The notes under the pieces: generated by a model
Seen by the model: the letters and a program-made list of their open reading frames with translations, nothing else
The model's database searches: none
Told to the model about the DNA's origin: nothing
Position numbers and translations under genes: made by a program
Part shown: positions 1-25,496 of the stretch, piece after piece
How the letters are laid out: the number at the start of each line of letters is the position of its first letter
How positions within the stretch are numbered: position 1 is the first letter of the stretch
From: a virus
Length of the DNA stretch: 25,496 nucleotides
Virus record (IMG/VR): IMGVR_UViG_3300021233_000150
Location: 1 to 25,496 of that record
Reading direction: 5' to 3' (one strand)

Positions 1-131
1 AGATGTACGAAGAGTACGGTAGACAAATTGGAAAAAAAACTAGCGATATTTCTATCCAAGAAAAATGACAGGCTTTTGCAGAAGGTGCTCTTGCAGAAGG
101 GGCAAAGGTAGTTGGCAACTACGAAGCAGCA
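1..131 (+). other. Upstream tape measure frame, interrupted by an in-frame TGA
   Basis: The frame of the gene starting at 132 is open from the window edge (codon boundary at position 3) except for one TGA at 66-68. Both sides of the stop read like tape measure protein: DISIQEK before it, then QAFAEGALAEGAKVVGN running straight into the downstream ORF. Position 132 has no Shine-Dalgarno sequence (preceding bases gcaactacgaagcagca), so it is unlikely to be the natural start. Possible explanations are a TGG-to-TGA sequencing or assembly error, a genuine nonsense mutation, or stop-codon readthrough (the codon is followed by C, a leaky context). TGA is a normal stop elsewhere in this window. Confidence 0.7.
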
Positions 132-3005
132 ATGACAAGTCCTGGAAAAGTTATCCGCTCATTTGCTCGTATTACAAATGACACCAAGGTAGCAATGGGT
201 CAAATGGTTCTTGATGGATTTGGACCAATGATTCTTGCTGCTTATGATGCGTATAAAGCATTCAGTAAATTAATTGTTCCTGGTGGAGCGTTATATCCAA
301 TTATTGAAGCATTAACTGCTGTATTTACTAATCTTACACAGCCACTTACAGATGCAATTACTAAGTTTACAGATTTTGCTTCGAAAATGACTCCCGTGAA
401 AACATCTATCTCTGACATGGGTTCAGAAATTTCTAAGTATCTTCCAGTAATTGCATCTCTTGGAACTGCTTTTGCAACTATGGCAGGACAGAACTTATTA
501 AGACAAGTGCCAATTTTTGGTCAACTTTTGGGAGCAATTAATCCAGTTGCTGCTGCAATAGTTGTATTAATAGCAACTGCTCCAGCAATGCGTGATGCTT
601 TTATGAACCTTCTAGGTGCATTAAAACCTTTATTGCCAGTACTTGCAGAAGTTGGAAGAATTGCTGGAACGGTTGTTAACAATGCAATTTATCTGCTATC
701 AGGTGCAATTAATGCTTTGGCTGGTTTTATTACAAACTCAATTAAATTTGTAAAAGAAAATTCAACTGCATTTAAGATTATGGCTGGAATTGCTGGAATG
801 CTTGCTGCTGCAATTTTTACAGTAGTCGCAGCAATTAAAGTTCATGCAGCAGTTCTTGCGGTTAGCAAGGGAGTCATGACTGCTTTTGCAGTTGCTCAAG
901 TATTAATGAGTGGTGGACAACTTGCTTCGATTGCTTCAACTAATGCACTTGCTGCATCAATGCTTAAACTGAATGCAACTATGGCTGCAAATCCTATTGG
1001 ACTTATTGTTGCTGCTATTGCTGCACTTGTTGCTGGGTTTGTGATTGCTTGGAATCATTCAGAAACCTTTAGAAAGATTATGATTGCTATTGGTAAGGCT
1101 GGAATTATTGCCGTTGGATATGTGATTGAATGGATTGGAAAATTAGCAAAGGCTATATTGACAGTCAATTCAGGTCCTCTTCGACTTCTCTTAAAGGGTC
1201 TTGCTCTGCTTAAAGTTCCTGGGGCGCAAACTGCTCTTGATGGGATAACTGGAGCGATTGATAATGTTGGCAAATTTTTTGACAGCACTTCTGAAAAGAT
1301 TAAAAGTTATGCTGATAATTTAGATGCACTAGAAAATAAAAGATTCAAACTTCCTGACCTTCTTGGCAGTTCATTCAAGATGCCTAAAACAAAAGAAACT
1401 ACACCAAAGAATCCAGCAACTGGTCTTAATGGTGGCGGTGAGGATGGTGGCACTGACGGTGCTGGTGCAGCAGCAATTTCTGCATTGCGTGAGACTCTTC
1501 AAAAGTACAACGACTTTATCAATAATGAGTTCGTTAAGGGATTCCAAAAGGATTCATCAACTGCACGAGAGACTGTTACAAAGTCTCTTGATTTACTTAA
1601 GAATATATTTGATGAAAAGGCTAAGGGTCTAAAGGGAACTGCTCTCAAGAATCTTCAAGATTCTTATTGGAAGATTAATGACACTATTCGTCAATTCATC
1701 CCACAGGCTGAGGAAATTGGTAAGGCATTTGAGGAATTAAATCTTGCAATTGAAGACGCAACCAAGCGCTTAGAAGAGGCAACTAAGAATCGCGCAGATG
1801 CAGCAGAAAAATTTGGCGAATTGCTAAGAAAGCCATTTGGGGAGCCAAGTGCAATCACAAAGGCTATGGGTTCAGCCGAGGCTACTGTTGATTCGATTAT
1901 CAGTATGTACGACAATCTTGTTGAACAAATTAACAAGCGTTATGATGGAATTGACCCAACTGGACGAGATAATTTAGTTAATTTCCTTACTAATCAAACT
2001 CAACGACTTGTTGATTTAGCGCGTCGTCGAGTTGAAGTTGCTAGAAAACTTACAGATGCTCAGACTGCTTTAGACAAGATTACTCAGGAACAGAGTTCGT
2101 TTGTCAGTTCTACAAGGTCTTCTATGAAGTCATTTGCTACTGCTCTAGTCGACCTTTCAAAATCTGATGCTCAGGCAACTATTCAGGTTGTCAAAACAGC
2201 AAGCGGTCTTGTCATAACTCAAATTCAGAGTTCATCTAGCGGAATTGATGCTATTACAAAGCAACTTCGTGAACGATTCCAGTCAATTAAAGATTTTGCA
2301 GCAAATATTAAGTCTTTAATGGAGCGAGGAGTCAATAAAGATTATATTCGTCAATTAATTGAAGCAGGTCCTGAAGCAGCAGGTGCAGCAGCAAGTTTGA
2401 TGGCTGGAGCAACTGATTCCCAGTTGGCTGAAATTAACACTCTTTATTCAGGAATTGCAGATTTATCAAATTCCTTTGGCGATGAAATGGGAATGAATTT
2501 CTATGGCGCTGCTGTCAAGTCTGCTCAAGCATTAAGAGATGGATATCAGTCAGAGATGGATTCCATCAATGCTGAGATGGCAGCAATTGTTGCTGCTATA
2601 ACAGATGCCCTATCGCCATTATCTGACCTTGGAACTAATCTTGGTGAAGACATCGCTCAAGGATTCCTTGATACCTTAAACAAGCGAAAGACAGAATTAG
2701 TGACGCTTGCTGAAAGCATTGCAACTGCAATCGCTGAGGCGATGAAGAATGCACTTGATGGAATCGGTGTTGCAGGTGCAGTAGTTCCAACTACAAACAC
2801 TCCAGTTTCTCAACCTACTCTTGCTGATGGAGAAGCAGCAAGAAGGGCTTTGATGAAATTAACAGGCAATCAAACATTGACTGATGAAGAAAAGAAATTA
2901 CTAAATATTGGAACAGTGAATGTCAATGTAACAACTCCTGATGCTCAAACATTTGCAGATGATTTGCCTGGAATCATGTCTAAAGCACTACTCGGTAGGA
3001 GATAA
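132..3005 (+). CDS. Tape measure protein (C-terminal major part)
   Basis: This 957-residue frame is the bulk of the phage tail tape measure protein, which sets tail length and is thought to be released when the genome is ejected. It is long, rich in Ala, Ile and Gly, and has hydrophobic stretches near residues 130-165 and 215-310 typical of tape measures. A Gly-rich linker near 430-450 is followed by long charged helical and coiled-coil segments (about 450-700) and a low-complexity C-terminus. It precedes three tail-tip genes, as in siphoviruses. The true protein almost certainly starts upstream of the window; the start at 132 is simply the first ATG after the TGA at 66-68 and has no ribosome-binding site. 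Confidence 0.85.
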   Translation: MTSPGKVIRSFARITNDTKVAMGQMVLDGFGPMILAAYDAYKAFSKLIVPGGALYPIIEALTAVFTNLTQPLTDAITKFTDFASKMTPVKTSISDMGSEISKYLPVIASLGTAFATMAGQNLLRQVPIFGQLLGAINPVAAAIVVLIATAPAMRDAFMNLLGALKPLLPVLAEVGRIAGTVVNNAIYLLSGAINALAGFITNSIKFVKENSTAFKIMAGIAGMLAAAIFTVVAAIKVHAAVLAVSKGVMTAFAVAQVLMSGGQLASIASTNALAASMLKLNATMAANPIGLIVAAIAALVAGFVIAWNHSETFRKIMIAIGKAGIIAVGYVIEWIGKLAKAILTVNSGPLRLLLKGLALLKVPGAQTALDGITGAIDNVGKFFDSTSEKIKSYADNLDALENKRFKLPDLLGSSFKMPKTKETTPKNPATGLNGGGEDGGTDGAGAAAISALRETLQKYNDFINNEFVKGFQKDSSTARETVTKSLDLLKNIFDEKAKGLKGTALKNLQDSYWKINDTIRQFIPQAEEIGKAFEELNLAIEDATKRLEEATKNRADAAEKFGELLRKPFGEPSAITKAMGSAEATVDSIISMYDNLVEQINKRYDGIDPTGRDNLVNFLTNQTQRLVDLARRRVEVARKLTDAQTALDKITQEQSSFVSSTRSSMKSFATALVDLSKSDAQATIQVVKTASGLVITQIQSSSSGIDAITKQLRERFQSIKDFAANIKSLMERGVNKDYIRQLIEAGPEAAGAAASLMAGATDSQLAEINTLYSGIADLSNSFGDEMGMNFYGAAVKSAQALRDGYQSEMDSINAEMAAIVAAITDALSPLSDLGTNLGEDIAQGFLDTLNKRKTELVTLAESIATAIAEAMKNALDGIGVAGAVVPTTNTPVSQPTLADGEAARRALMKLTGNQTLTDEEKKLLNIGTVNVNVTTPDAQTFADDLPGIMSKALLGRR

Positions 3006-3007
3006 TC

Positions 3008-4525
3008 GTGGCAGTTACAACAGTTATTCCTGATGCAACCGCAACTGGTGCAGCAAACTTTACTTTAACTGGTGCTCCATCACTTAATGCTGCCCTTGCA
3101 GACGGCTCAGATGCTACTTATGCACAAAAACTCAATACAATCACTGGAAGCGCATCAGCCCTTTTAGATTTTGGAACTTTAACTGTTCTTGCAACACAGC
3201 AGATTAAGCGAGTTCGAATTCGTGCTCGTGTCTCTACTCCAACGACTAGTGGTAAGGTAAATATCTATCTTGGTGCTCGCGTAAGCAATGTTAATTATTT
3301 CCATTCAGCCTTAGCCATTCGTGGTCAATATACGAGCGCTACAACTTTCACTGGACCTTGGCAGACATCATCTCCTGATGGAACAAGTTGGAGTCAAGCC
3401 GATATCAATGGTCTTCGTGCGAAGATTACTGAATATTCCGATACAACTGACCGTGCAACTTTTTATGAACTTTATATTGATGTTGATTTAGTAACTCAAC
3501 CAACAGTTACAACAGTTACAGCACCTTCAGGAACTATTACAACAACCGCTTCTCCTGATATTACTTGGACTTATAGTGATACAGATAATGAGACGCAAAG
3601 TTATTATCAGATTAAAGTCTTCTCTGCTGCCCAATATGGTGCAGGTGGTTTTAGCCCAGCAACATCTACGGCAACATGGAACTCAGGTGAAATTGCTTCA
3701 TCCGATAACGCATCAATTGTTGGTTACTTATTGCCTAACGCCACATATCGTTGTTATATTCGTGCTGCTAAAACAGTTAACAATGCTCCATTTTGGAGTG
3801 ATTACACATACTCAAGTTTTGTTATTAACTGCACATCACCAACAACTCCAACTCTTGTAGCCTCGTGGAACTCTAGCCTTGGCTATGCAAGTTTTACAAT
3901 CACTGGAGCAGCGCTTCCTAGTGGTTACTCATCTCAATATTATGTAGTTGAACGAAGCGATGACGCTGGAATTACATATTCAACCATTCGAAATGGTTCA
4001 AATATCACGCCTGTTTCATATGTCGGAACTGCTACAGACTACGAGGCGCCTAGAACTTATACGGTTTACTATCGCGCTCGCGCTATTGGTATTACAACGG
4101 GCTCAGTTGAAATTCCATCAACCTATTCAACAGTTCAACAGGTATTAATTACTAATGACTCAACATGGTGGTTTAAGGTTCCAGCAAGTCCAACGCTCAA
4201 TGTTGGTTCTGTAAATGTATTGAATGGACTCAACATTACAGTTGAAGAGCCTAATACAATTTTTCGCCCGCTCGGAGATGATAGACCAATCGTTGTTGCT
4301 GGTACCTTACAAGGTAAAGATGGTCGTTACACAATTACGACTACAAATAACACACAGTTTAATTTGCTACTGCCTGTTATTAATTACCAAGGGACTTTAT
4401 TGGTTCAAGACCCTCTTGGAAATCAAAAATACATTCGCATTACTAAGCGTTCATGGACTGAATCAACTGTTGGAACTATCGTTCGACGTCTTATAGATAT
4501 TGATTATGTTGAGGTTAGTTCGTAA
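3008..4525 (+). CDS. Minor tail protein with fibronectin type III-like domains
   Basis: This 505-residue structural protein starts with GTG two bases after the tape measure stop. The N-terminal third is a beta-rich Ser/Thr/Ala region. From about residue 165 there are repeated FN3-like segments, with a PTVTTVTAPSG-type entry and Tyr/Trp-spaced strands such as TYTVYYRARAIG near 345-360. The last 120 residues are another beta domain (SWTESTVGTIVRRLIDIDY). Its position directly after the tape measure, and its TAATG overlap with the next tail gene, indicate a distal tail or tail-tip protein; FN3 domains in such proteins commonly contact cell-surface carbohydrate. The exact role (distal tail or hub-associated) is inferred from order. 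Confidence 0.75.
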   Translation: MAVTTVIPDATATGAANFTLTGAPSLNAALADGSDATYAQKLNTITGSASALLDFGTLTVLATQQIKRVRIRARVSTPTTSGKVNIYLGARVSNVNYFHSALAIRGQYTSATTFTGPWQTSSPDGTSWSQADINGLRAKITEYSDTTDRATFYELYIDVDLVTQPTVTTVTAPSGTITTTASPDITWTYSDTDNETQSYYQIKVFSAAQYGAGGFSPATSTATWNSGEIASSDNASIVGYLLPNATYRCYIRAAKTVNNAPFWSDYTYSSFVINCTSPTTPTLVASWNSSLGYASFTITGAALPSGYSSQYYVVERSDDAGITYSTIRNGSNITPVSYVGTATDYEAPRTYTVYYRARAIGITTGSVEIPSTYSTVQQVLITNDSTWWFKVPASPTLNVGSVNVLNGLNITVEEPNTIFRPLGDDRPIVVAGTLQGKDGRYTITTTNNTQFNLLLPVINYQGTLLVQDPLGNQKYIRITKRSWTESTVGTIVRRLIDIDYVEVSS

Positions 4526-5670
4526 TGTATTCAGCAACCGCAGCATTTAGAGCAGCAATTAATGATAGTCACACTGTTGTTGCTAAGGCTGAAATTTGGT
4601 CAAGTGACCAAAAATTAGCGACATTAAAAATTGCAGGTGGCTCAGTCAGCGCAAGCGCTAAAAATGCAACTCGTCGTACCTGTGAAGTAACTTTATCAAC
4701 TGACAGAACTACAGACAATATGGTTCCCGATAATGATTATGACCTATTGACGCCTTTTGGTAATGAACTTCGTCTTTATAGAGGCATTGAATATACGGAC
4801 GGAACTCAAGAATATATACCTCTTGGAGTTTTTGTCATTACTGATGTTTCTATCGCAGACAGAGCCGATGGGGTTGCTATCCGAGTCAGTGGAGAAGACC
4901 GCTCACTTATAGTTTCTCGTTCTAAGTGGTTGCAGCCATATCAAATGGTTGCTGGAACTCTCGAAGCAAGTATCACTGCATTGCTTCAAAGTCGTTACAG
5001 CGATGTACAAGTTTCTTTTCCTACGACTGGAGTTTCAATTGGTCAGGTTATTTTGGGTGTGGATAAAGCAAATGACCCATGGAAAGATGCTGTGCAGATT
5101 TGTGAACTCGTTGGATATGACCTTTACTTTGATGTAACTGGTGTTGCAACAATGAAGCAATTCCCAACACTTGATGGAGCGGTTGTTGTGGCTACATATG
5201 AAGAGGGCAACGGAACAACAATTACTGAGTTAGATAGAACTATCTCCACAAAAGAAACATATAACGGAGTTATCTATACAGTAACTGGAAGCCAAGTAAC
5301 TACTCCAATCAAAGTAACCGTATGGGATGAAGATTCAACTAGCCCAACATATCGTTATGGAAAATTTGGTCAGGTTCCAATTTTCATCACTTCGGGCTTA
5401 GCAACTTCAACAGATGCAGCAACCACTGCTGCAACAAACCTTCTATACACATTTATCGGTTCACAGGAAACAATTAACTGGAGTTCTCTAGTTGACCCAA
5501 CTTTAGATGTTCAAGATGTTGTCTATGTTAAATCAGTTGGAGCAAAAGTGAATCGATTGGTAATTATCGACGCTTTATCAATTCCACTCAGCCCTGACTC
5601 ACAAATGAAGGCAGATGCGCGTATTGTTCGTGTAGTTGCAACAGGCGAAACTATTCAGGTAGGTAAATAA
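4525..5670 (+). CDS. Tail-tip or baseplate hub-like protein (DUF5047-like)
   Basis: This 381-residue protein overlaps the preceding stop by one base (TAATG). It opens with a beta domain describing a frame-like segment (RRTCEVTLSTDR, LLTPFGNELRLYRGIEY, PLGVFVITDVSI), then a helical and beta core (GYDLYFDVTGVATMKQFP). This pattern is typical of siphophage tail-associated hub proteins annotated as DUF5047 or minor tail proteins. In the established tail module order, tape measure, distal tail and hub protein follow one another, which fits here. No peptidase motif is evident. The hub assignment rests on order plus remembered family pattern, not on an alignment. Confidence 0.7.
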   Translation: MYSATAAFRAAINDSHTVVAKAEIWSSDQKLATLKIAGGSVSASAKNATRRTCEVTLSTDRTTDNMVPDNDYDLLTPFGNELRLYRGIEYTDGTQEYIPLGVFVITDVSIADRADGVAIRVSGEDRSLIVSRSKWLQPYQMVAGTLEASITALLQSRYSDVQVSFPTTGVSIGQVILGVDKANDPWKDAVQICELVGYDLYFDVTGVATMKQFPTLDGAVVVATYEEGNGTTITELDRTISTKETYNGVIYTVTGSQVTTPIKVTVWDEDSTSPTYRYGKFGQVPIFITSGLATSTDAATTAATNLLYTFIGSQETINWSSLVDPTLDVQDVVYVKSVGAKVNRLVIIDALSIPLSPDSQMKADARIVRVVATGETIQVGK

Positions 5671-5900
5671 TGGATTTACATGAAGTCTTTAAGCAGATAG
5701 GTGCTCAACAGCAACCTATGCAGTTGACTCAAGGAGTCGTAAGTGCAACAGCAGCGGGAAGTGTTTCAGTAAAAATTGCTGGGGCGACAGATGCTGTTAC
5801 GGGAATTAAATACTTGAGTAGTTATTCTCCAGCAACTAATGATGTAGTTTTTATGCTCATAAATGGAAACGATGTACTTATCCTCGGTAAACGGGCTTAA
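5670..5900 (+). CDS. Small tail-tip protein, possible OB-fold spike-like
   Basis: This 76-residue protein has its start overlapping the upstream stop by one base (TAATG), so it is translationally coupled to the hub-like gene. After a short helix (residues 1-17) the sequence is almost all beta strand with evenly spaced Val and Gly, ending VVFMLINGNDVLILGKRA. This resembles the OB-fold domains of phage baseplate spike proteins. It closes the tail module; the next gene begins the lysis genes after a 34-base gap. The OB-fold suggestion is an inference from strand pattern and location. Confidence 0.65.
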   Translation: MDLHEVFKQIGAQQQPMQLTQGVVSATAAGSVSVKIAGATDAVTGIKYLSSYSPATNDVVFMLINGNDVLILGKRA

Positions 5901-5934
5901 GGTATTATTAACCTATAGACACTTAGGAGTCACT

Positions 5935-6219
5935 ATGAATAAGAAGCAAAAGGCGATGCTCGCCTCATACGGTCGTTCACTACTTGCTGCAATGACCACA
6001 GCATTCATGCTTACAGGTGGAGATATCTTTGCGCTCGATGCAACTTCAATGAAGCAAATTTTGGCTGCGGGAATCGCTGCTGTTTTGCCAGTTGCTCTAC
6101 GCGCTGCTAATCCAAAGGACCCAGCATTCGGCAAGATTGCAGATGTAATTACTGATTCAGTCGTGAAGAAAGTAACTGCTCCAGCAAAGAAAAAGGCTGT
6201 GAAAAAGGCTGCGAAGTAA
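5935..6219 (+). CDS. Holin-like small membrane protein
   Basis: This 94-residue protein has a basic N-terminus, two hydrophobic segments (about 11-27 and 41-57), the motif VALRAANPKDPAFG (53-66), and a very basic Ala/Lys tail (79-94). The segment after the second helix is typical of actinophage r1t-type holins, which permeabilise the inner membrane to release or activate the endolysin. The start at 5935 was chosen over an in-frame upstream ATG at 5863 because it follows a good ribosome-binding site (TTAGGAG) and does not overlap the tail gene. The stop overlaps the endolysin start (TAATG), giving a holin-endolysin pair. Confidence 0.75.
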   Translation: MNKKQKAMLASYGRSLLAAMTTAFMLTGGDIFALDATSMKQILAAGIAAVLPVALRAANPKDPAFGKIADVITDSVVKKVTAPAKKKAVKKAAK

Positions 6220-6725
6220 TGGCTGAAAAAGGAACAGTAGATTTATTTTTGCAAGTTGCTTTCAAGGAAATCGGAACTATCGAGGGTCCTAAAGACAACG
6301 AAACAAAATACGGTGCTTACACAAAGGCTAATTTTCTGCCATGGTGTGGCTCATTCGTCATGTGGTGCGGTAACGAAGCAGGGGTAAAGATTGTAAATAC
6401 AGTCTCAACTCTTGCTGGAGCACAGGCATATCAAAAGGCTAAGGCTTGGCAAGATGCTGAGACAGCAACTCCAATGCCTGGAGATATTGTTTATTTTGAC
6501 TTCCCAGGAGATGGCGTAGACAGAATCTCCCACGTCGGAATTGTTTTGAAGGATAACGGTGACGGAACAGTTACCTGTATCGAAGGAAATACATCTCCTG
6601 ATAAGAAAGGTGACCAGCGAAACGGTGGACAAGTTGCAAAGAAAGTCCGCGCTTACAAAAAAGGCGCTACTAAAGGATTACCTCTTGCAGTTGTCGGTTT
6701 CGGTCGCCCAAAGTTTAAGGCATAA
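6219..6725 (+). CDS. Endolysin, CHAP-domain peptidoglycan hydrolase
   Basis: This 168-residue enzyme consists of essentially one CHAP (NlpC/P60-like) domain, which cleaves peptidoglycan peptide or amide bonds at lysis. The catalytic cysteine is C43 in PWCGSFVMW, the histidine is H105 in ISHVGIV, and the polar partner is in the IEGNTS motif (E122, N124). The MPGDIVYFDF segment (86-95) is the usual Pro-Gly-Asp strand of the fold. There is no separate cell-wall-binding domain and no signal peptide, so export depends on a holin. It is coupled to the holin-like gene upstream and followed two bases later by an XhlA-like membrane protein. Confidence 0.9.
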   Translation: MAEKGTVDLFLQVAFKEIGTIEGPKDNETKYGAYTKANFLPWCGSFVMWCGNEAGVKIVNTVSTLAGAQAYQKAKAWQDAETATPMPGDIVYFDFPGDGVDRISHVGIVLKDNGDGTVTCIEGNTSPDKKGDQRNGGQVAKKVRAYKKGATKGLPLAVVGFGRPKFKA

Positions 6726-6727
6726 TC

Positions 6728-7006
6728 ATGGCAGAACACGAAGTCACTCTTGGAGAAATCATGCGTCGCTTGGATGAACTCAGCGAAGGCATGAAGCAGT
6801 TGAACACATCTATTGGCGAAACTTATGTCAGACGTGATGTGTACTCTGCCGACTCACAGAAGATTTCTGTTACTTATGAACACATGATTCAGCGCTTGGA
6901 GAAGATGGAATCTCGCTCCGAATGGGTCGTTCGCACAGTTGGAGCGATTCTTATCGGGGCGGTCATCACAGCCACGATTTATGTCAAGAGTGCATTCGGT
7001 ATTTGA
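6728..7006 (+). CDS. XhlA-like coiled-coil membrane protein, lysis-associated
   Basis: This 92-residue protein has a long N-terminal amphipathic coiled coil (about 5-65; LGEIMRRLDELSEGMKQL and MIQRLEKMESRSEWV) and a single C-terminal transmembrane helix (about 68-87, VGAILIGAVITATIYV). This is the layout of the haemolysin XhlA family, small membrane proteins found beside phage holins and endolysins. It starts two bases after the endolysin stop and ends the lysis cassette. It could act as a second holin or a holin partner. Its last codons overlap the -35 box of the next promoter. Confidence 0.7.
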   Translation: MAEHEVTLGEIMRRLDELSEGMKQLNTSIGETYVRRDVYSADSQKISVTYEHMIQRLEKMESRSEWVVRTVGAILIGAVITATIYVKSAFGI

Positions 7007-7030
7007 CATAACCAACTAGGGTGGTATATC
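7003..7030 (+). promoter_or_regulatory. Promoter for the recombination/replication block
   Basis: TTGACA at 7003-7008 matches the -35 consensus perfectly. TATATC at 7025-7030 is a fair -10, with a 16-base spacer. A 6-bp dyad (CCTCTC caac GAGAGG, 7030-7045) straddles the expected transcription start and precedes the AGGAG ribosome-binding site before the ATG at 7054. The site marks the switch from lysis genes to recombination genes within an otherwise continuous rightward block. Confidence 0.65.
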
Positions 7031-7053
7031 CTCTCCAACGAGAGGAGATATAC

Positions 7054-7587
7054 ATGACAAACCTAGTACCACTAGACGAATTTGAAGTCGTCGAAGCATC
7101 ACCAATTGCAGAAGCCTTTACCGTCGATGACGATTCAAAGGCTGATTGGGCTATGCGAAAACTCGCGAGTCTGCGACGTAAGCAAGCCGAGAATAAAGCC
7201 ATTGCAGAGGCTGAGATTCAAAGGGTCACAAAATGGCTGGAAACGGTCAATACAAGCCTTGAGAATGACGCTTCATACTTTGAGGCAGTCCTAACCCCAT
7301 ACGCGCTCCTACAGCGCTCTGAGGGGCGTAAATCGGTACTCCTACCTCATGGCACCATCAAGACAACTGCTGGACGTCCAAAGATTGAAATCGAGGACGA
7401 AGAGGCATTCCTTGCATGGGCTAAAGAATCGGAGAACTCAGTTATCAGAATCAAAACTGAAATCGACAAGAAGGCACTCAATGCTTTGATTCGCGATGAT
7501 AATCAGGTAATATCAACCCAAGGTGAAATTGTTCCAGCAGTTCGAGTTATACCTGCTGAAACTTCAGTTTCATTTGTAACCGAGTAG
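7054..7587 (+). CDS. Gam-like host-nuclease inhibitor
   Basis: This 177-residue protein resembles the Mu Gam family, which binds DNA ends and shields them from host exonucleases. After a short acidic N-terminus, a long helix carries the pattern WAMRKLASLRRKQAENKAI and continues through KWLETVNTSLENDASYFE. The signature KSVLLPHGTIKTTAGRPKIEIEDEE follows, split here across the turn characteristic of Gam proteins, and then AFLAWAKES. The start at 7054 is preceded by GAGAGGAG. It is paired with an ERF annealing protein immediately downstream, the usual partnership in phage recombination modules. Confidence 0.85.
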   Translation: MTNLVPLDEFEVVEASPIAEAFTVDDDSKADWAMRKLASLRRKQAENKAIAEAEIQRVTKWLETVNTSLENDASYFEAVLTPYALLQRSEGRKSVLLPHGTIKTTAGRPKIEIEDEEAFLAWAKESENSVIRIKTEIDKKALNALIRDDNQVISTQGEIVPAVRVIPAETSVSFVTE

Positions 7588-7598
7588 AGAGAGAAAAC

Positions 7599-8291
7599 AT
7601 GGATACGGAAACAACAGTAGTAACACCAGCGTTACCGACAATTTCACAATCACTGAGTGAAATCATGAAGGCAGTTGGAGCAATCGCAAAGAAAGACAAG
7701 AATACTTCGCAAGGTTTTAACTTTCGCGGAATTGATTCAGTCGTCAATGCGGTATCTCCAGCGCTACAAAAGCACGGCGTAATTGTTGTGCCACGAGTTG
7801 ATGATTACTCATATGAGACAGTTGAAATCGGTCGTAACCGAACAGCGATGGGTCATGTGAAGGTAAAAGTTACCTACGCATTCATCGGTCAAGCAGGGGA
7901 TGCAATTAGCGCCACGGTTGTAGGTGAGGCAATGGACTCAGGAGACAAGGCAACCGCTAAGGCGATGTCTGTAGCCTTTCGAACTGCACTCCTACAGGCA
8001 CTCTGCCTACCAACAGATGAACCCGACCCTGACGCAACTTCATACGAGCGTTCAAGTGCAACTGACGTACTCGCTCCAAGTGCAGTACTTATCAAACTCG
8101 CAGGAGCCACAGATAATGCTGCGCTCGCTGAAGTTAGTAACTACATCACGGCAAACAAGCACGGTTATTCATCCGAGCAACTAGAAGCATTTCGCGCAAA
8201 GTTTGTTGAAGCGCAAACAAAATTAAATCCACCAGCGTTGGGAGAGGAAACCAATGACACAGAATCCACAGGAGAACCCGTCGGAGTTTGA
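7599..8291 (+). CDS. erf: ERF-family single-strand annealing recombinase
   Basis: This 230-residue protein belongs to the essential recombination function family, which anneals single-stranded DNA for phage recombination and genome circularisation. Diagnostic stretches are SQGFNFRGIDSVVNAVSP (37-54), the beta hairpin FIGQAGDAISATVVGEAMD (95-113), and the core SGDKATAKAMSVAFRTALLQ (114-133) followed by LCLPTDEPDPD. The C-terminal third is a variable helical tail. The ribosome-binding site is GAGAGAGAAAAC before the ATG. The last 38 bases overlap the next gene in another frame. The Gam-like gene upstream supports the assignment. Confidence 0.92.
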   Translation: MDTETTVVTPALPTISQSLSEIMKAVGAIAKKDKNTSQGFNFRGIDSVVNAVSPALQKHGVIVVPRVDDYSYETVEIGRNRTAMGHVKVKVTYAFIGQAGDAISATVVGEAMDSGDKATAKAMSVAFRTALLQALCLPTDEPDPDATSYERSSATDVLAPSAVLIKLAGATDNAALAEVSNYITANKHGYSSEQLEAFRAKFVEAQTKLNPPALGEETNDTESTGEPVGV

Positions 8292-8646
8292 ACCTGAGTT
8301 GCCCTATAACGGAACTTCAGGATGGAGCGGTTCAGATACTTCAGAGTTTCGAGCAGTAAGCGCCGACCGTAATGGGACAACGAAGAATCGACAGTTTCAA
8401 ACCATGAAATTGTTATCTCAAGCAGGTCCCAGCGGTTTGACATGGAAAGAGTTGAGTGATTTGACTGGTGTGTATCACGGTCCAATCAGCAATACTTTGT
8501 CAATCTTGCATAAAACGGAAAGAATCAGCAGACTTTCGCTTAGCCGTGGAGGTTCGAAGGTTTATGTTCTACCCGAATATGTTTTAGGTCGTACTGTCGA
8601 GAAGCGGAAGCAAAAGTGTTGCCCGCATTGTGGAGGTAATTTGTGA
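8254..8646 (+). CDS. Winged-helix DNA-binding protein with C-terminal zinc knuckle
   Basis: This 130-residue protein belongs to a type recurrent in actinophages. It has a disordered N-terminus containing YNGTSGWSGSDTSE (19-32), then a winged-helix region (48-112: QFQTMKLLSQAGPSGLTW, ELSDLTGVYHGPISNTLSIL, a wing with RGGSKVYVLPEYV), and ends with a metal-binding-like CCPHCGGNL. The start overlaps the end of the ERF gene by 38 bases but is backed by a strong ribosome-binding site (GGGAGAGGAAACCA). The stop overlaps the next start (GTGA). It may regulate or assist replication genes; the specific role is unknown. Confidence 0.8.
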   Translation: MTQNPQENPSEFEPELPYNGTSGWSGSDTSEFRAVSADRNGTTKNRQFQTMKLLSQAGPSGLTWKELSDLTGVYHGPISNTLSILHKTERISRLSLSRGGSKVYVLPEYVLGRTVEKRKQKCCPHCGGNL

Positions 8647-9377
8647 GTCTCAAGTGGATGATTAAGGTTTGGTCTGATTCGCCGTATGACGGGACTCGAC
8701 TACTCATCCACTTGGCACTTGCCGATATCTCTCACGATGATGGTCGATTCTTTGCATCACAGAGCAACCTGTCAAAGAAAAGCAGGTGCTCGGTTGAGTA
8801 CATTCGAAAAGTAATCAACGAGATGATTGCAGATGGGCATTTGCGAATTGTCTCGAAGGGTAACTCTCGAGGTAATGCAACGACGTATCAGTTGATTTGG
8901 AAAAAGTCTGCACTCCCCAACGATGTTGAGGAGAACAAAGTTATGGACGACTACATAGAACTCCCCAACTCTGATACGGACAACTCCCCAACTCTGATGC
9001 CCTCACTCCCCAACTCCACTCCGTACCAACAGTCCTATACAACAGTCCTATCTACAACAAAGAGCGAAGACGAAACTGCTATCGCAGTTCGTCCAGTATC
9101 TGATGAGATTGCAAAAGTTTGGTGGGAGAAGCAAAGAGTTAAACCTCTTGGAAAAGGGGCATGGCATTCACTGCTACAGATAACCAAGGCAGCAGTTGCT
9201 AGAGGTCATACACCTGAGCAGATTATGCAAGCGCTGGATTACATCGGCACAGTTCCAACTATGCGACAGATGGATTTAATACTTAGGGGAGTTGGTGTAA
9301 ACAACAAAACTAAGAATGAGACAAACGCAATGAAGGCGATGGAATTAGCAGAGAGGCTCAAAGGTGAATCCGTCTGA
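8643..9377 (+). CDS. Replication initiator-like protein with N-terminal winged helix
   Basis: This 244-residue protein starts with GTG overlapping the upstream stop (GTGA), with GGAGG nine bases earlier. Residues 1-90 form a helix-turn-helix domain of the kind found in phage replication initiators (KWMIKVWSDSPYDGTRLLIH, FFASQSNLSKKSRCSVEYIRKVINEM, GHLRIV). A low-complexity linker rich in Asn, Ser and Pro (92-140) follows, then a C-terminal helical domain (150-244; VWWEKQRVKPLGKGAWHSLL). Its place between recombination genes and a helicase-loader-like gene supports a role in origin recognition. The repeated LPNS segments in the linker (91-124) are worth checking as iterons inside the gene. Confidence 0.7.
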   Translation: MSLKWMIKVWSDSPYDGTRLLIHLALADISHDDGRFFASQSNLSKKSRCSVEYIRKVINEMIADGHLRIVSKGNSRGNATTYQLIWKKSALPNDVEENKVMDDYIELPNSDTDNSPTLMPSLPNSTPYQQSYTTVLSTTKSEDETAIAVRPVSDEIAKVWWEKQRVKPLGKGAWHSLLQITKAAVARGHTPEQIMQALDYIGTVPTMRQMDLILRGVGVNNKTKNETNAMKAMELAERLKGESV

Positions 9378-9753
9378 GGTAGCAATTCTTTTGGGAGTCG
9401 TGGGAACTTATGACCTACGAATCCAAGTGGACGAATTAAAAGTTCGTGCATGGTGTGAATCTCTTGACAAAGACATCCCGCTTGCTGATGCAAAGATGAG
9501 CGTTTATCGTCACTATGCAAATACGGATGTTGCAATTACAGTCAGCCATATCAATAAAGATTGGCGATTGAAATTACAAAATGAGAAGGAGCGCGAGCGC
9601 AGCCGTCAGATAGGGTTGGAGTTAGAGTCGGCAGCAATGAAAAAGGCTCCGCCTGAAGTTGTCGATAAATACATGTCCGAGATTCGTTCTAAGTTGAAAG
9701 GCAAAAATGCTTCAGTGGAAAATGGTGATGGGGAAATGGCACCTGACCTATGA
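9364..9753 (+). CDS. Possible replicative helicase loader or replisome organiser
   Basis: This 129-residue protein starts with GTG and overlaps the upstream gene by 14 bases. The all-helical N-terminal domain contains VAILLGVVGTYDLR, KVRAWCESLDKDIPLADAKM, VYRHYAN and ITVSHINKDWR. This pattern is common in small actinophage replication proteins that resemble the G39P-type helicase loader/inhibitor family. The second half is a charged helix with an acidic end (NGDGEMAPDL). No helicase gene lies in the window, so it would act on a host or distant phage helicase. The function is inferred from pattern and neighbours. Confidence 0.55.
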   Translation: MNPSEVAILLGVVGTYDLRIQVDELKVRAWCESLDKDIPLADAKMSVYRHYANTDVAITVSHINKDWRLKLQNEKERERSRQIGLELESAAMKKAPPEVVDKYMSEIRSKLKGKNASVENGDGEMAPDL

Positions 9754-9860
9754 GGATATTTCAATTTGTCGCATGGCTACGATATTGGCGCAGCAGACGT
9801 CGGCAAAAGTATGCCCTGCTTGCATGGACGCCATCGCGGACTCGAGACTTCAATGGCTAA
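9750..9860 (+). CDS. Possible 36-residue arginine-rich small protein
   Basis: An ATG overlaps the preceding stop as ATGA and opens a 36-codon frame ending TAA at 9858-9860, eight bases past the proposed HNH start. The product would be very basic (WLRYWRSRRRQKYALL). ATGA coupling is common in this genome, which favours translation, but there is no clear ribosome-binding site. The same stretch is open in the other two frames as well: a TTG-started extension of the HNH gene from 9766, and a 44-codon frame from 9774 with a CPAC motif. Which frame is used cannot be settled here. Confidence 0.3.
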   Translation: MRIFQFVAWLRYWRSRRRQKYALLAWTPSRTRDFNG

Positions 9861-10230
9861 ACCTAAACCTAACCGAGTTAGTGACGAAGTTCGATTCACC
9901 GTTCTAGGGCGTGGAAACTATAGATGCGAACGCTGTCACGAAGATTTTCTTTATAGCGGAGTTTCAGTTCATCACCGTCGTCCAAGAATGATGGGTGGCT
10001 CAAAGAATGAGTTGCTCCATCTTCCAGCAAACCTAATCGCTTTATGTGGTTCGGGTACAACTGGGTGCCATGGATGGGTTGAGTCCAACAGGACCAAAGC
10101 CCGTGAGATGGGATTGCTTATTCAAAAAGTTGAATCAGCCGAAGATATCCCATTTCAGGATAAAAACGGCATTTGGTGGAAATTGGACAATCTAGGACAA
10201 AAGGAGCGATTTGACATAAATGAGACATAA
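9853..10230 (+). CDS. HNH endonuclease
   Basis: This 125-residue HNH nuclease has a treble-clef zinc and metal site: RCERC (C25, C28), VHHRRPR (H40, H41), LPANLIALC (N60, C65) and GCHGWVESN (C72, H73). Such small HNH proteins make double-strand breaks or nicks, and in many phages one acts with the terminase in packaging; others are homing nucleases. I chose ATG 9853 because the conserved-looking sequence starts there (MAKPKPNRVSD). A TTG at 9766, with GAGGA ten bases upstream, would add 29 residues with no recognisable content. It lies in the replication block ahead of the RusA-like gene. Confidence 0.85.
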   Translation: MAKPKPNRVSDEVRFTVLGRGNYRCERCHEDFLYSGVSVHHRRPRMMGGSKNELLHLPANLIALCGSGTTGCHGWVESNRTKAREMGLLIQKVESAEDIPFQDKNGIWWKLDNLGQKERFDINET

Positions 10231-10245
10231 TCTAACCTTCGGTTC

Positions 10246-10653
10246 ATGGAATGCCTATGCCAATACGATGAATCTGACCAAACCATCTATCGCCTTGAGT
10301 TCAATCAGCGACCGTGGACTACAAACGCTGAGAGGGCTGGCAATCGCTGGGAGCGAGCATCACTCACCAAGCAATGGCGCTCGGCTTTTCAACTACTGGC
10401 TAAATCTGAGAGGATACCGCCTATGGAGTGGATTACCGTCACGGTTGAACCACACCAAAAGGGAGGGCGCTTACAGGACGTAGGTGCATGTAACCCAGCA
10501 GTAAAGGCAGCAATCGATGGATTAGTTGACGCAGGAATTCTGCCCGACGATTCATCAAAGTTCGTAAAGTCTTTAGTTTTTCTACCGCCTCACAACGATA
10601 GAAATTCTTTAGTAATTTATATCAGGGGCGTTAAGAAAGGGAGAAAATTTTGA
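10246..10653 (+). CDS. RusA-like Holliday junction resolvase
   Basis: This 135-residue protein matches the RusA fold as seen in actinophages: an early strand with FNQRPWTTNAERAGNRWERA, then the core QDVGACNPAVKAAIDGLVDAG split over residues 78-97, then ILPDDSSKFVKSLVF. Candidate catalytic acids are D78, D91 and D101/D102. RusA-type enzymes cut four-way junctions and help debranch replicating DNA before packaging. There is no clear Shine-Dalgarno sequence; an in-frame TAA at 10228 rules out a longer version. It overlaps the next gene by four bases (TTGA). Confidence 0.75.
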   Translation: MECLCQYDESDQTIYRLEFNQRPWTTNAERAGNRWERASLTKQWRSAFQLLAKSERIPPMEWITVTVEPHQKGGRLQDVGACNPAVKAAIDGLVDAGILPDDSSKFVKSLVFLPPHNDRNSLVIYIRGVKKGRKF

Positions 10654-10868
10654 ATTGGGAATTTTATTTCACAACAGTACTAACAGTATTTACTCTTGCT
10701 GTAATTAGTTTAATTGTGTTTCCAGTTTACGCTGGAATCTACATGAAAATTAATGAAAAGCGGAGAATAGAATCAATTGAGTTTATTAAGGGTATGCAGG
10801 AAATACAAAAAGAAGCAAAAATAGACGATGCAATCGAGCGCATATTTGAGAACGGGGTTAACGAATGA
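10650..10868 (+). CDS. Small single-pass membrane protein
   Basis: This 72-residue protein starts with TTG overlapping the RusA-like stop, with GGGAG at a suitable distance. One strong hydrophobic segment (about 6-32: FTTVLTVFTLAVISLIVFPVYAGIY) is followed by a charged cytoplasmic helix (33-70). Its end overlaps the next start (ATGA). The family is unknown; a membrane-tethered accessory role is all that can be said. Confidence 0.7.
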   Translation: MNWEFYFTTVLTVFTLAVISLIVFPVYAGIYMKINEKRRIESIEFIKGMQEIQKEAKIDDAIERIFENGVNE

Positions 10869-11170
10869 CTACAACAATGTTAGAGGCAGCAGAGTTAGAC
10901 AGTCGCGGATTGACTGACCTAAGAACCATTAATGATGCGATTCGTACTCATCAAAGTCAGGTAACTGATTTACTCAAGCGCCGTAAGACTTTGATTCTTC
11001 GTCTTCGTAAACAACGCATTACCTACCGTGAGATTGCACAGACCATGGGAGTATCAGAGCAGTTGATTTACAAAATCATCAAGGACGATATCGACCGTAC
11101 CCCGCAATATGACGAGAACGGAAAATTAGTTCGCTACCGTGGACGTCCACCTAAGCCAGCAGCAGAGTAA
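10865..11170 (+). CDS. Small helix-turn-helix DNA-binding protein
   Basis: This 101-residue protein has an N-terminal coiled helix (15-53, INDAIRTHQSQVTDLLKRRK) followed by a sigma-70 region-4-like helix-turn-helix (54-77: ITYREIAQTMGVSEQLIYKIIK). It ends in a basic tail with an AT-hook-like RGRPPKP motif (93-99). It is coupled by ATGA and TAATG overlaps to its neighbours and sits directly before the ParB-like gene. It is probably a DNA-binding regulator or a partner of the ParB-like protein. It is one candidate for the repressor acting on the repeated operator-like sites in this window, but nothing links them directly. Confidence 0.75.
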   Translation: MTTTMLEAAELDSRGLTDLRTINDAIRTHQSQVTDLLKRRKTLILRLRKQRITYREIAQTMGVSEQLIYKIIKDDIDRTPQYDENGKLVRYRGRPPKPAAE

Positions 11171-12360
11171 TGAAAGCCAATATCCGAGTTCAAGATGTTT
11201 CCTCGGTGGCGATTTCATCACTTGAGGCATATCCAACGAATCCGCGCCGTGGAGACATTGAGGCTATCGCGCAGTCGCTGAAGGCTCATGGTCAGTATCG
11301 ACCAATCGTGGTCCAAAAGGGAACCAACTTCATCCTTGCAGGTAATCACACCTACAAGGCTGCCAAAAAACTTGGCTGGAAGAAAATCAAGGTTACCTAC
11401 ATTGAGGCAGACGAGAAGACAGCGCGAAAGATAGTTCTCGCAGATAATCGTCTGACTGATATCGCTGGATACGACGAGCCGATGCTCAAGAGCCTATTAA
11501 GCGCACTGCCTGACTTGGATGGAACAGGATTTACTCAAGCCGATGTTGAGATGCTCGACAGACTTATGGGCGGAGACGAGAAGAGTTCGATTTCCGATTC
11601 TAAGCCTTTACCTAGTGAGCCGAAGGTAAAGATAGGGGCATGGGCATTTATTATCGAGAGCGAGGCTTACAAGGCTTGGAAAGAGCAACTCTACAGTGAG
11701 GCTCCGACAAAACAGAAAGCAATCAAAGCCATCAAGGAAAGACTAGGTTTCCCTGAGCGAAAGCCAGTGGAGAAAGAACCCGTCACAGAGCGTTCTGAGG
11801 TCAACTCAGGCGATGTTGAGACGGTAAGCACTAAAGACATTCAGCCTCATCCGCTGAACCCGCGAGAAGGTGATATTGGGGCGATAATCGAAAGTTTGTC
11901 GCACATGGGGCAATACCGTCCAATCGTGGTCAACAAACAAACAAAGCACATTCTCTCGGGTAACCACACTTATGCAGCAGCCGTCCAATTAGGGTGGGAA
12001 AAGGTTGCTGTTCACTGGGTGGACGTCGATAATGAGGAGGAGTTAAAAATCCTTATCGTTGATAATCGCACGTCTGATTTAGCAAGTTACGATTCGGGGG
12101 AGTTGAACAAACTGCTAACTTCAGTGTCATATGAAGGGACAGGGTTTACCCGAGAGGATGTTGCAGATATCTTGGCTGGAGGAAAGTCCAAGCCTGGGCA
12201 TCAACCGATAGGTCGCTCAATAATCAAAGTGGGCGAGCATTCGATGAGAGTTCACACGGAAGACCTTAACGACTGGGCTAACACAATCTACGGATGGCGC
12301 GATGTCGTTGAGTTGCTGGGAATGCCAATGGAAGCATGTTCACTTGAGGAGGATGAATGA
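11170..12360 (+). CDS. Internally duplicated ParB-like nuclease-domain protein
   Basis: This 396-residue protein is built from two copies of the same roughly 200-residue unit. Unit one has the ParB/Srx-like domain at about 13-133: YPTNPRRGDIEAIAQSL, HGQYRPIVV, ILAGNHTYKAAKKLGW, VLADNRLTDIAGYD, GTGFTQADVEML. Unit two repeats it at about 217-337: HPLNPREGDIGAIIESL, MGQYRPIVV, ILSGNHTYAAAVQLGW, IVDNRTSDLASYD, GTGFTREDVADIL. Each is followed by a K(I/V)G-type module (153-195 and 352-386). ParB-like domains bind DNA and may hydrolyse CTP or cut DNA; phage versions lie near terminase genes, as here. No partner ParA is visible. It overlaps the genes on both sides. Confidence 0.85.
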   Translation: MKANIRVQDVSSVAISSLEAYPTNPRRGDIEAIAQSLKAHGQYRPIVVQKGTNFILAGNHTYKAAKKLGWKKIKVTYIEADEKTARKIVLADNRLTDIAGYDEPMLKSLLSALPDLDGTGFTQADVEMLDRLMGGDEKSSISDSKPLPSEPKVKIGAWAFIIESEAYKAWKEQLYSEAPTKQKAIKAIKERLGFPERKPVEKEPVTERSEVNSGDVETVSTKDIQPHPLNPREGDIGAIIESLSHMGQYRPIVVNKQTKHILSGNHTYAAAVQLGWEKVAVHWVDVDNEEELKILIVDNRTSDLASYDSGELNKLLTSVSYEGTGFTREDVADILAGGKSKPGHQPIGRSIIKVGEHSMRVHTEDLNDWANTIYGWRDVVELLGMPMEACSLEEDE

Positions 12361-12482
12361 TGAAAGTTTTATTATTTATAGGGGTTTGGTTTTCATGTAT
12401 AGTTTTAGCATTGATGTTTATGCGTGGAGCAACCTACAAAGGAAACATTGCTGAGGACCCTGATTACTACAACAAAGAATAA
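12360..12482 (+). CDS. 40-residue membrane protein
   Basis: A short frame runs from ATG 12360 (overlapping the ParB-like stop) to TAA 12480-12482. A perfect GAGGAGG at 12346-12352 sits seven bases before the start; an ATG three bases earlier is also in frame. The product is one hydrophobic helix (VLLFIGVWFSCIVLALMFM) with a short polar tail ending PDYYNKE. Its function is unknown; the strong ribosome-binding site and coupling argue that it is made. Confidence 0.65.
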   Translation: MKVLLFIGVWFSCIVLALMFMRGATYKGNIAEDPDYYNKE

Positions 12483-12498
12483 CTAATCGGGATATAAT
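12470..12498 (+). promoter_or_regulatory. Possible promoter for terminase genes
   Basis: TATAAT at 12493-12498 is a perfect -10, preceded by AACTAATCGGGA, which loosely resembles the spacer of the repeated promoters elsewhere in the window (AACTAACCC). The -35 region (12470-12475, CAACAA) is poor. It lies in the gap before the small terminase gene, about 25 bases ahead of its ATG. Confidence 0.4.
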
Positions 12499-12523
12499 AA
12501 ACATTTGAGTTCATGGGGAGTGT

Positions 12524-13087
12524 ATGGCTACCAAAGAGGTAAAGACTAAGGCACCTGCTAAGGCGAAGCCTAAGACGAAGGCTGTCGCAGTTAAGGCTGA
12601 ATCTAAAATGGGGCGTAAAACAGTCTTGACAGAAGAGGTTAGTGAAAAAATCCTTGGAAGCATCAGATTAGGCGTACCAATCAAAGATGCTATGAAGATA
12701 CAGGGGCTATCCGAAAACACTTACTTCAAATGGATGAAACGTGGCGCAGATGAATTGGACCGATTAGAACGAGACCCTAAAGCAATACCTAACCCATCAG
12801 AAGTTGAGTTTTTACAGTTTTTACAGTCGGTCGAACGGGCGAAATCAGAGGCAGCAGGGCTTCATGTTGGCGTTGTTGCTAATGCTGCCAAGAATGGCGA
12901 CTGGAGAGCCTCCGCATGGTGGCTTGAAAGGCAGCGTCGTGATGAGTTCGGCAAAGAGCCACCTATCACGGTTGTCGGTACTCAAAATAATGTCAATATC
13001 AACATGACAGTGACTTTGGCTGAGGTTCAACGTAAGTTGAAAGAAATCATGGCTGAAGCGAACGTGATTGATTCTGATGAGCAATGA
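12524..13087 (+). CDS. terS: Terminase small subunit-like protein
   Basis: This 187-residue protein has a very basic Ala/Lys/Pro-rich N-terminus (1-30), then a helix-turn-helix region (33-72: TEEVSEKILGSIRLGVPIKD, GLSENTYFKWMKRGADEL). A helical oligomerisation region follows, with the WRASAWWLERQRRDEFG motif (126-142) that is typical of small terminases (NW-ASAWWLER pattern). The C-terminal part (NVNINMTVTLAEVQRKLKEIM) resembles the segment that contacts the large subunit. It recognises the packaging site and recruits the large terminase, whose gene overlaps its end. Confidence 0.8.
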   Translation: MATKEVKTKAPAKAKPKTKAVAVKAESKMGRKTVLTEEVSEKILGSIRLGVPIKDAMKIQGLSENTYFKWMKRGADELDRLERDPKAIPNPSEVEFLQFLQSVERAKSEAAGLHVGVVANAAKNGDWRASAWWLERQRRDEFGKEPPITVVGTQNNVNINMTVTLAEVQRKLKEIMAEANVIDSDEQ

Positions 13088-14675
13088 GATTGTTAATCAC
13101 TTTAGTTCCCTCAACGAAGAGTTCCAAGGTAAATTATGGGAAACTCTAAACGAGGATGAACGGGCTGTACTTAATTTAATTCTTGATGCCAATAAAAACA
13201 ATAAGTTCATGAAGTATGAAAACGACCCAATTGGGTTCGTTGAGCGAGGACTAGGCGAGACTCTATGGAGTAAGCAAAAAGAGATTCTTCAGTCCTTGAT
13301 GGATAACAAGAGAACAGTTGTCCCAGCATGTCACGCTCCTGGAAAATCTCACTTGGCTGCTCGTGCTATCGCTTGGTGGATATCAGTTCACCCGCCTGGC
13401 ACGGCTATCGCAGTATCGACGGCATCAACTTTCCGACAGGTAAGAAATATCATGTGGGCGCAGGTTCGAAAAGTTCACACAGCCCATGACCTGCCAGGAG
13501 AAATCCTTACAACAGAATGGAAAATGGATGGCACGGTGGTCGCTTACGGTTTCTCTCCGTCTGCTAATGATGAAGCAGCAGTTCAGGGTATTCACGCTCC
13601 GCATTTACTTATCGTCGTTGATGAGGCTGGCGGACTTAGTGACACGATTGGAACAGCGCTTGAAGCGTTGATGACAGGTGGACATACCCGCCTTCTCGTA
13701 TTAGGAAACCCGCCTACGGACCAAGAGCAGACATGGTTCGAGCGAATCTGTAACTCGCCTATCTATAACGTAATCCCTATTGCTGCTCATGACACACCAA
13801 ACTTCACGGGTGAGAAAACTGGCATGTGTAAGAGTTGCCCGCAGTTCATAGAGCCTCACGAGGTCGCTACGCACCTAGTTGATGAAACTTGGGTCAATGA
13901 TGTAATCAGCGAATTCGGAGATGACTCACCCTTCGTTGAAGCCCGTGTGTTTGCCCGCTTCCCACAATCGGGAACAGGAAAGGTCATTCCGTTCGCATGG
14001 GCTGAGCAAGCCGTTGAGAACGAAGATTTAGTTGAAAGTTCAATCATTCGCCTAGGTATTGATATTGCATCCGACGGTGGCGATGAGTTCGTAATCGCTA
14101 AGGCTGACGGATACAGCGTCTCGATAGTTCACCGCTCATCAGGCAAGATAAATTCAAATGCTGTAGATGTTGCTGGAGTTGCAATGGTCGAGATTGAAAA
14201 GGCTTGCGCTATCCACCTTGAAAGAGGCGTACAAGATTTGGTACGAGTCAAAATCGATACTATCGGTGTTGGCTGGGGCGTTGTCTCCATGTTGGACAAA
14301 TGGGTTAAAGAGCGCCGAATGCGAGCGCAGATTATCGGGGTCAATGTTGCAGAGAGAGCAAAAGACCAAGCAAGGTTTAAGAATCAACGTGCTGAGATGT
14401 GGTGGAATGCCCGTTCACTATTGCAGCCGAAAGATGGACGTCAAGATATCCGCTTGAATGTTGACCGACCAGTTCTAGCGCAGTTAGCGGGTCCGACATA
14501 CACCAGCGATTCTTCAGGACGTATCCTTATCGAATCTAAGGCAGACATGAAAAAGCGAGGAGTCCATTCTCCTGACCGTGCAGAAGCGGTGCTCCTCGCC
14601 CTTTATGAGAACAAGAATGTTGCTGCCCCAATTGCACCGATATCAATCGGGCAATCTAATCAATGGGTTCTATAA
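13077..14675 (+). CDS. terL: Terminase large subunit
   Basis: This 532-residue motor-nuclease packages DNA into proheads. The ATPase domain has a variant Walker A ACHAPGKS (84-91), Walker B LLIVVDE (177-183) and the coupling strand LVLGNPP (207-213). The RNase H-like nuclease domain has three acidic sites: LGIDIAS (D329), VKIDTIGVG (D394) and HSPDRAEAV (D500). A short CKSC motif (251-254) sits in the linker. I preferred ATG 13077 to the TTG at 13068; both overlap the small subunit gene. Unusually, no portal gene follows: the next gene is on the opposite strand and overlaps the stop by six bases. Confidence 0.95.
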   Translation: MSNEIVNHFSSLNEEFQGKLWETLNEDERAVLNLILDANKNNKFMKYENDPIGFVERGLGETLWSKQKEILQSLMDNKRTVVPACHAPGKSHLAARAIAWWISVHPPGTAIAVSTASTFRQVRNIMWAQVRKVHTAHDLPGEILTTEWKMDGTVVAYGFSPSANDEAAVQGIHAPHLLIVVDEAGGLSDTIGTALEALMTGGHTRLLVLGNPPTDQEQTWFERICNSPIYNVIPIAAHDTPNFTGEKTGMCKSCPQFIEPHEVATHLVDETWVNDVISEFGDDSPFVEARVFARFPQSGTGKVIPFAWAEQAVENEDLVESSIIRLGIDIASDGGDEFVIAKADGYSVSIVHRSSGKINSNAVDVAGVAMVEIEKACAIHLERGVQDLVRVKIDTIGVGWGVVSMLDKWVKERRMRAQIIGVNVAERAKDQARFKNQRAEMWWNARSLLQPKDGRQDIRLNVDRPVLAQLAGPTYTSDSSGRILIESKADMKKRGVHSPDRAEAVLLALYENKNVAAPIAPISIGQSNQWVL

Positions 14676-14795
14676 CTTCTCATAATGACAACGGACTTCC
14701 CAATGTCCATCATCTTCACAAACAGCACAAGCCTTTTGGATAAACCAATCAGCAATCTGTGCCAGTAGTACAGCAAGTTTCCAGCGCAGTCCCAT
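14670..14795 (-). CDS. 41-residue small protein, convergent with terL
   Basis: Reading leftward from ATG at 14795 (ribosome-binding site CTAGGAGTGATT), this frame ends at TAG 14670-14672, inside the last codons of terL. The product has a hydrophobic amphipathic N-terminal helix (LRWKLAVLLAQIADWFI) and a Cys/His-bearing tail (KACAVCEDDGHWEVRCHYEKL split after residue 40) that could bind a metal. It is the last gene of the leftward block and lies nine bases after the lipoprotein gene. The ribosome-binding site and filled gap make it likely real; its function is unknown. Confidence 0.65.
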   Translation of the reverse strand: MGLRWKLAVLLAQIADWFIQKACAVCEDDGHWEVRCHYEKL

Positions 14796-14803
14796 AATCA
14801 CTC

Positions 14804-15187
14804 CTAGAGATTTTCAGCCTGATACTTATATTCAGGACATAGATAGATTACTGATGCAGCGATGATAATTGCTACAGCGCGTTCACCTTCGCTAGTTGTC
14901 TGTGTTTGAACAAGTTTAATTGCCAGTGACCCAACACTCTCGCCATTGTCTAGGGCGTTGCAAGCGTTGTAACCCATCTCGAGCAATTGAGCCTGTGACC
15001 CTAGATTCAGTACTGTGTTGCCAGTTCGACGAATCTCAGAGACAAAGCCGTCTTCATCCGATGGATTCACGTCGGCATCTTGAGGAGCAACATATGGCTC
15101 ACTTGATGTTGAGTTGTCGCTGCCACATGCTGATAAACCAAATGCCAGTGGAATAACCAATAGCCCTGCTAGTAACTTTTTCTTCAT
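14804..15187 (-). CDS. DUF732-like secreted lipoprotein
   Basis: This 127-residue protein has a lipoprotein signal peptide: KKK start, hydrophobic core LLAGLLVIPLAFG, and lipobox LSAC with C21 as the lipidated residue. A Ser/Asp/Pro linker is followed by a DUF732-type helical domain (about 48-127) with paired cysteines (C74 and C119, in YNACNAL and YLCPEY). DUF732 is a domain known mainly from actinobacterial secreted proteins. I chose ATG 15187, with AGAGAGG upstream, over a longer in-frame start at 15373 that overlaps the preceding gene. Phage lipoproteins often block superinfection, so that is a reasonable but unproven role. Confidence 0.75.
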   Translation of the reverse strand: MKKKLLAGLLVIPLAFGLSACGSDNSTSSEPYVAPQDADVNPSDEDGFVSEIRRTGNTVLNLGSQAQLLEMGYNACNALDNGESVGSLAIKLVQTQTTSEGERAVAIIIAASVIYLCPEYKYQAENL

Positions 15188-15270
15188 GTCGTGCCTCTCT
15201 CTAGTTTTTCGATTCTCACTCTTGAGACTCGAATCTTGCCACGCTTTGGATAAATAAACCAGTGTTTCAT
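15184..15270 (-). CDS. 28-residue coupled basic peptide
   Basis: A short leftward frame begins at ATG 15270, overlapping the upstream stop (TAATG), and ends in a TGA that overlaps the lipoprotein start (ATGA). The peptide is strongly basic (KHWFIYPKRGKIRVSRVRIE). It fills the whole gap between two genes with overlaps at both ends, so it may be a real micro-gene or only a coupling device that carries ribosomes to the lipoprotein start. It also contains the lipoprotein ribosome-binding site. Confidence 0.45.
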   Translation of the reverse strand: MKHWFIYPKRGKIRVSRVRIEKLERGTT

Positions 15271-15674
15271 TAATCCACCACGTTTCCGAACACTTCGCCA
15301 ACAGTTGGCTGGACTTCGTATACAGTTTCGTAAAGCAAGCGACCATCTGACCATTCTGCCCAGTTGCCATCACTTGATACCTTCAAAGCATTTCCGAAGA
15401 TTTTCTTAGCGTGAATCAGAATTGCTGTGATGATGGTGTCATATGGATGTTGACCAGTCTTGCAGAAATTGAATGATTCTCCACGACGCTCGAAGTAGAA
15501 AGTCTCAATTTCTCCTTGAAAGACAACCTTCTCACTACTGACTTCAATATCTGTAATCCTGATACCTGCCTCAATGCCTGTGTGAATGATGAGTTTGGCT
15601 CCTTCGACAAATTCCTCAAACTTCTCATCAATTACCGCTGGGTCGATTACGTTCCAATAATGTGTGTATCCCAT
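15270..15674 (-). CDS. Conserved phage protein with MGYTHYW start
   Basis: This 134-residue protein begins MGYTHYWN, a start that recurs in a widespread phage protein family of unknown function. It has an alpha/beta pattern with FEEFVEGAKLIIHTG, a beta segment IEVSSEKVVFQGEIETFYFE, a central FCKTGQHPYDTIITAILIHAKK that looks like the conserved core, and an acidic end. The ribosome-binding site is GAGGAGGATAAATAA. It is the middle gene of the leftward block, one base pair from its upstream neighbour. No catalytic motif is evident. Confidence 0.75.
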   Translation of the reverse strand: MGYTHYWNVIDPAVIDEKFEEFVEGAKLIIHTGIEAGIRITDIEVSSEKVVFQGEIETFYFERRGESFNFCKTGQHPYDTIITAILIHAKKIFGNALKVSSDGNWAEWSDGRLLYETVYEVQPTVGEVFGNVVD

Positions 15675-15833
15675 TTATTTATCCTCCTCGTATCCATCAA
15701 ACCAAACTCCAGCCTCTCTAGTGTTTGGGTCCTTGCAATGGGCTTGAGCCTGTTTCAGAGTTAGCCCGCGCTTAACGATTGCTGTGTTGTTGTGGTCGCG
15801 CCACATACGAACGATTCTGTACTTTTGAGCCAT
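15675..15833 (-). CDS. 52-residue conserved small phage protein
   Basis: This leftward gene starts at ATG 15833, immediately after the stop of the upstream gene, with GAGGAGG within that gene's end; it stops at 15675, adjacent to the next start. The sequence has [10 protein letters not shown], a [15 protein letters not shown] segment and the ending VWFDGYEED. This pattern is seen in many short phage and host proteins of the LTLEEAQ-HC-DPET type. Its function is unknown; it probably folds as a beta-beta-alpha unit. Confidence 0.75.
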
Positions 15834-16217
15834 TTATGCAACCTCCTCTTTTAGAATCTTTGTTGAGATGTAGTGATTGATGCAGTCTGCTCGCCACTGC
15901 TTAGCCCACTCGTTATCTGTTGGAGATAGTAAGTAGATGAAGTTCGCTGGAGCCTCGATTTGTCCTGGACCTGCTGATTCTCCAATGACCTTTACAGCCA
16001 CTGAGCCATTCTTACGACGTGTTAGGTAAACACATGCGAAGACAGTTCCATCCTCGATTTTACGAAGAGCGACATAGAAAGCCTTCTCGCCGTAATTGTT
16101 CTTGCCCTCGACAATCTTCACCAATTCATAGATTCCGTCATATGAACGCTTAATGTCATACTCGACAAATTTCTTTGTGGTGATGTTGCTGCCGACCTGA
16201 GTTACGTCCCATCCCAT
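15834..16217 (-). CDS. DUF6927-like conserved phage protein
   Basis: This 127-residue protein starts MGWDV behind a strong ribosome-binding site (TAGAGGAGGTAACTAA). The pattern AFYVALRKIEDGTVFACVYLT, ESAGPGQIEAPANFIYLLSP and TDNEWAKQWRADC resembles the DUF6927 family of phage and plasmid proteins. Function is unknown. It is the second large member of the leftward block, and its stop abuts the start of the 52-residue gene. Confidence 0.7.
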   Translation of the reverse strand: MGWDVTQVGSNITTKKFVEYDIKRSYDGIYELVKIVEGKNNYGEKAFYVALRKIEDGTVFACVYLTRRKNGSVAVKVIGESAGPGQIEAPANFIYLLSPTDNEWAKQWRADCINHYISTKILKEEVA

Positions 16218-16367
16218 TTAGTTACCTCCTCTAGTAAATACGCCACCGATTTCACGACGCTTGATTTCTGTCGCCCAGCACTTTCCGCAGACCACGAAGA
16301 ATTGATGTCCATATCCTTCGTTAAAGATATTGAATTGCTTTCCGCAATCGTCGCAGTTCTTTATCAT
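16218..16367 (-). CDS. 49-residue zinc-ribbon protein
   Basis: Reading leftward from ATG 16367, behind AGAGAGGAGAAC, this short protein has two CxxC knuckles: NCDDCGKQF (C5, C8) and VCGKCW (C27, C30). That is a classic small zinc ribbon. The C-terminal half is basic. Its stop adjoins the start of the DUF6927-like gene. It is the first gene behind the promoter at 16395-16423. It could bind nucleic acid or protein; no specific role is known. Confidence 0.75.
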   Translation of the reverse strand: MIKNCDDCGKQFNIFNEGYGHQFFVVCGKCWATEIKRREIGGVFTRGGN

Positions 16368-16392
16368 TATGTTCTCCTCTCTAAGAACAAGT

Positions 16393-16423
16393 CCAGTATA
16401 TCATACTGGGGTTAAATATTCAC
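16393..16423 (-). promoter_or_regulatory. Repeated promoter/operator cassette, copy A
   Basis: On the leftward strand there is a -35-like GTGAAT (16418-16423), a 17-base spacer with TTAACCCCAGTA, and a -10 of TATACT (16395-16400). The -10 is inside a perfect dyad, CCAGTAT-ATC-ATACTGG (16393-16409). The stop codon of the 33-residue gene (16412-16414) lies in the spacer. An AGAGAGG ribosome-binding site follows. Confidence 0.75.
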
Positions 16424-16513
16424 CTTTTCAACAATTATTTCTTTAATCTTTTCGGTCTCCTCTTTTGAGATGCCAATCCCTATGACCACAATTTTGTCTG
16501 ACCAGTTGCTCAT
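16412..16513 (-). CDS. 33-residue small protein
   Basis: A leftward frame from ATG 16513 has AAGGAGAG at the right distance and stops inside the promoter of the next gene. The product is SNWSDKIVVIGIGISKEETE followed by KIKEIIVEKVNI, a strand-then-helix peptide. It starts nine bases after the stop of the 49-residue gene upstream, so the two form an operon. Its function is unknown. Confidence 0.6.
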   Translation of the reverse strand: MSNWSDKIVVIGIGISKEETEKIKEIIVEKVNI

Positions 16514-16522
16514 TTTCTCTCC

Positions 16523-16672
16523 TTAGATAGATACTGACTCGGAAACAATGATTACTACTCCATCGCAGTAAGACTCTTTGAAACCGCAGAAATCAAACTG
16601 AGAACTACCCTCTTGGCTTACCTCAACGATATGACCTTTTGAGCAAGTCACTTTGTAAACTTTCTGTGTCAT
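16523..16672 (-). CDS. 49-residue small protein
   Basis: A leftward frame from ATG 16672 follows AGAGAGGAAATGAC and is the first gene behind promoter copy B. The product is beta-rich with three cysteines (VTCSKGH, DFCGF, SYCDG), so metal binding or a disulfide is possible. An ATG five bases upstream is out of frame and stops at once. No family is recognised. Confidence 0.65.
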   Translation of the reverse strand: MTQKVYKVTCSKGHIVEVSQEGSSQFDFCGFKESYCDGVVIIVSESVSI

Positions 16673-16699
16673 GTCATTTCCTCTCTCTCGCTTACAGTT

Positions 16700-16730
16700 C
16701 CAGTATACACTACTGGGGTTAGATATTCAA
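16700..16730 (-). promoter_or_regulatory. Repeated promoter/operator cassette, copy B
   Basis: On the leftward strand the -35 TTGAAT (16725-16730) and -10 TATACT (16702-16707) are 17 bases apart. The -10 lies in the dyad CCAGTA-N5-TACTGG (16700-16716). The -35 sits in the loop of a second inverted repeat, TTAGAT...ATCTAA (16719-16736). A TGTAA leader and GAGAGAGG follow. It drives the leftward small-gene block. Confidence 0.8.
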
Positions 16731-16758
16731 ATCTAAACAACGTGTCGCAAAATCAAAT

Positions 16759-16793
16759 ATTCGAACAAATGTTCGAGGCGCTACACTTAGCAC
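16759..16793 (+). promoter_or_regulatory. LexA-box promoter without a leader
   Basis: TCGAACAAATGTTCGA at 16761-16776 is a perfect 7-2-7 dyad that matches the actinobacterial SOS box TCGAAC-N4-GTTCGA. A -10 of TACACT (16782-16787) is followed by six bases and then the ATG at 16794, which is where transcription should begin, so the message would be leaderless. The SOS box covers the -35 region, so bound LexA would block the promoter. Confidence 0.75.
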
Positions 16794-17213
16794 ATGTCCC
16801 TTACACCAAACGTATCCGCCTTATTGAAGGCTTCATGCCCGACTGCGACGCAGGATGTAGGGACTAACCTCAAGAACCGCAAGAAAGCCATTGATACGGC
16901 TTCCTACGGTCCATTAAACCCATCTGAGTCCAATACCGACTACTGGCAAAAACTTGCCGATGAGTGGAACGTCGGAGTGATTCAGGCTAAAAAGCAGCGA
17001 TGCGGAAATTGCGCTGCCTTCATCCAAACCTCAGCCATGAAAGAGTGCATCACTGGAGGATTAGCCCAAGGCGATTCTCAAGAGGATGCGTGGGCTGTCG
17101 ATGCAGCGGGCGACCTTGGATATTGCGAGGCTTTCGATTTCAAGTGTGCCTCTCGCCGTACATGCCGTGCTTGGATTGTAGGCGGTCCGATTACGGACAA
17201 GAGCAAAAAGTAA
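16794..17213 (+). CDS. Cysteine-rich conserved phage protein under SOS-type control
   Basis: This 139-residue protein has an ordered set of cysteines, C70-x2-C73-x11-C85-x25-C111-x6-C118-x5-C124, in RCGNCAAF, MKECITG, LGYCEAFDFKC and RRTCRAWIVGGPI. Similar Cys-rich domains occur in aquatic phages and look like metal or iron-sulfur sites. The function is not known to me. There is no Shine-Dalgarno sequence; the ATG coincides with the expected transcription start of the LexA-box promoter. It is the first gene of a five-gene rightward operon that includes a tail-fibre-like protein, so a virion-related or assembly role is possible. Confidence 0.7.
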   Translation: MSLTPNVSALLKASCPTATQDVGTNLKNRKKAIDTASYGPLNPSESNTDYWQKLADEWNVGVIQAKKQRCGNCAAFIQTSAMKECITGGLAQGDSQEDAWAVDAAGDLGYCEAFDFKCASRRTCRAWIVGGPITDKSKK

Positions 17214-17356
17214 TGCCTAAGAAAAAGGCTGGGGCTTTCAATCCAACACAAATTAAAGACGGCTGGATAGTTCGCATGAGCAAAGACGGACGCATCAAGG
17301 CGAAGTTAGACCCATATATCGTCAAGCACCCAAAGAAGGCGGAAAAGAATGGCTAA
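17213..17356 (+). CDS. 47-residue basic small protein
   Basis: The start overlaps the upstream stop (TAATG). The product is lysine-rich with a central strand pair (KDGWIVRMSKDGRIKAKLDPY) and a basic tail. It overlaps the next gene by eight bases. No family is recognised; the double coupling within the operon supports it as a real gene. Confidence 0.65.
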   Translation: MPKKKAGAFNPTQIKDGWIVRMSKDGRIKAKLDPYIVKHPKKAEKNG

Positions 17357-17531
17357 GATTATTCAAGTTGGTACAGAGTTGAAGGTAAGCAAGAGCGGTC
17401 GCTTCCGTCACGCTATCGTCACCGCTGTTACAAGCCAAACCAGCGTATCCGTATCAATTGGCAAGGGAACACCTTTTGCCGTCACTAAGGGAAACGGCAC
17501 GACAACTACACGCCCTAAGATTTGGAGTTAA
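17349..17531 (+). CDS. 60-residue beta-rich small protein
   Basis: The ATG lies inside the end of the preceding gene, behind GGCGGAAAAG. The product is Thr/Ser/Val-rich with alternating strands (VGTELKVSKSGRFRHAIVTAV, SQTSVSVSIGKGTPFAVTKG). It resembles a small barrel, but no family is recognised. It precedes the fibre-like gene by three bases. Confidence 0.6.
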   Translation: MAKIIQVGTELKVSKSGRFRHAIVTAVTSQTSVSVSIGKGTPFAVTKGNGTTTTRPKIWS

Positions 17532-17534
17532 TCC

Positions 17535-18089
17535 ATGGCAAACGCCAATCGCATATCAACGGGTGAAGTAATTGCTGGACGTTATATCTCGAAAACAGGA
17601 ATTACATTCGGAGATGGAACAATTCAAGACACAGCAGCGGGCGAAACTATTGTTCGCTACACACCAAACTTTACTGCAACAGGATTAACCTTCACTGGAA
17701 CAAATTCAACCCATCCAGCATATAACAGTTACTATGTCAAAGTTGGAAAAGTTGTTACTTTCAATATCAAGATTTTAATGGAAACAGTTACTAATTTTGG
17801 CACTGGTCAATTCAAAACAGAACTTCCTTTCCTGCCATTAACAGGAACGATTAATCATTTCCCTGCATGGGTATGGGTAGACCCAACACAGCCACCTGAT
17901 GAATTAAATGGGCATATTGTTATGGAAGCCGACCATTTGCCAAATACAACGACACTTGATTTGCATTGGTTGAAAGAAACAACAGCAAGCCCAAAACCTG
18001 TTATTGAAAGTACTCTTTCTCAAGGCAATCCAGTAACTTTGATATCGTCAAGCATAATTTCAATTAACGGCACTTATATCGCAAATTGA
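17535..18089 (+). CDS. Tail-fibre-like or virion surface protein
   Basis: This 184-residue protein starts behind TTGGAG. The N-terminal segment KTGITFGDGTIQDTAAG (20-36) is the short motif seen in many aquatic phage tail fibres and neck-collar proteins, where it precedes a receptor-binding domain. The rest is a beta-sandwich-like region rich in Thr, Pro and aromatics (YNSYYVKVGKVVTFNIKI; HFPAWVWVDPTQPP). It may be a fibre or an exchangeable adhesin. It lies far from the main tail genes, in the LexA-box operon, which is unusual for a structural gene. Confidence 0.65.
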   Translation: MANANRISTGEVIAGRYISKTGITFGDGTIQDTAAGETIVRYTPNFTATGLTFTGTNSTHPAYNSYYVKVGKVVTFNIKILMETVTNFGTGQFKTELPFLPLTGTINHFPAWVWVDPTQPPDELNGHIVMEADHLPNTTTLDLHWLKETTASPKPVIESTLSQGNPVTLISSSIISINGTYIAN

Positions 18090-18104
18090 TGGTACGGTAA
18101 AGAA

Positions 18105-18296
18105 ATGGTTGAAGCAGGAGTTCGAGCACCGTCTTTAGTTAATGCTTTATGCGATAGATGCAGCGCTCAAGCCTATGTAATCGGTGCTTTCGTTAGTGGA
18201 GATTTATATTTCTGCGGTCATCATGCAAGAGAAGCCAAGATGCAGATAGCCATGCAAGCGCTGAAGATTTATGACCCTGAAGGCGTCCTTCGTTAA
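18105..18296 (+). CDS. DUF7455-like zinc-binding protein
   Basis: This 63-residue protein has CDRCSAQAYV (C16, C19) and LYFCGHHAREA (C37, H39, H40), a compact zinc site typical of the DUF7455 family common in actinobacteria and their phages. Its function is unknown. It ends the rightward operon and overlaps the convergent protease gene by four bases. TACGGT followed by six bases and the ATG could be a third leaderless promoter, but GGTAAAG may equally serve as a weak ribosome-binding site. Confidence 0.75.
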   Translation: MVEAGVRAPSLVNALCDRCSAQAYVIGAFVSGDLYFCGHHAREAKMQIAMQALKIYDPEGVLR

Positions 18297-18853
18297 TCCT
18301 TAATAACGATATGAAACGGTGGAGCCGTATCTGAGTTGTAAGCGCTCGCAATTTCAAGAGCCTTGTTAGCAATCTTTCGTGCTTCGCTTCGAGTTGTCGT
18401 ATCGCCTTGCATAGAGGCTAAGGCTCCAAGGGCTATCGCTCCACCTGAGCCAAGAGCATAGACGCCACGAGAATCCTGTACCCATGAGTAGTCAGAGCCA
18501 ACTTCGTAAATCTTTCCTTTGTAAGCGATAAGAAATTCTGATTCATGGGATGACTGACCTTCAGTTGTCTTCTCGTATCCAGCATCGGAAAATGCCTTAC
18601 GCATTGCAGGGATTAAAAACGAAGTAATGAAATGTGCATCATTGTGTGCCACATAAGTCTTAGGCAATTTCAAACCCGCTTGCAAGATATTGATGGCTCG
18701 TAAATCTCCAGCACATGCAATTGTGAATTCTTCATGCTCGATAATCTTTGAGTGACCCTTAGCCAATTTATAGATTGTTGAGTCATCTGCAATACGAGTA
18801 TCTGCACCCAAGAGCGCCCAGTTGCGTCCTTGAATGCCGACCAGTGTTGTCAT
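18293..18853 (-). CDS. Proteasome beta/HslV-like Ntn hydrolase
   Basis: This 186-residue protein has a proteasome-type N-terminal nucleophile. After Met removal the chain begins TTLVGI, so Thr1 is free. D17 (GADTRI) falls at exactly the proteasome/HslV position, and the general-base lysine is near position 33-35 (KGHSKII). The C-terminal half has YALGSGGAIALGALAS and ARKIANKALEIASAY, matching the GSGG helix and IA--AL-IA segment of the family. It has no propeptide. The start ATG-ACA-ACA is fixed by the chemistry although there is no clear ribosome-binding site; it lies nine bases after the deacetylase-like gene. A role in modifying host or phage protein turnover is an inference. Confidence 0.85.
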   Translation of the reverse strand: MTTLVGIQGRNWALLGADTRIADDSTIYKLAKGHSKIIEHEEFTIACAGDLRAINILQAGLKLPKTYVAHNDAHFITSFLIPAMRKAFSDAGYEKTTEGQSSHESEFLIAYKGKIYEVGSDYSWVQDSRGVYALGSGGAIALGALASMQGDTTTRSEARKIANKALEIASAYNSDTAPPFHIVIKD

Positions 18854-18862
18854 GAGCCAAGG

Positions 18863-19786
18863 CTACATGAGTGCCACCTTTGAAGTTGGTAGCGCCATGA
18901 GACCGAGCGCAGATGCCACCCAAGCGTCAGGAGTTCCCGTATCAGGCTGATATCCACCCGCACCGCCTAAGAGGATTGGCGTATCAGGATAAGCCTCACG
19001 GACCATTCGCATCGCCTCGAAATATCCTTTAGTTGTATATTCGAGATTCGATAGCGGGTCATCCTTGAGACCATCGGCTCCAGCAGCAACGAAGATAATC
19101 GTTGGCTGAAATCCTCGGACTTCATCAAGGAAATTAATTGTTGCAACCTTGAGCGCTGCATCGCCACTTTTAGCAGCAAGCGGATAGTTGAATGCTTTGT
19201 TAAGCCAGTCGCTAGTTAATCCAGTCCCTGGAAAGAGTCCCCACTCATGAACAGAGTAGGTCAAAACATTCTTATCTTTGCGTAATAGTTCTTCAGTACC
19301 GTCGCCATGATGTGCATCGATATCAAAGATTGCTACGCGATATCCCCACTCGACCGCTCGCTTAGCAGCGATAGCAAAATCTGCAAATACACAGAATCCG
19401 CTGGCATAGTTACGCATTGCGTGATGCTTGGCTCCAGCAAAGTTAATCGCTAACTTTGTCTTTCCATCTACCAAGTAATCAAGGGCTGTCATAGTTCCGC
19501 CAACAAATAGTTTTGCTAGGTCGCCTAGGTCATGGCGCTGCCCGACCCATTCTCCTGACTCACCGCGAATCGTCACGTCAAAGACATATTCTTCATCGTG
19601 AACAAGATGCAAGTCATCAGTTGATGGATACTCAGGCGGAAGTTCCCAAAGATTAATCCCGCGCTTTTGTGATTCCAGTACTAAACGATTGCGAGCATGA
19701 AGGAAACGTCGCCCTTGCGTTGGATGTGTCTTATCGAAAATCCAGTTCGCATATTCAGGCGAATGAATCAAAATTGCGTCTTCCAT
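18863..19786 (-). CDS. Histone deacetylase-fold amidohydrolase (AcuC/acetylpolyamine-type)
   Basis: This 307-residue enzyme has the arginase/deacetylase fold with every key residue visible: the HH pair in FAGAKHHAM (H121, H122); zinc ligands in IFDIDAHHGDG (D157, H159) and AAGADGL (D238); and the transition-state tyrosine in GGAGGY (Y279). These enzymes remove acyl groups from lysine side chains, polyamines or acetoin-pathway substrates using zinc. The ribosome-binding site is AGAGAGGTATGAA. It is the first gene behind a palindrome-bearing promoter and is followed nine bases later by the proteasome-like gene. The substrate cannot be deduced. Confidence 0.9.
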   Translation of the reverse strand: MEDAILIHSPEYANWIFDKTHPTQGRRFLHARNRLVLESQKRGINLWELPPEYPSTDDLHLVHDEEYVFDVTIRGESGEWVGQRHDLGDLAKLFVGGTMTALDYLVDGKTKLAINFAGAKHHAMRNYASGFCVFADFAIAAKRAVEWGYRVAIFDIDAHHGDGTEELLRKDKNVLTYSVHEWGLFPGTGLTSDWLNKAFNYPLAAKSGDAALKVATINFLDEVRGFQPTIIFVAAGADGLKDDPLSNLEYTTKGYFEAMRMVREAYPDTPILLGGAGGYQPDTGTPDAWVASALGLMALPTSKVALM

Positions 19787-19797
19787 TTCATACCTCT

Positions 19798-19846
19798 CTC
19801 TCGTATTTACAACCCCAGTTTATAGTAAATTTACTATATTTACAAA
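19798..19846 (-). promoter_or_regulatory. Promoter with 18-bp palindrome and shared leader
   Basis: On the leftward strand the -10 is TATAAA (19819-19824) and a -35 of TTGTAA or TTTGTA lies 15-16 bases upstream. TATAGTAAATTTACTATA (19821-19838) is a perfect 18-bp palindrome covering the -10 and spacer, a likely operator. The 22 bases at 19798-19819 are identical to the leader at 23968-23989 on the other strand. Confidence 0.7.
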
Positions 19847-20160
19847 CGCTCGCTTCTAAAGTAATAACCGTCATTGAATAGTTTGTATCCAAGCGAATTG
19901 ACCACATGAAAACACATATCCATTCCAGTTCCGTTAACTTTCAGAGCACCAGTCTTCTCATCTTGCTTGTAATCAAGAATGTCTCGAATCGCTGGAGTAA
20001 TCCATATCGGCTTATCATCTTTGATTACATAGAAATCAATTGTTCGCGATAGTCCTGATTTCGAAACACTGCGAACGATTGAATAGATGATTGATGTTTT
20101 TGGCAATAACTCGAGAACAGTTTGTCCATAAGTTTTCTTAAATACCGTTGTAGTTGTCAT
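19840..20160 (-). CDS. Conserved phage protein with GMDM-FH motif
   Basis: This 106-residue protein carries the pattern IVRSVSKSGLSRTIDFYVI (28-46), then NGTGMDMCFHVVNSLGYKLF near 76-95 and DGYYF. This is a recurrent set in phages of many hosts (VRSVSRSGMSR...GCGMDMGFHLVY). Its function is unknown. It starts at ATG 20160 overlapping the upstream stop (ATGA), and its stop codon forms part of the -35 of the deacetylase-like promoter. Confidence 0.75.
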   Translation of the reverse strand: MTTTTVFKKTYGQTVLELLPKTSIIYSIVRSVSKSGLSRTIDFYVIKDDKPIWITPAIRDILDYKQDEKTGALKVNGTGMDMCFHVVNSLGYKLFNDGYYFRSERL

Positions 20161-20354
20161 TCAACCACCTCAAACTTTCTCTTGATAACACCGACGTCTA
20201 GTAATGCTGTTGCAGTTCGCCCGTAGTGACCTTGAAGGCTCCACGCTAAACCTGTGTTTACTAACTCCTGAAACAGTTCGATGATTGCTGGCTCGTCCAG
20301 TTCGCCTGTTTCGTAAGCGATGATTTGGCTTGATAAATCCAGTGCTTTAGTCAT
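20157..20354 (-). CDS. DUF7417-like small phage protein
   Basis: This 65-residue protein runs from ATG 20354, overlapping the upstream stop (TAATG), with GGTGG ahead of it. The sequence ALDLSSQIIAYETGELDE, ELFQELVNTGLAWSLQG, HYGRTATALLDVGVI is a short helical protein type common in phages. A longer frame from 20393 lacks conserved content. Its function is unknown; its end overlaps the next start (ATGA). Confidence 0.75.
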   Translation of the reverse strand: MTKALDLSSQIIAYETGELDEPAIIELFQELVNTGLAWSLQGHYGRTATALLDVGVIKRKFEVVE

Positions 20355-20683
20355 TACGCGACCACCTTTCCAAACTCTCGATTTCTCCAACATGCTGCCT
20401 GATAAGTAACCTCACCGATTTCTGTGCAGTAGACACCCTCTACAGTGCCTTTGTTAAATACAGTTCCCTTACGGACATACTGGCGAGTTACTGTGTATGT
20501 ATCGTCCCAGCCTAATTCGACCAAGACTCTATAGCCTGCACCGCATGGAAGTTCGATACCGATAGTTTCATTGTTGTCTCGCAAAACGATTACGCGACCA
20601 CCTGAAATTGCCAAGATGTTCATGTGTCCGATTTGCTTGATTAATTCGTCTTCATTGAATGGACGTCCTGTTGTCTTTGTCAT
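20354..20683 (-). CDS. Conserved hypothetical early phage protein
   Basis: This 109-residue protein starts behind AGAGAGGGGATACAA, the first gene after promoter copy C. A beta-rich core (ILAISGGRVIVLRDNNETIG; YRVLVELGWDDTYTVTRQYV) is followed by the distinctive VYCTEIGEVTYQAACWRN, a segment that recurs in actinophage hypothetical proteins. Its function is unknown. It heads a three-gene operon with the DUF7417-like and GMDM proteins. Confidence 0.75.
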   Translation of the reverse strand: MTKTTGRPFNEDELIKQIGHMNILAISGGRVIVLRDNNETIGIELPCGAGYRVLVELGWDDTYTVTRQYVRKGTVFNKGTVEGVYCTEIGEVTYQAACWRNREFGKVVA

Positions 20684-20711
20684 TTGTATCCCCTCTCTTG
20701 GTTACAATCTG

Positions 20712-20740
20712 ATTATATACTACTTGGGTTAGTTATTCAA
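20712..20740 (-). promoter_or_regulatory. Repeated promoter cassette, copy C
   Basis: On the leftward strand TTGAAT (20735-20740), a 17-base spacer with AACTAACCCAAGTAGTA, and a perfect TATAAT (20712-20717). The dyad is degenerate here. A TTGTAA leader and AGAGAGG follow. The upstream gene's TGA (20737-20739) is inside the -35. Confidence 0.8.
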
Positions 20741-21072
20741 ACTACGGACAAGATTGTCTCTCCGATTTTTTGAATCTGAGCCTCTTCAATTTTCTTGAAT
20801 CCGAAATCAGCGCAGATGTAAACCTGACCATCGATTTCGATTTCGTCTCCTACTGAAAGTGCTGTGTGAGTACGAACTGGAGATAACTTTGGCTCGATTA
20901 CGTTCCAAAGATTTCCGCTGTAAAGGTTTGTCTGTTGATAAATAACATTGAAGAACTGGTCAATGTTTTCATCAGTGATAGCGAATTCAGTTTCGAATTC
21001 CACTGAAGTAATGAAACGACCTTGTGCTGGCTTCTCTCCGAATGCCTTCCAAGTTACTTTTACTTGACTCAT
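20737..21072 (-). CDS. Conserved hypothetical early phage protein
   Basis: This 111-residue protein begins behind AGAGAGGACAAAAA. It has a beta-strand-rich start (KVTWKAFGEKPAQGRFITSVEF split at residue 4), a helix IDQFFNVIYQQTNLYSG, and the segment PVRTHTALSVGDEIEIDGQVY that recurs in actinophage early proteins. Its function is unknown. It forms a one-gene unit between two copies of the promoter cassette. Confidence 0.7.
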   Translation of the reverse strand: MSQVKVTWKAFGEKPAQGRFITSVEFETEFAITDENIDQFFNVIYQQTNLYSGNLWNVIEPKLSPVRTHTALSVGDEIEIDGQVYICADFGFKKIEEAQIQKIGETILSVV

Positions 21073-21099
21073 TTTTTGTCCTCTCTCTTGAACAACTCC

Positions 21100-21126
21100 A
21101 TTATATCACAGGGGTTAGTTATTCCT
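21100..21126 (-). promoter_or_regulatory. Repeated promoter cassette, copy D (short spacer)
   Basis: On the leftward strand the -10 is TATAAT (21100-21105) and the spacer keeps ACTAACCCC, but two bases are missing, so AGGAAT (21121-21126) is only 15 bases away. A GTTGTTC leader and AGAGAGAGG follow. The upstream gene's TAA (21115-21117) is in the spacer. Confidence 0.6.
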
Positions 21127-21429
21127 GTTAATTCTGACCTGCGACACAGGAATTCCTTTTTCCTCAGCAAACTTCTTTTTTGCCTTTGCGAGCGCTGAAC
21201 GATTTTGCTTAGATTCAGCAGTCAAAATCAAGAATGCGACCACATTTGCCCAGCCCTGAGCATCCTCAGATGTTTCAGCGCCATAAGTAGCCAACCATTC
21301 AGCAGCAGTGTGTAAATCTCCGATAGATGGTGATTGAGGGACCAAGCCTTCGTGAAGGAATCTATCTACTGAATCCTCGTCTGAAGTGATTCTTTCGCCC
21401 CACTCAAATCCTTTGTAATCAAGACTCAT
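21115..21429 (-). CDS. Hypothetical phage protein
   Basis: This 104-residue protein starts at ATG 21429 behind GGGAGGTTCAAGTA; a longer in-frame start at 21492 lies inside the zinc-ribbon gene. The N-terminus (SLDYKGFEWGERITSDEDS) is acidic. A helical middle contains HTAAEWLATYGAETSEDAQGW, and the end is a basic helix (ALAKAKKKFAEEKGI) followed by a strand. No family is recognised. It shares an operon with the upstream zinc-ribbon gene. Confidence 0.65.
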   Translation of the reverse strand: MSLDYKGFEWGERITSDEDSVDRFLHEGLVPQSPSIGDLHTAAEWLATYGAETSEDAQGWANVVAFLILTAESKQNRSALAKAKKKFAEEKGIPVSQVRINRNN

Positions 21430-21563
21430 TACTTGAACCTCCCGACTTTGATTGCACTCTGAAATTCCTTTTCGAAACTGACGCTGAAGCATTCAACGCA
21501 AGTTACTTTTGGAAAGACTTCGTACTGACCGATTTCTTTCTGACACTGGGAGCACTTCTCCAC
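21429..21563 (-). CDS. 44-residue zinc-ribbon protein
   Basis: I chose a GTG start at 21563 because AGAGGAG precedes it; the upstream in-frame residues extend across the promoter. The protein has CSQCQKEIG (C4, C7) and KVTCVECFSV (C22, C25), two CxxC knuckles of a zinc ribbon, and a basic end. It is the first gene after promoter copy E. Its stop overlaps the next ATG. Confidence 0.7.
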   Translation of the reverse strand: MEKCSQCQKEIGQYEVFPKVTCVECFSVSFEKEFQSAIKVGRFK

Positions 21564-21587
21564 GGGACTCTCCTCTCTCTTACATAC

Positions 21588-21618
21588 CCAGTATATCCTA
21601 CTGGGGTTAATAATGCAA
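21588..21618 (-). promoter_or_regulatory. Repeated promoter/operator cassette, copy E
   Basis: On the leftward strand TTGCAT (21613-21618), a 17-base spacer with TTAACCCCAGTA, and TATACT (21590-21595) inside the dyad CCAGTA-N5-TACTGG (21588-21604). A TGTAA leader and AGAGAGAGGAG precede the GTG start at 21563. Confidence 0.8.
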
Positions 21619-21660
21619 AACGTGTCTAAAGGTTCCAAAAGGTTACTTTTTGGTATCGGA

Positions 21661-21672
21661 TAGAATTGCCTT
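21661..21672 (+). promoter_or_regulatory. Leaderless promoter -10
   Basis: TAGAAT (21661-21666) is followed by exactly six bases and the ATG at 21673, with no Shine-Dalgarno sequence. This is the same geometry as at 16782-16794. The -35 is not obvious. It diverges from promoter copy E. Confidence 0.55.
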
Positions 21673-21981
21673 ATGAAGAAAATTCAAGACATTATTTCCC
21701 GCATGGTGGCTGTCTTTATTGTGGGCGCACTAGGCACCTTGGGCGCAGCAGCCGTTGTAGGAGTTGATACGGCTGTGGCTTTGACTATGGCTGGACTTTT
21801 GGCTGTGGCTTCAGTTGCTGAGCGCTTAGCCCGTGAATATCTTGATGACGGCAAACTCACCCTTGACGAAATTAACGGAGCATTTAGCCCATTCGCCAAG
21901 AGTGAGGAGCACGAGGTTTCGGGTGAATCTATTCTTTCGAGCGACGAAGAGGGTAAGTCAAAATCCAAACGCCGAGGCTAA
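21673..21981 (+). CDS. Holin-like membrane protein with EF-hand-like loop
   Basis: This 102-residue protein has one or two hydrophobic segments (about 10-48: VAVFIVGALGTLGAAAVVG and ALTMAGLLAVASVA). An acidic loop DDGKLTLDEIN (58-68) follows and resembles a calcium-binding EF-hand, with the FSPF segment just after it. The C-terminal tail is charged. Small phage proteins with membrane helices followed by D-GKLT-DEIN are often annotated as holins. It has no ribosome-binding site, so translation probably begins at the 5' end of the message. It stands alone on this strand and its 3' end overlaps a leftward gene by 53 bases. Confidence 0.65.
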   Translation: MKKIQDIISRMVAVFIVGALGTLGAAAVVGVDTAVALTMAGLLAVASVAERLAREYLDDGKLTLDEINGAFSPFAKSEEHEVSGESILSSDEEGKSKSKRRG

Positions 21982-22096
21982 CTAAAATCGCATAGCCGAC
22001 GATTCCCTTTGCAGTACCATCTAAAACAATCCAAGCAACGAACATGCCTAGCAATGTCCATAGTTGCCCAATGACGTCGTTAAAGAAGTCTTTCAT
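21929..22096 (-). CDS. 55-residue membrane protein coupled to the lectin gene
   Basis: Reading leftward from ATG 22096, which overlaps the lectin gene's TGA (ATGA), with ATAGGAG upstream; the stop is TAG at 21929-21931. The protein has two hydrophobic helices (about 11-25 and 32-48: LWTLLGMFVAWIVL and IVGYAILVSLGVWILTY) and a basic end (PLRRSKE). It could be a small holin or a partner of the surface protein. The last 53 bases run antisense to the holin-like gene. Confidence 0.7.
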   Translation of the reverse strand: MKDFFNDVIGQLWTLLGMFVAWIVLDGTAKGIVGYAILVSLGVWILTYPLRRSKE

Positions 22097-23895
22097 GGTT
22101 TTCTCCTATATCCGACGCTACCGACGGTAGCCATCGCTGTTGTAGTTGCAATGTTGCCAACGATTGTCGCAGCAACAATAGTTTTTGTGGCTTCTTCGCG
22201 TTCGGCTGGAGACATATCGGCTCCAAGGTTGCCAATCGCAAAAATAAGTTGAGCAGGGCTTTCAAATATTGCTGAAAGAATTTCTCCAGGGGATTCGAGA
22301 AGTTCTAAAGCATCAGCAACTTGAGCAGAAATAATTACTGCATTTCCATTTTCATCTGTTCGAACATCAACAGGTGTTGCAGGTGGAAGGTCAGAGTAAT
22401 CAAGACCCGCCTCTTTTAATGCAGATGCAGGGACCGCTGGAGCATCAACGAATTGAGCAACGATTGCAGTTGCAACAATTTCTTTTTCCTTTTCAGTTAA
22501 TTTTCCATCGGCTGTTAAATCTTTAATTAGATTATCAACCTCCGTAGCAGTAACCTTTCCATCTTGTAGAATATCTACTACAGGTTCAGGGGACGGGGCA
22601 GGAGGCTCAGATGGTTGTGGTTCAGGTATGGGACTTGGCGGGACAATTTCCGCTGGGGGTTCAGAAGGTATCGGTTGAGGTTCTTCAACGGGCGGAGGAG
22701 TTGGCTCGGGAACGGGGAGCGGTTCAGGTTCAGGAGCAGGTGCGGGTGGCTCTTCGGGACTTGGACTTGGCTCAGGTTGAGGAGTCGGACTTGGTGTGGG
22801 TTCAGGAGCAGGAGCGGGAGTCGGCTCTACCGCAGGGGTATCGACTGGATTCGGAAGGGGGACTGGTACGGGATTTGGTTCAGGTATCGGAATTGGAATT
22901 GGGGTAGGAGATGGAAGTGGGATTGGCTGTGGCGTTGGCTGTACTGATACTGATGTATTGGCATCAACGACAGGACTCGGAGTAGGCGATGGTTGTGGAG
23001 TTGTTTGTACTGGGGATGGGCTTAGCGCTGGGCTTTCTAGTGGCTTCGGAGTTGGCGAAGGACTGGTACTTGGCTCAGGTGAAGGAGTTGGAGATGGAGT
23101 TGGAGAAGGCGCAGCAGTCACTGAAGGAACAGGGTCAGGCGTTGCCACAGGTGAGGGTTGAGATGACGGCTGAACAGTTGGAGAAGGCTCGACAACTGGG
23201 GTGGGGCTGGGTGTTGGGACTGGAGCCAAAGCAGGAATAAAGACGGTTGCTACATTCGACCAGTCTGAATAAAGCATTAATGAATCATTATCAGAACGAA
23301 TCTTGAAACTAAAATCTTTGTCGCGTCCAGCATAATCAACGACCTCTAAAGGCAAAGTAATTGTGTTTGACATAGATGCAACGGCTCGACCAGTTGCCCA
23401 ATTATCTGAAGACCAAAAAACAGCGTAGCGCTCAATTGCTGTTCCCGCTGTTGGTGTATCCCATGTCAAAGTGATATCAGTTGCAGTCAATGATGCAACA
23501 AGATTTGATGGAGCCAATGGTGCAACTGGAGCAGGTGGCGCAATTTCTTGATATGAGATTGAAACGGTCAAGCGCTTGTAAGTTCCACCGCATGGGTCAC
23601 CGAAAACGCTATTGGTCGCAGGGATGGAAAGATTCTCATTCTTGATTGCAGCGCTAACAATGCTCATAGAGTCGACGGCATGGCATGAGCCGAGGTTTGT
23701 GCCGTCAGGAGTGCCGTAAGAGGCAAAGAGCACTTGGTCGACCTTGTAGCCCGCTGGAGCGTCCATGGTTAGGACATAGCCTTCATTGACCGTTGCTGTA
23801 GCCACGATTGGGGCAGCCGAGGCTGAGTCAGGCAGTGGAATGAGAGTCCACATAAATGCAAGGCAGAAAACTGAGAGAATTCTTAGAAAGCGCAC
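22093..23895 (-). CDS. Secreted lectin/FN3/proline-rich surface protein
   Basis: This 600-residue protein starts at GTG 23895 behind GAGGAG. Domains in order: a signal peptide (1-27, RFLRILSVFCLAFMWTLIP then SASA); a SUEL-type (rhamnose/galactose-binding) lectin domain (about 37-116) with VLFASYGTPDGTNLGSCHA and SVFGDPCGGTYKRL; an FN3 domain (about 128-220); a stalk of about 220 residues rich in Pro with PTPSP and PEP repeats (221-440); an EF-hand/dockerin-like pair DGKVTATEVDN and DGKLTEKEKE (445-472); a helical region; and a hydrophobic C-terminus ending YRRKP, like a membrane anchor. It is probably displayed on the host surface. A longer frame reaching 24039 overlaps the divergent promoter and is rejected. 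Confidence 0.85.
   Translation of the reverse strand: MRFLRILSVFCLAFMWTLIPLPDSASAAPIVATATVNEGYVLTMDAPAGYKVDQVLFASYGTPDGTNLGSCHAVDSMSIVSAAIKNENLSIPATNSVFGDPCGGTYKRLTVSISYQEIAPPAPVAPLAPSNLVASLTATDITLTWDTPTAGTAIERYAVFWSSDNWATGRAVASMSNTITLPLEVVDYAGRDKDFSFKIRSDNDSLMLYSDWSNVATVFIPALAPVPTPSPTPVVEPSPTVQPSSQPSPVATPDPVPSVTAAPSPTPSPTPSPEPSTSPSPTPKPLESPALSPSPVQTTPQPSPTPSPVVDANTSVSVQPTPQPIPLPSPTPIPIPIPEPNPVPVPLPNPVDTPAVEPTPAPAPEPTPSPTPQPEPSPSPEEPPAPAPEPEPLPVPEPTPPPVEEPQPIPSEPPAEIVPPSPIPEPQPSEPPAPSPEPVVDILQDGKVTATEVDNLIKDLTADGKLTEKEKEIVATAIVAQFVDAPAVPASALKEAGLDYSDLPPATPVDVRTDENGNAVIISAQVADALELLESPGEILSAIFESPAQLIFAIGNLGADMSPAEREEATKTIVAATIVGNIATTTAMATVGSVGYRRKP
22576..23235 (-). repeat. Proline-rich low-complexity stalk repeats
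   Basis: The codons for residues 221-440 of the surface protein form an imperfect short-period repeat (Pro alternating with Ser, Thr, Glu, Val). Such stretches change length easily by slippage or recombination. The opposite strand reads as long Gly/Val-rich open frames, which are artefacts of this composition. Confidence 0.85.
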
Positions 23896-23940
23896 AACAG
23901 GCTCCTCGAACGGGGTCACCGAGGACACGATTGAAATAAA

Positions 23941-23970
23941 TTGTACAGGAGTGGTGTTTTGTACTATACT
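23941..23970 (+). promoter_or_regulatory. Repeated promoter cassette, rightward copy F
   Basis: TTGTAC (23941-23946), an 18-base spacer, and TATACT (23965-23970), followed by GGGG, the TTGTAA leader and GAGAGGAG. The -10/leader keeps half of the dyad (ATACTGG). The 22 bases from 23968 match the deacetylase-gene leader exactly. Confidence 0.75.
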
Positions 23971-23997
23971 GGGGTTGTAAATACGAGAGGAGACGAA

Positions 23998-24855
23998 ATG
24001 AGTGTGACAAAAGAGTTCGCAGTTGAGATTGATACTCAACTATCTAAGTTGTACAGCGAGCGCTGGGATATCTTGGAAAAGATTGATAGTGCAAAAGATA
24101 CTTTGGAGTTTTATCAAAAGCATTACCCACAGAGAGCGCGGATTGAAGAAATTCAATCATGTGAAAACAAAATTGCTATCTTGCAAGATAAACTTTTCAA
24201 AGTCGGGAATCAAATTCTTGAATTGAATGAAATTTATGACCAAGACCCATGGACACGGGCATTCTTGGTAATCAACAGCAACGGACATGTACACAGTTCA
24301 ATGGATTGCTCAACATGCTTCCCAACTACTCGTTACAACTGGTTAGTCCAGTACAGCAACGACGATGAGAAGACAATCGTTGAGGATGCAGGTCAAGATG
24401 CTTGCACAATCTGCTACCCAAGCGCTCCAGCCGAGGTTTTGAATCGCCCATCACGAATCGTGACAGCGGACAAAATTGCAAAGGCTGCTGCAAAAGCAGA
24501 GCGCGATGCAAAGCGCGAAGCAAAGTTAGCAAAGGAAAAGGCAGATGCTCCAACAGCATCAGGAGAGTTCCTTTACTTCAAGCGCGGTAAGTACACAGAG
24601 GTCATCAGAACAGAGCGCACAGCAGTTTCTGAATGGTTCAACCTTCAGTACAGCATCAACCGCGAGATTGTGACTCACTACTACAACGGCGAGGCACACA
24701 GCGAAGAATCAATCGAAAACCAAAAGCGTGAAATCGCTGAGGCAAAAGAGAAGGCAGAGATTATCTGCAAGAGCCTTGCTGAGAAGCACGGTGTCTCATT
24801 CGAGCAAGAGTTGAAGACACTTCAAACAAAGTACAACAAAAGGAGGGTCGCATAA
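23998..24855 (+). CDS. Conserved actinophage protein with HxH/CxxC zinc-like motifs
   Basis: This 285-residue protein starts behind GAGAGGAGACGAA; an in-frame upstream start would cover the promoter. An N-terminal coiled coil (1-78) is followed by the conserved core: FLVINSNGHVHSSMDCSTCF (H102, H104, C109, C112) and QDACTICYPSAP (C138, C141). The core has the spacing of a zinc site and is seen in many actinophage and plasmid hypothetical proteins. A lysine/alanine-rich helix (165-190) and a C-terminal domain (SGEFLYFKRGKYTEVIRTER onward) complete it. Function is unknown; the strong promoter suggests early expression. Confidence 0.8.
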   Translation: MSVTKEFAVEIDTQLSKLYSERWDILEKIDSAKDTLEFYQKHYPQRARIEEIQSCENKIAILQDKLFKVGNQILELNEIYDQDPWTRAFLVINSNGHVHSSMDCSTCFPTTRYNWLVQYSNDDEKTIVEDAGQDACTICYPSAPAEVLNRPSRIVTADKIAKAAAKAERDAKREAKLAKEKADAPTASGEFLYFKRGKYTEVIRTERTAVSEWFNLQYSINREIVTHYYNGEAHSEESIENQKREIAEAKEKAEIICKSLAEKHGVSFEQELKTLQTKYNKRRVA

Positions 24856-25007
24856 TGGCAAGCAAGAAAAAGTGGTTCAATGTTTTACTGGAAACATCAA
24901 AAACTATTCGGGTTTATGCCGAAGATGAGTTTGAGGCACAGAACAAAGCAGAGGAAAAACTAGGTTCATTATGGATGGCTAATCAAGTATGGGAGGCAGA
25001 TAAATGA
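24855..25007 (+). CDS. 50-residue small phage protein
   Basis: The start overlaps the upstream stop (TAATG), with AGGAGGG eight bases before it. The product (KKKWFNVLLETSKTIRVYAE then DEFEAQNKAEEKLGSLW) has a strand-strand-helix pattern found in many short phage proteins with DE-EA--KA spacing. Its function is unknown. It overlaps the next gene by four bases (ATGA). Confidence 0.7.
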   Translation: MASKKKWFNVLLETSKTIRVYAEDEFEAQNKAEEKLGSLWMANQVWEADK

Positions 25008-25126
25008 AATGTTCAAAGTGCGGAAGCCAGTTTCGTCTGACAAAGATGTGGTACGGATTTATTTGTGCCGTATGTGAAACAGATGGAGCCATGGAGAAGT
25101 ATGGTTTGATTTCCCAACCAAAGTAG
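25004..25126 (+). CDS. 40-residue zinc-ribbon protein
   Basis: The ATG lies in the end of the previous gene behind GGGAGG. Two knuckles, KCSKCGSQF (C3, C6) and ICAVCET (C21, C24), define a small zinc ribbon. Its TAG (25124-25126) lies inside the spacer of the next promoter. The function is unknown; it is one of several such micro-proteins in this phage. Confidence 0.7.
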   Translation: MKCSKCGSQFRLTKMWYGFICAVCETDGAMEKYGLISQPK

Positions 25127-25134
25127 TATATTCT
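25106..25134 (+). promoter_or_regulatory. Repeated promoter cassette, rightward copy G
   Basis: TTGATT (25106-25111), a 17-base spacer (TCCCAACCAAAGTAGTA), and TATTCT (25129-25134). A CTGTAA leader and AGAGAGAGG precede the ATG at 25164. The spacer resembles that of copy C. Confidence 0.7.
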
Positions 25135-25163
25135 TAACCTGTAAACCTAGAGAGAGGAAAGCA

Positions 25164-25469
25164 ATGAAAATCATAAGCAGCAAAGAGTTAACAATCGTTA
25201 ACAACCAAAGCAAGCAATATCAGTTCAATCGCACACTAAGCGATGACTTCATTAATCACTTAGACCCTAAAGGGCTAAATGTTGTGAACATAGTTATATG
25301 GGGTCACAATCTTGACTTCGCAGATGTAACGCACCACCGCTGCATTGTTCTTGCAAAGTTCGAAAACTCAAAAGAGCCAGTGGAGGTTTTGTTAGATATC
25401 GAAGCAAAAACCTACCAAAACCTAACAACAATCAACGACGTGATTTGGAAGGATAAGGTGACAGCATGA
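25164..25469 (+). CDS. Hypothetical phage protein
   Basis: This 101-residue protein starts behind AGAGAGGAAAGCA. It is beta-rich (KQYQFNRTLSDDF; VVNIVIWGHNLDFADVTHHR) with CIVLAKFENSKEPVEVLLD and a helical end. No family or catalytic motif is recognised. Its TGA overlaps the start of the next gene (ATGA). Confidence 0.65.
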   Translation: MKIISSKELTIVNNQSKQYQFNRTLSDDFINHLDPKGLNVVNIVIWGHNLDFADVTHHRCIVLAKFENSKEPVEVLLDIEAKTYQNLTTINDVIWKDKVTA

Positions 25470-25496
25470 TAGAGAGAGACGTGGAGGGAAAGAGTG
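25466..25496 (+). CDS. Start of a gene cut by the window edge
   Basis: An ATG overlapping the previous stop opens a frame (IERDVEGKS) that continues off the window. Alternatively, GTGGAGGG at 25480-25487 is the ribosome-binding site for a GTG at 25494 and this short frame is incidental. Confidence 0.4.
   Translation, partial: MIERDVEGKS

Follow-up and report, generated by a model that had tools for sequence, protein, structure and literature searches.

The palindrome TCGAACAAATGTTCGA, located at positions 16761-16776 of the 25,496-base virus record analysed here (the window), is probably an operator for the LexA protein of an actinobacterial host, which, judging from the sequence, would repress a five-gene operon until the SOS response of the host sets in. 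The window has a GC content of ~44% and comes from a tailed phage with a large terminase similar to those of Arthrobacter phages of the Laroye/Salgado type (51-55% identity).

As the initial annotation had stated, the box matches the actinobacterial-type SOS palindrome (TCGAAC-N4-GTTCGA / CGAACRNNYGTTCG) perfectly, and it is the only perfect TCGAACN4GTTCGA match in the 25,496 bases, where chance alone would give 0.0014 such boxes according to the dinucleotide frequencies of the window. The single match with one mismatch, TGGAACTATCGTTCGA at 4471-4486, lies within the gene at 3008-4525. Downstream of TCGAACAAATGTTCGA follow GGCGC, the -10 element TACACT, TAGCAC and an ATG at 16794-16796, placing the -10 element 6 nt after the end of the core (16775) and 6 nt ahead of the start codon; this arrangement, too, is as first described. 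No purine run of Shine-Dalgarno type precedes the ATG at 16794, and the leftward neighbour genes have GAGAGAGG. The promoter would be leaderless, a reading taken from the fixed distance between the -10 element and the ATG.

Back to back with the box promoter stands a leftward promoter, one copy of a module that is repeated on the minus strand at 16414, 16721, 20731, 21117 and 21609. The module consists of a TTGAAT-like element, TAACCCCAGTA, TATACT and then GAGAGAGG ahead of an ATG, and it contains the part-palindromic CCAGTA/TACTGG.

Table 1. Promoter elements and operon genes in the window.
Feature	Positions	Strand	Details
LexA-like SOS box TCGAACAAATGTTCGA	16761-16776		core CGAACANNTGTTCG at 16762-16775
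-10 element TACACT (TANNNT) of the putative rightward leaderless promoter	16782-16787	+	sequence reading; counterparts in relatives
Back-to-back leftward promoter	16702-16730	-	TTGAAT, 17 nt, TATACT; repeated promoter family
Operon gene 1, cysteine-rich protein, 139 aa	16794-17213	+	relatives' records annotated "high potential iron-sulfur protein"
Operon gene 2, conserved small basic protein, 47 aa	17213-17356	+	
Operon gene 3, 60 aa	17349-17531	+	
Operon gene 4, possibly fibre-like (weak evidence), 184 aa	17535-18089	+	
Operon gene 5, DUF7455 zinc-ribbon-like protein, 63 aa	18105-18296	+	Pfam PF24254, E=4.5e-15

The five-gene operon proposed earlier is real: its genes lie on the same strand (16794-18296), overlap or nearly abut, and are followed by a convergent gene. 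It is a small operon, mostly of unknown function, and is separate from the genes for terminase and tail. Gene 1 found no match in Pfam or PHROG and no significant match in the PDB, and its AF2 model (pLDDT 49) was too poor for testing a high potential iron-sulfur protein (HiPIP) fold; its putative HiPIP identity thus comes from record annotation together with conserved cysteines. The fibre-like protein that had been assigned to the operon is weakly supported, as gene 4 has one PHROG match, of unknown function (E=0.004), and none in Pfam. In most relatives read, a DUF7455 gene sits near the operon end, and relatives' operons also hold genes for SNase-like, ferritin-like or 1004-1081-aa proteins; in L006 and L045, ferritin-like and SNase-like genes lie within the box operon, at 3726-4241 and 428-820 from the start of gene 1. 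On the minus strand of the window, a gene for a proteasome/HslV-like peptidase (18293-18853) adjoins one for a histone-deacetylase-family protein (18863-19786).

The initial annotation had made its reading depend on conservation of the box in related phages. We therefore read the sequence upstream of the ATG in 80 IMG/VR loci encoding gene-1 relatives; these and the window yield 65 distinct promoters. The core CGAACANNTGTTCG is exact in 54 of these, carries one mismatch in five and two mismatches in one, and is absent from five; with at most one mismatch allowed, the box is thus kept in 59/65. Identity between relatives is 99% in the box arms versus 35% in the 40 nt upstream, while the two central bases vary freely, with six forms seen among the 65 promoters. 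Single changes in relatives also affect the Y position, as in CGAACAGGCGTTCG. The loss of conservation that would have refuted the first reading was not seen: the box is strongly constrained and, on this comparison of sequences, is conserved by selection, yet it appears dispensable in some phages, since six of the 65 promoters lack it or have it in degraded form.

All 59 box-bearing promoters have TANNNT directly downstream of the box (TACCCT, TACACT, TACGCT, TATCCT or TATTCT), and in 56 of them the -10 element ends 6 nt before the ATG. The gap between box and -10 element, by comparison, is 5, 2, 6, 1 or 4 nt. Fixed arms at a drifting distance from the -10 element are the behaviour of a repressor operator, and the variable gap combined with the fixed spacing from -10 to ATG suits an operator better than an activator site.

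Further boxes with at most one mismatch occur in the records of 26 relatives, and we considered them as additional operators. This was rejected: the recurring ones lie inside coding sequence, and in the 20 stretches checked all extra boxes were coding, apart from the promoter site and one case with one mismatch in L094. The records checked therefore have one promoter box per phage. In three loci (L348, L381 and L398) the box promoter with its leaderless start drives DUF7455 directly, and its upstream sequence is near-identical to that of gene-1 promoters. No gene-1 homologue was found in these loci by tblastn, indicating that control by this promoter persists even where gene 1 is missing.

Because a plain search of IMG/VR for the box gave many coding matches, the whole architecture (box, TANNNT and a near-leaderless ATG) was used as the search pattern, and a palindrome of equal composition with permuted letters served as the control. 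Among the matches listed, 37 of 80 box loci lay outside long ORFs and had an ORF of 60 aa or more downstream, against none of 80 control loci; the box pattern ended in ATGS and the control in ATG, so that the comparison holds for these fractions and not for the totals. Most of the box loci belong to two further groups. The first comprises whiB genes of phages with 35-37% GC, in which the box core lies 2 nt ahead of TACAGT or a similar element. The second comprises genes for a protein with an HA domain and a sigma-70-region-4-like HTH, on contigs of 8-158 kb which, where read, also carry whiB and proteasome/HslV-like genes. In this HA/HTH group the box is present in 19/19 distinct promoters, 18 of them perfect, in flanks that are 34% identical. 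The genes controlled in the three groups are unrelated, and the host is the simplest factor that they would share; the recurrence of the same arrangement across at least three groups of phages suggests that they monitor the damage alarm of the host.

No promoter-placed box was established in ten public phage records that are linked to these phages through terminase, WhiB, HDAC or HiPIP. Among individual matches, Rhodococcus phage ReqiDocB7 (GU580940) has a perfect CGAACATTTGTTCG box at 70117-70130, where 1.2 kb of sequence has no annotated genes. At least two LexA-like boxes per contig were seen in other IMG/VR contigs (L138, 12570-12621; L116, 5640-5675; L125, 8575-8612; L143, 3381 and 5717; L131, 13178-13230), several of them close together in apparently non-coding DNA and some near TTATCCACAGG. 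On the reverse strand of the 91-kb contig L368 (251-1351), a box, a -10-like element and a short leader precede a tyrosine-recombinase-like gene.

The match to the actinobacterial SOS box claimed at the outset agrees with sites bound in vitro by actinobacterial LexA (PMC8607333, PMC9380542). Mycobacterium tuberculosis LexA binds the boxes of dnaE2, lexA, recA and Rv3074 with KD values of 1-4 nM, and the boxes of dnaE2 (TCGAACAATTGTTCGA) and recA (TCGAACAGGTGTTCGG) each adjoin a TANNNT element (PMC8607333), while the LexA motif of Streptomyces venezuelae is tCGAAC-N4-GNNCGa (PMC9380542). The M. tuberculosis recA sequence, CGAACAGGTGTTCG followed by GC and TACTGT (PMC8607333), equals the core of several of the phage sites.

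WhiB is encoded in 14/21 HiPIP-type records, whereas Corynebacterium is the only one of 14 control genomes to encode it; together with the DUF7455 genes, this points to hosts among the Actinobacteria. We infer the LexA box of the host from other Actinobacteria. Isolated Planktophila phages have a GC content of ~45% (PMC10202952), and the similar value of the window would suggest Nanopelagicales-like hosts. A contig scan for a host or provirus returned only a phage-like contig filed under a Burkholderiales MAG (JAEMQF010000283.1, L103), which carries a relative of gene 1 and is apparently a phage contig that was binned wrongly.

We infer from these data that host LexA binds the box and represses the promoter, that SOS induction relieves the repression, and that the operon serves as a damage-timed gene set. 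LexA bound at the box would cover the -35/spacer region beside the -10 element and block RNA polymerase, keeping the leaderless five-gene operon off or low early in infection. RecA filaments, arising from damage already present in the host or on single-stranded DNA exposed by phage activity, would then trigger self-cleavage of LexA and thereby expression of the operon. Any benefit of SOS control to the phage is speculative.

A special case of this model, which does not exclude the general one, is that LexA maintains a lysogenic state or a plasmid-like carrier state, as for Bacillus thuringiensis phage GIL01, with the box as part of a true lysogeny switch. GIL01 indeed uses host LexA as repressor without a dedicated phage repressor (PMC6182141), and the window encodes a ParB_N-domain protein at 11170-12360. 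Nevertheless, we consider such a switch improbable: the box would control a small side operon away from the terminase and tail genes, there is one box per phage as opposed to the several sites of GIL01, and neither a tyrosine integrase nor a resolvase/serine recombinase gave a family match in the 21 first-group relatives, though carriage in a plasmid-like form may occur. In favour of host LexA as the binder, no Peptidase_S24 (LexA/CI) protein was found in the 22, 10 and 16 records searched (47/48 in the three groups). These absences of repressor and integrase are weak because the records are metagenomic and may be fragments.

It is more doubtful still that the box is bound by a DNA-binding protein of the phage, as repressor or activator, and resembles a LexA site through coincidence or mimicry. 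Candidates for such a protein are the HTH protein encoded at 10865-11170, for which all 21 relatives' records give weak HTH_3 matches at a single place, and a WhiB, given the frequency of that family in the same records. However, the HTH protein has no homologue in the 10 whiB-box phage records, the box is present in seven HiPIP-type records that give no WhiB match, and the motif matches that of actinobacterial LexA; the variable spacing between box and -10 element speaks further against an activator. That the box is merely a conserved promoter sequence (a -35 or extended -10 element), palindromic by chance and recognized by neither LexA nor another regulator, is very improbable, since, even though it overlaps the -35 region and many relatives have the extended -10 TGATACCCT, both arms of the palindrome are constrained around a free centre, the distance to the -10 element ranges over 5 nt, more than a -35 is likely to tolerate, and phages without the box retain the -10 element and ATG.

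Control by host LexA through a single operator thus remains the preferred reading. Whether it extends to a convergent class of apparently non-integrating phages of aquatic Actinobacteria, in which host LexA, one operator and a leaderless promoter tie one regulatory or accessory operon to the damage state of the host, and in which at least three groups have adopted the SOS response, beyond classical lysogeny, to sense damage or to time infection, we regard as evenly balanced. Most known cases in which a phage exploits host LexA concern temperate phages of a small number of cultured bacteria. Here, a module of exact operator and leaderless promoter recurs in several actinophage groups in which integrase and LexA/CI-type repressor were not found, the presumed hosts being the abundant, sunlit, streamlined Actinobacteria of fresh and probably also marine waters. 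The DUF7455, WhiB, HA/HTH and cysteine-rich genes are candidates for functions that the phage ties to the damage state of the host, and the box sites are directly testable with purified LexA.

Direct control of a phage gene by host LexA occurs in CTXphi and coliphage 186, where phage functions are LexA-repressed. The targets there are antirepressor or lysogeny genes of integrated prophages, whereas an integrase and a LexA/CI-type repressor were not found here. The comparison with GIL01 and CTXphi drawn in the initial annotation was right in kind, though a lysogenic switch is not supported by the relatives, in which neither integrase nor such a repressor was found. LexA-repressed phage functions have also been discussed in general terms (PMC9437464). 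Among the known systems, GIL01 likewise places host LexA operators in phage promoters (P1/P3; dinBox1, dinBox1b, dinBox2 and dinBox3) and is repressed without a dedicated phage repressor. It differs in being a temperate tectivirus with several boxes at its main promoters, a LexA partner (gp7) and a LexA-like activator (gp6), as opposed to the one box at one leaderless side operon of tailed actinophages, with no such partner identified. The dnaE2 and recA SOS promoters of M. tuberculosis have the same core beside TANNNT, as in the recA arrangement given above (PMC8607333), but serve chromosomal repair genes and not phage genes. Lastly, the CtrA-controlled phages of Alphaproteobacteria, described under the term "lytic deferment" (PMC9437464), are alike in that unrelated phages have independently placed sites for a host regulator in their promoters; the regulator adopted by those phages is one of the cell cycle, whereas the one read here would respond to DNA damage.

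Follow-up and report, generated by a model that had tools for sequence, protein, structure and literature searches.

A signal peptide-bearing lectin stalk protein and its 55-residue partner form a two-gene module usually linked to the lysis cassette of predicted environmental actinophages

The stalk gene and its neighbours in the window

The window analysed here, the 25,496-nucleotide stretch of IMG/VR record IMGVR_UViG_3300021233_000150, carries a gene for a proline-rich stalk protein followed on the same strand by a gene for a 55-residue partner, with a holin-like gene abutting the pair (Table 1). The stalk gene is a real gene, with a Shine-Dalgarno sequence located 6 nucleotides ahead of its GTG start; a promoter scan gave a result no better than chance. 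The predicted protein opens with the signal peptide MRFLRILSVFCLAFMWTLIPLPDSASA^AP, and a basic n-region, a hydrophobic core and an A-x-A site were found in all 66 distinct complete relatives, in agreement with the cleavable signal that a sequence-only reading of this DNA had proposed. The SUEL lectin assigned to the tip in that reading is borne out. Its Pfam match (2.8e-7, 31.2 bits) falls 0.2 bit short of the curated cut-off of 31.4 and lies above the cut-off in the genome-wide search, and comparison with solved structures gave 5.2e-21 for the L-rhamnose-binding lectin 5h4s, 4.7e-10 for CSL3 and 6e-12 for the SUEL part of RemA (8gl6). The FGDPC-GTYK-L motif is intact, vfgdpcggtykrltv aligning with vfgdpcrgvykylev. 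We regard the assignment to SUEL lectins as firm, and binding of rhamnose or galactose is predicted from it. The FN3 domain suggested next to the lectin does have a match, which is nevertheless weak (Pfam E=0.0019) and, among 62 relatives, was seen in the window protein alone. The stalk, put at some 220 residues in the sequence-only reading, proved to have 219, with 88 prolines and a net charge of -23. Between the window protein and its L002 homologue (88% identical), dN/dS was 0.13 for the signal peptide, 0.17 for SUEL, 0.41 for FN3 and 1.0 for the stalk, and the difference between SUEL and stalk indicates a binding domain under constraint on a neutral spacer.

Table 1. Features of the window and, in the last three rows, of related loci
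Feature	Position	Strand	Remarks
Tail genes	132-5670		
Small membrane protein directly 5' of the endolysin	5863-6219	+	
CHAP-type endolysin of the window phage	6219-6725	+	15 kb from stalk gene; family adjoins stalk gene in many relatives
Putative lipoprotein with DUF732	14804-15190	-	Pfam 2.5e-9
Proteasome-subunit-like protein	18293-18853	-	Pfam 1.3e-5
Histone-deacetylase-fold protein	18863-19786	-	Pfam Hist_deacetyl 6.6e-55
Holin-like protein	21673-21981	+	PHROG 443; convergent with partner gene, abuts module
DGKLT..E motif, tail of holin-like protein	21840-21900		
Partner gene	21929-22096	-	55 aa, two hydrophobic segments; ATGA overlap with stalk stop codon
Stalk protein gene	22093-23895	-	600 aa, GTG start; 86-88% identical full-length homologues L002-L004
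GADMS motif (558-562), anchor helix (about 571-592), RRKP tail	22096-22224	-	Kept in all relatives
Conserved membrane-proximal C-terminal domain, residues 452-560	22216-22542	-	Without Pfam, PHROG or PDB match
DGKLT..E motif, stalk pre-anchor region	22460-22520		
Pro-rich stalk, residues 227-445	22561-23217	-	40% Pro; dN/dS about 1
FN3-like domain, residues 128-226	23218-23514	-	Weak Pfam match covers 128-171 alone
SUEL / L-rhamnose-binding lectin domain, residues 46-113	23557-23760	-	FGDPCGGTYKRL motif; Pfam and solved-structure matches
Sec signal peptide, residues 1-27 (DSASA^AP)	23815-23895	-	Sequence, relatives' layout, dN/dS 0.13
Shine-Dalgarno GAGGAG	23902-23907		
Second signal-peptide protein, L025	5182-6204		
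Second signal-peptide protein, L214	4347-5519		
Second signal-peptide protein, L262	4211-5380		

At the other end of the protein, the C-terminal domain was modelled with a pLDDT of 61 at first and 74 with a deeper alignment, and neither model found a fold match in the PDB. In 86 diverse relatives, conservation throughout is limited to the GADM segment, the anchor helix and the basic tail; in the alignment of the segment, G, D and M are invariant and R is nearly so. The C-terminal hydrophobic stretch is present in all 66 distinct complete members and the basic tail in nearly all of them. Alignments A1 and A4 held no LPXTG-type motif before the helix, the position being occupied by GADM(S/T)xxxR. 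The hydrophobic anchor expected from the letters alone is thus there, with its RRKP tail, but its hydrophobicity is weak (best 19-residue Kyte-Doolittle mean 1.56), and because the helix is so marginal the stalk protein may also be released. The EF-hand pair described in the same reading had to be given up: the loops DILQDGKVTATE and DLTADGKLTEKE carry L or T instead of an acidic residue at position 3, no EF-hand Pfam family matched the stalk protein, and the loop motif DGKxT..E (DGKLT type) is absent in divergent relatives. What looked like an EF-hand pair is just a degenerate DGKLT motif. A DGKLT..E motif is common to the pre-anchor region of the stalk protein and the tail of the holin-like protein.

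The partner gene had been missed in the sequence-only reading, as had the association with lysis genes. Searches of Pfam and PHROG with the 55-residue protein gave no significant match; 23 positions are invariant among 13 aligned members. Of 103 loci selected on the stalk, 102 have it next to the stalk gene, and the remaining one terminates within the stalk gene. In the converse scan, where loci were selected on the 55-residue protein alone, the stalk gene lay alongside in every one of the 77 newly fetched loci. Taken together, 179 of 180 loci have the two genes side by side, in most cases with an overlap of a few bases; since many of the contigs overlap or are near-duplicates, the loci counted do not represent independent events (146 distinct stalk C-termini). 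The more divergent pair of L214 has a stalk ending in GKDMTDDQREKVQ-helix-RRK, followed by a 64-residue partner-like protein. The stalk gene and the 55-residue gene are an obligate two-gene module. Some phages encode a second signal-peptide protein of 340-390 residues, with a MNSFKKIA-like start, directly 5' of the stalk gene.

Distribution of the module and variation of its tips

Pattern-seeded scans of IMG/VR recovered 24 loci with the whole stalk protein and at least 355 confirmed stretches, among 599 examined, with the alignment of the stalk C-terminus, and the 55-residue protein is encoded in at least 598 IMG/VR stretches. No match to the stalk family was found in 50,697 named phages or in plasmids; a distant holin-like gene is present in the named phage DSL-LC01, where the pair was not found. 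When 84,980 GTDB genomes were scanned with the C-terminal alignment, no copy turned up, a weak negative because this pattern-seeded scan requires exact peptide patterns. Within that pattern limit, homologues were seen among phages but in none of the host genomes, the comparison that the sequence-only reading had put forward. A literature search found no earlier description of the module, and lectins and adhesins go unmentioned in the main text of Kavagutti 2019. The unit seems to be widespread in environmental viruses and undescribed so far.

The tips vary on a conserved base. Among 62 members, 13 carry SUEL, 11 carry PA14 and the remainder gave a weak match or none. Tip exchange was scored by pairwise discordance (single-linkage clustering merged nearly all tips and was set aside). 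Unrelated tips on C-termini at least 75% identical made up 106 pairs (L009 and L010, for example, at 91.5%), and the reverse, similar tips on divergent bases, made up 29 pairs (L027 and L083, with 88% identity in the tip and 55% in the C-terminus). The tips, as compared in these pairs, are evidently interchangeable. Most members have Pro-rich stalks; those of L024 and L025 are Ala/Glu-rich. The possibility that a phage copies the tip from its own tail-fibre tip was rejected, since SUEL or PA14 occurred in 22 of 43 large records and was confined each time to the stalk gene.

Virus type and association with lysis genes

WhiB was found in 34 of 43 records, from which we judge the hosts to be actinobacterial and the records to be probable actinophages. 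The window terminase shares 51-55% identity with those of Arthrobacter phages. Judging by context, the viruses presumably come from fresh water. No capsid gene was recognised in the examined parts of the window, which begins just before the tape measure gene. A tyrosine integrase, the one integrase type covered by the search, occurred in four of the 43 records, a count that may be incomplete; the role during lysogeny that had been suggested as one option finds no support in it. Other genes of the window include a putative lipoprotein with DUF732, a mainly actinobacterial family, and a histone-deacetylase-fold protein, an odd cargo for a phage, which is kept at 52-98% in 28 viral loci and of which a pattern scan of GTDB genomes found no copy. 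Both phage groups encode relatives of the proteasome-subunit-like protein in most of their loci, in many cases a few kb away from lysis genes (L012, L014, L021, L024).

The small membrane protein encoded next to the module in the window has phrog_26427, 'nuclease', as its best PHROG match (1.9e-35) and also matches phrog_443; the 'nuclease' label looks wrong. Among 124 unique loci, the family of this holin-like protein lay within 600 nucleotides downstream of the stalk gene in 63 and a holin family within 2.5 kb of it in 75, the holin labels on these flanking small membrane proteins being PHROG library matches. In the cleanest of the tests, with loci selected on the endolysin alone, the module was present in 34 of the 36 with at least 4.5 kb on both sides, and in 33 of the 36 it was on the same strand and no more than 1.5 kb away; in the two that lack it (L239 and L255), no long stalk-like gene rich in Pro lies close to the endolysin. 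Among stalk-selected records holding both genes, a same-strand endolysin lay within 2 kb in 16 of 33, against 3.0 expected for either strand, and none of 200,000 simulations reached 16 such neighbours, a figure to be taken as indicative because the records are related. The order stalk, 55-residue protein, holin, endolysin, with genes overlapping or abutting, was found in L064, L176, L036, L069 and L093, and homologues of the small membrane protein preceding the window endolysin lie just 3' of the pair in L012-L018 and L023. From these neighbourhoods, the pair is assigned to the lysis cassette in most relatives.

The window and its near relatives (G001, G003-G006 and G008) are arranged differently, with the module at least 15 kb from the endolysin and on the other strand; the holin-like gene still lies beside the module, on the opposite strand. 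Among 14 loci of this group selected on the deacetylase-like gene, a neighbour unrelated to the module, 13 retain the pair, which makes it a core and not an optional component. The exception, L185, whose deacetylase is 90% identical to that of the window, shows an antisense Pro-rich trace of the pair at 7024-7865, which we take as a deletion or a collapsed assembly.

Possible roles and comparison with known systems

We propose, with a probability of roughly 0.45, that the module is an egress-phase, membrane-anchored glycan-binding stalk that acts on the envelope of the infected cell and aids lysis. The proposal builds on the export signal, the lectin family, the stalk, the anchor layout, the obligate pairing, the swapping of tips and the lysis linkage, all of them read from sequence comparison. 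The stalk protein would be exported via Sec, losing its signal peptide, and its weak C-terminal helix would hold it in the cytoplasmic membrane, where the two-helix partner probably stabilises the anchoring. The long unstructured stalk would cross the cell wall and present the swappable tip, here of the L-rhamnose/galactose type, to what are presumably its targets, the glycans of the outer envelope. Together with holin and endolysin, the stalk protein would tie the membrane to the outer glycan layer, and this layer may be disrupted or opened while the wall is digested. Such a task would resemble that of spanins or LysZ, carried out by a differently built protein. Several points weigh against this egress reading: gene neighbourhood does not prove function, exchangeable sugar-binding tips are no less typical of adhesins, the known spanins belong to Gram-negative hosts, LysZ has another size and the opposite topology, the anchor helix is marginal, the holin labels come from a library, and in the window group the module is distant from the endolysin, although a holin-like gene adjoins it.

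The lectin might instead glue the dying cell or membrane debris to neighbouring hosts or particles before lysis, so that progeny are set free beside new hosts in dilute water. The adhesin layout and the similarity of SUEL to RemA, a bacterial surface adhesin, suit such a late adhesin, tip exchange resembles that of receptor-binding domains, the lysis-cassette linkage implies late expression, and the lack of any match in the named phages is what one might see if the gene were of little use in laboratory culture. We consider it unlikely, as it gives no special reason for an obligate membrane partner or for a place so nearly fixed beside the endolysin. Protection of the infected cell, in which the lectin coats the cell's own sugars and blocks further phage adsorption, was the main idea of the sequence-only reading and appears quite unlikely. 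A phage gene displaying a sugar-binding domain at the surface, a tip diversity in keeping with varied receptors, and the place of the window-group gene at the head of a separate leftward cluster outside the late region would all accord with such receptor masking and superinfection exclusion. Yet the gene is locked to lysis genes in most relatives, tyrosine integrases are rare, and the tip domains SUEL and PA14 are not common to the phage's tail fibres; the strongest new evidence, the near-constant place in the relatives' endolysin cassette, suggests an action as infection ends and not the shielding of a host that is still alive.

Another idea is that the tip senses sugars outside the cell, neighbouring cells or incoming phages and that this state is relayed through stalk, anchor and partner to the holin, which would make the module an RI-like switch for lysis inhibition, fitted with an external antenna. 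The module does abut a holin-like gene in many loci, conservation is highest not in the tip but in the membrane-proximal GADM segment with its anchor helix and in the membrane partner, and the DGKLT-type motif recurs in the stalk pre-anchor region and the holin-like tail; a neutral, flexible stalk (dN/dS 1.0) would nonetheless be a poor transmitter of signals, and we hold such an outside-in timing sensor to be very unlikely. That the protein belongs to the particle, as an accessory fibre or a receptor-binding protein, is highly improbable. Variable tips recall those of tail fibres and there are weak FN3 and tail-fibre library matches, against which stand the universal signal peptide (66 of 66), the C-terminal anchor, the obligate membrane partner and a gene position in the lysis cassette, outside the tail module. 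The earlier view of a surface layout as opposed to a virion protein therefore holds, SUEL and PA14 never being found in tail fibres. It is rather doubtful, though conceivable, that the pair represents a new type of module, a lysis-cassette antenna with exchangeable glycan-binding tips and an obligate 55-residue membrane adaptor that couples the cell exterior to lysis, either setting holin timing by sensing or gripping the cell's neighbours or its outer glycan coat as it bursts. Gram-positive lysis is usually pictured as the work of holin and endolysin. Here a two-gene unit occurs at several hundred places in IMG/VR and is near-fixed beside the endolysin of a common actinophage group, and the pair supplies concrete genes with which a step still missing from the picture of phage egress, or of infected-cell behaviour, could be tested in environmental actinobacteria.

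Among known systems, LysZ of Corynebacterium phages CL31 and Cog is a membrane protein of 177 residues with one transmembrane domain (N-in, C-out), for which an action on envelope lipoglycans during lysis has been proposed (PMC13056207). The stalk protein shares with LysZ a predicted membrane anchor, a proposed action on the glycans of the envelope that is exerted outside the membrane, and a place in the lysis cassette of actinobacterial phages, which applies to the relatives, the window copy having a holin-like neighbour only. It differs in its 600 residues, signal peptide, C-terminal anchor, long stalk, lectin tip, obligate 55-residue partner and opposite topology; compared by description, it would work like LysZ without being LysZ itself, because size and topology differ. 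Spanins (Rz/Rz1 and unimolecular), known for Gram-negative hosts, are likewise lysis-cassette proteins that join the inner membrane to an outer layer; unlike the stalk protein, they involve the Gram-negative outer membrane and coiled coils or a lipoprotein, and have no lectin tip. SasX is a prophage-encoded surface adhesin of Staphylococcus aureus, and Gram-positive adhesins of its type also combine a signal peptide, a binding domain, a long stalk, a C-terminal hydrophobic stretch and a basic tail. In contrast to them, the stalk protein has GADM(S/T)xxxR before the helix instead of LPXTG, the 55-residue partner, linkage to the lysis cassette and only rarely an integrase in the same record. Its lectin domain has the FGDPC.GTYK.L motif of 5h4s, CSL3 and RemA (8gl6), whereas here SUEL is one of a set of exchangeable tips, borne on a stalk and anchor that are specific to phages. 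Unlike a tail fibre or receptor-binding protein, finally, the stalk protein carries an export signal and is encoded outside the tail module.
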